NCBI RefSeq assembly: GCF_020515525.1
Contig: NZ_JAIYEP010000022.1
Span: 1-56,375 of the forward strand
DNA length: 56,375 nt
Direction: 5' to 3'
From: Rhodococcus yananensis
GTDB lineage: Bacteria; Actinomycetota; Actinomycetes; Mycobacteriales; Mycobacteriaceae
Each line of letters opens with the position of its first letter. Position 1 is the stretch's first letter. Positions 1 through 56,375 of this stretch are shown here, piece after piece. The notes under the pieces were generated by a model. That model was not told the DNA's origin. It saw only the letters and a list, made by a program, of their open reading frames with translations, and ran no database searches. The position numbers were made by a program, and so were the translations under genes.

Positions 1-34
1 ACCAGAAGTGCGCACGGGTGGGGGGGACGAGCGA

Positions 35-1090
35 TCACCGGCGTTGCACCCGATGCTGACTCGCGCGGCGCTGTGCGCGGTTGCCGATGCCGCTGCTCTG
101 TTCGGCCTCGAACCGGCCGTACGCATCGACGATGTCGGAGACCAACCGATGCCGGACGACGTCGCTGCTGTCGAGGCGCGCGAAGTGGATGTCGTCGATG
201 TCGCCGAGGATCTCGGTGGCCGCGGCCAGGCCCGAGCGGGCACCACCGGGCAGATCGATCTGCGTGATGTCGCCGGTGACGACCATCTTCGATCCGAACC
301 CGAGGCGGGTCAGGAACATCTTCATCTGCTCGGCCGTGGTGTTCTGGGCTTCGTCGAGAATGATGAACGCATCGTTGAGGCTCCTACCCCGCATGTACGC
401 CAGGGGCGCGACCTCGATCACCCCGGCCTGGATGAGCTTCGGGATGGCTTCGGGGTCCATCATGTCGTGCAGCGCGTCGTGCAGGGGGCGCAGGTAGGGG
501 TCGATCTTCTCGTGCAACGTGCCGGGCAGGAAGCCGAGCCGTTCGCCCGCCTCGACGGCCGGTCGGGTCAGGATGATGCGGGTGACCTGCTTGGTCTGCA
601 GGGCCTGCACCGCCTTCGCCATCGCAAGGTAGGTCTTGCCGGTGCCGGCCGGTCCGACACCGAACACGATGGTGTTGGTGTCGATCGCGTCGACGTAGCG
701 CTTCTGGTTGAGCGTCTTGGGCCGGATCGTCTTACCGCGACGGGACAGGATGTCGAGGCTCAGGACGTCCGCCGGCGACTCCGACAGTCCCTGGGTCAGC
801 ATCCCGACCGTGCGGCGCACCGCGTCGGGGGTCAACGGCTGGCCACGACGCACGAGGGTGACGAGTTCGCCGATCACTCGTTCGGCGAGAGCGACGTCGG
901 CGGGGCTGCCGCTCAGCGTCACCGAGTTGCCGCGCACGTGGATGTCGGCTGCCAGAAGACCTTCGAGTGCGATGAGGTTCTCGTCGGCCGCGCCGAGCAG
1001 TGGAGCCGCCGTCTCGGGCGGGAGTTCCAGGCTCGAACGGACCGGAGTCGGGTCTACGTCGGGGTCGCGGGGACGGTCTGGTTCGCTCAC
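35..1090 (-). CDS. phoH: PhoH family ATPase
   Basis: A 351-residue PhoH-like NTPase. Walker A (GPAGTGKT) is at residues 146-153 and Walker B (FIILDEAQN) at 242-250, followed by the conserved VVTGDITQIDLP segment at about 270-281. The N-terminal 100 residues look like the KH-like region typical of the long actinobacterial form. PhoH proteins are cytoplasmic ATPases linked to RNA metabolism and usually sit next to ybeY. The gene lies downstream of the TetR gene on the same strand and its 3' neighbour is outside the window. Start is ATG at 1090. The basic tail (RAQRRASQHRVQRR) looks disordered. The family assignment is firm; the exact cellular role is not known. Confidence 0.93.
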   Translation of the reverse strand: MSEPDRPRDPDVDPTPVRSSLELPPETAAPLLGAADENLIALEGLLAADIHVRGNSVTLSGSPADVALAERVIGELVTLVRRGQPLTPDAVRRTVGMLTQGLSESPADVLSLDILSRRGKTIRPKTLNQKRYVDAIDTNTIVFGVGPAGTGKTYLAMAKAVQALQTKQVTRIILTRPAVEAGERLGFLPGTLHEKIDPYLRPLHDALHDMMDPEAIPKLIQAGVIEVAPLAYMRGRSLNDAFIILDEAQNTTAEQMKMFLTRLGFGSKMVVTGDITQIDLPGGARSGLAAATEILGDIDDIHFARLDSSDVVRHRLVSDIVDAYGRFEAEQSSGIGNRAQRRASQHRVQRR

Positions 1091-1152
1091 GTGGACGGAA
1101 CGGCCTGCTTTCGGTTCATCGACGGCACGACGGTCGTCGTGTCCCGACCAGT

Positions 1153-1824
1153 CTAGCGCTGCACCGTCACGGACTCGCCCGCATCACGTGGGTCAGCGAC
1201 CGACCGCTCGTCGTCGAGCCAGCGGTGGGCCGCATCGAGTACCCGCCGGGCACGTCCGGCATCGACTCCCGCGAGAACGAGGACCGCGAGCGCGATGACT
1301 TCGCCCGCATCGTCGACGAACCCCAGGTTCACCTGTTCGAAGGTGGCCATCGTCAGCCCCTCCATCATGGCGACGAGCACGACGGTCGGTAGATGATCGG
1401 GCAGGACCCCGGACGCACGACCGCGCTCGATCGTGTCGAACATCCGGTTGCGGACCGGCGCGACGAGGTCGCTGATGCGTTCGTCCCCGACCTCCTTGCG
1501 CGCGAACGAGAGCAGCATCCGGTAGCGGTCACCGACCGGACTCATCCGGAGCACCCCCACGGCCAGGGCCAGCTCGACATCGTCGGGTTCGGGATGGTCC
1601 AGGGAGTCGGCGAGGGCGACACCGGCGTCCTCCGCGATGCCCTCGACGAGGGCCTCCCGGTTGGGGAAGTGCGCGTACACGGTGCGGCGCACGACACCTG
1701 CCGCCTTCGCCACGTCGTCCATGCTCGCATCGGGGTCGGCGGCGAAACACCGCATCGCGGCGTCGAGGATGCGGGAACGGTTGATGTTCGCGCGGTTGCG
1801 GGACTGCCGCTGCGGCTCCGACAC
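1153..1824 (-). CDS. TetR family transcriptional regulator
   Basis: About 223 residues with an N-terminal TetR helix-turn-helix (ILDAAMRCFAADPDASMDDVAKAAGVVRRTVYAHF). I place the start at GTG 1824, preceded by AAAGAGG. A longer in-frame ORF begins at GTG 1863, but a TAAACT -10 candidate at 1865-1870 would put the transcript start inside that extension. The gene is divergent from the DHA2-type efflux gene at 1941, and the shared gap holds two near-identical palindromes. The likely job is ligand-relieved repression of the transporter and of itself. The ligand is unknown, probably a toxic hydrophobic compound. Confidence 0.88.
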   Translation of the reverse strand: MSEPQRQSRNRANINRSRILDAAMRCFAADPDASMDDVAKAAGVVRRTVYAHFPNREALVEGIAEDAGVALADSLDHPEPDDVELALAVGVLRMSPVGDRYRMLLSFARKEVGDERISDLVAPVRNRMFDTIERGRASGVLPDHLPTVVLVAMMEGLTMATFEQVNLGFVDDAGEVIALAVLVLAGVDAGRARRVLDAAHRWLDDERSVADPRDAGESVTVQR

Positions 1825-1871
1825 GCTGAGGGACCTCTTTCGGACGATTCGGGGTACTCCCACCAGTTTAG

Positions 1872-1889
1872 TTGCACACGACTGTGCAA
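1872..1889. promoter_or_regulatory. TetR operator O1
   Basis: TTGCACACGACTGTGCAA is a perfect palindrome with two 7-bp arms (TTGCACA/TGTGCAA) around 4 bases. Its first six bases (TTGCAC) can act as the -35 of the efflux gene, with TAAGTT at 1895-1900 as the -10 after a 17-bp spacer. It also lies just upstream of the TAAACT -10 candidate of the regulator gene. The position fits a repressor site; binding is inferred. Confidence 0.72.
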
Positions 1890-1897
1890 AGCCTTAA

Positions 1898-1917
1898 GTT
1901 GCACAGTGATGTGCAAC
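1898..1917. promoter_or_regulatory. TetR operator O2
   Basis: GTTGCACAGTGATGTGCAAC is a perfect palindrome with 8-bp arms and a 4-base spacer, sharing TTGCACA-N4-TGTGCAA with O1. The two centres are 27 bp apart. It covers the downstream half of the -10 and the expected transcript start of the efflux gene, so occupancy should block initiation. Confidence 0.72.
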
Positions 1918-1940
1918 TCCGCTCACGACCCGGGGGAACG

Positions 1941-3527
1941 ATGACCACCACCGAGAACTCCGCCGCCCAGCTCCGCCCCGAGGATCCGTACTCCCGCCGC
2001 TGGGCGGGCCTGGCGGTCCTGTGCCTGAGTCTGCTGATCGTCGTCATGGCCAACACGGCGCTGATCGTCGCGGCACCGAGCATGCTGCGCGAGCTCTCCC
2101 TCACCAGCACCGATCTGCAATGGATCATCGACGGATACACCGTCCCGTACGCAGCGCTGATGCTCCTGTGCGGTGTCCTCGGCGACCGGTTCGGCAGACG
2201 CCGCGCACTGCTCGCGGGCCTCGGTGTCTTCGCGGCCGGCGCCGTGTACGGGAGCCTGGCCGACAGTGCCGTCGAGGTGATCGCGGCGCGCATCGTCATG
2301 GGTGTCGGCGCCGCCGTCATCATGCCCGCGACGCTGTCGCTGCTCGTCGCGATGTTCCCCGCCCATGAACGGGCCCGGGCCATCGCCGCATGGGCCGCCA
2401 CGTCCGGCCTGGCGATCGCTCTCGGGCCGTTGCTGGCCGGATGGCTCCTCGAATCCCACGCGTGGGGCTCGACCTTTCTGATCAACGTGCCCATCGCCGC
2501 ATTCGCGGCCGTCACCGCACTCGTCCTCGTTCCCGCGTCGAAGGCCGAGCACGTGACCCGCACGGACTGGCTGGGCGGCCTGCTGTCGGTGATCGCCGTC
2601 GGCGGCCTCGTGTTCGCCATCATCGACGGCTTCCACTTCGGCTGGGGCATCACCGCTCTCGGGTCCCTGGCCGCGGCGGTCGCTGCGAGTGTCGGGTTCG
2701 TGGTGTGGGAGCTCCGGCACCCGGCTCCGCTGCTGAACCTGCGCCGGGTCACCGACCGGACCGTCGGCGGTGCCTGCATCGCCGTCATGCTGCTGTTCTT
2801 CGCCGCGTTCGGCGTCATCTACTTCGTCGCGCAACAGTTCCAGTTCGTGCTCGGATACGGCCCGCTCGAGACAGGGGTGCGGCTGCTGCCCCTGGCGGTC
2901 GCGGTATCGGCGGGTGCCGCAGTGAGCAGCCGGCTCGCCCCGAGGATCGGTTCGCGTACGGTGATCGCCGGGGGCATGACGATCGCGGCCACCGGCGTGC
3001 TCGCACTCGTCGCACTGTCGTCCGTACCCGGTTACCCGCTCGTGCTCGCGTCGCTGCTCCTGCTCGGTCTGGGCATCGGTCTCGCCACCCCGCCCGCGAC
3101 CGACCTGATCATGGCGAGCTTCTCCGAGAGCGAACTCGGCGCCGCCGGCGGCCTCAACGACACCGCCGTCGAGCTCGGTGGATCCCTCGGTATCGCGCTA
3201 CTCGGTTCCGTTCTCGCCACGACCTACAGCGATCGGATCGCCGGGTTCCTCGCCGACCTCCCGTCGACGAACCTGACCGGCACCATGGCCGCGCAGGCGG
3301 AGCAGGCCGTCGAGGCCGCCCGCGACTCGGTGGGCGGCGCCGCGATCGTCGCGGACGAACTCGCGAAGAACCCGTTCGCCGAGTCCTACGCGCAACCCCT
3401 GCTCGACGAAGCCGCGACGGCGTTCGCCGCCGCCATCGCCGACGCGAGCCTCGTCGGTGGAATCGGGTTGGCCGCCGGTGCGGTGCTCGTCGCGGTGCTG
3501 CTGCCCGGCCGCGCCCACACACGGTAA
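1941..3527 (+). CDS. DHA2-type MFS drug efflux transporter
   Basis: A 528-residue major facilitator with about 14 predicted membrane segments, the length expected for the EmrB/QacA (DHA2) group. The motif-A loop GVLGDRFGRRRAL is at about residues 78-90. I chose ATG 1941 because GGGGGA lies just upstream and longer in-frame starts fall inside the operators. It probably exports hydrophobic or cationic toxicants using the proton gradient across the cell membrane. The divergent TetR gene and twin operators indicate inducible expression. The substrate cannot be read from the sequence. Confidence 0.9.
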   Translation: MTTTENSAAQLRPEDPYSRRWAGLAVLCLSLLIVVMANTALIVAAPSMLRELSLTSTDLQWIIDGYTVPYAALMLLCGVLGDRFGRRRALLAGLGVFAAGAVYGSLADSAVEVIAARIVMGVGAAVIMPATLSLLVAMFPAHERARAIAAWAATSGLAIALGPLLAGWLLESHAWGSTFLINVPIAAFAAVTALVLVPASKAEHVTRTDWLGGLLSVIAVGGLVFAIIDGFHFGWGITALGSLAAAVAASVGFVVWELRHPAPLLNLRRVTDRTVGGACIAVMLLFFAAFGVIYFVAQQFQFVLGYGPLETGVRLLPLAVAVSAGAAVSSRLAPRIGSRTVIAGGMTIAATGVLALVALSSVPGYPLVLASLLLLGLGIGLATPPATDLIMASFSESELGAAGGLNDTAVELGGSLGIALLGSVLATTYSDRIAGFLADLPSTNLTGTMAAQAEQAVEAARDSVGGAAIVADELAKNPFAESYAQPLLDEAATAFAAAIADASLVGGIGLAAGAVLVAVLLPGRAHTR

Positions 3528-3585
3528 CCGCGTCGAATGGCGATTGCCGCGGGAAATTCCGCGCAGCTACCACCATTCTGCGTTG

Positions 3586-4368
3586 CTACGACCGAACCGA
3601 TCCGATACCCGCGTCACCGTCGCGGTTCAGCAGCAGATCGATCGAGATCGCCCAGGCGCGCGTGGACGCGTCGAGGAAAGCGAAGTGGTCCTCGCCCTCG
3701 ACGAGGTGCAGCGACACCGGATCACCTGCCGCTCGGGCCGCATCGGTGTAGCGCTGCGCCACCTTGACCGGCACCTGGACGTCCTCCGTTCCGTGCACGA
3801 CCGCGACCGGCACCCCGATCGGCAACCGGTGCTGCGGAGACGCCGACCGGTACAGCTCCGGATCGGCATCGAACCGCCGGCCGAACAGGTCCTCGATGTA
3901 GTCGATGCGTCGGCCACGTTCCGCCGCCGACGCGAGGTCGAGCGCACCCGCCTGGGACACGGTCAACTCGGGCCGGATCTTCGTGTCCTGCCCGGCCAAC
4001 CACACCGCGAGCTGGCCACCTGCGGAATGCCCGACCACCCGGACCCGGTCGAGGTCGACGTCGACGCCCGCGGACCGGGCGTGCGGCGCCACGACCGTGC
4101 CGAGCGCCTCGAGCGCGGCGACGACATCCGCGGACATCTCCGGCCAGCGACCACCAGCACCGATCCGGCGATACTCGATGTTCCAGGCGGCGACGCCGCG
4201 TCGCGCCAGTTCGGCAGCGAGCGCCGTCCCCAGGTTGAGGTGGTAGCGGCCGCTCCAGAACCCGCCGTGGACGACCATGACGACCGGTACGGGGCCGGTG
4301 GTGTCGGGCAGGTACAGGTGCCCGAACTGTTCGGGCTCCGGTCCGTAGGTCAGGCGAGTGCGCGGCAT
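3586..4368 (-). CDS. alpha/beta hydrolase, BD-FAE/kynurenine formamidase-like
   Basis: A 260-residue alpha/beta hydrolase. The oxyanion-hole HGG is at 34-36, the nucleophile elbow GHSAGG is at 113-118 (Ser115), and the likely acid and base are Asp196 (HGTED) and His228 (GEDH). The HGGxW start and short cap resemble the kynurenine formamidase/BD-FAE esterase group, but no tryptophan catabolism genes are nearby. The gene starts 10 bases after the rsmE stop on the same strand, so it is probably the last gene of the hrcA-dnaJ2-rsmE run. The substrate is unknown. Confidence 0.82.
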   Translation of the reverse strand: MPRTRLTYGPEPEQFGHLYLPDTTGPVPVVMVVHGGFWSGRYHLNLGTALAAELARRGVAAWNIEYRRIGAGGRWPEMSADVVAALEALGTVVAPHARSAGVDVDLDRVRVVGHSAGGQLAVWLAGQDTKIRPELTVSQAGALDLASAAERGRRIDYIEDLFGRRFDADPELYRSASPQHRLPIGVPVAVVHGTEDVQVPVKVAQRYTDAARAAGDPVSLHLVEGEDHFAFLDASTRAWAISIDLLLNRDGDAGIGSVRS

Positions 4369-4378
4369 ACCGCAAACG

Positions 4379-5137
4379 CTAGTGGAGGGGTCGCTGCGTC
4401 CAGCGGTCGGTCAGCACACCGACCGCGCCGAGCGCGACGGCCGCCGCCGTGGAGGTGCGCAGCACCGTCGGTCCCAGCGACACCGCGGTCGCGCCCACCG
4501 CGACGAGGCCGTCGACCTCGTCGTCGTCGAGGCCGCCCTCCGGTCCGACGACGAGCACCAGTTCGGAGGCATCGGCGAGCGGCAGCGACGCGAACGGGAC
4601 GGTCGCGGATTCGTGCAGCACCGCGACGACACCACCGGCCGCGACGACACCGTGCACGAACGCGAGTGTGTCGGCGGTGCGGTGCAGTGGCTCCACGACG
4701 GGTACGTGGGCGCGGCGGGACTGCTTCGCCGCAGCGGTCGCGACGGCCCGCCATCGGGCGACACCCTTGTCCGCCTTCGAGTCCCACCGTGCGACGCACC
4801 GCGACGACTGCCACGGCACGAACCGGTCGGCACCGGCCTCGGTGGCCAGTTCGACGGCGAGCTCGGACCGGTCGGACTTCGGCAGGGCCTGCACGATCGT
4901 CACTCGCGGGCGCGCCGGTTCCACGGTTCGCCGCGCGAGGACCGCAGCGTCGAGGCGGTCCTTCGCGACGGCGACGACCTCGACATCGGCGATCCCGCCG
5001 CGACCGTCGGCGAACACCAGCCGCTCCCCCACCGCGATGCGACGCACCGTCGCGGCGTGCCGCCCCTCCTTGCCGTCGAGGACGGCGATCGCGCCGGCCT
5101 CGGGCAGCGGATCGAGATAGAACAGTGTCGCGACCAC
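4379..5137 (-). CDS. rsmE: 16S rRNA (uracil-1498-N3)-methyltransferase
   Basis: A 252-residue SPOUT methyltransferase. It has the N-terminal PUA-like domain and the C-terminal trefoil-knot motifs VVGPEGGL (about 196-203) and LGPTVLRTSTA (221-231) that bind S-adenosylmethionine. RsmE methylates U1498 of 16S rRNA in the decoding region of the assembled 30S subunit. It starts 10 bases after dnaJ2, the usual actinobacterial order, and is very probably cotranscribed with it. Length is normal. Confidence 0.95.
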   Translation of the reverse strand: MVATLFYLDPLPEAGAIAVLDGKEGRHAATVRRIAVGERLVFADGRGGIADVEVVAVAKDRLDAAVLARRTVEPARPRVTIVQALPKSDRSELAVELATEAGADRFVPWQSSRCVARWDSKADKGVARWRAVATAAAKQSRRAHVPVVEPLHRTADTLAFVHGVVAAGGVVAVLHESATVPFASLPLADASELVLVVGPEGGLDDDEVDGLVAVGATAVSLGPTVLRTSTAAAVALGAVGVLTDRWTQRPLH

Positions 5138-5147
5138 GCCGGTCCGC

Positions 5148-6299
5148 CTAGCGGGCGCTGAACGCGTCGCGCAGACGCGAGAACAGCCCGGAGGAGTTCT
5201 GTGACCCGTTGGTCACGACCTCGACGCGTTCACGGTCGTTGCTGCGACGGTAGTCCTCGAGCAGCTTGGTCTGCTTGTGGTCGAGCCGGCTGGGGACGAC
5301 GACCTCGAGGTGCGCGTGCAGGTCGCCCCGCGCCGACGAACGCAGTTTCGGCATGCCGTGTCCGCGCAGCACCGCGACCGAACCCGGCTGGGTGCCGGAA
5401 TCCACGGTCACCTCGACCGCACCGTCGAGGATCGTCTCGAGGGTGACGCTGGTGCCGAGCGCGGCGTCGACCATGGGGACACGGATGGTGCAGTGCAGGT
5501 CGTCGCCGTCGCGCACGAAGACGTCGTGCTGCTGCTCGATCACCTCGACGTACAGGTCGCCGGCGGGACCGCCGCCGGGTCCGACCTCACCCTGACCGGC
5601 GAGCCGGATGCGCATGCCGTTCCCGACACCGGCGGGAACCTTGACGGTGATCTCGCGCCGGGCGCGGACACGGCCGTCGCCACCGCACTTGCGGCACGGA
5701 TCGGGAATGGTCTCGCCGGCGCCGCGGCAGGTGGGGCACGGCCGGGACGTCATGACCTGGCCGAGGAAGGAGCGCTGCACGGACTGGACCTCACCGGCAC
5801 CGCCGCAGGTGGCGCACCGTACGGGCTTCGAGTCGCCGTGGGTGCCGGAACCGGTGCACGCGTCGCAGAGGATCGCGGTGTCGACGGTGACGGACTTGGT
5901 GATGCCCGTGGCGCACTCGTCGAGGGTCAGGCGGGTGCGCAGCAGCGAATCCGCGCCCGGCTGCACGCGGCCCCGGGGGCCGCGGCCGCCGCCGGCGGAG
6001 CCGCCGAAGAACGCTTCGAAGACGTCGCCGAGCCCGCCGAAGCCCGCTCCGGTGAAGCCACCGGCGCCCGCGGATCCGGCCGACGCGAGGGGGTCGCCGC
6101 CCATGTCGACGATGCGGCGCTTCTCGGGGTCCGACAGCACCTCGTAGGCCGCGGAGATCTCCTGGAATCGCACCTGCGCCGACTCGTCGGGGTTGACGTC
6201 GGGGTGGTGTTCGCGCGCCAACTTGCGGTACGCCCGCTTGATCTCCTGGTCGGTCGCGTCCTTGGACACGCCGAGCGTCCCGTAGTAGTCCCGTGCCAC
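5148..6299 (-). CDS. dnaJ2: molecular chaperone DnaJ (DnaJ2)
   Basis: A 383-residue type I J-protein. The J domain carries HPD at 32-34 and a Gly/Phe-rich linker spans about 73-110. Four CxxCxGxG zinc repeats begin at Cys145, Cys162, Cys188 and Cys202, followed by the two C-terminal substrate-binding domains. It stimulates the ATPase of DnaK and delivers unfolded proteins to it. Actinobacteria carry two DnaJ proteins; this one sits beside hrcA and away from dnaK-grpE, so it is the DnaJ2 copy. I found no CIRCE element upstream. Confidence 0.96.
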
Positions 6300-6360
6300 G
6301 TTAGGTTCTCGTCCTTACTTCTCTACACAGATGTACTTCGCTACACGTGTGCGGAGGTAC

Positions 6361-7401
6361 TCAGCGACCGCCGAGCACCTCACCGATATATCTCGCAACG
6401 GTCGCCACCGCTGCGATCGTTCCCGGATAGTCCATCCGGGTGGGTCCGAGCACGCCGAGTCCACCGAAGACGGTGCCCGCGGTGCCGTATCCGGTCGAGA
6501 CCACGGACGTGCTGCGCATCTCCTCGACCTGGGTCTCCTCCCCGATGCGGACCGTGACCCGCCCCGCATCGTGGCCGGCGGCGAGGAGCTTGAGGACCAC
6601 GACCTGCTCCTCGAGGGCTTCGAGGACCTGCCGCAACGAACCGGACATGCCCGCTGTCTCGAAGTCCGCGGCGTTGCGGGTCAGGTTGGCCGTGCCACCG
6701 AGGACGAGGCGCTCCTCGGGATGCTCGACGAGCGACTCCACCAGCACCGTGGTGCACCGGATCACCGCGTCACGCAGGTCCTCCGGTGCGTCCTCCGCGA
6801 GTTCCGACACCGCGATCGACGCGGCCGCGAGCCGCTTTCCGCTCAAGGCGCTGCCCAGAAGGTCCCTCAGTCGCGCGAGAGCGTCCTCGTCGAGTACGTC
6901 ACCGAGTTCGACGATGCGTTGGTCGACGCGGCCCGAGTCGGTGATGAGCACCAGCAACAGACGCGCCGGTGTCAGAGCGACCACCTCGATGTGCCGCACC
7001 GACGATGCGGACAGGATCGGATACTGCACCACCGCGACCTGGCGGGTGAGTTGCGCCAGCAGCCGGACGCCGCGGCGCAGGACGTCGTCGAGATCGACCC
7101 CCGACTCGAGGAACTGGAGGATGGCCCGACGCTCCGCCGCCGACAGCGGCTTGACGTCGGCGATCCGGTCGACGAACTGACGGTACCCCTTGTCGGTGGG
7201 GACACGGCCGGAGCTCGTGTGCGTCTGGGTGATGTACCCCTCCGCTTCGAGGACCGCCATGTCGTTGCGCACCGTCGCGCTGGACACCCCCAGGTTGTGT
7301 CGATCGACGAGCGTCTTCGAGCCGATCGGTTCCTTGGTGGACACGTAGTCCGCCACGATCGCACGCAGTACCTGGAATCTCCGTTCCTCGGTGCTCGACA
7401 A
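6361..7401 (-). CDS. hrcA: heat-inducible transcription repressor HrcA
   Basis: About 346 residues. The N-terminal winged helix ([21 protein letters not shown] and following) and the rest match HrcA along its length. The best start is TTG at 7401 (reading LSSTEERR), because GGAGGTGG stands at the right distance. The open frame extends to 7602, but that extension is low-complexity Arg/Gly sequence. HrcA represses class I heat-shock genes by binding CIRCE. No CIRCE is visible in this window, so its targets (groES/groEL) must lie elsewhere. It is followed by dnaJ2 after a 61-base gap. Confidence 0.94.
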
Positions 7402-7573
7402 CCCGCCCACCTCCGTTTCCGCCACGCGCACCAAAGGCGCGGTCGCCCCGTGGGTGCGGTCCAACCACGCTCCGTACCCGACCAGTCTAGTCGTGTCCCC
7501 GATACACCCCCCTCCGTGGCACCGACGGTCCCTTCGTCTCGCCCCTCCTCCCGCGCGCCCGTAGGCTGACAGC

Positions 7574-7951
7574 ATGATCTTCAAGGGTGTCCGGGACGGC
7601 AAACCGTATCCCGATCACGGCCTGTCGCTCCGCGACTGGTCGAGGATCCCGCCACGTCAGATCAGGCTCGACGAGATCGTCACCACCACCAAGGTTCTCG
7701 AACTGGATCGTCTGCTGTCCGAGGACTCGACGTTCTACGGCGACCTGTTCCCCCACGCCGTCCAGTGGCAGGGCGTGCTGTACCTCGAGGACGGATTGCA
7801 CCGCGCCGTGCAGTCCGCGCTGCGCAACCGACCGGTCCTGCACGCCCGTGTCTTCGACTACGACGTGCTGGCACCGACCGCCGAAGCCTCCGTGCCGGAC
7901 GGGCCCGGCGCCCGGCAACCCGATTCGACCGAGACCGATTTCCTGCGCTGA
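7574..7951 (+). CDS. conserved actinobacterial protein, Rv2375-like
   Basis: A 125-residue protein beginning [17 protein letters not shown]. From memory it matches the small protein encoded between hrcA and the hemN-like gene in mycobacteria (Rv2375). It is divergent from hrcA and convergent with hemW. Residues 45-95 ([44 protein letters not shown]) have the DGxHR-then-helix pattern of the ParB/sulfiredoxin fold; that is my inference. Some databases call relatives VapB-like antitoxins, but no toxin gene is adjacent. Function unknown. Confidence 0.85.
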
Positions 7952-7983
7952 GTCACCGGCCGTCGACACGCTCCCTCGTCGCC

Positions 7984-9210
7984 TCAGGCGGCCTCCGAGG
8001 CGAGGAGGATGTCGCGCACCACGGCGTCGGCGAGCAACCGGCCGCGGCCGGTGAGCACGAGCCGTTCGTCGTCTATGACGGCGAGGCCGTCCGCCACCGC
8101 CCTCGCCGCGGCCTGTCGTTCCGCCGCGCCGAGCACTTCGAGGGGGAGTCCGGTACGCAACCGGACGGTGAGCATCACACGTTCGGTGTGGATGTCGCCC
8201 GAACTCAGGGTTTCGCTGTCGGCGACCGGCAGGGCAGCGTCGGCGAGCATCGTCGCGTACCGCGCCGGGTGCTTGACGTTCCACCATCGGACGCCACCGA
8301 CGTGACTGTGGGCACCCGGTCCGGCACCCCACCAGTCACCGCCGTCCCAGTAGCCGAGATTGTGTCGGCACCGCGCGTCGGGATCGTCGGCCCGGGCCCA
8401 GTTCGACACCTCGTACCACGTGAGTCCGGCGGCTTCGAGTCGCGCATCGATCCGTTCGTAGCGAGCGGCCAACACGTCGTCGTCCGGGGCCGGGATCTCG
8501 CCGCGACGGACCCGGCGTGCGAGCGCGGTTCCGTCCTCGACGATCAACGCGTAGGCCGACACGTGATCGACCCCGGCCGCGAGCACGGCGTCGAGGGAGG
8601 CCTCCAGGTCCGTGTCCCGTTCCCCCGGTGTCCCGTAGATCAGATCGAGGTTGACGTGGTCGAATCCGGCGGTCCGGGCCTCACGTGCCGCCGCGACCGG
8701 ACGACCCGGCGTATGGGTCCGGTCCAGCACCTTCAGCACGTGTTCGGCCGCGGACTGCATGCCGAGCGAGACACGGGTGTACCCGGCATCACGGATCCGG
8801 CCGAAGAAGTGCGGCGAGGTGGATTCCGGATTCGACTCGGTGGTGACCTCCGCGCCCGAGGCCAGCCCGAACGCGGCACGCACCGCGTCCAGCACCTCGG
8901 CGAGACCGTCCGCTCCGAGCAGTGACGGGGTTCCGCCCCCGACGAAGACCGTCTGCGCCGGGGGCGCGCCTCGTCCCTCGCGGTCGAGCAGCGCGGCTCC
9001 GGCGTCGAGTTCCCGTTTCAGTGCGTCGAGCCACGACCGCGGGGACGCCGCCGTGCCGAGTTCTCCCGCCGTGTAGGTGTTGAAATCGCAGTAGCCGCAC
9101 CGTGATGCGCAGAACGGTACGTGCACGTACACGCCGAACGGTCGGGTGCCGACGCCGACGAGCGCGGTATCCGGTAACGCCAGGACACCGCCGGCTTCGT
9201 TCCCACTCAC
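7984..9210 (-). CDS. hemW: HemW-like radical SAM heme chaperone
   Basis: About 408 residues from GTG 9210; an in-frame alternative start lies at 9264. The radical SAM motif is CASRCGYC, with Cys34, Cys38 and Cys41 (CX3CX2C), followed by GGGTPS. The CDF after the third Cys, in place of the CxCF of true coproporphyrinogen dehydrogenase HemN, puts it in the HemW group. HemW binds heme and an Fe-S cluster and is thought to hand heme to respiratory proteins. No strong ribosome site supports either start. It is divergent from the sulfur operon leader at 9362. Confidence 0.9.
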   Translation of the reverse strand: MSGNEAGGVLALPDTALVGVGTRPFGVYVHVPFCASRCGYCDFNTYTAGELGTAASPRSWLDALKRELDAGAALLDREGRGAPPAQTVFVGGGTPSLLGADGLAEVLDAVRAAFGLASGAEVTTESNPESTSPHFFGRIRDAGYTRVSLGMQSAAEHVLKVLDRTHTPGRPVAAAREARTAGFDHVNLDLIYGTPGERDTDLEASLDAVLAAGVDHVSAYALIVEDGTALARRVRRGEIPAPDDDVLAARYERIDARLEAAGLTWYEVSNWARADDPDARCRHNLGYWDGGDWWGAGPGAHSHVGGVRWWNVKHPARYATMLADAALPVADSETLSSGDIHTERVMLTVRLRTGLPLEVLGAAERQAAARAVADGLAVIDDERLVLTGRGRLLADAVVRDILLASEAA

Positions 9211-9323
9211 GTCGTCCAGTGTTCCAGACCGGGGAACCGTCACCCCGGGCCGTGCCTTCGACAAGCCTCACGCCGCGCCTACCTCGACATTTCCCCCGTT
9301 TCGAGTGGAAATAGGACCCGGGA

Positions 9324-9354
9324 TTGGTCCCCGGCCCCGATGACGTGGCACAAT
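9324..9354 (+). promoter_or_regulatory. promoter of the cysteine leader/sirA operon
   Basis: A -10 hexamer CACAAT at 9349-9354 ends 7 bases before the leader ATG at 9362. TTGGTC at 9324-9329 is a -35 candidate with a 19-bp spacer. This places the transcript start at or next to the A of the ATG, giving a leaderless mRNA. Position-based inference. Confidence 0.55.
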
Positions 9355-9361
9355 GGTCGCC

Positions 9362-9472
9362 ATGACCGGACTCGGAGTGCGACTCGTGGCGCGACGCCAC
9401 GTCGACTTCAAGCGTGTCTGCGCGTCCTGCTGTCTGCCCTGCGCCGCCTGTTCCTGCCCCGACTGTCGTTAG
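9362..9472 (+). CDS. polycysteine leader peptide of the sulfate reduction operon
   Basis: A 36-codon ORF starting at ATG, 7 bases after a -10 hexamer. The product begins MTGLGVRLVARRHVDFKRV and then packs seven Cys at positions 20, 23, 24, 27, 30, 32 and 35 before Arg-stop. It lies 116 bases before sirA on the same strand. Short leaderless Cys-rich ORFs before cysteine-synthesis genes have been described in mycobacteria as attenuators: slow translation of Cys codons when charged tRNA-Cys is scarce raises downstream expression. The RRHVD core also looks like the putative leader peptides annotated in actinobacteria. The codon content and position are seen; attenuation here is inferred. Confidence 0.85.
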   Translation: MTGLGVRLVARRHVDFKRVCASCCLPCAACSCPDCR

Positions 9473-9588
9473 TCGGATCAGCCCCGGCAACTACCCCGAT
9501 CCCGCCGGGTCGAGGCGTGCGCGCGTGAGGTTCAGCCCCCTCTGCGCACCGTCGGCCCGGATCATCGCGAAATCCAGGAGACCTGCGA

Positions 9589-11310
9589 ATGTCGTCGACC
9601 ACCGACGTCTCTCCCCCCGCCGCGACGGACGCTCCCGCCCGGCGTCGCCCTGCCCGACCGGCCAAGCGCCGCGCCGAAGGCCAGTGGGCTCTCGGTTACC
9701 GGGAACCACTCAACGGCAACGAGCAGACCAAGAAGGACGACAATCCGCTCAACGTCCGCCGGCGCATCATCGACACGTACCAGCACGTCGGTTTCGCCAA
9801 CATCGACAAGTCGGATCTGCGGAGCCGGTTCCGGTGGATGGGTCTGTACACCCAGCGCGCCGAGGGTTACGACGGCACGTGGACCGGCGACGACAACGCC
9901 GATCTGCTCGAGGCCCCGTACTTCATGATGCGGGTACGCACCGACGGCGGGAAGTTGAACACCGCGCAGGTGCGGGCCATCGCGAGCGTGTCGAAGGACT
10001 TCGCGCGTGATACCGCCGACATCACCGACCGCCAGAACATCCAGTTCCACTGGGTCGAGATCGAGAACGTGCCGGAGATCTGGCGTCGACTCGAGGAGGT
10101 CGGCCTGCAGACCACCGAGGCGTGCGGCGACTGCCCTCGCGGCATGCTCGGTTCCCCGCTCGCCGGGCTCTCGCCGAACGAGGTGATCGACGCGTCTCCG
10201 GCGCTCGCGGAGATCAAGCGCCGGTACATCGGCAATCCCGAGTACTCGAACCTGCCGCGCAAGTTCAAGACCGCGATCTCGGGCCAGCCCGATGTCGTGC
10301 ACGAGATCAACGACGTCTCGTTCGTCGGGGTGAACCACCCCGAGCACGGGCCCGGGTTCGACCTGTGGGTCGGTGGCGGTCTGTCCACCAACCCGATGCT
10401 CGCGCAGCGCACCGGCGCGTGGATCCCGATCGAGGACGTCCCGGACGTGTGGGAGGGCGTGGTCGCGATCTTCCGTGACTACGGCTATCGCCGGCTCCGG
10501 TCGAAGGCCCGCCTGAAGTTCCTCATCAAGGATTGGGGCATCGAGAAGTTCCGCGAGGTCCTCGAGACGGAATACCTGAAGCGGCCGCTCATCGACGGGC
10601 CGGCACCCGAGAAGCCGATCCATCCGATCGACCACGTCGGGCTCACCCGGCAGACGAACGGGCTCAACGCCATCGGCTTCTCCGCGGTCTCCGGTCGGGT
10701 GTCGGGCACGATCCTCGACACCATCGCCGACGCGATGGAGGAGGCCGGCACCGACTCGCTGCGACTGACCCCGTACCAGAAACTGATCGTCGTGGACGTT
10801 CCCGACGACAAGGTCGCGGGGGTGGACAGCGCCCTCGAAGCGGTCGGGTTGAGTTCGCGTCCGTCCCGCTGGCGGCGCAACCTCATCGCGTGCACAGGTC
10901 TCGAATACTGCAAACTGTCGTTCACCGAGACCCGCAGCCGCTCCCAGAATCTCGTGCCGGAGCTGGAGGCGCGACTCGCCGAACTGAACTCCGAACTCGA
11001 CGTGCCGATCACCATCAACTTCAACGGGTGCCCCAACTCGTGCGCCCGCATCCAGGTCGCCGACATCGGGTTCAAGGGCATGCTCGTCGACGACGGTGAC
11101 GGCAAGCAGATCGAGGGCTTCCAGGTGCATCTCGGCGGCAGCCTCGGATTCGACATCGGGTTCGGGCGCAAACTGCGACAGCACCGCATCCTCGCCCACG
11201 AGGCCACCGACTACATCGAGCGGCTCGTGCGCAACTTCATCAAGAACCGCAACGCCGGCGAACGTTTCGCCGAGTGGGTGGTTCGGGCAGACGAGGCGGA
11301 CCTGCGATGA
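9589..11310 (+). CDS. sirA: assimilatory ferredoxin-sulfite reductase
   Basis: A 573-residue siroheme/[4Fe-4S] reductase of the NirA/SirA family that reduces sulfite to sulfide. The cluster ligands are Cys435 and Cys441 (CTGLEYC) and Cys481 and Cys485 (CPNSC). Tyr87 (GLYTQR) and Cys179 (ACGDC) are 92 residues apart, the same spacing as the Tyr-Cys crosslink known in M. tuberculosis NirA, which supports sulfite over nitrite as substrate. The first 30 residues are a basic, Pro/Ala-rich extension. GGAG lies 10 bases before the ATG. The stop overlaps the start of cysH. Confidence 0.95.
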   Translation: MSSTTDVSPPAATDAPARRRPARPAKRRAEGQWALGYREPLNGNEQTKKDDNPLNVRRRIIDTYQHVGFANIDKSDLRSRFRWMGLYTQRAEGYDGTWTGDDNADLLEAPYFMMRVRTDGGKLNTAQVRAIASVSKDFARDTADITDRQNIQFHWVEIENVPEIWRRLEEVGLQTTEACGDCPRGMLGSPLAGLSPNEVIDASPALAEIKRRYIGNPEYSNLPRKFKTAISGQPDVVHEINDVSFVGVNHPEHGPGFDLWVGGGLSTNPMLAQRTGAWIPIEDVPDVWEGVVAIFRDYGYRRLRSKARLKFLIKDWGIEKFREVLETEYLKRPLIDGPAPEKPIHPIDHVGLTRQTNGLNAIGFSAVSGRVSGTILDTIADAMEEAGTDSLRLTPYQKLIVVDVPDDKVAGVDSALEAVGLSSRPSRWRRNLIACTGLEYCKLSFTETRSRSQNLVPELEARLAELNSELDVPITINFNGCPNSCARIQVADIGFKGMLVDDGDGKQIEGFQVHLGGSLGFDIGFGRKLRQHRILAHEATDYIERLVRNFIKNRNAGERFAEWVVRADEADLR

Positions 11311-12014
11311 GCATCGACAGCCGGACCACCGAGGACCTTCGGAAGCTCGCCGCGCAGGGGGCGGCAAGTCTCGACGGCGCCTCCACGGACGAGTTGCTGC
11401 GGTGGACCGAGGAAACCTTCGGGGACTCGTACATCGTGGCCTCGAACATGCAGGACGGGGTGCTCGTGCACCTGGCCGCCCAGGTGCATCCGGGCGTCGA
11501 CGTCCTGTTCCTCGACACGGGGTACCACTTCGCCGAGACCCTCGGTACCCGTGACGCCGTCGAGCAGGTGTACGGCGTCAACGTGATCAACGCGCAGGCG
11601 AAGCAGTCCGTCACCGAGCAGGAGGCCCTGCTCGGCAAGGACCTGTTCGCCCGCGACCCCAACGAGTGCTGCCGGCTCCGGAAGGTGGTGCCGTTGAAGG
11701 AGACCCTGAGCGGTTACCGCGCATGGGTCACCGGCATCCGGCGGGTCGAGGCACCCACCCGTGCCAACGCCCCGCTCATCTCGTTCGACGACGCGTTCGG
11801 GCTCGTGAAGATCAATCCGATCGCGGCGTGGTCCGACGAGGACATGCAGAACTACATCGACGAGCACGGGATTCTCGTCAATCCGCTCGTCGACGAGGGA
11901 TACCCCTCGATCGGGTGCGCGCCGTGCACCGTCAAACCACTTCCCGGGGCCGACCCGCGCAGCGGGCGCTGGGCCGGCCGAGCCAAGACCGAATGCGGGT
12001 TGCACTCCTCATGA
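11307..12014 (+). CDS. cysH: adenylyl-sulfate (APS) reductase
   Basis: A 235-residue reductase of the CysH family that converts APS to sulfite and AMP using thioredoxin. The cluster Cys pairs are present (Cys121-Cys122 and Cys204/Cys207), which mark the iron-sulfur APS-type enzyme as opposed to the cluster-free PAPS type. The catalytic Cys230 is in TECGLH near the C terminus. ATG 11307 overlaps the sirA stop (ATGA), so translation is coupled. Its own stop overlaps cysD. Confidence 0.95.
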   Translation: MSIDSRTTEDLRKLAAQGAASLDGASTDELLRWTEETFGDSYIVASNMQDGVLVHLAAQVHPGVDVLFLDTGYHFAETLGTRDAVEQVYGVNVINAQAKQSVTEQEALLGKDLFARDPNECCRLRKVVPLKETLSGYRAWVTGIRRVEAPTRANAPLISFDDAFGLVKINPIAAWSDEDMQNYIDEHGILVNPLVDEGYPSIGCAPCTVKPLPGADPRSGRWAGRAKTECGLHSS

Positions 12015-12955
12015 CAGTTACCGAATCGAACCTCACCGACAGCCGGGTCCAGTTGGACGGCAACAAATTCGACACCCTCGACGCACTCGAATCGGAAGCG
12101 ATCCACATCTTCCGTGAGGTCGCGGGCGAGTTCGAACGACCCGTGATCCTGTTCTCCGGCGGCAAGGACTCCACCGTCCTGCTGCACCTCGCCGTCAAGG
12201 CGTTCTGGCCGGCGCCGCTGCCGTTCTCGTTGCTGCACGTCGACACCGGCCACAACCTGCCGGAGGTGCTGGCGTTCCGCGACCACGTCGTGCAGAAGTA
12301 CAACCTGCGCCTCCACGTCGCAAGCGTCGAGGAGTACATCGCCGACGGACGCCTCACCGAGCGCCCCGACGGCATCCGCAACCCGCTGCAGACCGTTCCC
12401 CTGCTCGACGCGATCACCTCGAACCGATTCGACGCCGTCTTCGGAGGTGCCCGCCGCGACGAGGAACGCGCCCGCGCCAAGGAGCGCATCTTCTCGCTGC
12501 GCAACGCGTTCGGACAGTGGGACCCCAAGCGTCAGCGTCCCGAGTTGTGGAACCTCTACAACGGCCGGCACGCCCCGGGTGAGCACGTGCGGGTGTTCCC
12601 GCTGAGCAATTTCACCGAGCTCGACATCTGGCGTTACATCGCCCGTGAGAACGTCGAACTCGCGAGCATCTACTACGCGCACGAGCGTCCCGTCTACCGC
12701 CGCGACGGCATGTGGATGACCCCGGGCGTGTGGGGTGGGCCCGCGGACGGCGAGGAACTCGAGACCCGGTGGGTGCGCTACCGCACCGTCGGCGACGGTT
12801 CCACCACCGGTGCGGTCCTGTCCGAGGCCGCCACCAACGAGGAGATCCTCGCCGAGGTCGCCGCATCGCGTCTCACCGAGCGCGGCGCCACCCGAGGCGA
12901 CGACCGTGTTTCCGAAGCGGCCATGGAAGACCGCAAGCGAGAGGGCTACTTCTGA
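12011..12955 (+). CDS. cysD: sulfate adenylyltransferase subunit 2
   Basis: A 314-residue ATP sulfurylase small subunit. The PP-loop motif SGGKDST is at 49-55. The sequence ends MEDRKREGYF, typical of CysD. With CysN it makes APS from sulfate and ATP. The ATG overlaps the cysH stop by 4 bases and its stop overlaps the cysN ATG by one base (TGATG). The gene order places activation (CysDN) after reduction (SirA, CysH) in the same mRNA. Confidence 0.96.
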   Translation: MTVTESNLTDSRVQLDGNKFDTLDALESEAIHIFREVAGEFERPVILFSGGKDSTVLLHLAVKAFWPAPLPFSLLHVDTGHNLPEVLAFRDHVVQKYNLRLHVASVEEYIADGRLTERPDGIRNPLQTVPLLDAITSNRFDAVFGGARRDEERARAKERIFSLRNAFGQWDPKRQRPELWNLYNGRHAPGEHVRVFPLSNFTELDIWRYIARENVELASIYYAHERPVYRRDGMWMTPGVWGGPADGEELETRWVRYRTVGDGSTTGAVLSEAATNEEILAEVAASRLTERGATRGDDRVSEAAMEDRKREGYF

Positions 12956-14256
12956 TGAGCGATCTTCTTCGCCTGGCTACCGCCGGGAGCGTCGACGACG
13001 GCAAGTCCACCCTGGTGGGACGGTTGCTGTACGACACCAAATCCGTCCTGGCCGACCAGATCGACGCCGTCACCCGCGCGTCGGTCGACCGGGGCCTCGA
13101 CACCCCCGACCTGTCGCTGCTCGTCGACGGCCTGCGCGCCGAACGCGAACAGGGCATCACCATCGACGTCGCCTACCGATACTTCGCGACCCCGAAGCGC
13201 AGCTTCGTGCTCGCCGACACCCCCGGCCACGTCCAGTACACCCGCAACACGGTCTCCGGTGCGTCCACCGCGCAGCTCGTGGTGCTGCTCGTCGACGCGC
13301 GCAAGGGCGTGATCTCGCAGACCCGCAAGCACGCGGCGGTGCTGGCGATGCTGGGCGTGCCCAAGCTCGTGCTGGCCGTCAACAAGATCGACCTCGTCGA
13401 GGACGCGGCCGCGGTGTTCGCCGACATCTCCCGCGAGTTCACCTCCCTGACCACCTCGCTCGGCTGGGCACCCGAGGACGTGCAGGAGATCCCGGTGTCG
13501 GCGCTGCACGGCGACAACGTCGCGACCCGCTCGGAGAACACCCCGTTCTACGACGGTCCGACGCTGATCGAATACCTCGAGTCCGTTCCGGTGGACGCCG
13601 ATGTGCACGGTCGTCACGAGGTGGGCCTGCGGTTCGCGGTCCAGTACGTCATCCGGCCCCGCACCGCGGAGTTCCCGGATTACCGGGGCTACGCCGGACA
13701 GATCGGTGCCGGTTCGGTCCGGCCCGGCGACGAGATCGTCGTGCTCCCGTCCGGGGTGCGGACCACCGTCGAACGCATCGACACCGCCGACGGCGAACTC
13801 GACGTCGCGCACGCCGGACGATCCGTGACGCTGATCCTCACCGACGATGTCGACGTCTCCCGCGGGGACGTCCTCGCCTCCCCCGTCGACGCACCCGAAC
13901 CGATCGGCGAGTTCGAGGCCACCGTCTGCTGGTTGGCCGAGAAGCCGCTGCGCCCCGGCGCGCGTCTGCTCCTCAAGCACGGCACCCGCACCACGCAGGC
14001 CATCGTCGGCGCCCTCGACGAACGATTCGACGAGCAGACCCTCACCTCCGAGGACAGCCCGGAATCGTTGGAACTCAACGAGATCGCGCGGATCTCGGTG
14101 CGGGTCGCCGAGCCGATCGCGGCAGACGACTACACCGTCAACCGTCGCACGGGCAGCTTCCTGCTCATCGACCCCGCGAACGGCAACACGCTGGCGGCGG
14201 GTCTGGTCGGCAACGCCCTCGCCGCGGTCGAACGCGGGGACAGCGTCCCCGCGTGA
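12955..14256 (+). CDS. cysN: sulfate adenylyltransferase subunit 1 (GTPase)
   Basis: A 433-residue EF-Tu-like GTPase. The P-loop GSVDDGKS is at 11-18, DTPGH at 88-92 and NKID at 143-146, followed by two beta-barrel domains. GTP hydrolysis drives APS formation by CysD. There is no C-terminal APS kinase (CysC) domain, unlike the CysNC fusion of M. tuberculosis. That agrees with the neighbouring reductase using APS directly. The stop overlaps the GTG of the next gene. Confidence 0.95.
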   Translation: MSDLLRLATAGSVDDGKSTLVGRLLYDTKSVLADQIDAVTRASVDRGLDTPDLSLLVDGLRAEREQGITIDVAYRYFATPKRSFVLADTPGHVQYTRNTVSGASTAQLVVLLVDARKGVISQTRKHAAVLAMLGVPKLVLAVNKIDLVEDAAAVFADISREFTSLTTSLGWAPEDVQEIPVSALHGDNVATRSENTPFYDGPTLIEYLESVPVDADVHGRHEVGLRFAVQYVIRPRTAEFPDYRGYAGQIGAGSVRPGDEIVVLPSGVRTTVERIDTADGELDVAHAGRSVTLILTDDVDVSRGDVLASPVDAPEPIGEFEATVCWLAEKPLRPGARLLLKHGTRTTQAIVGALDERFDEQTLTSEDSPESLELNEIARISVRVAEPIAADDYTVNRRTGSFLLIDPANGNTLAAGLVGNALAAVERGDSVPA

Positions 14257-14999
14257 TCCCGCTCGTCGCCGTCGCGCACGGCAGCCGCGACCCGCGTTCC
14301 GCACGGGCCGTCGCTGCCGCGCTCGCGGCGCTCCGGGCGCGTCACCCCGATCTGGACGTACGGCTGGCCTTCCTGGACCTGAACACGCCGTCGGTGTCGC
14401 AGGTTCTCGATGCGGTCGCCGCGGACGGTCATCGACGGGCCGTGGTGGTACCGCTGTTGCTCGGAAGCGCATTCCACGCGCGGGTCGACCTCCCCGCCCT
14501 GATCGCCGAATCCCGAGTCCGCAACGCCCACCTCGACGTGGTCGTCTCCGACATCCTCGGTGACGACCCACTGCTCGTCACCGCCTGCCGCGACGGCATC
14601 GTCTCGACGGGTGTGCCCGTCGACGACCCGGACGTGGGCGTCGCACTGTGCGCCGTCGGGTCACGTCGACCCGGAGCGGATGCGGCGACGCGCGGCGTGG
14701 CGCCGCGGGTGACGGCAGGTACGGCATGGCGTCGCCCCGCGGTGTGTTTCGCCACCGCGTCGCAGCCGTCGGTGACCGTCGCGCTCGAGGAACTCGTCCG
14801 CGCCGGTGCGCGCCGGCTCGTGCTCGCGCCGTGGATGCTGGCGCCGGGGTTGCTGTGGGATCGCGTCTGTGCCGCCGCGGAGTCGGTTGCCGACGTGGTG
14901 ATCGCGCCGCACCTCGCCGACGATGAGGCCGTCGGCGAGGTCGTCCTCGCCCGCTACACGACCGCCCTCGAGCGGATGGGGCTGCTGCGCGCCGCGTGA
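14253..14999 (+). CDS. sirohydrochlorin chelatase, CbiX family
   Basis: A 248-residue class II chelatase with two repeats of the CbiX fold. VAHGSR (His9) and FHAR (His75) in the N-terminal half are the expected metal-binding histidines. It would insert Fe2+ into sirohydrochlorin to finish the siroheme needed by SirA; a cobalt-chelatase role is a possible alternative. The GTG start overlaps the cysN stop by 4 bases. It is the last gene of the operon, so cofactor and apoenzyme are made together. M. tuberculosis has a similar gene (che1) near sirA and cysH. Confidence 0.88.
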   Translation: MIPLVAVAHGSRDPRSARAVAAALAALRARHPDLDVRLAFLDLNTPSVSQVLDAVAADGHRRAVVVPLLLGSAFHARVDLPALIAESRVRNAHLDVVVSDILGDDPLLVTACRDGIVSTGVPVDDPDVGVALCAVGSRRPGADAATRGVAPRVTAGTAWRRPAVCFATASQPSVTVALEELVRAGARRLVLAPWMLAPGLLWDRVCAAAESVADVVIAPHLADDEAVGEVVLARYTTALERMGLLRAA

Positions 15000-15103
15000 T
15001 GCGCATCGCACGGCCCGGCGTGGCGTTGCGCGAGTTCTCCTCCGGTTCACGTTCGTTCGCTACACACTGTACGAACGGGTCCGTACACCGCCGAGGAGAG
15101 ATC

Positions 15104-15994
15104 GTGCAGAACGAACTGCGCCAGTACATCGACCGTCTCCGTATCGAGGGGTTCTCGGTGCGCGACGATCACGGCGAGGATCCGGATCTGATCGACATCC
15201 ACGGCCGGGCGGTCGACACCTGGCGCGAGAACTATCCGTACACGAAGCGGATGGACCGCGCCATGTACGAGGTCGAGAAGTACCTGCTCCAGATCGAACT
15301 GCTCAAGTTCCAGGCGTGGGCGCGCGACAACGGTTCCAGGCACATCATCGTGTTCGAGGGTCGCGACGCGGCGGGCAAGGGCGGCACGATCAAGCGGTTC
15401 CAGGAGTACATCAACGTCCGGCACGCCCGGGTGGTGGCGCTGAACAAGCCGTCCGAACGCGAAGCGGGCCAGTGGTACATGCAGCGCTACATCCGACACT
15501 TCCCCACCGCCGGTGAACTCGTGATGTTCGATCGGTCCTGGTACAACCGGGCGGGTGTCGAACGGGTGATGGGTTTCTGCACCGACGACGAGTACGAACT
15601 GTTCATGGACCAGGTCCCGTCGGTCGAGAAGCTGATCGTCGACGCCGGTATCAGCCTCACCAAGTTCTGGTTCTCCGTCACACAGAACGAGCAGCGGACA
15701 CGGTTCGCGATCAGGCAACTCGACCCGGTGCGCCGCTGGAAACTGTCGGAGATGGATCTCGAGTCCCTCGACAAGTGGGACAGGTACACCGAGGCCAAGG
15801 AGGAGATGTTCCGACGCACCGACAGCGATCATGCGCCGTGGACCACCATCAAGTCCAACGACAAGAAGCGCGCCCGGATCAACGCGATGCGCTTCTTCCT
15901 CGACCGGTTCGACTACGACGGCAAGGACCGGCAGGTGGTGTTCCCCGCCGACACCAGAATCGTGCAGCGCGGTAAGGACGCCGTCGGCGACTGA
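15104..15994 (+). CDS. ppk2: polyphosphate kinase 2
   Basis: A 296-residue PPK2. The Walker A-like GRDAAGKGG is at 86-94, followed by KPSEREAGQWYMQRY and the Walker B-like FDRSWYNRAGVERVMGF. It transfers phosphate between polyphosphate and nucleotides (GDP or ADP). Start is GTG 15104 with GAGGAGA just upstream; an upstream in-frame ATG at 14996 lacks such a site and overlaps the previous gene. Together with ppk1 at 43255 the cell has both polyphosphate kinase types. Base specificity cannot be read. Confidence 0.92.
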   Translation: MQNELRQYIDRLRIEGFSVRDDHGEDPDLIDIHGRAVDTWRENYPYTKRMDRAMYEVEKYLLQIELLKFQAWARDNGSRHIIVFEGRDAAGKGGTIKRFQEYINVRHARVVALNKPSEREAGQWYMQRYIRHFPTAGELVMFDRSWYNRAGVERVMGFCTDDEYELFMDQVPSVEKLIVDAGISLTKFWFSVTQNEQRTRFAIRQLDPVRRWKLSEMDLESLDKWDRYTEAKEEMFRRTDSDHAPWTTIKSNDKKRARINAMRFFLDRFDYDGKDRQVVFPADTRIVQRGKDAVGD

Positions 15995-16076
15995 GCAGCG
16001 GTACACCCCGACGGCGCATCCGCTGACAAGACCGCGTGGTCTGGCACACACTGGTGGTGAGACCAAGGAGACCACC

Positions 16077-16916
16077 ATGAGCACAGCATCGATCAAGCGT
16101 GGGATCGTCGCGGGGATCGACGGCTCCGACAGTGCGCTGGGTGCCGCACAGTGGGCGGCATCCATCGCGCATCTGCTGCACGAACCCCTGTACCTCACCC
16201 ACATCGTCCCGGACGGTGCCGTCGACGCCGACAGCGATGCGGCGCTCACGACAGCGGCCGACGCCGTACACGCCGCGCGTCCGGACGTCGCCGTCGAACG
16301 CACGGTCGGATCGGGTCGCGCAGCGGACGCTCTGATGCAGAGATCGGAGAGCGCCCGCGTCCTCGTGCTCGGGCACACCACGACGACCGAGTGGGAGTCG
16401 ATGATCACGCGCTCGAATGTCGTGCACACCGCCAACCACGCCCCGTGTCCGGTCGCGACCTGGCGCGGTGAACCCGCCCCGGCAGCGGTCGACGACCGAC
16501 CGGTGGTCGTCGGTGTCGACGGAACCGACCTCAGCTCGAAGGCGGTCGAGCACGCATTCGAGTTCGCAGACCTGGCGGGGGCGCCGCTCGTGGCGGTGCA
16601 CACGTGGAAGGAACACTCCACGCTCACCTACGGCGAGGCGTCGCGGTTCTCGGACTGGAGTGCCTTCCGTGAGCACCGCACCGCGATGCTCGCGGAGAAC
16701 CTCGCCGGTCTGTCCGAGCAGTATCCCGACGTCGAGGTCACCTACAGCGTCGAACGGGGCAAGCCCGATGTCGTGCTGCTCGAGCAGTCCGCGAATGCGC
16801 AACTGGTGGTCGTCGGCAGTCACGGACGCGGCGCGCTCGCATCGGCCGTGGTCGGGTCGACCAGTCAGGGGCTGATCCACCATGCGAAATGCCCGGTGCT
16901 GATCTGCCGGAACTGA
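16077..16916 (+). CDS. tandem universal stress protein
   Basis: A 279-residue protein with two Usp domains (about 8-130 and 143-279). The second keeps the ATP-binding pattern GSHGRG-N9-GS-type (from about residue 247), while the first has a degraded GHTTTTEWESM version and may not bind nucleotide. Such tandem Usp proteins accumulate in hypoxia and stationary phase in mycobacteria. ATG 16077 follows AAGGAG. A GGTGGT/ACCACC inverted repeat at 16053-16058 and 16071-16076 places the ribosome site in a loop. I saw no convincing DosR box. It is convergent with cysA, 15 bases away. Confidence 0.9.
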   Translation: MSTASIKRGIVAGIDGSDSALGAAQWAASIAHLLHEPLYLTHIVPDGAVDADSDAALTTAADAVHAARPDVAVERTVGSGRAADALMQRSESARVLVLGHTTTTEWESMITRSNVVHTANHAPCPVATWRGEPAPAAVDDRPVVVGVDGTDLSSKAVEHAFEFADLAGAPLVAVHTWKEHSTLTYGEASRFSDWSAFREHRTAMLAENLAGLSEQYPDVEVTYSVERGKPDVVLLEQSANAQLVVVGSHGRGALASAVVGSTSQGLIHHAKCPVLICRN

Positions 16917-16931
16917 CCTGCCCGTACTCGC

Positions 16932-17945
16932 TCAGACATCCGCGGGCACGCTCGCCTCCGCGGTGTCCGCCGTGGTTGCGCCCGCGGCGATGTGCGCGTA
17001 GACGGTCTCTCCCACAGCAAGGTCCAACGCCTGCCCTTCACCTCGGGTGATCTGGGCGAAGAAGGGTTCTCCCGTGTCGGTGTCCCGCAGCTCCACCCGA
17101 ACCTCGAACCCCAGGCGCACCACCCGCAGCACAGTCGCGCGCACGACACCCGGCCCGTCCGGGCCCACGACGTGCGCGAGTTCCGGGTCGCGGGCGAGCA
17201 GGATGTCGTGGGGGCGAACCAGCCGCCCGCCCAACTCGGAAACTGCACCCAGGAAGGACATGACGAACCGGTTCGCGGGCCGGTCGTAGAGGTCGTCGGG
17301 GCTTCCCACCTGTTCGATACGTCCTCGGTTGAGCACCGCGATCCGGTCCGCGACGTCGAGCGCTTCCTCCTGGTCGTGGGTCACCAGCACCGTCGTCACA
17401 TGCACGTCGTCGTGCAACCTGCGCAGCCACGCCCGCAGATCGGCGCGGACCTTCGCGTCGAGCGCACCGAACGGTTCGTCGAGCAGCAGCACCTGCGGAT
17501 CCACCGCCAGTGCCCGGGCCAGCGCCATCCGCTGACGTTGACCGCCCGACAACTGAGCCGGGTAGCGTTGCTGGAACCCGGCGAGACCGACGACCTCGAG
17601 AAGCTCGTCGACCTTCGCGTCGATCTCCTTCTTCGGGCGCTTGCGGATGCTCAGGCCGAATGCCACGTTCTCGCGCACCGTCATGTGCTTGAACGCCGCA
17701 TAGTGCTGGAATACGAATCCGATTCCGCGTTTCTGCGGGGCCACCCCGGTCACATCCCGGCCCGCGATGACAATGGTGCCGTCGTCGAGGTCCTCGAGAC
17801 CGGCGATCGATCGCAGCAGCGTGGACTTTCCCGACCCCGACGGGCCGAGCAGCGCCGTGAGCGATCCGGACGGAATGTCGAGGGACACGTCGTCGAGTGC
17901 GACGAAATCGCCGTAGTTCTTGCGTGCCCCGGTCACAGTGATCAT
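16932..17945 (-). CDS. cysA: sulfate/thiosulfate ABC transporter ATP-binding protein
   Basis: A 337-residue ABC ATPase. Walker [10 protein letters not shown] is at 34-42, the Q-loop Gln80 is in VFQ, the signature LSGGQ is at 132-136 and Walker B LLLDEP is at 153-158. A C-terminal regulatory TOBE-like domain follows from about 235. It energises import by CysT/CysW with the binding protein Sbp. The ATG overlaps the cysW stop by 4 bases. It is the last gene of a sbp-cysT-cysW-cysA operon. Confidence 0.95.
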
Positions 17946-18751
17946 GATGTGGTGCTCCTCTTGCGGTCGAGCAGAGTCATCAGCAGCAGAACCACGACGG
18001 CGATGCCCATGAGAAGTGTCGCAGCGCAGTACGCGCCGAATGCGTTGTGGTCGTCGATGTAGCGGGCGTGCACCAGCAGCGTCAACGTCTGGGACACGCC
18101 GGGAAACTCGGACGAGACCATGATGACGGCGCCGAACTCGCCGAGTGCACGGGCGACGGTGAGTACGACACCGTAGGTCAGGCCCCAGCGGATCGTCGGC
18201 AAGGTGATACGCCGGAAGGTCTGCCACCGGCCCGCACCGAGTGTCGCGGCGGCCTGTTCCTGTTCCTCCCCGATCTCGTGCAGCACGGGTTCGACCTCGC
18301 GGACCACGAAGGGCAATGTCACGAAGATCGTGGCGAGAACCATGCCCGGAAGCCCGAATATCACTTTCACACCGGTCGATTCGATTCCGCCGAACCAGCC
18401 GTTGACCCCCCACAGCATGATCAGTGCGACACCGACGACGATCGGGGACACCGCGAACGGCAGATCGACGACGGCCTGCAGCAGGCCACGTCCACGGAAA
18501 CGTCCGCGTGCCAATGCAAGTGCCACGACAATTCCGAAGACGACGTTGACGGGTACGACGATCGCCACGATGAGCAGCGACAGGTTCAGCGCGGAGATCG
18601 CGGCGGGCGTGCTGATCGACTCCACGAATGCCACGATTCCGTGTTCGAAACTGCGGTACAGGATCACGCCGATCGGGACGAGCAGCAGCACCGTCAGGTA
18701 GCCGAGCGCAACGGCACGCAGCGAGATCCGGGCTGGTCGGGAGAGTTTCAC
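17942..18751 (-). CDS. cysW: sulfate ABC transporter permease
   Basis: A 269-residue inner-membrane permease with six predicted segments. The EAA-type loop that contacts CysA is the [19 protein letters not shown] region. It pairs with CysT to form the channel. Start and stop overlap cysT and cysA respectively by 4 bases, so translation is coupled throughout. Confidence 0.94.
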
Positions 18752-19626
18752 GCGTCGACCTCCTCACGTGCGCGGCCCCGATGCGCGATCACCCGGAGCG
18801 CAAGCAGCACCGCGAACGCGATGAGCAACAACACCACCGAGACGGCGGCGGCATTGACGGGCCGGTCGATCTCGATCTGCTGCTGGATGTACTGCGATGC
18901 CACCTGGGTGTGCCCGGGAATGTTCCCGCCGATCAACACGATCGAGCCGTACTCGCCGATCGCTCGGGAGAACGCGAGACCCACACCGCTGAGGATCGCG
19001 GGGCCGAGAGCCGGGAGCACGACCTTCCGGAAGATCGTGAAGTTTCCGGCCCCGAGGGATGCCGCGGCTTCTTCCACTTCGCGGTCCGTCTCGAGCAGCA
19101 CGGGCTGCACGGACCGCACGACGAACGGGAGGGTCACGAAAGCGAGGGCGACGACGAGGCCGGGCCGGGTGGCGTTCAGGTGCACACCGAGGGGGCTCTG
19201 CGGCCCGTAGAGAGCGAGGAGCACGATGCTCGCCACGATGGTGGGCAGGGCGAACGGCAGATCGATCAGCGCGTTGACGACCCGTTTCCCGGGGAAGTCG
19301 TCGCGCACGAGCACCCAGGCGATGAGGGTACCCATCACCGCGTTGATCAGCGCGACGACGATCGAGACGATCACGGTGATGCGCAGCGTCGCCAGCGCTC
19401 CGGGGGCGGTGACGGCAGTGACGAATCCGGCGATCCCGTCCGCGAAGGCGTGGGTGGTCAACGCCGCCAGTGGTAGCAGGACCACGATGCTCAACCACAG
19501 TGTGGCTACACCGATTCCGAGGGGCCCGACCGCACCGGTGACGGTACGGACGGCGCGACGGCGACGGGGTGGTTTCGCGGCGGCCGCCTCGGTGCCCGGA
19601 CCGACGGTGGTGGCGGTGGAACTCAC
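18748..19626 (-). CDS. cysT: sulfate ABC transporter permease
   Basis: A 292-residue permease with about 30 extra cytoplasmic residues (Ala/Arg-rich) before the first membrane segment. The EAA loop is [21 protein letters not shown]. It forms the transmembrane channel with CysW. It starts 9 bases after the sbp stop and overlaps cysW by 4 bases. Confidence 0.94.
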
Positions 19627-19635
19627 GGCGCGGCG

Positions 19636-20691
19636 CTACTTCGTCGCGTTGTCGTAGATCACGGCGATCGAGCCTGATCCGTCGGCGAACAGTTCTTCGT
19701 CGACCGTGCTCCAGCCACCCAGATCGTCGATGGTCCACAGCTTCTCGGGCGTGGGGAACTCGTCCGCGAACTCGGCGGCGACCGCGGGGTCGACGGGCCG
19801 GAATCCGGCCAGCGCCCACAGTCGCTGGGCCTGTTCGGTGTAGAGGAAGTCGTTGAAGTCCTGCGCCGCCTCGATGTTCGGTGCGTTCTTCACCACCGCC
19901 GCGGGATTCTCGATCTTGAATGTGACCGGCGGGGTGACGTGCTCGACGGGATCGCCGTTACGTTCGGCGAACAACGCCTCGTTCTCGTAGCTGAGCAGCA
20001 CGTCACCGGTGCCCTGCAGGAACGTCTCGGTGGCCTCACGGCCGGACTTGGGCTGCACTTTCACGTGTTCTTCGACCAGCGCGGTCACGTAGTCGAGCCC
20101 CGCCTGGGGGTCGGCACCGCCGTTGCTCTTCGCCGCGTAGGGAGCGAGCAGATTCCATTTGGCCGACCCGGAACTGAACGGGTTGGGTGTGACGACCTCG
20201 ACATCCTCACGCAACAGGTCGTCCCAGTCCCGGATGTTCTTCGGATTGCCTTCGCGGACTACGATGGTGACGACCGATCCGAACGGAATCCCTTCGTAGG
20301 CACCGCTGTTCCAGTCTTCATCGACGAGGCCGGCATCGACGAGCCGGGTGATGTCCGGTTCGACGGAGAAGTTCACGAAGTCTGCCTCCGCGCCGTCGCG
20401 CACCTTGCGGGATTGATCGCCCGACGCACCGTAGGACTGCTGGAAGTCGATACCCTCCCCCGCCTCCGTCTCCTTGAACGCAGGAATCACCCGGTCGAAT
20501 CCGACTTTCGGTACCGCATAGGCGTACAAGTTGACGGTGCCGGTGATCTCGGATCCTGTGCCGCCCGCTCCGACGGTGTCGCTGGAACCACCGGAGCACG
20601 CGGCCGTCGCGGTGACGGCGGCGAGGACGGCGGCGGCGGCGAGAGCACGGCGGGCTCGCGAGCGCGGATGCGCAGAACGGTGATGATGCAT
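19636..20691 (-). CDS. sulfate-binding lipoprotein
   Basis: A 351-residue periplasmic-type binding protein (Sbp/CysP/SubI family). It has an Arg-rich signal peptide and a lipobox TAAC with Cys32. Mature segments such as VNLYAYAVPK, QQSYGASGDQSRKV and GSAKWNLLAPYAAK are typical of the sulfate-binding family. It captures sulfate at the outer face of the membrane for CysTWA. GGAG lies 10 bases before the ATG. The first gene of the operon, it lies 237 bases downstream of a Cys-rich leader ORF. Confidence 0.94.
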   Translation of the reverse strand: MHHHRSAHPRSRARRALAAAAVLAAVTATAACSGGSSDTVGAGGTGSEITGTVNLYAYAVPKVGFDRVIPAFKETEAGEGIDFQQSYGASGDQSRKVRDGAEADFVNFSVEPDITRLVDAGLVDEDWNSGAYEGIPFGSVVTIVVREGNPKNIRDWDDLLREDVEVVTPNPFSSGSAKWNLLAPYAAKSNGGADPQAGLDYVTALVEEHVKVQPKSGREATETFLQGTGDVLLSYENEALFAERNGDPVEHVTPPVTFKIENPAAVVKNAPNIEAAQDFNDFLYTEQAQRLWALAGFRPVDPAVAAEFADEFPTPEKLWTIDDLGGWSTVDEELFADGSGSIAVIYDNATK

Positions 20692-20928
20692 GGGGGTTCA
20701 CTCCTGTGTGGGCTGTCCGGTCACGGCGACCGGAACGGAGAATTCCGAGGGAGAGGATCGACGTCGCCGACCACGTGCGTAGCCCGATGCGGCACCTCGC
20801 CCCGCCACGATACGACCGGTACCGGTTCCGTCGACAACGGACACCACCGGGAAATGATCACTGCGGCGCACGGGAATTCGCATCCGGTCACCGAAGCGGA
20901 CGACTCCGCGCACCTCGGGACGGGTGGA

Positions 20929-21024
20929 TCAACAGCGACAACAGTCGACGTCGGCCACCGACGGCATGCCCACAGCGATCAGCGCCAACTGGTGGCGCAC
21001 GCTCGGGACGGCGGTAGCGGACAT
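20929..21024 (-). CDS. cysteine-codon leader peptide of the sulfate transporter operon
   Basis: A 31-codon ORF that starts MSATAVPSVRHQ and ends VADVDCCRC-stop, so three of its last four codons are Cys (TGT TGT CGC TGT). The -10 hexamer TACAGT at 21032-21037 is 7 bases before the ATG, so the mRNA probably starts at the ATG. It precedes the sulfate-binding lipoprotein gene on the same strand. The arrangement copies that of the leader before sirA and suggests cysteine-responsive attenuation of sulfate uptake. Too short for standard gene finders; the regulatory role is inferred. Confidence 0.8.
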   Translation of the reverse strand: MSATAVPSVRHQLALIAVGMPSVADVDCCRC

Positions 21025-21031
21025 GCGCGGA

Positions 21032-21037
21032 ACTGTA
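21032..21037 (-). promoter_or_regulatory. -10 element of the sulfate transporter operon
   Basis: TACAGT read on the minus strand, ending 7 bases before the leader ATG. This spacing predicts transcription starting at the A of the ATG. No clear -35 was identified. Confidence 0.5.
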
Positions 21038-21081
21038 GCAGAGGTGTCCGCAACACCGAAACGCACGGAGACGAAGAAAGG

Positions 21082-21159
21082 TCAGCGGGTGAGCAACCAC
21101 GCCACGACGACGAGCACGAGCAGCGCGATCAGCGCAAGGGTCACGCGGGAGCGTGGCAT
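21082..21159 (-). CDS. 25-residue membrane microprotein
   Basis: An ORF of 25 codons, MPRSRVTLALIALLVLVVVAW and LLTR, consisting of a basic start, one hydrophobic helix and a basic end. GGAGG stands 9-10 bases before the ATG, inside the end of the preceding 68-codon gene, whose stop is one base before this ATG. The strong ribosome site and coupled position support translation. Function unknown; perhaps a partner of the upstream membrane protein. Confidence 0.65.
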   Translation of the reverse strand: MPRSRVTLALIALLVLVVVAWLLTR

Positions 21160-21160
21160 A

Positions 21161-21367
21161 TCAGCAATCCTCCGTCGTCCGTGCCGGTGGTTCGGATTCG
21201 CCGCGGCCGATCACCGTGAACACCGTGGCGATCACGCGGTCCAGCAACCAGGCCACCGCACCGCACAGGGGCACCATCACCGCGAATACCAACGCGGCCT
21301 GCGGTACGAACGACAGCCCGGCGAGCCACAGCTCGAAACCGTCCCACCATGCCGCGACCCGATCCAC
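21161..21367 (-). CDS. small membrane protein
   Basis: A 68-residue protein (VDRVAAWWDGFELWLAGL and on). A hydrophobic stretch at about 13-50 could form one or two membrane helices, and a polar tail ends TTEDC. GTG 21367 lies 7 bases after a TAGGGT -10 candidate, suggesting a leaderless transcript; a GTG three codons upstream is also possible. A small membrane protein gene (Rv2401A) occupies a similar place between the sulfate transporter and GH15 genes in M. tuberculosis, as I recall. Divergent from the GH15 gene. Function unknown. Confidence 0.68.
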   Translation of the reverse strand: MDRVAAWWDGFELWLAGLSFVPQAALVFAVMVPLCGAVAWLLDRVIATVFTVIGRGESEPPARTTEDC

Positions 21368-21433
21368 GACGTCCACCCTATCCGTCCGCGCGTTCGGGCC
21401 GCGCCACCCCCTCCCGGCAGTGATCATGGAGTG

Positions 21434-23371
21434 ATGGCCCCCACATCGCGACTGCACGTGACCGCGCAGCACCGCACCGCGTTCCCGCCCATCGACGACT
21501 ACGCCTTCCTGTCCGACTGCCACACGTCCTGCCTGGTCGGCCCGGACGGCTCCGTCGAATGGATGTGTGTGCCCCGCCCCGACTCCCCCAGCGTGTTCGG
21601 GGCGCTGCTGGATCGCAGCGCCGGGCATTTCCGGATCGGCCCGCACGACCGGACGGTGCCGGCGGCACGTCGCTATCTACCGGGCGGAATCGTGCTGGAG
21701 ACGACGTGGCAGACCGACACCGGCTGGATCGTGGTGCGCGACGCCCTGGTCATGGGGCCCTGGTACGACGTGCACGCGCGGCCGGGAACTCAGCGGCGCA
21801 CCCCCTCCGACTGGGAGGCCGAGCACATGCTGTTACGCACCGTGCGCTGCGTCAACGGCACAGTTGAACTGGACATGAGCTGCGAACCCGCCTTCGATTA
21901 CCACCGCGAGAGCACCCGCTGGGAGTACACCGGGCAGGTGTACGAGGAGGCGACCGCGGTGTGCTCGGCAGCCTCCGAGGACCATCCGCGGCTGAGGCTC
22001 ACCTCGGACCTGCGGCTCGGGTTGGAGGGACGCGAAGCACGGGCACGCACCCGCATGCGTCAGGGGGACTCGGTGTTCGTGGCACTGTCCTGGGGCGAAC
22101 AGGAACCTCCCCGCACATTCGCCGACGCTGCGGCGAAGATGGTCACCACCCAGGATTTCTGGCGGGAATGGATCACCACCGGCCGCTTCCCCGACCATCG
22201 CTGGCGCAGTTATCTCGAACGCAGCGCCCTGACCCTCAAGGGCCTCACCTACGCACCCACCGGCGCACTGCTGGCCGCGCCGACCACCTCACTGCCGGAG
22301 ACGCCGCGAGGCGAGCGGAACTGGGACTACCGGTACGCGTGGGTCCGCGACTCGACCTTCGCGCTCTGGGGCCTGTACACGCTGGGTCTCGACCGCGAGG
22401 CCGACGACTTCTTCTCGTTCGTCCTGGACGTGTCGGAGACCGCCGACGGCTCCACCCACCCCCTGCAGGTGATGTACGGGGTGGGCGGCGAACGTGTCCT
22501 CACCGAGAGCACCCTCGACCACCTGTCCGGATACGACGACGCCCGTCCCGTCCGCGTCGGCAACGACGCGTACCGGCAGCGGCAACACGACGTCTGGGGT
22601 GCGCTGCTCGATTCGGTGTACCTACACGTCAAGTCGCGGCAGCAGATCCCCGAATCCCTGTGGCCGGTGTTGCGGAACCAGGTGGAGGAGGCCGTCGAGC
22701 ACTGGAGCGAACCGGACCGCGGCATCTGGGAGGTGCGTGGCGAACCGCAGCACTTCACGTCGTCGAAGGTGATGTGCTGGGTGGCTCTCGACCGCGGTGC
22801 TCGTCTCGCGGAGATGCACAGTCAGCCGGACTACGCCCAGCGGTGGGCGGCGACCGCCCAGGAGATCAAGGACGATGTGCTGGCGCACGGCGTGGACGAG
22901 CGCGGTGTGTTCACCCAGCGCTACGGGGATCCGGCGTTGGACGCCTCGAATCTGCTGATCGTCCTCATGCGGTTCCTACCACCGGACGATCCGCGGGTCC
23001 GGGCCACCGTCCTCGCGATCGCCGACGAACTGACCCACGACGGCCTCGTCCTGCGGTACCGGATCGAGGAGACCGACGACGGCCTGTCGGGCTCCGAGGG
23101 TGCCTTCACGATCTGCTCGTTCTGGCTGGTGTCGGCCCTCGTCGAGATCGGCGAGGTCGAACGCGCCGCGACGTTGTGCCGCAGGTTGCTCGACTATGCC
23201 AGCCCGCTCAAGCTCTACGCCGAGGAGATCGATCCGACGACCGGGCAGCATCTCGGCAACTTCCCGCAGGCGTTCACGCATCTCGCGCAGATCAACGCGG
23301 TGGTGCACGTGATCCGCGCGGAGCAGCACCTCGGGTCGGGAGAGTTCCGTCCCGCACATCTGCGGCACTGA
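21434..23371 (+). CDS. glycoside hydrolase family 15 protein (trehalase/glucoamylase-like)
   Basis: A 645-residue protein with the N-terminal beta-sandwich and C-terminal (alpha/alpha)6 barrel of GH15. Recognisable segments are DYAFLSDCHTSCLVGPDGSVEWMCVPRPDS at the start (split here by function only), NWDYRYAWVRDSTF, and the late LKLYAEEIDP motif that carries the usual catalytic Glu. Mycobacterial members at this locus act as trehalases, so trehalose is the likely substrate, but maltodextrin cannot be excluded. No signal peptide, so probably cytoplasmic. Start at ATG 21434 (GTG 21431 is possible). Confidence 0.88.
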   Translation: MAPTSRLHVTAQHRTAFPPIDDYAFLSDCHTSCLVGPDGSVEWMCVPRPDSPSVFGALLDRSAGHFRIGPHDRTVPAARRYLPGGIVLETTWQTDTGWIVVRDALVMGPWYDVHARPGTQRRTPSDWEAEHMLLRTVRCVNGTVELDMSCEPAFDYHRESTRWEYTGQVYEEATAVCSAASEDHPRLRLTSDLRLGLEGREARARTRMRQGDSVFVALSWGEQEPPRTFADAAAKMVTTQDFWREWITTGRFPDHRWRSYLERSALTLKGLTYAPTGALLAAPTTSLPETPRGERNWDYRYAWVRDSTFALWGLYTLGLDREADDFFSFVLDVSETADGSTHPLQVMYGVGGERVLTESTLDHLSGYDDARPVRVGNDAYRQRQHDVWGALLDSVYLHVKSRQQIPESLWPVLRNQVEEAVEHWSEPDRGIWEVRGEPQHFTSSKVMCWVALDRGARLAEMHSQPDYAQRWAATAQEIKDDVLAHGVDERGVFTQRYGDPALDASNLLIVLMRFLPPDDPRVRATVLAIADELTHDGLVLRYRIEETDDGLSGSEGAFTICSFWLVSALVEIGEVERAATLCRRLLDYASPLKLYAEEIDPTTGQHLGNFPQAFTHLAQINAVVHVIRAEQHLGSGEFRPAHLRH

Positions 23372-23401
23372 GCGCCGCTCATCTCGAGCACTGAGCGCGG
23401 C

Positions 23402-24388
23402 TCAGGCCGCGGCGACCGCTTCCAGCTGGGGACGGATCGCGTCGAGACCGTACAGCGCCGACGCCGCCGACGGGGTGTTGAATGCGACGACCGTCGGATA
23501 GTCGAGGACCGCGAGGGCACCACTTCGTACCGCGGGGAGCTGGTCGAATCCGGGCAGCGCCATCAGGTCCGCCTCGGTTCCGCCGTTGGGGAGGATGATG
23601 AGCAGGTCCGCGACGAGTGCGTCGACACGCTCGGGGCTGAGCGTCAGCCGGCCCATGCTGACCCCGGCCTCCTCGACCAGAGACGGCGGCAGCGTCATTC
23701 CGATCTGCTCGAAGACGGTGGCGGCGCCGTCCCCCGGGTCGGCCACGAGCACGAACTGCTGGGGTCCGAACAAGAACTGCGACAGCACCGCGGTCCTGCC
23801 GTCGAGGCCGGGCAGCGCGTACTCGTCGATCTCCGCGTTGCGGTCGGCGACGATCCGGTCCGCGTCGTCCTCGCGACCCAACAGGACACCGAGCGCGCGG
23901 ATCTGATCGTCCCACGGGTCGACGGCGCCGGACAACGGTGCGACGGTCGGCGCGACCGCGGCGAGTGTGTCGTATGCCGACCGGTCGGTGATCTGCCAGT
24001 TCCCCAGGATCAGATCGGGTTCGAGTGCGGCGATCTCCTCCGTGGGTAGCGGTCCCTGCCCCGCCGCGATGTTGCCTGCGTCGAGCTCCACCGCGTCGGC
24101 CGAGACGGCCTGCTGCCACGGGTACAGACCGCGGTCGTCCCCCATCGTGCCGGCGCTGATGTACCCGACGGGTTGCACATCGAACTCGAGGAGCGCGTCG
24201 ACCCACTGGCTGGACGTCGCGACGATTCGGTCCGGCGTCCCGTCGACCGTGGTCGTGCCGTAGAGATGGTCGACCGCCGCCACCGTCGCCGGCGCGGTAC
24301 CGCCGGTGTCGCCGTCGTCGGTCGCGCAACCGGTGATCGCCGAACCGACGAGCACCGCCGCGCACAACGACAGGATCCGAACGCGCAT
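23402..24388 (-). CDS. iron-siderophore-binding lipoprotein (FecB/FhuD type)
   Basis: A 328-residue substrate-binding protein with a signal peptide and lipobox ITGC (Cys21). The fold is the FecB/BtuF type (TTTVDGTPDRIVATSSQWVD, PDLILGNWQITD, later VVAFNTPSAASALYGLD). It would bind a ferric siderophore outside the membrane, but no permease or ATPase gene is adjacent, so it must share a transporter encoded elsewhere. An imperfect IdeR-type iron box lies upstream. Convergent with the GH15 gene. Confidence 0.87.
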   Translation of the reverse strand: MRVRILSLCAAVLVGSAITGCATDDGDTGGTAPATVAAVDHLYGTTTVDGTPDRIVATSSQWVDALLEFDVQPVGYISAGTMGDDRGLYPWQQAVSADAVELDAGNIAAGQGPLPTEEIAALEPDLILGNWQITDRSAYDTLAAVAPTVAPLSGAVDPWDDQIRALGVLLGREDDADRIVADRNAEIDEYALPGLDGRTAVLSQFLFGPQQFVLVADPGDGAATVFEQIGMTLPPSLVEEAGVSMGRLTLSPERVDALVADLLIILPNGGTEADLMALPGFDQLPAVRSGALAVLDYPTVVAFNTPSAASALYGLDAIRPQLEAVAAA

Positions 24389-24407
24389 GAACTGCCTCCC
24401 TCATCGA

Positions 24408-24422
24408 GTGAGGCAGACCTTA
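24408..24422. promoter_or_regulatory. possible IdeR/DtxR iron box
   Basis: GTGAGGCAGACCTTA matches 11 of 15 positions of the GTTAGGCTAACCTAA core of the IdeR consensus as I know it. It sits 20-34 bases before the lipoprotein ATG, a repressor position. Weak match; iron control is inferred from the gene's role. Confidence 0.38.
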
Positions 24423-24455
24423 CAACGACGGTGGGTCGGGCGGGGGCGTCACGAT

Positions 24456-25388
24456 TCAGCGGAACCGCGCGAGCAGTTCGTCGGCCTGAGCGCCGATGTC
24501 CCGGATCACGTCACCGGCCGGTCGTTCCGCGGTCACCAGTCCCGCGGCCTCACCCGCGTACACGACGCCGGTGTCCGGATCGTCCGCGGTGTACGCGTCG
24601 GCGAGGGTCTGCTCGTCGGCCCCGGCACCGTGCCACCGCTCGGTGAACGCGTTGGTGAGCGCGCGACCGCCCCACCGCTGCGGCCACGGTTGGTGCCGTG
24701 CCTTGTCGAAGACGTCCGTGTACACGGTGTCGGTGCTGCCCGCGTCGACGAGTCGCCCCCGCGCGTACGCGGGACCGACGGTCTCGGGGCTCGCCAGCAG
24801 AGCGGTTCCGACGAACGCGCCTTCACCGCCCGCGGCGAGCACTGCCGCCAGGCCCCGTCCGGAGGCGATCCCACCGGCCGCCAACACCGGCAGCGACGTC
24901 GACTCGAGGATCTCCTGCAGCAACGGCAACGTGCCGATCCGGCCCGTGTGCCCACCGGCCTCGTGCCCCTGCGCCACGACGGCATCCACTCCCGCCGCCT
25001 CGACGACCCGCAGGTCGTCGACCGTGTTGATCTGCGACAGCACGAGCGCACCGGCGGCGTGCGCGCGCTCCACGAACGGAGCAGGATCACCGAACGACAG
25101 CGTCACGACCCGCGGTTCCAGGGCGAGGACCGCGTCGAGCAACGCATCGTCGTCGTGCAGCGACCACGTCATCAGCCCGAACCCGAGGAGACCACCGCCG
25201 ACCTCCCGCGCGGTACGCGCCTCGGTGTCGAGCCACTCCGCCGTGTTGTACCGCGCGGCACCGATCAGTCCGAGACCGCCGGCGCGGGTGACCTCCCCGG
25301 CGAGCGCTCCCCCGGCACGGCCTCCCATCGGAGCTCCCACCAGCGGCAACGTGATTCCGAGTTCTCGGGTGAGCCAGGTGTCGAGCAC
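24456..25388 (-). CDS. nitronate monooxygenase (NPD family)
   Basis: A 310-residue FMN-dependent TIM-barrel enzyme of the 2-nitropropane dioxygenase family. PLVGAPMGGRAGGALAGEVTRAGG is at the N terminus, the catalytic-His segment QGHEAGGHTGR in the middle, and the FMN phosphate-binding LPVLAAGGIASGRGLAAVLAAGG follows. It oxidises nitronates such as propionate-3-nitronate, or serves as a related flavin oxidoreductase. GTG 25388 with GGAAGGA upstream is the best start. It lies 38 bases after lepA on the same strand and could be cotranscribed. Confidence 0.86.
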   Translation of the reverse strand: MLDTWLTRELGITLPLVGAPMGGRAGGALAGEVTRAGGLGLIGAARYNTAEWLDTEARTAREVGGGLLGFGLMTWSLHDDDALLDAVLALEPRVVTLSFGDPAPFVERAHAAGALVLSQINTVDDLRVVEAAGVDAVVAQGHEAGGHTGRIGTLPLLQEILESTSLPVLAAGGIASGRGLAAVLAAGGEGAFVGTALLASPETVGPAYARGRLVDAGSTDTVYTDVFDKARHQPWPQRWGGRALTNAFTERWHGAGADEQTLADAYTADDPDTGVVYAGEAAGLVTAERPAGDVIRDIGAQADELLARFR

Positions 25389-25426
25389 GGGAGATCCTTC
25401 CGATGGTCGTCGTTTCTTCGGTCCGG

Positions 25427-27316
25427 CTACTTCTTGGGTTTGTCGGCCGACGCCTCCGACGACAGGGCGGCGACGAAGGCCTCCTGCGGCACGTCGACAC
25501 GTCCGATCGTCTTCATGCGCTTCTTGCCTTCCTTCTGCTTCTCGAGCAGTTTGCGCTTGCGGCTGATGTCGCCGCCGTAGCACTTGGCGAGCACATCCTT
25601 GCGGATCGCTCGGATGTTCTCTCGCGCAATGATCTTCGACCCGATCGCTGCCTGCACCGGCACCTCGAACTGCTGGCGCGGGATCAGTTCCTTGAGCTTG
25701 GTGGTCATCTTGTTGCCGTATGCGGCCGCGGCATCCTTGTGCACGATCGCACTGAACGCGTCCACGGCCTCACCCTGCAGCAGGATGTCGACCTTGACCA
25801 GGTCCGCGAGTTGCTCACCGGCCTCCTCGTAGTCGAGGCTCGCGTAACCGCGCGTACGGGACTTGAGCGAGTCGAAGAAGTCGAAGATGATCTCGGCGAG
25901 CGGCAGTGTGTAGCGCAGTTCGACGCGGGTCTCCGAGAGGTAGTCCATGCCGCCGAGCTCTCCACGGCGCGACTGGCACAGTTCCATGATCGAGCCGATG
26001 AACTCGCTGGGCGCGATGACCGTGCACTTGACGATCGGCTCGTAGATCTCACGCATCTTGCCCTCCGGCCAATCGGAGGGGTTGGTGACGATCTGTTCGT
26101 GCCCGCCCTCGGTGATCACCCGGTACACCACGTTCGGGGACGTCGAGATCAGGCCCAGACCGAATTCCCGTTCGAGACGCTCGCGGGTGATCTCCATGTG
26201 CAGCAGACCGAGGAAGCCGCATCGGAAACCGAATCCGAGCGCCACCGACGTCTCCGGCTCGTAGGTCAGCGCTGCGTCGTTGAGCTGCAGCTTGTCGAGG
26301 GCTTCGCGCAGATCGGGGTAATCGGACCCGTCGACCGGGTACAACCCCGAGTACACCATCGGGCGGGGTTCGCGGTATCCCGTCAACGGGTCGGTGGCAC
26401 CGTCGCGGGCGGTGGTCACCGTGTCGCCGACCTTCGACTGGCGGACGTCCTTCACCCCGGTGATCAGGTAGCCGACCTCACCGACACCCAGTCCCCTGGT
26501 GGCCTTGGGTTCGGGTGAGACGATCCCGACCTCGAGCAGTTCGTGGGTGGCACCCGTCGACATCATCTTGATCTTCTCGCGGGGGACGATCTTCCCGTCG
26601 ACCACGCGAACATAGGTGACGACTCCGCGGTAGGTGTCGTAGACCGAGTCGAAGATCATTGCGCGCGCCGGGGCGTCCGGATCGCCGACGGGGGCCGGGA
26701 TCTGCCGGATCACCTCGTCGATCAGCTCCGCGACGCCCTCGCCCGTCTTGCCGGACACCCGTAGCACGTCTTCCGGTTCGCAACCGATGATGTGCGCGAT
26801 CTCGGACGCATAGCGGTCGGGGTCGGCGGCCGGCAGGTCGATCTTGTTCAGGACCGGGATGATCGTGAGGTCCTTGTCGAGAGCCAGATACAGGTTCGCG
26901 AGGGTCTGCGCCTCGATTCCCTGGGCGGCGTCGACGAGCAGGACGGCACCCTCACACGCCTCGAGCGCGCGGGACACCTCGTAGGTGAAGTCGACGTGCC
27001 CGGGCGTGTCGATCAGGTGCATCACGTAGTCCTCGCCGTCGAGCTTCCACGGCAATCTCACGTTCTGCGCCTTGATGGTGATGCCGCGTTCCCGCTCGAT
27101 GTCCATGCGGTCGAGGTACTGCGCGCGCATCTGCCGTTCCTCGACGACACCGGTGAGCTGCAGCATGCGATCGGCCAACGTCGACTTGCCGTGGTCGATG
27201 TGCGCGATGATGCAGAAGTTCCGGATCTTCGACGGGTCCGTGAACGTGGTGTCGGCGAAGGTGGTGATGTCGTGCTCCTGACTCGGGCCGGCGGCGGCCC
27301 TGCAGGCCGCGGTCAC
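25427..27316 (-). CDS. lepA: elongation factor 4 (LepA)
   Basis: A translational GTPase with G1 [10 protein letters not shown]3 DTPGH, G4 NKID and the unique C-terminal domain ending in a basic [15 protein letters not shown] segment. It back-translocates stalled ribosomes or aids 30S assembly. The only canonical start before the GTPase domain is GTG 27316, which gives 629 residues and lies 6 bases after a TATTCT -10 (27323-27328), so the mRNA may be leaderless. Relatives start near residue 17 here, where the codon is ATC preceded by CAGGAG, so the true start is uncertain. Confidence 0.95.
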
Positions 27317-27387
27317 CCCTGCAGAATATCCAAGACGCGCGGTGCCCGGACGATCGGCCACGACACACGCCGCTAAGCTCGTCGCCC

Positions 27388-27987
27388 GTGGCGGGTAAGT
27401 GGATGAAGTTGGGCAAGGAACTCGGACGTCTCGCGGTCGCGCGCGGACCGCAGCTGTACCGGCAACTCCAGCGGTCCGGTGTGATCGATCGGGCGATCGG
27501 CGCGGTGTCGAGCGCATCGGGGAAGGATGCTCCGTCGACACCGTCCGCGCCCGCATCACCGAAACCCGGCCCGATGCCGGGACGCCCCGTCGCGTCGCGG
27601 ACGATGCCCACCGCGCAGCGAGCCCGACGGGTCGAGTACGCGCCCGATCTCGACGGGCAGGCCGATCCCGGCGAGATCGTGTGGACGTGGGTGGAGTACG
27701 AGGAGGATGCCACCCAGGGCAAGGACCGTCCCGTACTCGTCGTCGGCCGCGATCGGTCCACCCTGCTCGGGCTGATGCTGTCGTCGAACGGCGACCGCGA
27801 CGGCCAACGCGACTGGGTGGGCATCGGCACCGGTGCGTGGGATTCGCAGGGGCGACCGTCGTGGATCCGCCTCGACCGCGTCCTCGACGTTCCGGAGGAC
27901 GGCATCCGCCGTGAGGGCGCCGTCCTCGACCGGTCACGTTTCGACGACGTCGCCCGACGACTGCGGGACGACTACGGCTGGGCCTGA
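27388..27987 (+). CDS. PemK/MazF-like domain protein, Rv2405-like
   Basis: A 199-residue protein, divergent from lepA as Rv2405 is in M. tuberculosis. The first 45 residues are basic and amphipathic and residues 46-75 are Pro/Ala-rich. Residues 92-199 resemble a PemK/MazF fold ([32 protein letters not shown], then WVGIGTG). No antitoxin gene is adjacent and the gene is conserved next to lepA, so it is probably not a classic toxin. GTG 27388 follows TAAGCT by 8 bases, consistent with a leaderless mRNA. Function unknown. Confidence 0.82.
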
Positions 27988-28015
27988 CCCCGGCGTCCCG
28001 ACCGAAGCGCACGAT

Positions 28016-28032
28016 CCCGGCGCTTCGCCGGG
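28016..28032 (+). terminator. hairpin after the PemK-like gene
   Basis: CCCGGCG CTT CGCCGGG, a 7-bp stem 29 bases after the stop codon. There is no U-run, as is common in actinobacteria. Confidence 0.45.
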
Positions 28033-28180
28033 TTCACGAGGTGCGGCCGGAGCCATCGCGGGGACCGATCCGCAGCACCGGTTTGGGGTTCGGTGGCCGT
28101 CGCTGGTATCGTCGGTCGTCGTGCCGTAGTGCACCCAGAGCTTTCATACCAGCTACCAGCAAGACGACAGGATTTTACGC

Positions 28181-28441
28181 GTGGCCAACATCAAGTCCCA
28201 GGTGAAGCGGATTCGCACCAACGAGCGCAACCGGCTCCGGAACCAGTCGGTGAAGTCCTCGCTGCGCACAGCGATCCGTTCGTTCCGCGAGGCCGCGGCC
28301 GCCGGCGACAAGGGCAAGGCCACCGAGCTCCTCGTCTCCACCAGCCGTCAGCTCGACAAGGCCGCCAGCAAGGGGATCATCCACCCCAACCAGGCCGCCA
28401 ACAAGAAGTCGGCTCTCGCGAAGGTCGCCAACCAGCTCTGA
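28181..28441 (+). CDS. rpsT: 30S ribosomal protein S20
   Basis: An 86-residue S20 ([21 protein letters not shown] and on), highly basic and full length. It binds 16S rRNA early in 30S assembly. The start is GTG at 28181. The 190-base upstream gap contains only the hairpin of the previous gene and the promoter region. A strong hairpin follows at 28525. S20 often represses its own translation, and the GTG start with a weak ribosome site fits that, but this is inference. Confidence 0.97.
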
Positions 28442-28524
28442 GCGTGCCCGCGCGTTCACCCGGACGTCCCCGAATCGGTGAATGCGAGCACGTTCACCCG
28501 CGGTAGACGACGCAAGCTCTGCTG

Positions 28525-28559
28525 GACGAAGGCCGCCCCGTATCGGGGCGGCCTTCGTC
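28525..28559 (+). terminator. rpsT terminator
   Basis: A perfect 16-bp stem (GACGAAGGCCGCCCCG and its complement) with a 3-base loop TAT, about 85 bases after rpsT. Confidence 0.8.
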
Positions 28560-28580
28560 TGTTCCGGTCGTCCATCCGAG

Positions 28581-28633
28581 CAAGCGAGTGTATCGTTCGC
28601 TCGAATCAATCGAGCGAACGATACACTCGCTCG
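28581..28633. repeat. paired 23-bp repeat, inverted arrangement
   Basis: Two 23-bp copies (28581-28603 and 28611-28633) in inverted orientation around AATCAAT, giving a 22-bp perfect inverted repeat (28583-28604 with 28610-28631). The unit itself is palindromic at its ends (CGAGCGA and TCGCTCG). Its close relatives are at 55246-55298. It lies between the rpsT terminator and the holA stop. Its function is unknown: a repeated extragenic palindrome, or a mobile miniature element. Confidence 0.75.
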
Positions 28634-28634
28634 G

Positions 28635-28651
28635 GCCGGCCGGAGGCCGGC
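28635..28651 (-). terminator. hairpin after holA
   Basis: GCCGGCC GGA GGCCGGC, a 7-bp stem 3 bases beyond the holA stop on the minus strand. Confidence 0.5.
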
Positions 28652-28654
28652 GGG

Positions 28655-29632
28655 TCAGCGGGCGAGTTCGGCGACGGTCCGCACCGCGCGTTCGAGGGCG
28701 TAACCCGCGTCGGCTGCGCCACCTTTGACCTCGAAGTTGAGTGTCGCGACGATCTGCAGCGCGTCGGCGATCGACGACGGGGTCCATCGTCGCGCCTGCC
28801 CCTGCGCCTTACGGACCTTCCACGGCGGCATCCCGAGCCCCGAAGCGAGAGCGTTCGGGTCTCCCCCACCCGCGGAACCGACCTTCGCGATCGTGTGCAC
28901 CGCATCGGCGAGTGCATCGGCCAGCACGACGTGCGCGACACCGCGATGGGTCGCCCACTGCAGGGCCTCGAGGGCGCCCGGCACGTCACCGGCCACCGCG
29001 GCGTCCGCGATGTCGAAGCCGTTCACCTCGGCCTTGCCCGAGTAGTACCGCCGCACCGCGGCCGCGTCGATCCTGCCTCCGGTGTCGGCGACGAGTTGGC
29101 TGCACGCCGCGGCGAGTTCCCGCAGATCCGACCCGACGGCCTCGATGAGTTGTTGTTCGACGGGTCCGGACACCCGGACGTCCGCCGCGGCGAACTCGCC
29201 GTGCACGAAACGCCGGATCCACTCGACGCGATCCCGCGCGGACTTCGACGACGGACCCTGACAATCGTGTTCGGCGGCGCCGACCTTACGCAACGCACCG
29301 ACCATCGCCTTGGCCCGACCCCCACCGCTGTGCAGGACGACGAGCGTGACCCCGTCCGGCGGCGCGGACGCCGCGTCGAGGATCACCGACACGGCGTCCT
29401 TGCCGGCCTCCGCCGCCGATTCGAGGATCACCACGCGGTCCTCCGCGAACAGTGACGGGCTCAGCAGTTCCGCGAGTTCCGCGACGCTCGCGTCCCCGGC
29501 CCGCAGCCGCGACACCGGCAGATCGTTGCCGGCGCCGCTGCGGGAACGGATGTCGGTGACGATCCGCGCGACCGCCCGGTCGATCAGAAGGTCTTCGTCT
29601 CCCAGCACGAGGTGCAGACCGGTGTCGCTCAT
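28655..29632 (-). CDS. holA: DNA polymerase III delta subunit
   Basis: A 325-residue clamp-loader delta subunit ([20 protein letters not shown] at the N terminus, [21 protein letters not shown], and the C-terminal collar domain). It opens the beta clamp during loading. ATG 29632 is 34 bases after the comEC stop, so it is probably read from the comEA-comEC transcript, the common actinobacterial order. Confidence 0.92.
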
Positions 29633-29666
29633 CGCTCGATCGTGCCACGCCGCGCCGACACGGCGG

Positions 29667-31976
29667 TCAGCGGTCGGTGACGACGGCCAACGCGCCGCCG
29701 CCCGAGCGGACCACCGCGACATCCCCGTCGACGTCCGTCCTGAGCACACGCACCCCCAAACCGTCCAGCGCGGCCACGACGTCGGGGTGCGGATGCCCGT
29801 ACGGGTTGTCGGCGCCGACGCTGATCACCGCGACCCTCGGTCCGACGGCCGTGACGAATCGCTCCGGGGTCGTCCGGGATCCGTGATGCGGGACGACGAG
29901 CACGTCGGCGCGCACATCGACACCGCTGCGCAGTAGCGCGTCGAGCCCGGGGGCCTCGGCGTCGCCCGCCACCAGAACCGTACCCACCACGGTGTCCGCG
30001 AGCACGATCAGCGACCCGTCGTTCTCGGTCGTCACCCACGTCGATTCCGGTGGACCGATCACCCGCAGCGTCGACCGCCCGGCGGCGATCACGTCCCCCG
30101 CACGTGCCTCCCGGACCGGGACACCCGACCCGGCGGCGGGATCGAGCGGCGCCGTCCCGCCCGCCGACGCGGCGGCACCCACGACGATCTCACCGACGTT
30201 CCGTCCGCGAAGGACGTCGGCGAGACCTCCCGCATGGTCGGCGTGGAGGTGGGTCAGTACCACGTGGGGCACCTCCCCGATCCCCAACCGCCGCAGGCAC
30301 CGATCGACGGACCGCTCCTCGGTTCCGGTGTCGACGACCACCGCTCGGCCCGCCCCGGCGGAGAACACCAATGCGTCCCCCTGACCGACGTCGCAGGCCA
30401 CCAGCACCCATTCCGGACCGGGCCAACTCGGCAGCACCGCGCGTACCGTCAGCCACACGACCAACCCCACCGCGGCGACGATCGCGCCGAACCGTCGCGC
30501 ACCGGCGGACCGGGTCACCCACCACCCTGCGACCGTCACGGCATGCACCAGCGACGCCCCCGGAACTCCCTGCGGCACGGATACTTCCGCGGACGGCAGA
30601 TCGGCTGCACGGTCGGCGACGGTGAGCATCCACCACAGCATCGGTGCCGCACCACGCGCCGCGATCTCCGCCGCGGCGGGCCACACCGCGGCGAGCACGC
30701 TCACGAACGAGCCGAGTACGGCCAGTGGCGCGACGACCGGGGCGACGAGGATGTTCGCCGCGACCGCGACGAGGCTGACGGTGCCGGTCGCGGCCGCAAT
30801 GACGGGCGCGGTGACGACGTACGCCGCGAGGGACATCGCGCACGTTTCGGCGACCGCGCGCGGCCACCGTCGGGCCCGTAGTCGTTGCACCCACACCGGG
30901 GCGACGACCACCAGCGCACCCGTCGCGACGACCGACAGCGCGAACCCCACGTCGGCCGCGAGATCCGGCCAGATCAGCAGCAGCACACCGACCGAGGCGG
31001 CGAGCGCCGGCAGCGCCGCGCGTTCCCTCCCCGCGACGAGCGCGAGCAGGGCCACCGAACCCATCGCGGCGGCGCGGACCACGCTCGGGGTCGGTCGCAC
31101 CACGATCACGAAGGCGACGAGCGCGATCGCGGCGAGCACGGCGCCGGTTCTCGGGCCGACCCCCGCACCGCGCACCAGGAGAAGAACCGCGCCCAGGACG
31201 ATGCTCACGTTGGCACCGGATACGGCCGTCAGGTGGGCCAGTCCCGCCACCCGGAAATCCTCGCGGACGTCGTCGGCGAGACCGCGGGTGTCACCGACGA
31301 CGAGCCCGGGCAGCAGTCCGGCGGCGGCGGGTGTCAACGCGGACGCGCACGCGGCGGCGAAGCGGTCGCGGATCGTTCCGGCCCAGCGTTGCCACGGTGG
31401 AGGATCCGCGATCGCGCGGGGTGCACCCTCGACGCGCAGGATCGCGACGTCGGTTCCGGATCCGGATGCGGGATGCACTCGCGCGCGCATCGTGATCTGT
31501 TGGCCGGGAAGAAGTTCCGACCAACCTTCGGCGGGCGCGAAGACGACGGCGCGACCACCGACCGACATCGATTCCGGGCCTCGACTCACATGGTGGAGCG
31601 CGACGGGTAGCCGCACTCGCGGTGCTCCGTCGAAACCGCTGCGGACCGGCCGTGGGTCGTCGGTGGGTGCCGCGACGACGGTGACCCGCGTTCCCGCCTC
31701 CCATTCCGCGAGCGGGTGGGTCTGCGCGGACCACATCCGGATCGTGATCGCACCGGAGAATCCGGCGGCGACGACGAGCACGACGAGTCCGACTCGCACG
31801 TGCCGGTCGACGGGGATCCGGAATCCCAGTGCGAGGAGGGCGATTCCGGTGACGGACACGCCAAGCGTCAGGGTGACCGCCGGGCCCGTCCACAATCCCG
31901 CCAGCGTCACCGCCCACGCCGCGAACGCTGCGGGTAGGAGCCGGGCATCGAGTTGTGGTGCGGGACCGGCACTCAC
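29667..31976 (-). CDS. comEC: ComEC/Rec2 family DNA uptake channel protein
   Basis: About 769 residues from GTG 31976, which overlaps the comEA stop. An N-terminal membrane region with a DUF4131-like domain is followed by the Competence domain ([21 protein letters not shown] and several helices). A C-terminal metallo-beta-lactamase domain carries HLHADHAGG at about residue 577 and PHHGS later. ComEC forms the channel for single-stranded DNA entry in competent bacteria. Actinobacteria keep it although natural competence is rarely shown. The much longer open frame upstream is a shadow. Confidence 0.92.
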
Positions 31977-32842
31977 ACCGTCACCAGTTCGCGGAGCCGC
32001 GCGAGGCGGGCCGGACCGATGCCGTCCACCTCGGCGAGTTGGTCGACGTGCGTGAAGGGCCCGTTGACCCGCCGCCATTCGACGATGGCCGAGGCCGTGA
32101 CGGGGCCGACGCCGGGCAGTGCATCGAGATCGGCTTCGTCGCACGTGTTCAGGTTCAGCGGCGACCGCGGATCCGGCTCGGAGCCCCCGGCACCCGGATC
32201 GGTTCCGGAGTCTCCCGACACCCCGCTCTCCGGCGGCTCGGGTTCCGGTGCGACGACTCCGACCACGATCTGGTCGCCGTCCGCGACCCGTCGGGCGAGG
32301 TTGAGGCCGAGCAGGTCTGCACCATCGAGGGTGCCCCCGGCGGCGTCGAGGGCATCGGCAACCCTCGATCCCGGTGGCAGGTGCACCAATCCCGGTCGTG
32401 CGACGAGCCCTACGACGCTGACGACGAGTTCGGCGACGACGGACGGCGCCGCACCGGGAACGGCTGCCGCGTCCGATGCGGCGCCACCGGGCAGCGCGTC
32501 CCGCGACGGCACATCCTGCTGCGCGACATCGACCGTCGCGATCGACGGCAACGGCGGCACCGGATCGGGCACGGCACGCTCGCGCCACGCGACGACGGCA
32601 GCGACGAGCGCCGCGGTGCAGGCCACCGCGGCCACCGCGGCCATCCCGCGCCGTCCGACATCCCATCGGGCCGCGGCGAGCCGCTCGGAAACGCCGATCC
32701 GGCGCGCGCCACCGCCGTGTTCGTCGTCGTCCTCCGTCGGGTCCGTGGCCCACACGTCCGGTTCGTCGCGCCGGATCTCTCGACCCCCGTGGGCGATCGC
32801 GTCGAGCCGCGTCCTCGCGAGGTCCTCGTGGTCGCTGCGCAT
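31973..32842 (-). CDS. comEA: ComEA family DNA-binding protein
   Basis: A 289-residue protein. An acidic N-terminal region is followed by a membrane helix at about 67-87 (MAAVAAVACTAALVAAVVAW), an SLBB-like domain (about 125-190, VSVVGLVARPGLVHLPPGSRV) and a C-terminal helix-hairpin-helix pair (LNLNTCDEADLDALPGVGP and VDGIGPARLARLREL). It would bind incoming double-stranded DNA outside the membrane. ATG 32842 is 6 bases after TACCGT, suggesting a leaderless mRNA. It overlaps comEC by 4 bases. Confidence 0.92.
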   Translation of the reverse strand: MRSDHEDLARTRLDAIAHGGREIRRDEPDVWATDPTEDDDEHGGGARRIGVSERLAAARWDVGRRGMAAVAAVACTAALVAAVVAWRERAVPDPVPPLPSIATVDVAQQDVPSRDALPGGAASDAAAVPGAAPSVVAELVVSVVGLVARPGLVHLPPGSRVADALDAAGGTLDGADLLGLNLARRVADGDQIVVGVVAPEPEPPESGVSGDSGTDPGAGGSEPDPRSPLNLNTCDEADLDALPGVGPVTASAIVEWRRVNGPFTHVDQLAEVDGIGPARLARLRELVTV

Positions 32843-32903
32843 GCGGTGACGGTAGCCTCGCCGATCGGCGCAGAACCGTGTTCGTCCCGCCGGACCGCCT
32901 ACC

Positions 32904-32931
32904 TGTGGATGAATCGGGGGGTTGTGGACAA
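32904..32931. promoter_or_regulatory. pair of DnaA-box-like sites
   Basis: TTGTGGACAA at 32922-32931 reads TTGTCCACAA on the other strand, the form favoured in high-GC genomes. TGTGGATGA at 32904-32912 is a weaker second copy 18 bp away. They lie 60-90 bases upstream of comEA, in the gap after degV. Binding is a guess from sequence. Confidence 0.35.
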
Positions 32932-32993
32932 CTCGCCGTTCGGCGCGGGTCTCCAGCACTCCCGCGGGCCGCGGGTTCGCCGGACACGGACGG

Positions 32994-33812
32994 TCAGCGT
33001 CGCGACACGACCACCCCGACGGCGCCCGGTCCGACGTGCGCGCCGAGCACGTCGTCGAGTTCCGACACGGTGGGGGCGGCGGCGTCCGGGAGACGTTCGG
33101 CGATGCGGTCGGCGAGTTCCCGTGCCCGTTCCGGGGCCCGCCGATGGTGCACCGCGATGAGCGCGGAGTCGCCTGCCTCGGCGACGACACCGTCGACGAG
33201 TTTGGCCATCGCCTTGGTCATGGTGCGTGTCTTCTCGCGCAGCGCCAGCTTTCCGTCCACGAGATGCAACACCGGTTTCATCGACAACGCGGTTCCGAGA
33301 AGTGCTGCGGCGGTGCCGATCCGACCTCCGCGACGCAGATGGTCGAGTCGGTCGACCACGAGCAGTGTCCGCGCGGACTCCGCCACCTCGACGGCCCGCT
33401 CGTACACCCCGTCGAGGTCGGTCCCGCCGCGGGCTGCGCGGGCCGCCTCGAGCGCGGCGAACCCGAGCCCCATCGCGGTGTTCCGCGAATCGACGAGCCG
33501 CACCCTACCGCCGAACGCTTCCGCCGCGTTCTTCGCGGCCCCCCACGTTCCGGACAGCAGCCTCGACAGGTGCACCGCGACGACCCCGTCGCCGCCGCTG
33601 TCGTCGAGCGCAGTCGAGTAGATCTCCTCGAGTTCCGCGAGGGACGGCCCGGACGTCGTGACTCCCGCGAGGTCCTCCGGTAATTCGTCGATGCCCTCCC
33701 GCAGGTCACGGCCGTCCACGATCACATGGAGCGGCACGATCCGGATGTCGAACGAGGTCGCCGTATCCGGGTCGAGACAGCACGAAGAATCGGTCACCAC
33801 CACAACTGACAC
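32994..33812 (-). CDS. DegV family fatty-acid-binding protein
   Basis: A 272-residue DegV protein (VVVVTDSSCCLDPDTATSFDIRIVPLHVIVDG split over the N-terminal lobe, later LSGTWGAAKNAAE and DRLDHLRRGGRIG). DegV proteins bind a fatty acid and, in Firmicutes, feed it to fatty acid kinase; no kinase is encoded nearby. GTG 33812 lies 7 bases after TACGGT (leaderless candidate), while the upstream octT gene ends only 5 bases away, so it may also be read from the upstream operon. Confidence 0.9.
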   Translation of the reverse strand: MSVVVVTDSSCCLDPDTATSFDIRIVPLHVIVDGRDLREGIDELPEDLAGVTTSGPSLAELEEIYSTALDDSGGDGVVAVHLSRLLSGTWGAAKNAAEAFGGRVRLVDSRNTAMGLGFAALEAARAARGGTDLDGVYERAVEVAESARTLLVVDRLDHLRRGGRIGTAAALLGTALSMKPVLHLVDGKLALREKTRTMTKAMAKLVDGVVAEAGDSALIAVHHRRAPERARELADRIAERLPDAAAPTVSELDDVLGAHVGPGAVGVVVSRR

Positions 33813-33817
33813 GTCGA

Positions 33818-34588
33818 CTACCGTATGTCGTCCACTGCGGGACGCGCATCCCGACGGGCCATCCGAACCGTGTCGAGCATCGCCTCGGCGACCCGCCGAT
33901 GCCCTTCCCACCCCCAGTGGATCCCGTCGGGGTTGGCCGCATCCGAGGCGATGTCCTCCCGAACGGCCTCTCCGAGATCGACGAGGGGCACGGACTTCTC
34001 GGTCGCCCACCGCGAGACGGCGCGGACGGCGGGAATCCGCCCGGCGTGCACCGACCGGTACTGCTCGCTGCGGTGCACCGACGGCAACGACGCGATCAGC
34101 GGCAGATCGGGGCGCATGTATGCCACGGAGTCCCGGATCGTCTCGAGGTACTCGACGCTCACCCTCGGAGGCAACGCGACGGGCCGTCCGAGCGGTGCCA
34201 GTCGCGGCTGCAGCCACCCGTAGGCGTTGCGCGCGACCCGGCGCAGCGCCGGCGGTCGCACGTAGCGCAGTCCTTCGCGCAGCGCCGTGGGCAGGGGTGA
34301 CGGCAGGGTGTCCATCCCGCCGACGGCGAGGACGACGGCTCCCGCGCGGGGAATCGCCGCCCACACCCGCGGATCCTGCGTCATCGCCCACCATGCGTCG
34401 CGGGTGGTCCATCCGATCCGCGCGATCAGTTCGACGTCCCAACCGAGGGAGTCGGCGACGAGATTCGGCCAGATTCTCGGATCGTCAGCGGGCAGGCCAC
34501 CTTTCGGCCCGTAGTAGCTGAGGGAGTCACCGATGACCAGCAGCGTGGGGCGGGGCTCCGACACCGCGCGCGGTTCAGAGGACGTCAT
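33818..34588 (-). CDS. octT: SGNH hydrolase, diglucosylglycerate octanoyltransferase-like
   Basis: A 256-residue SGNH protein with [10 protein letters not shown] (Ser22) and the late DGIHW (Asp220, His223) completing the triad. From gene order it corresponds to mycobacterial OctT (Rv2418c), which octanoylates diglucosylglycerate, a precursor of methylglucose lipopolysaccharide; here it also follows gpgP. ATG 34588 lies 14 bases inside the end of gpgP, so translation is probably coupled. The acyl donor and acceptor are inferred from synteny. Confidence 0.83.
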
Positions 34589-35228
34589 CGGGTGACACCG
34601 TCGCCGAGGCGTTCCACACGTCGAGGCGCCACGTGGGATCGTCACCGTAGCCGCTGAGCCGCACCCACCCGGTGTTGCCGAGTCCGCCGAGGGCGGGCCA
34701 CCGGTTCACGGGCAGGTCGAGCAGTGACGCGGTCAACGCGGCGATCAGACCGCCGTGGGCCACGAGGACCACCGGCCGGTCGGCCCACCGCTCCTGCTTG
34801 TCGAGCAGTTCCTCGACGACCGGGCGGCTGCGCCGCGCCACGTCGATGCGGCTCTCCCCACCCGGCGGTGCCCACTCGGCGTCCCCGCGCCATCGGGCGC
34901 GTGCCCCGGGTGCGCGGGCGTCGACCTCGGTGTGTGTCAGTCCCTGCCACTCACCGAGGTGCGTCTCCCGCAGGCGGGGGTCGATCTCGACGGGCAGCGA
35001 CGCGCGATCACCGATCGCCACCGCCGTGTCGTAGGCCCGCCGGAGGTCGGACGACACGATCGAGATCGGCTCGAAGTCGGCGATGGTGTGCGCGATGGCA
35101 AGCGCCTGCCGCCGCCCGAGATCCGACAGGTCGGTGTCGAGTTGCCCCTGCATCCGTCGGGTCGCGTTGTAGCCGGTCTGTCCGTGCCGTAGCAGGATGA
35201 GGTGCCGCACGCGGACGGAGGCCGTCAC
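34575..35228 (-). CDS. gpgP: glucosyl-3-phosphoglycerate phosphatase-like histidine phosphatase
   Basis: A 217-residue histidine phosphatase: LLRHGQT (Arg14, His15), [13 protein letters not shown] and [10 protein letters not shown] carry the second catalytic His. At this position (after rsfS and nadD, before octT) the mycobacterial orthologue GpgP (Rv2419c) removes phosphate from glucosyl-3-phosphoglycerate on the way to methylglucose lipopolysaccharide. GTG 35228 overlaps the rsfS stop. Some annotations would call it a phosphoglycerate mutase, but synteny favours GpgP. Confidence 0.85.
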
Positions 35229-35641
35229 AGGCCCTCCGCATCCCCGCCGGATGCGTCGGTGTCGGCAGCGGACCTCGGGGCTCCGATACCGTCGACGGTC
35301 ACCGTGGGGCAGTCCTTCCACAACCGCTCGAGCGCGTAGAAGTGCCGTTCCTCCTCGTGCTGGATGTGTACGACGATGTCGACGTAGTCGAGGAGCGTCC
35401 ACCGTCCTTCACGGGTACCTTCCCGCCTGGCCGGTTTGTGACCCGCGTCGCGGAGCTTCTCCTCGATGTTGTCGACGATCGCGTTGACCTGACGTTCGTT
35501 GGGTGCCGACGCGATGACGAAGCAGTCGGTGATCACGAGTTGCTCCGACACGTCGAGCACCACGACGTCGGTTGCCAGCTTCTCGTCGGCCGCGAGGGCC
35601 GCGATACGGGCCATCTCGATCGATTCTGCCGTTGCGCTCAC
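35225..35641 (-). CDS. rsfS: ribosome silencing factor
   Basis: A 138-residue RsfS/Iojap protein ([20 protein letters not shown] and [30 protein letters not shown]). It binds uL14 on the 50S subunit and blocks subunit joining in starvation. The C-terminal tail of about 25 residues is acidic and probably disordered. GTG 35641 overlaps the nadD stop, and its stop overlaps gpgP. Confidence 0.95.
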
Positions 35642-36318
35642 TGGATGTTCTTCCTCTCGATGGTGGAACCGACGTCGGACGGGAAGTCGACGTAGAGATG
35701 ACGCTTGCTGATGTACTGCACCACACCGTCGGGCACGAGGTACCACACCGGCCGGTTGTGACGCACCCGCGACCGGCAGTCGGTCGACGAGATCGCCAGT
35801 GCCGGGATCTCGACGAGGCTCACCGATTCCGGGGGCAGCCCCTCGAGATGCGGGGCGAGGTGTTCGACGTTCAGGTCATAGCCGGGTCGTGACACCCCGA
35901 CGAACCGTGCGAGTTCGAAGAGGGTGGGCCAGTCCTGCCAGGACAGGATGGAGGCGAGGGCGTCGGCACCGGTGATGAAGTAGAGCTGCGCGTCCGGGTG
36001 TTGCGCGCGCAGGTCACGCAGCGTGTCGACGGTGTAGGTGACGGTGCGTCGGTCGATGTCGACCCGGCTGACGTGGAATCGGGGGTTGGAGGCGGTCGCG
36101 ACGACCGTCATGAGGTAGCGGTCCTCGGCGGCGCTCACCTGCCGTCCGGCCTTCTGCCAGGGCTGGCCGGTCGGGACGAAGATCACCTCGTCCAGGCCGA
36201 AACGGTCGGCGACCTCGCTGGCCGCGACGAGGTGACCGTTGTGGATGGGATCGAACGTCCCACCCATGACACCCAGGCGTCGGATGGGCTCCGGGTTCCC
36301 GTCGGTTGGTCGATGCAC
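35638..36318 (-). CDS. nadD: nicotinate-nucleotide adenylyltransferase
   Basis: A 226-residue nucleotidyltransferase with [11 protein letters not shown] at 19-29 and the ISSTDCRSR (ISSTxxR) motif near the C terminus. It makes deamido-NAD from nicotinate mononucleotide and ATP. GTG 36318 lies 8 bases after TAAGCT, giving a possible leaderless mRNA and making nadD the first gene of nadD-rsfS-gpgP-octT-degV. Confidence 0.95.
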
Positions 36319-36337
36319 GATTGTCCAGCTTACGGGT

Positions 36338-37786
36338 TCACACCGGCAGCAGCCCCGCCACCACCGCCGCGAGCTGTTCCGCGGAGCGGCATTCGTGCAT
36401 GGTGACGACGTCGCCGTACACGAGAGCGGCCGAATCACCGGATCCCCACTGACCCCGCGGCTCGGGGTTGAGCCAGTGCGCGTGACGCGCCACCGCCACC
36501 ATCTGTTCGAGGGAGCCGACGTCGGGGTTGCGGAAGTTGGTGCGTCCGTCGCCGAGGATCAGCAGCGAGCTGCGGGACGTGAGGCTGTGGGAGTGCTGCT
36601 CGACGAAGCTCGCGAACGCATTGCCGTAGTCGGAATGCCCGTCGTAGGTGATCAGCTCCGCCTCACGCAGCATCGTCGACATCGCCGCACCGAGTTCGGC
36701 ACCGGCCGAGAAGTGGTGGGTCACCTCGTCGGTGGTGTCGATGAACGCGAACACCCGCACCCGCGAGAACTGCTCGCGCAGCGCATGCACGAGCAGCAGC
36801 GTGAAGTGGGAGAAACCGGCCACCGAGCCCGACACGTCGCACAGCACCACCAGTTCGGGGCGTGCCGGGCGCGGCTTGCGGTTCACGAGGTCGATCGGCA
36901 CACCGCCGGTCGACATGGACCTGCGCAGGGTGCGTCGCAGGTCGATCGAGCCCGCCCGGGCCCGGCGTCGGCGCACGGCGAGACGACTGGCGAGCAGGCG
37001 CGCGAGTGGCTGCACACTGCGCCGCAGGGCCGTCAGCTCCGCGTCGGACGCACGCAGGAAGTCGACCTCCTCGGCGAGCTTGGGCACACCGTATCGTTCG
37101 ACGCGCTCACGCCCCAGCTGCTCGGCGGAGCGACGCCGGGTCTCTCGTTCGACCATTGCGCGGAAGTCGGCGATGCGGCGGGCCGCGGTGCGGCGGGCGA
37201 CCTCGGTGGCGTACGCGCCGCCGTCGTGGTCGTCGCGTGCCGCGTTGCCGAGCAGCCCTTCGAGGATGCGGGTGAGCAGGGTGTCCGGCGCGACCTCGCG
37301 GAGCGCCTGGTACGCCGAGAAGGACGGACCACCCGACGAGTTGTATCGGCCGAGTTCGTCGACGATCTGCGCGGTGAGCGCCTGCGCGGTGTCCAGGGCG
37401 TCCGGTGAGTCGTCGGCGAGCAGTTCGGCGAGCACGTCACGCAGAGCGTCGAGATCGACCTCGCCGTCGGGAGTGCGCGGCAGTGCGACGACCGGCCCCG
37501 CGTCGGCCCGCGTGCCGATCGCCGCGGGGAACCACAGGTCGAACAACGCATCGAAGGCCGGTCGGTGGGTGGGCCTGCGCAACAGGGTGCAGGCCAGTCC
37601 TTCCCGGAGGGCATCCCGGTCGAGGAGATCGATCACGGACATGACACGCCCCGCGTCGATCGTCTCGGACGGACCCACCGCGATCCCGCGGCGCCGCAAC
37701 GACTCGACGAATCCGACGAGATGCCCGGGGATGCCGTGCGGCGCGAGCGGTGCACCGGCGTGCCCGGCGGGATGCACGGCACCCAT
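36338..37786 (-). CDS. VWA domain protein, CoxE-like
   Basis: A 482-residue protein. The C-terminal von Willebrand A domain has the MIDAS motif DVSGS at 317-321, and the N-terminal 250 residues are helical and Arg-rich. It starts one base after the stop of a MoxR-type AAA+ ATPase gene, the usual pairing in which ATPase and VWA protein act together as a chaperone or metal-insertion machine. No carbon monoxide dehydrogenase genes are near, so the target is unknown. Confidence 0.87.
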
Positions 37787-37787
37787 G

Positions 37788-38684
37788 TCAGTTCAGCCGC
37801 AGTTCGGACGCGGCCCGCACCTGGTCGGAGCGGTGTTTGAGGACCACCCCCAAGGTGGTGCGCACGGCGGTGTCGTCGAGCGTGTCCATGCCGAGCGCGA
37901 GCAGTGTCCGACCCCAGTCGATCGTCTCCGCGACCGACGGCACCTTCTTGAGCTGCATGTCCCGCAGCACCCCCACCGTGCGCACGAGTTGGTCGGCGAG
38001 CGCGGACGGCAGCTCCGGCACGCGGCTCGCGAGGATGCGGCGTTCGAGGTCGGCGTCGGGGAAGTCCAGGTGCAGGAACAGGCACCGTCGTTTCAGTGCC
38101 TCGGAGAGCTCGCGGGTCGCGTTGGAGGTGAGGACCGCGAACGGTGCGCGGGTGGCGCGGATCGTGCCGAGTTCGGGCACGGTGACCGCGAAATCGCTGA
38201 GCACCTCGAGGAGAAGACCCTCGATCTCGACATCCGCCTTGTCCACCTCGTCGACGAGCAGCACCGTCGGGTCGTCGCGGCGGATCGCGGTGAGCAGCGG
38301 ACGCGGCAGGAGGAATTCCTCGGAGAAGACGTCCTCGCGGGTGGTGTCCCACGAGTCGCCCGCCGCGGCACTCGCCCCCGCCGCCTGGATCCGCAGGATC
38401 TGCTTGGCGTGGTTCCACTCGTACAGGGCCCGCGCTTCGTCGACGCCTTCGTAACACTGCAGGCGGACCAGTTCGGCACCGGCCGTCTGCGCCACCGCAC
38501 GCGCCAGTTCCGTCTTCCCGACCCCGGCCGGTCCCTCGATCAGCAGCGGCTTGCCGAGGCGGTCCGCCAGGAACACGGCGGTCGCGGTGGCCTTGTCGGC
38601 GAGGTAGCCGGTCTCGGCGAGACGGGCCACGACGTCGTCGACGTCCGCGAAGATCGGCGGGGTGGTCGGCAACGCACGATCCAC
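37788..38684 (-). CDS. MoxR family AAA+ ATPase
   Basis: A 298-residue AAA+ ATPase: Walker A GPAGVGKT at 51-58, Walker B VLLVDEVDKAD from 141, and sensor segment LTSNATRELSEALKRRCLF. MoxR ATPases remodel client proteins with a VWA partner, here the next gene. The pair lies between nadD and proA, probably as its own two-gene operon. The client is not evident. Confidence 0.9.
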   Translation of the reverse strand: MDRALPTTPPIFADVDDVVARLAETGYLADKATATAVFLADRLGKPLLIEGPAGVGKTELARAVAQTAGAELVRLQCYEGVDEARALYEWNHAKQILRIQAAGASAAAGDSWDTTREDVFSEEFLLPRPLLTAIRRDDPTVLLVDEVDKADVEIEGLLLEVLSDFAVTVPELGTIRATRAPFAVLTSNATRELSEALKRRCLFLHLDFPDADLERRILASRVPELPSALADQLVRTVGVLRDMQLKKVPSVAETIDWGRTLLALGMDTLDDTAVRTTLGVVLKHRSDQVRAASELRLN

Positions 38685-38729
38685 GCTCGGTCCTTTCGTC
38701 GTCGGGTGGGGCTACCCCACCCGGTCGGG

Positions 38730-40031
38730 TCAGGCGGGACGGGTGTGTCCGTCGCCCCAGACGATCCACTTGGTGGAGGTCAGTTCCGGCAGCCCCATCG
38801 GCCCCCGGGCGTGCAGCTTCTGTGTGGAGATGCCGATCTCGGCACCGAATCCGAACTGTTCCCCGTCCGTGAACGCGGTCGAGGCGTTCACCATCACCGC
38901 GGCCGCGTCGACACGCGCGGTGAACTCGCGGGCCGCCGCGAGATCCGCCGTGACGATGGCCTCGGTGTGTCCGGTGCCGTAGCGATCGATGTGTTCGACC
39001 GCCGCATTCAGGTCGTCGACGACGGCCAGCGCGACGTCGAGCGTCAGATACTCCTCGGCCCAATCCGACTCGGTGGCCGGGACGAGCCCGGGGAGGTCAC
39101 CGTGCACGGTGACGCTGTGTGTCTGGAGCACCTGCAGCAGGTGCGGCACCGCAGTGTCGGCGATCGCCTTGTCGACGAGGATCGTCTCGGCCGTGTTGCA
39201 CACGCTGGGTCGTCGGGTCTTCGCGTTGACGACGATCTTCTCGGCGGTCGCGAGGTCCGCCGCCGCGTGGACGTACACGTGGCAGTTGCCCACACCCGTC
39301 TCGATGGTGGGGACGGTCGCGTCGCGTACCACCGCCGAGATCAGCCCGGCGCCACCGCGCGGGATGACGACGTCGACGAGGCCCCGTGCCTGGATCAGAT
39401 GGGTCACCGATGACCGGTCGGCGCTGGGCAGCAGCTGCACGGCGTCCGTCGGCAGCCCCTGCTCGGCGAGCGCCCCGCGCAGCGCCTCGACGAGTGCCGC
39501 GTTGGAGTTCGCCGCCGACGACGAGCCGCGCAGCAGCGCTGCGTTGCCGGACTTCAACGCGAGACCGAACGCGTCGACCGTGACGTTGGGCCGGGCCTCG
39601 TACACCATGCCGACGACGCCGAGCGGCACCCTGAGCTGACGCAGTTCCAGGCCGTTCGGCAGGGTGGATCCGCGCACGACCTCTCCGATCGGGTCGGGCA
39701 GTCCTGCGACCTGACGCAGACCGGATGCGATGCCCTCGATGCGGTCCGTGGTCAACCGGAGCCGGTCGATCAGGGATTCGTCGGTGCCGGCGGCGCGCGC
39801 GGCCTCCACGTCCGCGTCGTTGGCCGCGAGGACGGCGTCGGTCGCCGCGAGGACCGCATCAGCGGCCGCGTGCAACGCGGCGTCCTTCTGCGCGGTGGTC
39901 AGCAGCGCCAACCGACGGGATGCGACGCGCGCGCGCCGCGCGGCGGCGTGCACCTCTGCGCGGGTGTCGGATGCGGCTCCGGCGCCGGTGGCGGCGCCGG
40001 TCTCGGTGGAGTCGGGGGTCACGGCGGTCAT
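38730..40031 (-). CDS. proA: gamma-glutamyl phosphate reductase
   Basis: A 433-residue aldehyde-dehydrogenase-fold enzyme with catalytic Cys278 in [10 protein letters not shown] and the NADP-binding [19 protein letters not shown] segment. It reduces gamma-glutamyl phosphate to the semialdehyde in proline synthesis; proB is not in the window. The first 25 residues are an Ala/Thr-rich extension. The ATG lies 6 bases after TAGGCT, a leaderless candidate. Confidence 0.96.
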
Positions 40032-40113
40032 TGCCCCAGCCTAGCCGGGGTGGCGGGTACACCGACAGGCAGCGGTCCGTGTCACGGTCCGGGGCCGGTT
40101 CCGGTGCGCGGGG

Positions 40114-41220
40114 TCAGCGCAGTCCGGTACCGCGCTGCAGCGCCGTCGCCACGAGAACCGAGACGAGTTCTCGGTAATCGATGCCGCTGGCCTCCCACAT
40201 CCGCGGGTACATCGAGATGGAGGTGAATCCGGGCATCGTGTTGATCTCGTTGATGACCGGTCCGTCGTCGGTGACGAAGAAGTCGACCCGGGACAGGCCC
40301 TGACAGTCCAGCGCCCGGAAGGCCCGCACGGCGAGTTCCCGGATCTCGTCGGCGACGTCGTCGTCGATCTTCGCCGGCACGTCGAACTCGCACACGTCGT
40401 CGAGATATTTGGTGTCGAAGTCGTAGAACGCCGTGTCGTCGCCCGGGGACTCCGGCATGCGGATCTCTGCGACGACGCTGGCGCGCACGTCGCCGTCGGG
40501 GAACTCGAGCACACCGCACTCGACCTCGCGGCCGATCACGGCGGATTCGACGATGACCTTCGGATCGTGCCGGCGGGCCTCGGTCACCGCGGCGTCGAAG
40601 GAAGCCCAGTCGGCGACGCGGCTGACACCGATCGACGACCCACCGCGGGCCGGTTTGACGAACACGGGCAGCCCGAGTTGCCGTCGCTGCTCGTCGGTGA
40701 CGGTGGCGACGCCGGGGCGGAGTACCACCTGGAATCCGACGGGCAGACCTTCGGCGGCGAGGAGCTTCTTGGTGAACTCCTTGTCCATGCCCGCGGCGCT
40801 GGCGAGCACACCCGGTCCGACGTACGGGATGCCGGCGAGCTCGAGGAGCCCCTGGATGGTCCCGTCCTCACCGTAGGCACCGTGGAGAACCGGGAAGACG
40901 ACGTCGACGGAGGCGAGGACCCTGCCGAACTCGCCCTCGTCGAGGGCCACGATGTCGCCGCTGCGGGTGGGATCCGCCGTGAGCACGAGCGCGGATCCGC
41001 TCGGGTCGACCGTGGGCAACTCGCGTCCCGCCCGGGCGAGGCGCTGGGGGTCGGTGTCGCCGAGGACCCACGAACCGTCGGGGGTGATCCCGATCGCCAC
41101 GACCTCGTATTCCTCCGGGTCGAGGTTGCTCAGGATGCTGCCTGCCGAGACGCAGGACACGGAATGCTCGTTGCTGCGGCCGCCGAAGACGACGGCCACC
41201 CGGGTGCGGGACTCACTCAC
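40114..41220 (-). CDS. ddl: D-alanine--D-alanine ligase
   Basis: A 368-residue ATP-grasp ligase ([71 protein letters not shown]). It makes the D-Ala-D-Ala dipeptide for peptidoglycan. GTG 41220 lies 7 bases after TACGGT, suggesting a leaderless transcript. It is downstream of gpsA on the same strand, 144 bases away, the order seen in mycobacteria. Confidence 0.96.
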
Positions 41221-41364
41221 GGCACAAACCGTACCGGTACCGGTGGTGGCGGGCCCAGCCGGTTTCCCGCGGACCCGACTCACACGGGTCCGCGATCGCC
41301 GTGAGGCCGGGCCGGAGACCTCCCGACGAGGCACCCGCAGCCCGGCCACCGCCGACGGGGTCGG

Positions 41365-42363
41365 TCACTCCGGCTTGATCCGCCGTCCCAGCAACAAACC
41401 GATCGCGTCGGGCACCGACATGCCCTCGTGACACACGCGGTGCACCGCGTCGGTCAGCGGCATCTCCACGTCGTAGGCGGCGGCCAGGGCACGCACCGAC
41501 GTGCACGACTTGACACCCTCGGCGACCTGACCGTGTGTGGCCTCCTGGGCGCTCTGCAACGAGCCGCCGAGACCGAGCCGCTCACCGAAGGACCGGTTAC
41601 GCGAGAGCGGCGACGTGCACGTGGCGACGAGGTCACCGACACCGGCCAGGCCCGCGAGAGTGGCGGGTTTGGCGCCGAGCGCGGTTCCGAGCCGGATGAT
41701 CTCGGCCAGACCCCGCGTGATGATGGACGCGACCGTGTTCTCCCCCAACCCCACGCCCGACGCCATCCCGCACGCCAGCGCGATGACGTTCTTGCAGGCT
41801 CCCCCGATCTCGCACCCCACCACATCGGTGTTCGTGTACGGGCGGAAGTAGCCGGTGGCACAGGACTTCTGGATCTCCATGGCCCGGGCGGAGTCGGGGC
41901 ACGCGATCACGGTGGCCGCCGGCTGACCGGCGGCGATCTCCCGCGCCAGATTGGGCCCCGACAACACCGCGATGCGGTTCTGGTCCACCTCGGCCACCTG
42001 CGCGATCACCTGACTCATCCGCAGCAGGGTCCCGCTCTCGATGCCCTTCGCCAGGCTGAGCAGCGTCACACCCGGATCGATGTCGTCCCGCCACCGCGTC
42101 AGGTTGGTGCGCAGCGTCTGCGACGGGACGGCGAGCACCACGAAATCCGCGCCGTCGAGCGCGACCCTGTGATCGGTCGTCGCCGACAGGGTCTCGGGCA
42201 GTTGCACACCCGGCAGATAGTCGGGGTTCTCGTGGGTCTCGGTGATCGCCCGCGCCATCTCCTCGCGGCGCGCCCAGATCGTGACGTCCGTTCCCGCCTC
42301 TGCCAGTACCTTCGCGAAGGCCGTTCCCCACGAACCGGCCCCCAGCATCGCCGCTCTCGTCAC
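41365..42363 (-). CDS. gpsA: glycerol-3-phosphate dehydrogenase (NAD(P)+)
   Basis: A 332-residue GpsA: nucleotide-binding GAGSWGTAF at 8-16, [11 protein letters not shown], catalytic-region [19 protein letters not shown], and [15 protein letters not shown]. It reduces dihydroxyacetone phosphate to sn-glycerol-3-phosphate for phospholipids. GTG 42363 has AAGGGGGA 5 bases upstream. Divergent from fbiD. Confidence 0.96.
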
Positions 42364-42528
42364 CGGCGTCCCCCTTCTCCGTACATCGTTTCGGTCCGTT
42401 CGTCCTGTCCCGTCTCCGCGCATCCCTCGGGTGCGCGTACTTCCCCAGTATCGCGCAGCGGCCCCGCTCGGACCTGCCGGCACCGTCGAGATGCCCTCGC
42501 GAGCCCGGTGCTGGCAGAATCGGCGCCC

Positions 42529-43200
42529 ATGACCGCGGTGCACGTGCTCGTCCCCGTCAAGGGACTCCGCCTGGCGAAGACGCGGCTCGCGCACGCCCTC
42601 GAACCCGATCTGCGCGGCGACCTGGTCGTCGCGATGCTCGTCGACACCCTCGCCGCGGTCGGGGGCGTCGACGGCGCGATACCGACCGTCGTGACGTCCG
42701 ATCCGGACGTCGCCGAGGTGGCGTCGGCGCACGGGGCACGGCTCCTCCCCGATCCGGCGGGCGCACCCGGCCCGGACGATCACGGGTCCGCCGCGCGGCT
42801 CAACGCGGCGCTCGGCGCCGCCGCGGCCACCGTCCGCGCCCGGGATCCCGGGACCGATCTGATCGCACTCCAGGCGGACCTTCCCGCGCTGCGTTCGACG
42901 GAGTTGGCGTCCGCGCTCGCCGAAGCGCGACGCGCAGGCCGCGCCATGGTGCCCGACCACGACGGCGACGGGACGACGGCCCTGTTGCACTGCACACCCG
43001 ATACACCGCTGCGACCGGCCTTCGGCCCGGGTTCGGCGGCACGGCACGCCGCATCGGGCGCTCTCGTGCTCACCGGCGACCGGCCGGGGCTGCGTCACGA
43101 TGTGGACACCGTCGACGATCTCGTGGCGGTCGCGCGGATCGGGGCGGGGGCCGCGACGTCGGCGATGCTCGCGCGGATCGGGTTCGTGTCGGCGTCGTGA
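42529..43200 (+). CDS. fbiD: phosphoenolpyruvate/2-phospho-L-lactate guanylyltransferase
   Basis: A 223-residue CofC/FbiD protein ([20 protein letters not shown] at the start, QADLPAL in the core). It activates phosphoenolpyruvate (or 2-phospholactate) with GTP as an early step of coenzyme F420 synthesis. A PPOX-type protein encoded at 50379 could use F420. The ATG lies 8 bases after CAGAAT, a leaderless candidate. Order gpsA-fbiD-ppk1-mutT1 as in mycobacteria. Confidence 0.92.
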
Positions 43201-43254
43201 TCGCCACGGCACCGACAGGCCGCGGACCGTGATGGACCCTGCAACAATGGGGCG

Positions 43255-45447
43255 GTGACCCACGGCGACACCACCGACGCGCGCGTCGGATCCGATCAGT
43301 CAGGACCGTCCCCCACTGTGCTGCGACGTGGCCGCACCCCCGCGGCGCCGGCCGCTCCTCCCGCCGCGTCGGGTTCGTTCGAGCCCCGAGCGGACGGTCT
43401 ACCCGTCGACCGGTATCTGAACCGGGAGTTGAGCTGGCTCGAGTTCAACGCGCGCGTGCTGGCCCTCGCCGAGGACACGTCCATTCCCCTGCTCGAACGC
43501 GCGAAGTTCCTGGCGATCTTCGCGTCGAATCTCGACGAGTTCTACATGGTGCGGGTCGCGGGGCTCAAGCGGCGCGCGGAGACCGGATTGTCGGTGCGGT
43601 CCGCCGACGGGCTGTCGCCGCGGGCGCAGCTGGCGTTGATCGCCTCGAGCACGCAGGAACTCGCCGGGCGTCACGCCCAGGTCTTCCTCGACTCGGTGAT
43701 CCCGGCGCTCGCCGACGAGGGCATCTCGATCATCCGCTGGGCCGATCTCACCGAGGACGAGCACACCGATCTGACACGGTATTTCGCGGAGCAGATCTTC
43801 CCTGTCCTCACGCCTCTCGCCGTGGATCCCGCCCACCCGTTCCCGTACATCAGCGGATTGAGCCTCAATCTTGCTGTGACCGTGAAGGACTCCAATTCGT
43901 CCGGCGAGCATTTCGCTCGGGTCAAGGTCCCCGACAACGTCGACCGGTACGTGCGTGTCGAGCGCGGGGCCTCCACGTCGGGCATCCCGGCGTTCCTTCC
44001 GCTCGAGGAGCTCATCGCCGCTCACCTCGACGTGCTGTTCCCCGGCATGGTCGTCGTCGAGCATCACGCGTTCCGCGTCACCCGCAACGCCGACTTCGAT
44101 GTCGAGGAGGACCGCGACGAGGACCTCCTGCAGGCCCTCGAACGTGAACTGGCGCGACGCCGGTTCGGATCTCCGGTGCGCCTCGAGGTGTCCGACGACA
44201 TGACCGAGCACATGCTCGAACTGCTGTTGCGTGAGCTCGACGTCGATCCCGCCGACGTCGTGCAGCTGCCCGGGCTGCTCGACCTGTCGAGCCTGTGGCA
44301 GATCCACTCGGTGGAACGCCCCGACCTCAAGGACATCCCGTTCGTGCCGGCGACCCATCCGGCGTTCGGCGAACGGGAGACCCCGAAGAGCGTCTTCTCC
44401 GCCCTCCGCGAGAGCGATGTGCTCGTCCATCACCCGTACGAGTCGTTCTCGACGAGCGTGCAGCGGTTCATCGAGCAGGCCGCGGCGGACGATCAGGTGC
44501 TGGCGATCAAGCAGACCCTCTATCGCACGTCCGGTGATTCGCCCATCGTCAACGCCCTGATCGCCGCCGCCGAGGCCGGTAAACAGGTGGTGGCGCTCGT
44601 CGAGATCAAAGCCCGCTTCGACGAGCAGGCGAACATCAAGTGGGCGCGCGAACTCGAACAGGCCGGCGTCCACGTCGTCTACGGGCTCGTCGGACTCAAG
44701 ACCCATTGCAAGACCGCGCTGGTCGTGCGACGTGAAGGTTCGACGATCCGGCGGTACTGCCACATCGGGACCGGAAACTACAATCCGAAGACGGCCCGCC
44801 TGTACGAGGACGTCGGCCTGCTGACGTGCTCACCGGAGATCGGCGCGGACCTGACGGATCTGTTCAACACCCTCACCGGGTATTCCCGGAAGGCCCACTA
44901 CCGCAACCTGCTGGTGGCTCCGCACGGGGTCCGCAAGGGCATCATCGAGCGCATCGACCGCGAGATCGAGCACCACGAGAGCGGTAAGCCCACCGGGATC
45001 CGGCTCAAGGCCAACGCGCTCGTCGACGAGCAGGTGATCGACGCGCTCTACCGCGCGTCCCGCGCCGGTGTCCCGGTCGAGGTCGTCGTCCGCGGCATCT
45101 GTTCGCTCCGACCCGGTGTCCCCGGTCTGAGCGAGACCATCACGGTGCGCTCGATACTCGGCCGATTCCTGGAGCACTCCCGCATCCTCCACTTCCGCGG
45201 AGGGAACGAGTTCTGGATCGGCAGCGCCGACATGATGCACCGCAACCTCGACCGTCGTGTCGAGGTCATGGTGCAGGTGAAAGACCCCACACTGTGCGTG
45301 CAACTGGCCGGAATCTTCGATTCCGCGCTGGATCCGGCGACCCGCTGCTGGACCCTCGAGGCGGACGGCACCTGGACGGCCTCACCGGCACCGGGGGCGG
45401 TGGCCCGCGACCACCAGGTCGAGTTGATGCGCAGCCGCACATCGTGA
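43255..45447 (+). CDS. ppk1: polyphosphate kinase 1
   Basis: A 730-residue PPK1. The N-terminal [22 protein letters not shown] begins the first domain. The two phospholipase-D-like domains include GLKTHCK, which carries the autophosphorylated His, and [20 protein letters not shown]. It polymerises the gamma-phosphate of ATP into polyphosphate. About 45 N-terminal residues are a disordered Pro/Ala-rich extension. The GTG start lies 54 bases after fbiD. Confidence 0.97.
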
Positions 45448-45495
45448 CGCGGGTCCTTGCAGTGCAATGCACAATGCTGTGACACGGGAGGCCCT

Positions 45496-46437
45496 GTGGG
45501 TGAGAGCGTGAACACCACCACCGACAATTCCATGCGAGCCAACATCTTCGCGGCCGGTGCCGTGTTGTGGCGCCCCGTCGGCGGCACCGACGACATCGAG
45601 ATCGCCGTCGTGCACCGACCCCGGTACGACGACTGGTCGATGCCCAAGGGCAAACTCGACCCGGGCGAGACCGCCGTCGCGGCGGCGGTGCGCGAAATCG
45701 AGGAGGAAACGGGATTCGCGTCGACACTCGGCCGCTATCTCGGGAAGGTCACCTATCCGGTGGTGGGTCACCGCAAGCTCAAGCGGGTCGACTACTGGTC
45801 GGCCCGATGCGGTGACGGACGGTTCGTGCCGAACCACGAGGTCGACGAACTTCGTTGGCTTCGGCCGCGGGACGCGTTCGCGCAGTTGTCGTATCCGATG
45901 GACTGCACGGTGCTCCGCCGATTCCTCGCGCAGCCCGCCGACACCGACACCGTGCTGATCGTCCGGCATGCCAAGGCCGGAAGCCGGAAGAAGTACCGCG
46001 GTGACGATGCCGACCGCCCACTCGACCCGAAAGGTCGGGAGCAGGCGGACGCGCTCGTCGCCCAGCTGGGAGCGTTCGGCGCGGACACGGTCGTCTCCGC
46101 CGATCGTGTGCGCTGCATCCGCACCGTCGAACCCTTCGCGCAGAGCCGCGGAATCACCGTCGACGTCGATCCGGCGCTGTCGGAGGAGGCGTTCGCCGCC
46201 GACCCCGACCGGACACGCGCCCGAATCCTCGAGATCGCGAAGGCCGACGGCACACCGGCCGTCAGCAGCCAGGGAAAGGTGATTCCCGATCTGATCCGCT
46301 GGTGGGCCGACCGGGACGGCGTGCGGCTTCCTGCCGCGCGCAACAGGAAAGCGAGTATGTGGGTGCTGTCACTGCGCGACGGTCGGCTCGTCGCCGCCGA
46401 TCACATCGACAGTCCACTCCCCGCCTCGAGGCCCTGA
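45496..46437 (+). CDS. mutT1: MutT1-like Nudix/histidine phosphatase fusion
   Basis: A 313-residue two-domain enzyme. A Nudix domain with its box at 52-73 (starting GKLDPGETA, ending EIEEETG) is followed from about 152 by a histidine phosphatase domain (LIVRHAKAG, His158). Mycobacterial MutT1 hydrolyses 8-oxo-dGTP and diadenosine polyphosphates, preventing mutation. GTG 45496 is 4 bases after GGGAGG; an earlier in-frame ATG at 45457 has no such site. Located between ppk1 and hup as in M. tuberculosis. Confidence 0.92.
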   Translation: MGESVNTTTDNSMRANIFAAGAVLWRPVGGTDDIEIAVVHRPRYDDWSMPKGKLDPGETAVAAAVREIEEETGFASTLGRYLGKVTYPVVGHRKLKRVDYWSARCGDGRFVPNHEVDELRWLRPRDAFAQLSYPMDCTVLRRFLAQPADTDTVLIVRHAKAGSRKKYRGDDADRPLDPKGREQADALVAQLGAFGADTVVSADRVRCIRTVEPFAQSRGITVDVDPALSEEAFAADPDRTRARILEIAKADGTPAVSSQGKVIPDLIRWWADRDGVRLPAARNRKASMWVLSLRDGRLVAADHIDSPLPASRP

Positions 46438-46502
46438 GCCCGGGACAGCCGGTCCCGTTCCCGCTCGTCCCGAGGCGTCGGGGACATCCGGGTGACGACC
46501 CC

Positions 46503-46541
46503 GCCCGTTCCGCATCGGCTCGACGCACATGCGGAACGGGC
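46503..46541. terminator. bidirectional terminator between mutT1 and hup
   Basis: A 13-bp perfect stem GCCCGTTCCGCAT/ATGCGGAACGGGC with a 13-base loop, in the convergent gap between two 3' ends. Confidence 0.7.
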
Positions 46542-46562
46542 CGGGTGATGGCGCAGTGCGAC

Positions 46563-47264
46563 CTACTTCTTCGCGGTCCGCCGGGCCGGAGCCTTCTTCG
46601 CTGCGGTCTTCTTCGCCGCGGTGGTCTTGGCTGCGGTCTTCTTCGCCGCAGTCGTCTTGGCTGCGGTCTTCTTGGCCGCCGTGGTCTTCTTGGCCGCGGT
46701 GGTGGTCTTCTTCGCCGCCGTGGTCTTCTTCGCTGCGGCGGTGGTCTTCTTCGCCGCCGTGGTCTTCTTCGCTGCGGCGGTGGTCTTCTTCGCCGCCGTG
46801 GTCTTCTTCGCTGCGGCGGTGGTCTTCTTCGCCGCCGTGGTCTTCTTCGCTGCGGCGGTGGTCTTCTTCGCCGCCGCCGTCTTCTTAGCCGCCGCCGTCT
46901 TCTTGGCCGCGGACTTCTTCGCGGCGGTCTTCTTCGCGGCGGCTGCGGCACCGCGCTTGACGGCAGGGCCGGTCGCGGGCAGCTTCTGCGTGCCGGCGAT
47001 CACTGCCTTGAACTGAGCGCCGGGGCGGAACGCGGGAACCGACGTCGGCTTGACCTTGACGGTCTCGCCGGTGCGCGGGTTGCGCGCGACTCGGGCAGCG
47101 CGCCGACGCTGTTCGAAGACACCGAATCCGGTGATCGTGACACTGTTGCCCGCGTGCACGGCACGCACGATCGCGTCGACGATGTGCTCGACAGCAGCCG
47201 TCGCCGTACGCCGATCCGAACCGAGCTTCTCGGTCAGAACGTCGATCAATTCTGCTTTGTTCAT
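46563..47264 (-). CDS. hup: histone-like DNA-binding protein HU with Lys/Ala tail
   Basis: A 233-residue nucleoid protein. Residues 1-90 are a normal HU fold ([38 protein letters not shown]). Residues from about 105 are a eukaryotic-H1-like tail of KKTTAA and KKTAA units, about 130 residues, as in mycobacterial HupB. The tail binds and compacts DNA and may be acetylated. Within it the DNA has four perfect 39-bp repeats. ATG 47264 has GGAGG upstream. Confidence 0.95.
46702..46857 (-). repeat. four perfect 39-bp tandem repeats in hup
   Basis: Units at 46702-46740, 46741-46779, 46780-46818 and 46819-46857 are identical. Each encodes a 13-residue step of the tail ([13 protein letters not shown] pattern). 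Degenerate copies flank both sides. The identity suggests recent expansion or slippage and a length-variable locus. Confidence 0.9.
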
Positions 47265-47373
47265 TGAAATCCTCCGCACATCACGGTCCACCGTCAGACC
47301 GTCTCGAGTCCACGGTAAACCCGCAAACGGGCAAGAGTCTATGTGCCACGCCAATTCTCATGCAACTAACAGG

Positions 47374-47411
47374 TCGGGCCCGCATCGGATGTCACATCCG
47401 TGCGGGCCCGA
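47374..47411 (-). terminator. terminator after leuD
   Basis: An 11-bp outer stem (TCGGGCCCGCA/TGCGGGCCCGA) with an inner GGATGT/ACATCC stem. It starts 24 bases after the leuD stop and is followed on the minus strand by a T-containing stretch. Confidence 0.75.
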
Positions 47412-47434
47412 ACAGTCCGATTCGACAGGGATTC

Positions 47435-48031
47435 TCAGGGTGCCGGCAGAGTCTTCGGCTTCCAGTCCGGACGCGACTTCTCGTACTCGGAAATCGCTTC
47501 TACCTGGCGCAATGTCAATCCGATGTCGTCGAGACCCTCGAGCAGGCGCCACCGCGTGTAGTCGTCAATGGCGAACGGCACCACGGTCGTTCCGGCGGTG
47601 ACCGTCCGATTGTTCAGATCGACTTCGAGTTCCAGCCCGGGCTGCTGCTCGATGAGCTTCCACAGCAGTTCGACGTCGTCCTGCGAGACCTGAGCGGCGA
47701 GCAGACCTGCCTTACCGGCGTTGCCGCGGAAGATGTCGGCGAACCGCGACGAGATCACGACCCGGAACCCGTAATCCGACAGGGCCCACACGGCGTGCTC
47801 CCGCGACGAGCCGGTTCCGAAGTCCGGGCCGGCGACGAGTACCGAACCCCGGTCGAACGGTGCGGTGTTGAGCACGAACGAGGGGTCGGTGCGCCACGCC
47901 GCGAAAAGTCCGTCCTCGAAACCACTCCGCGTGACGCGCTTGAGGTAGACGGCGGGAATGATCTGGTCGGTGTCGACGTTGGATCGGCGCAGCGGGACGC
48001 CGATGCCCTTGTGGGTGGTGAAGGCTTTCAT
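47435..48031 (-). CDS. leuD: 3-isopropylmalate dehydratase small subunit
   Basis: A 198-residue LeuD ([33 protein letters not shown]). With LeuC it isomerises 2- to 3-isopropylmalate in leucine synthesis. It lies 27 bases after leuC on the same strand. Confidence 0.96.
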
Positions 48032-48058
48032 GGAATCTCTCTCCTCGGGTCCCGTGTG

Positions 48059-49477
48059 CTAAACCAGGTCGGCCGGCGCCGACAGAGTGCCTCGGACGGC
48101 CGTCGCCGCGGCCACTGCGGGCGACACCAGGTGGGTCCGTCCCCCCTTGCCCTGCCGACCCTCGAAGTTGCGATTCGACGTCGACGCCGACCGTTCGCCC
48201 GGCGCAAGCTGATCCGGGTTCATTCCCAGGCACATCGAACACCCGGCCTGACGCCACTCGGCACCGGCCGCGGTGAATATCTCTCCGAGACCTTCGGACT
48301 CGGCCTGGGCACGAACACGCATCGAACCGGGAACGACGAGCATGCGCACGCCGTCGGCGACCTTGCGCCCCTTCAACACATCGGCGACGGCACGAAGATC
48401 CTCGATGCGGCCGTTGGTGCACGAGCCGACGAAGACGGTATCCACCTTGACCTCGCGCAGCGGCATCCCGGGCTCGAGATCCATGTAGCGCAACGCCTTC
48501 TCCGCGGCCTGACGCTCGGTCTCGTCCGCGATCTCCGCCGGTACGGGGACACGATCACCGAGCGGTGCACCCTGACCGGGATTCGTCCCCCACGTCACGA
48601 AAGGCGTGAGCGCGCTGCCGTCGATGTGGACCTCGGCGTCGAACACCGCGTCGTCGTCGGTCTTCAGCTGCTCCCACGCGACGACGGCGGCGTCCCAGTC
48701 GGCGCCCTGTGGGGCGTGCGGGCGGCCCTTGACGAATTCGTAGGTGATCTCGTCGGGGGCGATCATCCCCGCGCGGGCACCCGCCTCGATCGACATGTTG
48801 CAGATGGTCATCCGCGCTTCCATCGACAGCTTGCGGATGGCTTCGCCGCGGTATTCGAGGACGTACCCCTGCCCGCCACCGGTACCGATCTTCGCGATGA
48901 TCGCGAGGATGAGATCCTTGCTCGTCACTCCGGGCTGCAGCTCACCGTCCACGGTGATCGCCATCGTCTTGAAGGGTCGCAACGACAGCGTCTGCGTCGC
49001 CATGACGTGTTCGACTTCACTGGTGCCGATTCCCATTGCGAGAGCGCCGAACGCGCCGTGCGTCGAGGTGTGACTGTCGCCGCACACCACGGTCATGCCG
49101 GGTTGTGTGAGTCCCAGCTGCGGGCCGACGACGTGGACGATCCCCTGATCGAGATCGCCCATCGGGTGCAGTCGGACACCGAATTCCTCACAGTTGCGCC
49201 GGAGGGTCTCGACCTGCGTGCGCGACACCGGATCCGCGATCGGTTCGTCGATGTCGACCGTCGGCACGTTGTGGTCCTCGGTCGCGATGGTGAGATCGGG
49301 GCGACGCAGGGGCCGCCCGGCCAGCCGCAGGCCGTCGAACGCCTGCGGGCTGGTCACCTCGTGTACGAGATGCAGATCGATGTAGATCAGGTCGGGCCGA
49401 CGCCCTGCACCCTCACCTTCACCGCGCACGACCACGTGCTGATCCCACACCTTCTCCGCCAGAGTTTTTCCAGCCAT
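48059..49477 (-). CDS. leuC: 3-isopropylmalate dehydratase large subunit
   Basis: A 472-residue aconitase-family subunit. The [4Fe-4S] ligands are in VGSCTNGR and in [28 protein letters not shown] is the active-site segment. ATG 49477 (second of two consecutive ATGs) has AGGTGGAG upstream. Divergent from an IclR regulator; a CATAAT -10 candidate on the minus strand at 49578-49583 gives a leader of about 95 bases. Confidence 0.96.
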
Positions 49478-49564
49478 CATCTCCACCTGTCGTCCGTGAC
49501 GAACGCGGCCCCGGATCGGGGGCTGTCCGGTCCGCGTCTGGTGTCGTCCCCGATTCGCCCAATG

Positions 49565-49619
49565 CGCTATGCTTCCCATTATGCGAGACGGAGGTATCGA
49601 CCTGTGAGACAGCATAGCG
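49565..49619. promoter_or_regulatory. possible IclR operator half-sites
   Basis: CGCTATGC at 49565-49572 and its exact complement GCATAGCG at 49612-49619, centres 47 bp apart, bracket the leuC promoter candidate and the IclR start codon. TATGC is also repeated at 49580-49584. Inference from symmetry and position. Confidence 0.42.
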
Positions 49620-50305
49620 GGATCGGGGTTCTGGACAAAGCGGTGTCCGTACTCCACGCGGTGGCGGAACAACCGTGCAACCTCAACGAGTTGTGTGAAC
49701 GCACCGGACTTCCTCGCGCCACCGCACATCGCCTCGCGGTCGGCCTCGAGGTCCATCGCCTCCTCATGCGGGACGGCGACGGCCAATGGCGCCCGGGCCC
49801 CGGGCTCGCAGAACTGTCCGCCGGCGCCGGGGATCCACTCGTCGAGGCCGCGTCTCTCGTCCTTCCGCGGTTGCGCGAGATCACCGGGGAGAGTGTGCAA
49901 CTGTATCGACGCGAGGGAACCCAGCGGGTGTGCATCGCCGCGCTCGAACCTCCCACCGGCCTGCGCGACACCGTGCTCGTGGGTGCCCGCCTCCCCATGA
50001 CCGCCGGTTCCGGCGCGAAAGTGCTTCTTGCATGGGCCGATACCGCCACCCAGCGAGCGCTGCTGCCCGAAGCCGCTTTCGGTGAACGGGTGCTCGCCGA
50101 GGTTCGGCGCCGCGGCTGGGCGCAGTCTGCGGCCGAACGTGAATCCGGCGTCGCCTCCGTCTCCGCACCGGTCCGGGATCGCACCGGCACCGTGGTCGCC
50201 GCGATCTCGGTGTCGGGCCCCATCGACCGGATGGGGCGCCGCCCCGGCTCCCGATGGGCGGCCGATCTCCTGGCCGCGGCCGAGGCTCTGCACAAACGAC
50301 TCTGA
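49604..50305 (+). CDS. IclR family regulator of leucine biosynthesis genes
   Basis: A 233-residue IclR regulator: winged helix at about 7-65 ([35 protein letters not shown]) and C-terminal effector-binding domain. Divergent from leuCD, the arrangement of the leuCD/leuB repressor LtbR in Corynebacterium, so leucine-linked repression is likely. GTG 49604 follows GGAGG by 9 bases; an in-frame ATG at 49562 would add 14 residues. Confidence 0.9.
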
Positions 50306-50312
50306 CACCCCA

Positions 50313-50345
50313 CCCTCCCACGGATCGTCCGCGGGAGGGCGTTTT
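50313..50345 (+). terminator. terminator after the IclR gene
   Basis: CCCTCCC-A-CGG/CCG-C-GGGAGGG stem-loop at 50313-50339 followed by CGTTTT, 8 bases after the stop. Confidence 0.82.
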
Positions 50346-50378
50346 GTCGGCATGTGCGAGATGTGTCACAGTGCAGAA

Positions 50379-50891
50379 ATGGGAATCAAGCGCCGCACCG
50401 AGATCGAGATGACCGGCACGGAGATCGACGACTTCCTCCACCGGAGTCGGGTGGCGACACTCGCGTCGATGGGTCCGGGCGGCACGCCGCATCTCGTCGC
50501 CATGTGGTACGCCGTCCTCGACGGCGAGATCTGGTTCGAGACGAAGTCGAAATCGCAGAAGGTGGTCAATCTGCGTCGCGACGACCGCATCACCGCACTG
50601 GTCGAGGCGGGCGACACCTACGACCAACTCCGTGGTGTGTCCGTCGAAGGGCGCGCCGAGATCGTCGAGGACCCTGGGGTCGTGTTCGACGTCTGCCGCG
50701 ACGTGTGGGAGCGCTATACGGGCCCCTACTCCGAGGATGCCCGGTCGGCCGTCGAGCAGATGATGCACAAGCGGGTCGCCGTGCGCGTCGTCCCGAAACG
50801 CACCCGATCGTGGGACCATCGGAAACTCGGAATGCCTGCGATGCCGATCGGTGGCAGCACGGCGCAGTACCTGCCCCGCTTCGAGAGCTGA
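50379..50891 (+). CDS. PPOX-type (pyridoxamine oxidase-like) split-barrel protein, possibly F420-dependent
   Basis: A 170-residue split beta-barrel protein (FLHRSRVATLASMGPGGTPHLVAMWY, IWFETKSKSQKVVNLRRDDRITALVEAG). The family binds FMN, F420 or heme. ATG 50379 lies 6 bases after CACAGT (leaderless candidate); an in-frame ATG at 50352 would add nine residues including two Cys. It occupies the place of Rv2991 in M. tuberculosis. The cofactor is not readable; F420 is plausible because fbiD is nearby. Confidence 0.84.
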   Translation: MGIKRRTEIEMTGTEIDDFLHRSRVATLASMGPGGTPHLVAMWYAVLDGEIWFETKSKSQKVVNLRRDDRITALVEAGDTYDQLRGVSVEGRAEIVEDPGVVFDVCRDVWERYTGPYSEDARSAVEQMMHKRVAVRVVPKRTRSWDHRKLGMPAMPIGGSTAQYLPRFES

Positions 50892-50938
50892 GCGCACCGG
50901 TCTCCACCACCCGCCCCGCGCGTTCCGTCCCCACGCAG

Positions 50939-50993
50939 GTGAGCGAAGGGCACGTTCGATCGATCCGACGAGACGACCGGCACGTTCGCTCAC
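50939..50993. repeat. related intergenic repeat with GTGAGCGAA/TTCGCTCAC ends
   Basis: Inverted ends GTGAGCGAA (50939-50947) and TTCGCTCAC (50985-50993) enclose two direct copies of GGCACGTTCG (50949-50958 and 50979-50988), 30 bp apart. The period and end sequence resemble the 23-bp paired repeats elsewhere in the window. Confidence 0.55.
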
Positions 50994-51002
50994 GGGAACG
51001 GA

Positions 51003-51037
51003 AAATGGGCGCGTCCGGATTCCGGACGCGCCCATTT
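51003..51037 (-). terminator. terminator of the tRNA operon
   Basis: A 17-bp perfect inverted repeat (AAATGGGCGCGTCCGGA and complement) around one base. On the minus strand it is followed by TTTTCC. It lies 6 bases beyond the last tRNA-Glu. Confidence 0.85.
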
Positions 51038-51042
51038 CGATG

Positions 51043-51115
51043 TACCCCCGATGGGATTCGAACCCACGCTACCGCCGTGAGAGGGCGGCGTCCTAGGCCG
51101 CTAGACGACGGGGGC
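51043..51115 (-). tRNA. tRNA-Glu(CTC), copy 2
   Basis: A 73-base cloverleaf on the minus strand: acceptor GCCCCCG with CGGGGGT, anticodon CTC in the loop of CCGCCCTCTCACGGCGG, T-loop GGTTCGAATCC, discriminator A. CCA is not encoded. Identical to copy 1 upstream, including a few flanking bases. Confidence 0.97.
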
Positions 51116-51204
51116 CTGGAACTTGCAACTCGACGGCACCGCATCCGGTCGTCGAGCCTCAGGAAAAGAGCGCCCCCGGTCTTGCGACCGGAGACGATCC
51201 GATG

Positions 51205-51277
51205 TACCCCCGATGGGATTCGAACCCACGCTACCGCCGTGAGAGGGCGGCGTCCTAGGCCGCTAGACGACGGGGGC
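51205..51277 (-). tRNA. tRNA-Glu(CTC), copy 1
   Basis: Same 73-base sequence as the copy at 51043-51115. The 89-base spacer between them contains a CCGGTC/GACCGG hairpin (51176-51191). A tandem duplication within one transcript. Confidence 0.97.
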
Positions 51278-51364
51278 CTGAGACATTCTTCTCCTGTTGC
51301 CTCCCGAAGGAGGCTCAGCCAGCTTAGCTGGCCGGGACACGGTGGGCAAACCACCGTGCCTCAG

Positions 51365-51436
51365 CTGGGGTACCAGGACTCGAACCTAGAATGGCTGAAC
51401 CAGAATCAGCTGTGTTGCCAATTACACCATACCCCA
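51365..51436 (-). tRNA. tRNA-Gln(CTG)
   Basis: A 72-base cloverleaf on the minus strand: acceptor TGGGGTA with TACCCCA, anticodon CTG (GATTCTGGTTC loop), T-loop GGTTCGAGTCC, discriminator G. CCA not encoded. First tRNA of the Gln-Glu-Glu run, downstream of gltX. Confidence 0.97.
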
Positions 51437-51562
51437 ATGGTCTGTCTCGAACGCCTGCGCTCCGCGCGCTGTGGCCTCCGTTCCGAACCGAGAGAAAGAT
51501 TAACACCAAACCGGGGATGAACTACAAATCGCCTGGTCAGGGCGCATCCATATGCGGCCGGT

Positions 51563-51602
51563 CGACCGGCGAGCACCCCGGCTCGGGCGTGCTCGCCGGT
51601 CG
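51563..51602 (-). terminator. terminator after gltX
   Basis: A perfect 14-bp stem CGACCGGCGAGCAC/GTGCTCGCCGGTCG with a 12-base loop, 4 bases after the gltX stop. Confidence 0.78.
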
Positions 51603-51606
51603 TCGA

Positions 51607-53079
51607 TCAGGAGATGGTCGCGCGGGCCGCCCGGAGGCGCGCCAGCGACCGGTCGCGACCGAGCAACTCCATCGACTCGTACAGCGGCGGGCTCACGTGC
51701 GAGCCGGTGACACCCACCCGCACCGGTGCGAACGCCTTGCGGGGTTTGAGTCCCAGTTCGTCGATCAGCGCTGTCTTCAGGGCTCCTTCGAGTGCCTCGG
51801 TGGTCCACGCGTCGAGCCCCTCGACCGCCGCGATCGCCGCGTCCAGCACCGGCGCGGCACCGTCCCCGAGATTCTTGGCAGCGGATGCTTCGTCGATCCG
51901 GAAATCCGCGTCGTCGACGAACAGGAATTTCAGCAGACCCCACGCATCCGACAACACGACGATGCGCGTCTGCACGAGGTCGGCTGCGGTCGCGAACAAC
52001 GCGTCGTCGACGTCGCCGGTGAGGTGACCGTGGTCGATGAGGAACGTCTTCAACCGGGCTGCGAAATCCGCCGGCTCGAGGAGCCTGATGTGCTCGGCGT
52101 TGATCGCGTCCGCCTTCTTCTGGTCGAAGCGGGCAGGATTGGAGTTGACCTTGGAGATGTCGAACGCGGCGACCATCTCGTCGAGGGAGAACACGTCGCG
52201 GTCGTCGGCGAGCCCCCAGCCGAGCAACGCCAGGTAATTGAGCAGCCCCTCGGGGATGAACCCGCGGTCACGGTGCAGGAACAGGTTCGACTCGGGGTCG
52301 CGCTTGGACAGCTTCTTGTTGCCCTGCCCCATCACGAACGGCAGATGACCGAACTCCGGCGTGAAGTCGGTCACGCCGATGCGCTGCAGCGCGGCATACA
52401 GGGCGAGCTGTCGCGGCGTCGACGACAGCAGGTCCTCGCCGCGGAGCACGTGCGTGATCCTCATCAGGGCGTCGTCGACCGGATTGACGAGCGTGTAGAG
52501 CGGAATACCGTTGCCGCGCGTGAGCGCGAAATCGGGCACCGTGCCGGCCTTGAACGTGGTTTCGCCCCGCACCAGATCGTTCCACGTGAGATCGGAATCG
52601 GGCATCCGCAGTCGCACCACCGGCTTGCGACCCTCGTCGAGATACGCCTGACGCTGCTCGGGCGTCAGATCACGGTCGAAGTTGTCGTATCCGAGCTTCG
52701 GGTCGCGACCGGCCGCCCTGTGCCGGGCCTCGACCTCCTCGGGCGTCGAGAACGACTCGTAGGCCTCCCCCGCCTCGACCAGCTTCGCGACGACATCGAG
52801 ATGCAGGTCGCGACGCTGCGACTGCCGGTACGGCTCGTACGGGCCGCCGACCTCGGGACCCTCGTCCCACTCGAGGCCGAGCCAGCGCAGCGCGTCGAGG
52901 ATCGACTGATACGACTCTTCACTGTCGCGGGCGGCGTCGGTGTCTTCGATGCGGAACACGAAGGTGCCGCCGTGGTGCCGTGCGAACGCCCAGTTGAACA
53001 GGGCGGTACGGACGAGACCCACGTGCGGGGTTCCGGTCGGGGACGGACAGAATCGGACGCGAACATCGCTGGAGGTCAT
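51607..53079 (-). CDS. gltX: glutamyl-tRNA synthetase
   Basis: A 490-residue class I synthetase: HIGH-type SPTGTPHVG near residues 13-21 and KMSKS-type KLSKR in the middle, with an alpha-helical anticodon-binding domain. Actinobacteria lack GlnRS, so this enzyme should be non-discriminating, charging both tRNA-Glu and tRNA-Gln, with GatCAB correcting the latter. The tRNA-Gln and tRNA-Glu genes lie just downstream. Probably cotranscribed with the FAH gene 81 bases upstream. Confidence 0.96.
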
Positions 53080-53160
53080 CGGCTCACTCGGGTCGAGGGA
53101 CGGTTGGAGACCCTTTCAGGCTAGCCCCATCCCCGACCCGGAGATCGCCGGACCGGCAGG

Positions 53161-53937
53161 TCAGGATCCCTTCGCGACGACCGGGTTGGTCAGCGTGCCG
53201 ATCCCCTCGACGGTGACGGACACGGTGTCGCCGGCGGTGATCGGGCCGACGCCCTCCGGTGTGCCGGTGAGGATCACGTCGCCGGGCAGCAGCGTCATCA
53301 CGGCCGACACCCACGCGATGAGCGACGGAATGTCGTGGACCATCGCCGACGTTCGGCTGCTCTGCCGAACCGCGCCGTTGACCTCGGCGCCGATCGCGAG
53401 GTCGGACGGGTCGAGGTCGGTCTCGATCCACGGGCCGAGCGGGCAGAACGTGTCGTGCCCCTTGGCGCGCGCCCACTGGCCGTCCTGTTTCTGATGGTCG
53501 CGCGCGGAGACGTCGTTGGCGACGGTGTATCCGAGCACGACGTCGCGGGCCTTGGCCACCGGAACGTCCTTGCACGGACGTCCGATGACGACGGCGAGTT
53601 CCGCCTCGTGGTGGACGAGGGTGGACGTGGGTGGAATCACGATCGGGACACCGGGTCCGATGATGGACGTGTTGGGCTTGAGGAAGATCACGGGCTCGTC
53701 GGGGACTTCGTTGCCGGACTCCGCAGCGTGCGCCGCGTAGTTGCGGCCGACGGCGATCACCTTGCTCGCAAGGATCGGCGCGAGCAGTCGGACGTCGGCG
53801 AGGGGCCAGCTACGGCCGGTGAAGGTGGGTGTGCCGAACGGGTGTTCGGCGATCTCCTTCGCAACGGCGGAGTCCCCCTCCCCTTCGATACTGACGAAGG
53901 CGACACCGTCCGGGCTGGCAATTCGACCAAGGCGCAT
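53161..53937 (-). CDS. fumarylacetoacetate hydrolase family protein
   Basis: A 258-residue FAH-fold protein. Metal ligands are expected in LVHHEAELAVVIG and GYTVANDVSARD, and the end motif GDVILTGTPEGVGP is intact. Such enzymes hydrolyse or decarboxylate acylpyruvates or 2-hydroxyhepta-dienedioates. ATG 53937 lies 7 bases after TAGACT (leaderless candidate). It sits upstream of gltX as Rv2993c does in M. tuberculosis. The substrate is not evident. Confidence 0.88.
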   Translation of the reverse strand: MRLGRIASPDGVAFVSIEGEGDSAVAKEIAEHPFGTPTFTGRSWPLADVRLLAPILASKVIAVGRNYAAHAAESGNEVPDEPVIFLKPNTSIIGPGVPIVIPPTSTLVHHEAELAVVIGRPCKDVPVAKARDVVLGYTVANDVSARDHQKQDGQWARAKGHDTFCPLGPWIETDLDPSDLAIGAEVNGAVRQSSRTSAMVHDIPSLIAWVSAVMTLLPGDVILTGTPEGVGPITAGDTVSVTVEGIGTLTNPVVAKGS

Positions 53938-54052
53938 GTTCGGAAGTCTATCGGTGTGCACCGCGCTCCCCGATCGACGTCCGGGCGAGACGGGTATACA
54001 GTGCGAACAGTATTTTACGATTCGAGAACGAAGTCTCAGATAGTGGGATTTA

Positions 54053-55273
54053 ATGACGGACGTACGCACGATCGGTGCCCGGCGATGGTTGATCCTTGCG
54101 ATCGGCGTCCTCGCGCAGGCGGCGCAGGCAACCATCGTCAACGGTGTCGCGTTCCTCATCCCGACACTTCACGAGGATGCCGGATTCACACTCGCGCAGG
54201 CCGGAACGCTCGCCGGTGCACCGCTCTTCGGCGGAATGTTCACGCTCGTCCTGTGGGGCGCGGTCGCCGACCGTCACGGTGAGAGACTCGCGCTCACGGC
54301 CGGGCTCGGCATCACGTCCGCCGCGGTCACTGCCGCAGCCTTCACCACGTCGCTGCCGGTGCTCGCGGTCCTTCTCGTCGTCGGCGGTGCCGGTGCCGTC
54401 AGCGCCAACGCCGCCAGCGGGCGCGTCGTCGTGGGATGGTTTCCTCCCCACCGGCGTGGGCTCGCGATGGGCATCCGGCAGATGTCGGTTCCGCTCGGCG
54501 TCGCCGCGTCGGCGCTGGCCGTCCCGCAACTGGCCAGCGGTCACGGGATCTCTTGGGCTCTGGCATTTCCCGCCGTCGTGTGCGGTGTCGCCGCGGTTGC
54601 CTGCGCCGTCGGAATCGTCGATCCGCCCCGTCCCGAACGGTCCGAGGCGGCGCGCACCGGGGCACTCGACAATCCGTACCGGACGGGATCCGTCCTCGCC
54701 CGGATCCATGCCGCGTCGATCCTGCTCGTCATTCCGCAGTACGTCGTGTGGACCTACGCCCTGGTGTGGCTGATCACCGACCGGGGCTGGTCGGAAACCT
54801 CCGCGGGACTGGTCATCACCGCAGCGCAGATCCTCGGAGCGCTCGGCCGTGTCGCGGCGGGAGCGTGGTCGGATCGGGTGGGCAGCCGACTCGCTCCGTT
54901 GCGCACGGTGGCGATGGCCGTCGCGGTGTCGATGCTCGCGCTGTCGGGGGTGTCGATGATGCCGAACGGGGCGCTCGCCGTCGCCGTACTGCTCGTCGCG
55001 TCGGTCGCGACCTCGAGCCCCAACGGGCTGGCGTTCACCGCGGTCGCCGAGATCGCCGGACCCTACTGGGGTGGACGCGCGCTCGGTGTCCAGAACACCG
55101 GCCAGTTCGTCTTCGCCGCCGCGGTGGGCCCGGTGTTCGGCGCATTGATCGCCGCGGTGGGGTTCCCGGCGGCGTTCGCGCTCTCCGCGATCGCACCCGC
55201 GGCTGCCGTCCCGGTGGTCCCGACCGATCCGGCGGTCCCCACCCCCGAGCGAACGGTACACTCGCTCGATTGA
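54053..55273 (+). CDS. MFS transporter
   Basis: A 406-residue, 12-segment major facilitator with motif-A-like GAVADRHGERLAL between helices 2 and 3 and GAWSDRVGSRLAPLR in the second half. Divergent from the FAH gene; the 115-base gap holds a TATACA -10 candidate at 53995-54000. It corresponds to Rv2994. The last codons overlap the first copy of a 23-bp repeat, so the C-terminal residues RTVHSLD are repeat-encoded. Substrate unknown. Confidence 0.87.
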   Translation: MTDVRTIGARRWLILAIGVLAQAAQATIVNGVAFLIPTLHEDAGFTLAQAGTLAGAPLFGGMFTLVLWGAVADRHGERLALTAGLGITSAAVTAAAFTTSLPVLAVLLVVGGAGAVSANAASGRVVVGWFPPHRRGLAMGIRQMSVPLGVAASALAVPQLASGHGISWALAFPAVVCGVAAVACAVGIVDPPRPERSEAARTGALDNPYRTGSVLARIHAASILLVIPQYVVWTYALVWLITDRGWSETSAGLVITAAQILGALGRVAAGAWSDRVGSRLAPLRTVAMAVAVSMLALSGVSMMPNGALAVAVLLVASVATSSPNGLAFTAVAEIAGPYWGGRALGVQNTGQFVFAAAVGPVFGALIAAVGFPAAFALSAIAPAAAVPVVPTDPAVPTPERTVHSLD

Positions 55274-55298
55274 ATCGAGCCGACGATACATTCGCTCG
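55246..55298. repeat. paired 23-bp repeat, direct arrangement
   Basis: Copies at 55246-55268 and 55276-55298 in the same orientation, separated by ATTGAAT, so the period is 30 bp. They differ from each other and from the 28581-28633 copies at a few positions but share CGAGCGAACG-type starts and TCGCTCG ends. The first copy overlaps the MFS stop codon. Confidence 0.72.
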
Positions 55299-55343
55299 GA
55301 AGTGGGTGGGCCGGACGCGACGGTGGACCGGACGCGGGGTGTC

Positions 55344-56354
55344 CTACAGGGCGGCGGTGATGCGGTCGCCGATCTCGGAGGTCACGATCGGCAGGTCGCC
55401 GCGCGACGCGAGGTCCGCTTCGACCGCACGCTCGACGCGCACGGCGTCGTCCTCACGACCGAGGTGACGCAACAGCAGCGCCGTGGACAGGATCGCCGCC
55501 GTCGGATCGGCGATGCCCTTGCCCGCGATGTCCGGTGCCGAGCCGTGCACCGGCTCGAACATCGACGGGTTCGTGCCCGAGGCGTCGATGTTGCCGCTCG
55601 CGGCCAGGCCGATTCCACCGGTGACCGCACCCGCCAGATCGGTGATGATGTCGCCGAAGAGGTTGTCGGTGACGATGACGTCGAACCGGCCCGGATCGTC
55701 GACCATGTAGATCGTCGCGGCGTCGATGTGGCAGTACGCGGTCTGCACGTCCGGGTACTCCTTGCCGACGGTTTCGACGGCGCGCGTCCAGATCGCCCCG
55801 GCGTTCGACAGCACGTTGGTCTTGTGGATCAACGTCAGATGCTTGCGCCGCGACCGGGCGAGCTCGAATGCGTACCGGACGACGCGCTCGGCGCCGAACC
55901 ACGTGTTGATCGACACCTCGGTGGCGATCTCGTGGTCGGTGCCCACGCGGATCGCACCGCCGTTGCCCGTGTACGGCCCCTCCGTGCCCTCACGCACCAC
56001 GACGAAGTCGATATCGGGGTTCGCGGCGAGCGGTGACGACGATCCCGGGTACAGACGCGACGGCCGAAGATTGACATGGTGATCGAGCGCGAACCGCATG
56101 TTGAGCAGCAGACCGCGTTCGAGCACACCGGGGGTGACGGACGGGTCGCCGATCGCACCGAGCAGGATCGCGTCGTGCTCGCGGATCGCGGCGAGATCGG
56201 CCGCGGGCAGCAGCTCACCGGTCCGGTTGTAGCGGCGCGCACCGAGGTCGTACTCGGTGGTGTCCAGATCGGTTACGAGCTTGCCCAGCACCTTCAGGGC
56301 CTCGGCCGTGACCTCGACGCCGATGCCGTCACCGGGAATGACCGCAATTTTCAT
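55344..56354 (-). CDS. leuB: 3-isopropylmalate dehydrogenase
   Basis: A 336-residue LeuB ([75 protein letters not shown]). It oxidises and decarboxylates 3-isopropylmalate in leucine synthesis, next after LeuCD, which are 6 kb away and possibly under the same IclR regulator. The ATG has a purine-rich stretch upstream at the window edge. Confidence 0.97.
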
Positions 56355-56375
56355 CTTCTCGAACTCTCTTCCTGT

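Follow-up and report, generated by a model that had tools for sequence, protein, structure and literature searches.

A probably leaderless, cysteine-rich leader ORF before the sirA–cysH–cysD–cysN genes of Rhodococcus yananensis is a likely cysteine-responsive attenuator

Leaders with runs of Cys codons were predicted for the cys operons of mycobacteria by Seliverstov et al. 2005, who termed the mode of regulation unknown and, in the accessible portion of the paper, reported no conserved hairpin capable of termination in Mycobacterium cys leaders (PMC1262725). Cys-rich leaderless upstream ORFs (uORFs) before cysA2 and nirA/Msmeg_4527 were later reported by Shell et al. 2015, with attenuation proposed (PMC4633059, in excerpt). 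Cysteine-responsive attenuation in M. smegmatis is credited to Canestrari et al. 2020 in the available passages of three further papers (PMC9031893, PMC13236596, PMC9094748), and the attenuator has been described as an mRNA structure that involves the leader and hides the downstream ribosome-binding site (PMC13236596, in excerpt). The statement of the first-pass annotation of this DNA that polycysteine leaderless attenuators were already known in mycobacteria agrees with these sources, so far as their available text goes, the prediction dating from 2005 and the report of cysteine responsiveness from 2020 (PMC1262725, PMC9031893, PMC13236596). The kind of leader is thus already known, and the additions made here are a hairpin with a CAGCC loop, a TGT codon fixed at one position, and conservation of the core RRH[VI]D at the peptide level.

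The locus lies in a 56,375-nt stretch of Rhodococcus yananensis DNA (the whole stretch analysed, hereafter the window). Translation and gene calls confirmed the arrangement first proposed from the bare sequence, i.e., a 36-codon ORF upstream of a sulfate reduction operon, starting 7 nt past CACAAT and with seven of its last 17 codons encoding Cys (Table 1). The ORF encodes MTGLGVRLVARRHVDFKRVCASCCLPCAACSCPDCR, followed by the stop, and all seven Cys fall within codons 20–36. At least seven Cys codons per 17 are expected with p ~1.5e-7 from the base composition of the window, and in all six frames of these 56 kb only two stop-free 17-codon stretches contained at least seven Cys, which overlap each other and are both inside the leader ORF. 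The DNA at 9346–9364 reads TGGCACAAT-GGTCGCC-ATG, with CACAAT at 9349–9354 and the 7-nt spacer GGTCGCC before the leader ATG. A second in-frame ATG at 9353, missing from the earlier annotation, overlaps the -10 box (CACAATGG). We prefer 9362 as the start, since the ATG at 9353 requires a G directly after the box, found in only 49/78 loci, and would precede the point at which the transcript is expected to begin.

Table 1. Features of the leader locus and the downstream genes (window positions).
Feature	Position	Strand	Details
Extended -10 box TGG-CACAAT, probably of a leaderless transcript	9346..9354	+	pattern TGGCA[CG][AT]AT
Leaderless-type Cys-rich leader ORF	9362..9472	+	ATG at expected +1; stop TAG 9470-9472; NF042936 44.4 bits
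RRHVD motif, codons 11-15	9392..9406	+	R, R, H, D in 73/73 distinct leaders; V 51, I 22
Cys tract	9419..9466	+	codons 20, 23, 24, 27, 30, 32, 35 = TGC TGC TGT TGC TGT TGC TGT
Hairpin GAGG-TTCAGCCC-CCTC, CAGCC loop	9527..9542	+	CAGC begins 43 nt before sirA Shine-Dalgarno
Shine-Dalgarno AGGAG of sirA	9576..9580	+	context CAGGAG; CAGGAG in 56/77 loci
sirA, NirA/SirA-type (NIR_SIR) sulfite reductase	9589..11310	+	PF01077 1.5e-61, PF03460 3.1e-33
cysH, adenylylsulfate/PAPS reductase	11307..12014	+	TIGR02055 243.4 bits vs cut-off 235.3
cysD	12014..12955	+	TIGR02039 475.2 bits vs cut-off 396.6
cysN	12952..14256	+	TIGR02034 529.5 bits vs cut-off 336.1

As in the Ms4527A/nirA layout, the leader is directly upstream of sirA, whose ATG is 116 nt past the leader stop. 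The ORF that follows cysN, at 14250–14999 (VIPLVAVAHGSRDPRSARAV...), looks like a sirohydrochlorin ferrochelatase and, if it is one, would supply siroheme for SirA. Upstream of the leader, hemW is encoded on the opposite strand (TIGR00539, 231.5 bits vs cut-off 205.4).

Compared with the described systems, the leader is most like Ms4527A (the NCBIfam family NF042936, Ms4527A family Cys-rich leader peptide), with which it shares the gene neighbourhood, the peptide core, a Cys-rich C-terminus and a probably leaderless transcript. Unlike the mycobacterial Ms4527A peptides, it has alanine in place of serine after the first Cys, and its tail is longer, with seven Cys against three to six in the mycobacterial leaders compared here. 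Ms5788A (NF042933, upstream of cysA2) is likewise a Cys-run leaderless uORF but has another peptide core and another operon, and the NF042934 group (putative leader peptides, cis_reg_atten) shares the RRHVD core. With the mycobacterial cys leaders, as the accessible part of PMC1262725 presents them, it has in common a run of Cys codons near the stop and a position upstream of a cys operon; with the cysteine-responsive attenuators of Canestrari et al. 2020 it shares the Cys-codon run, here 7/17 codons. The leader scored 44.4 bits (E 8.5e-12) against NF042936, 0.6 bits below the curated cut-off of 45, and 15.8 bits against NF042934, where the cut-off is 27; by strict cut-offs it is a member of neither family. 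In synteny, promoter and peptide it nevertheless corresponds to the Ms4527A/nirA leader of mycobacteria, of which we regard it as the equivalent in Rhodococcus.

To place the leader among its relatives, we compared the window with the best 80 sirA loci among 577 with an encoded relative, chosen by sirA and with at most 1500 nt upstream of each. An ORF with [RVS]RH[VI]D...R was found before sirA in 79/81 loci including the window (78/80 without it). The two loci without the motif were one with only 51 nt of upstream DNA (L044) and one without HVD (L082). In the latter, from a Mycobacterium MAG (L082:1318-1396) and read by eye, the leader MSAAEGITPIRRCCCPALLP still has a CCC run and the TGGCACAAT promoter in front of it, but HVD is gone, which makes the locus a natural experiment on the need for RRHVD. 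Among the 66 distinct leader peptides from 78 loci (L008, which has no promoter match, was excluded), 66/66 matched NF042936, 64/66 NF042934 and 8/66 NF042933 at E ≤ 0.01. The proposed kinship with the mycobacterial Cys leaders is supported by the first of these counts. The suggestion that the peptide may also belong to the RRHVD leader group is supported for the leader family as a whole, given its matches to NF042934, but the window peptide itself scores below the cut-off. At the level of GTDB species genomes, NF042936 was detected in 168/201 of the family and 224/249 of the order (E ≤ 0.01) and in 18/18 of the genus (E ≤ 0.1), and above the cut-off of 45 in 48/201, 26/249 and 0/18, respectively; the family and order counts do not specify the operon downstream of each match.

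A TGn followed by a -10 hexamer forms an extended -10 box. In 78/79 leader loci (the exception being L008), the 140 nt that precede the RRH motif contained the pattern TGGCA[CG][AT]AT, compared with 0/2210 control stretches of 140 nt drawn from the same loci. The distance from the box to the start codon was 7 nt in 67 of these 78 loci, 6 nt in ten and 8 nt in one, and the start codon was ATG in 47 and GTG in 31. The base-by-base invariance of the box is partly by construction, as the search pattern was derived from the same loci; at positions outside the pattern, T-9 and A-2 were each present in 74/74 distinct sequences. A standard -35/-10 scan detected no sigma-70-type pair at the leader locus. 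Given the box-to-start spacing, the transcript is expected to begin at the start codon, and the conserved geometry indicates that it is probably leaderless. Farther upstream than 9346, sirA promoters show partial conservation of a stretch resembling GGAAA(T/A) (A-44 in 67/74), located at about -48 to -42 when counted from the end of the box; this stretch is a possible activator site. Elsewhere in the genome, TGGAACAATGGTCGCCGTG occurs upstream of an ORF (L203; G000:C16, ~11917) that looks FolD-like, suggesting that other genes, too, have an extended -10 box of this kind in a leaderless arrangement.

The number of Cys residues between RRH and the stop differed widely among the 79 leaders, i.e., one (n = 2), two (n = 20), three (n = 28), four (n = 13), five (n = 8), six (n = 4) and seven (n = 4). 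Both single-Cys leaders were from Gordonia, those of Nocardia had two or three and those of mycobacteria three to six, and the four with seven were from the window, R. gordoniae, R. zopfii and Rhodococcus sp. 105337. As 22/79 leaders have only one or two Cys, "polycysteine" is not a constant feature. Within the genus, where 17 of 18 genomes were counted (L162, with no leader beside the promoter pattern, was left out), seven Cys were found in 11/17, and six, five and four in two genomes each. Seven is thus the most frequent number within the genus, where it looks like an expansion and not a unique oddity. Loss of the Cys codons in close relatives, named beforehand as evidence against the regulatory reading, was not complete in any of these 17 genomes, in which the number was reduced at most to four.

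The core of the peptide was conserved in a different manner from its Cys-rich tail. In the 73 distinct cores, the first R was encoded by CGT (n = 28), CGG (n = 15), CGC (n = 15), CGA (n = 13) or AGG (n = 2), the D by GAC (n = 39) or GAT (n = 34), and the residue three before RRH was L in 73/73 using four codons; the R of xKR was also fixed as an amino acid. The fixity of RH[VI]D...R is partly by construction, since it served as the search motif. From the pattern of synonymous change, we conclude that RRH[VI]D is kept at the peptide level, a core that a plain Cys-tRNA sensor would not need. A hairpin GTGGC/GCCAC within the RRHVD codons was considered as a cause of the conservation and rejected: its five pairs form in 47/73 cores and the others break one to three of them, and because the synonymous variation is broad, conservation of the peptide fits better.

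Cys was kept at core position 1 in 69/73 leaders and at position 5 in 71/73. The last core Cys codon, which is codon 24 in the window, was TGT in 71/71 leaders that encode Cys at this position (the remaining two leaders have P and E), whereas the first was TGC in 55 and TGT in 14. The 70 distinct leaders contained 148 TGT and 100 TGC codons, against 17 TGT and 539 TGC in the sirA genes of the same loci (17/556), a comparison given without a p-value as the sequences are related. The excess of UGU in the leaders could reflect slow UGU decoding or RNA pairing, and selection for slow Cys decoding would be expected to produce such a TGT bias.

Between the leader and sirA we identified a hairpin with a constant loop and a changing stem. 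CAGCC was located 26–60 nt upstream of the sirA Shine-Dalgarno (SD) sequence in 58/77 loci, compared with ~0.048 expected per locus, typically at ~41 nt, and mostly lies between stems that pair though their sequences differ, such as GGGCGTGAG-TCAGCCC-CTCACGCCT in Nocardia, CGCCGG-ACAGCCC-CCGGTG in Mycobacterium and GCGCCA-CCAGCCC-TGGCGC in Tsukamurella. Among the cases with distinct stems (n = 41, including five in which A, G or T follows CAGC) the stem score averaged 11.9, and at the 311 other CAGCC sites of these loci it averaged 4.2 (p 4e-12 by Mann-Whitney test, which ignores relatedness and includes a small favourable bias from taking the best site per locus). The stem was absent in 8/41 cases, and CAGC was absent from the 26–60 nt region in 14/77 loci, including several mycobacteria (L074, L078, L080, L083-L086). 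In further loci drawn by leader family, of which 26 of 30 were non-identical to the training loci (and may still be close kin), 25 of the 26 had an SD, 18 had CAGCC in place and 15 had a stem score of at least 11. All 17 genus genomes counted have CAGC[CT] 35–44 nt before CAGGAG. Alignment folding predicted the hairpin with a probability near 1 in one Nocardia set, the R. jostii relatives and the fast-growing mycobacteria, and nearly as high in Tsukamurella and a second Nocardia set; it was partial in the Rhodococcus genus. Rfam gave no match up to E 5 at 9300–9640 and no gathering match in 10 of the 80 relatives. Neither the CAGCC hairpin, including in a search for nirA leader hairpins, nor RRHVD together with "leader peptide" was found in the literature searched, a search in which subscription papers were mostly outside coverage. 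In having a non-terminator, CAGCC-loop hairpin conserved across several genera, the present leaders are unlike the Mycobacterium cys leaders in the available text of PMC1262725.

The observations made here cover the ORF, the geometry of its promoter, synteny and conservation, the codon bias and the hairpin. On these, and by analogy with the mycobacterial systems, we read 9362–9472, with a probability of roughly 0.8, as a leaderless ORF whose Cys codons serve as the sensor in the attenuation of sirA-cysH-cysD-cysN, and as likely a translational attenuator responsive to cysteine. The transcript would start at or beside the leader ATG, and a 70S ribosome would begin directly on its 5' end, pass RRHVD and enter a Cys tract rich in the rare UGU. 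When Cys-tRNA is plentiful, the ribosome would finish and leave, so that the leader-sirA RNA folds with the sirA start region poorly accessible; when it is short, the ribosome would pause in the Cys tract, block RNA pairing and allow sirA to be translated. That cysteine is the signal, and in which direction it acts on the operon, we infer from the mycobacterial orthologue. Unmasking of the SD is the probable outcome of attenuation, and the conserved hairpin is probably one structural part of the switch, while any assignment of the RNA segments that pair in it is speculative.

Folding of the RNA bears on this last point. For the window, the predicted pairing of the SD was 0.85, of which 0.72 was with the leader, and fell to 0.54 when the Cys tract was blocked. 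Over 77 of the 79 leader loci folded singly (L008, whose start is not set by a promoter match, and L025, which has no SD motif, were left out), the mean changed from 0.66 to 0.61. When the Cys tract was blocked in alignment folds, SD pairing went down to 0.37 (from 0.47) in the genus and to 0.48 (from 0.71) in one Nocardia set, and was unchanged or slightly higher in the R. jostii relatives, the fast-growing mycobacteria, Tsukamurella and the second Nocardia set. For the genus, placing the ribosome at the stop codon left the SD freer (0.27) than stalling it did, the opposite of what a simple switch calls for. Taken together, the modelled folds give no single, consistent SD-masking switch across loci.

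Two specific pairings were also considered. In the LEU element, according to the accessible text of PMC1262725, a run of leucine codons pairs with the leuA SD, whereas the corresponding anti-SD CCUG is not enriched in the Cys tracts analysed here. Relative to synonymous shuffles, which were built on sirA codon usage and therefore differ from leader usage, CCUG was rarer than expected (32/65 vs 47.5 overall and 26/48 vs 33.4 in loci with the CAGG SD context), as was CUGC (58/65 vs 62.5), and GYUG, the complement of CAGC, was commoner (61/65 vs 50.6; 0/300 shuffles). Single-sequence folds also disagree, and pairing between the Cys tract and the SD was rejected as a general switch. Kissing between the CAGCC loop and the Cys codons drew weak support, as the mean predicted pairing of GYUG at +37 to +40 after RR with the loop was 0.10 in 56 loci. 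Co-occurrence of GYUG at +37 to +40 with the loop gave a Fisher p of 0.025, and any GYUG in the tract a p of 0.32, kinship being ignored in both. The longer complement GGCUG occurred 13 times in the 77 loci, seven of them within leaders. It is still conceivable, if doubtful, that the fixed CAGC(C) loop on its changing stem is an undescribed element and the attenuator structure reported absent in 2005, with the loop kissing UGY-UGY Cys codons through GYUG and the rare, near-fixed UGU setting the pause. If true, the cysteine-sensing codons would themselves be the RNA switch.

Other explanations of the locus place the control elsewhere. A nascent RRH[VI]DxKRVC could act as an arrest peptide that slows or stalls the ribosome, perhaps by sensing a sulfur metabolite, with the Cys codons merely tuning the effect; core residues that are fixed while their codons vary, and that a pure Cys-tRNA sensor would not need, speak for it, as do the 22/79 leaders with just one or two Cys. 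We consider it unlikely overall, as Cys is nearly always kept at core positions 1 and 5, the promoter and CCC run persist in L082 though HVD is gone, the fixity of RH[VI]D is in part an artefact of the search motif, and work on the orthologous system, in the portion of PMC9031893 available, invokes the Cys codons. Attenuation could also operate on transcription, through Rho or otherwise. Ribosomes would then shield the leader, and their release past the Cys tract would expose the RNA to Rho before sirA is reached. Rho was proposed for the mycobacterial cys leaders by Seliverstov et al. 2005 for want of a terminator, a prediction that the same paper, in its accessible part, terms rather weak (PMC1262725). 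The terminator scan of the window found no terminator-like site on the + strand at 9280–9620 and one on the - strand at 9318–9334, so that the hairpin and U-tract of a classical intrinsic-terminator attenuator are absent between leader and sirA in this interval; this speaks against intrinsic termination and has no bearing against Rho. What points instead to translation is the conserved context of the SD, together with the nearly constant spacing between it and the hairpin, and we hold control through Rho or a similar transcriptional route to be distinctly improbable.

Finally, the ORF might encode a small functional protein, e.g., one that binds a metal or responds to redox state through CxxCC...CxxC, and not be a cis regulator at all. 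Seven Cys with CxxC spacing in most of the genus genomes counted speak for this, but the number of Cys (4–7 in the genus, 1–7 over all loci), their spacing and the C-terminus vary, and a TGT fixed at one position is a constraint on nucleotides or codon speed and not on a protein; the chance that this is the main function appears very slight. Translational attenuation by the Cys codons remains the reading we prefer.

Several other candidate leaders were noted in the same genome. A second likely Cys leader (L002:1483-1569; G000:C10, 91378-91464), (V/M)HYRQELMLTRRRAVDLCRLGGCCCTCF, begins with GTG 6 nt past TAGACT and scored 44.6 bits against NF042933 Ms5788A (cut-off 45) and 32.4 against NF042934 (above 27). 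The ORF downstream looks like DUF4395, and no CAGCC was seen by eye between the two. Another short ORF, with MASTQLVRRLAVDLCRVCAHMCCR, is located at L005 ~1480-1570 (G000:C71, ~2268) and scored below the cut-offs of both NF042933 (21.2 bits) and NF042934 (17.8 bits); it precedes a flavin oxidoreductase that resembles FprA ferredoxin-NADP reductase. On contig C105, two leader-like peptides with RRHVDLCR, MAAHTPTRVSSWCRRHVDLCRTASGCCTR (G000:C105:7291-7338, +; L004) and MAFRVWSRRHVDLCRTRSSLCAR (8345-8392, -; L003), face each other ~1 kb apart, with NF042934 scores of 24.6 and 26.3 bits, slightly below the cut-off of 27. The RRHVD DNA pattern was found at 49 places. A search of the genome for other Cys leaders with TGYTGYTGY was uninformative (727 matches vs 1409 in the reversed control).

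Taken as a family, the mycobacterial cysteine leader is present in 18/18 genomes of the Rhodococcus genus and in 168/201 of the family. Its number of Cys varies from one to seven, while the promoter, a single UGU codon and the RRH[VI]D core persist, as does the CAGCC-loop hairpin in most loci. What had been a mode of regulation termed unknown is thereby resolved into specific, testable parts.
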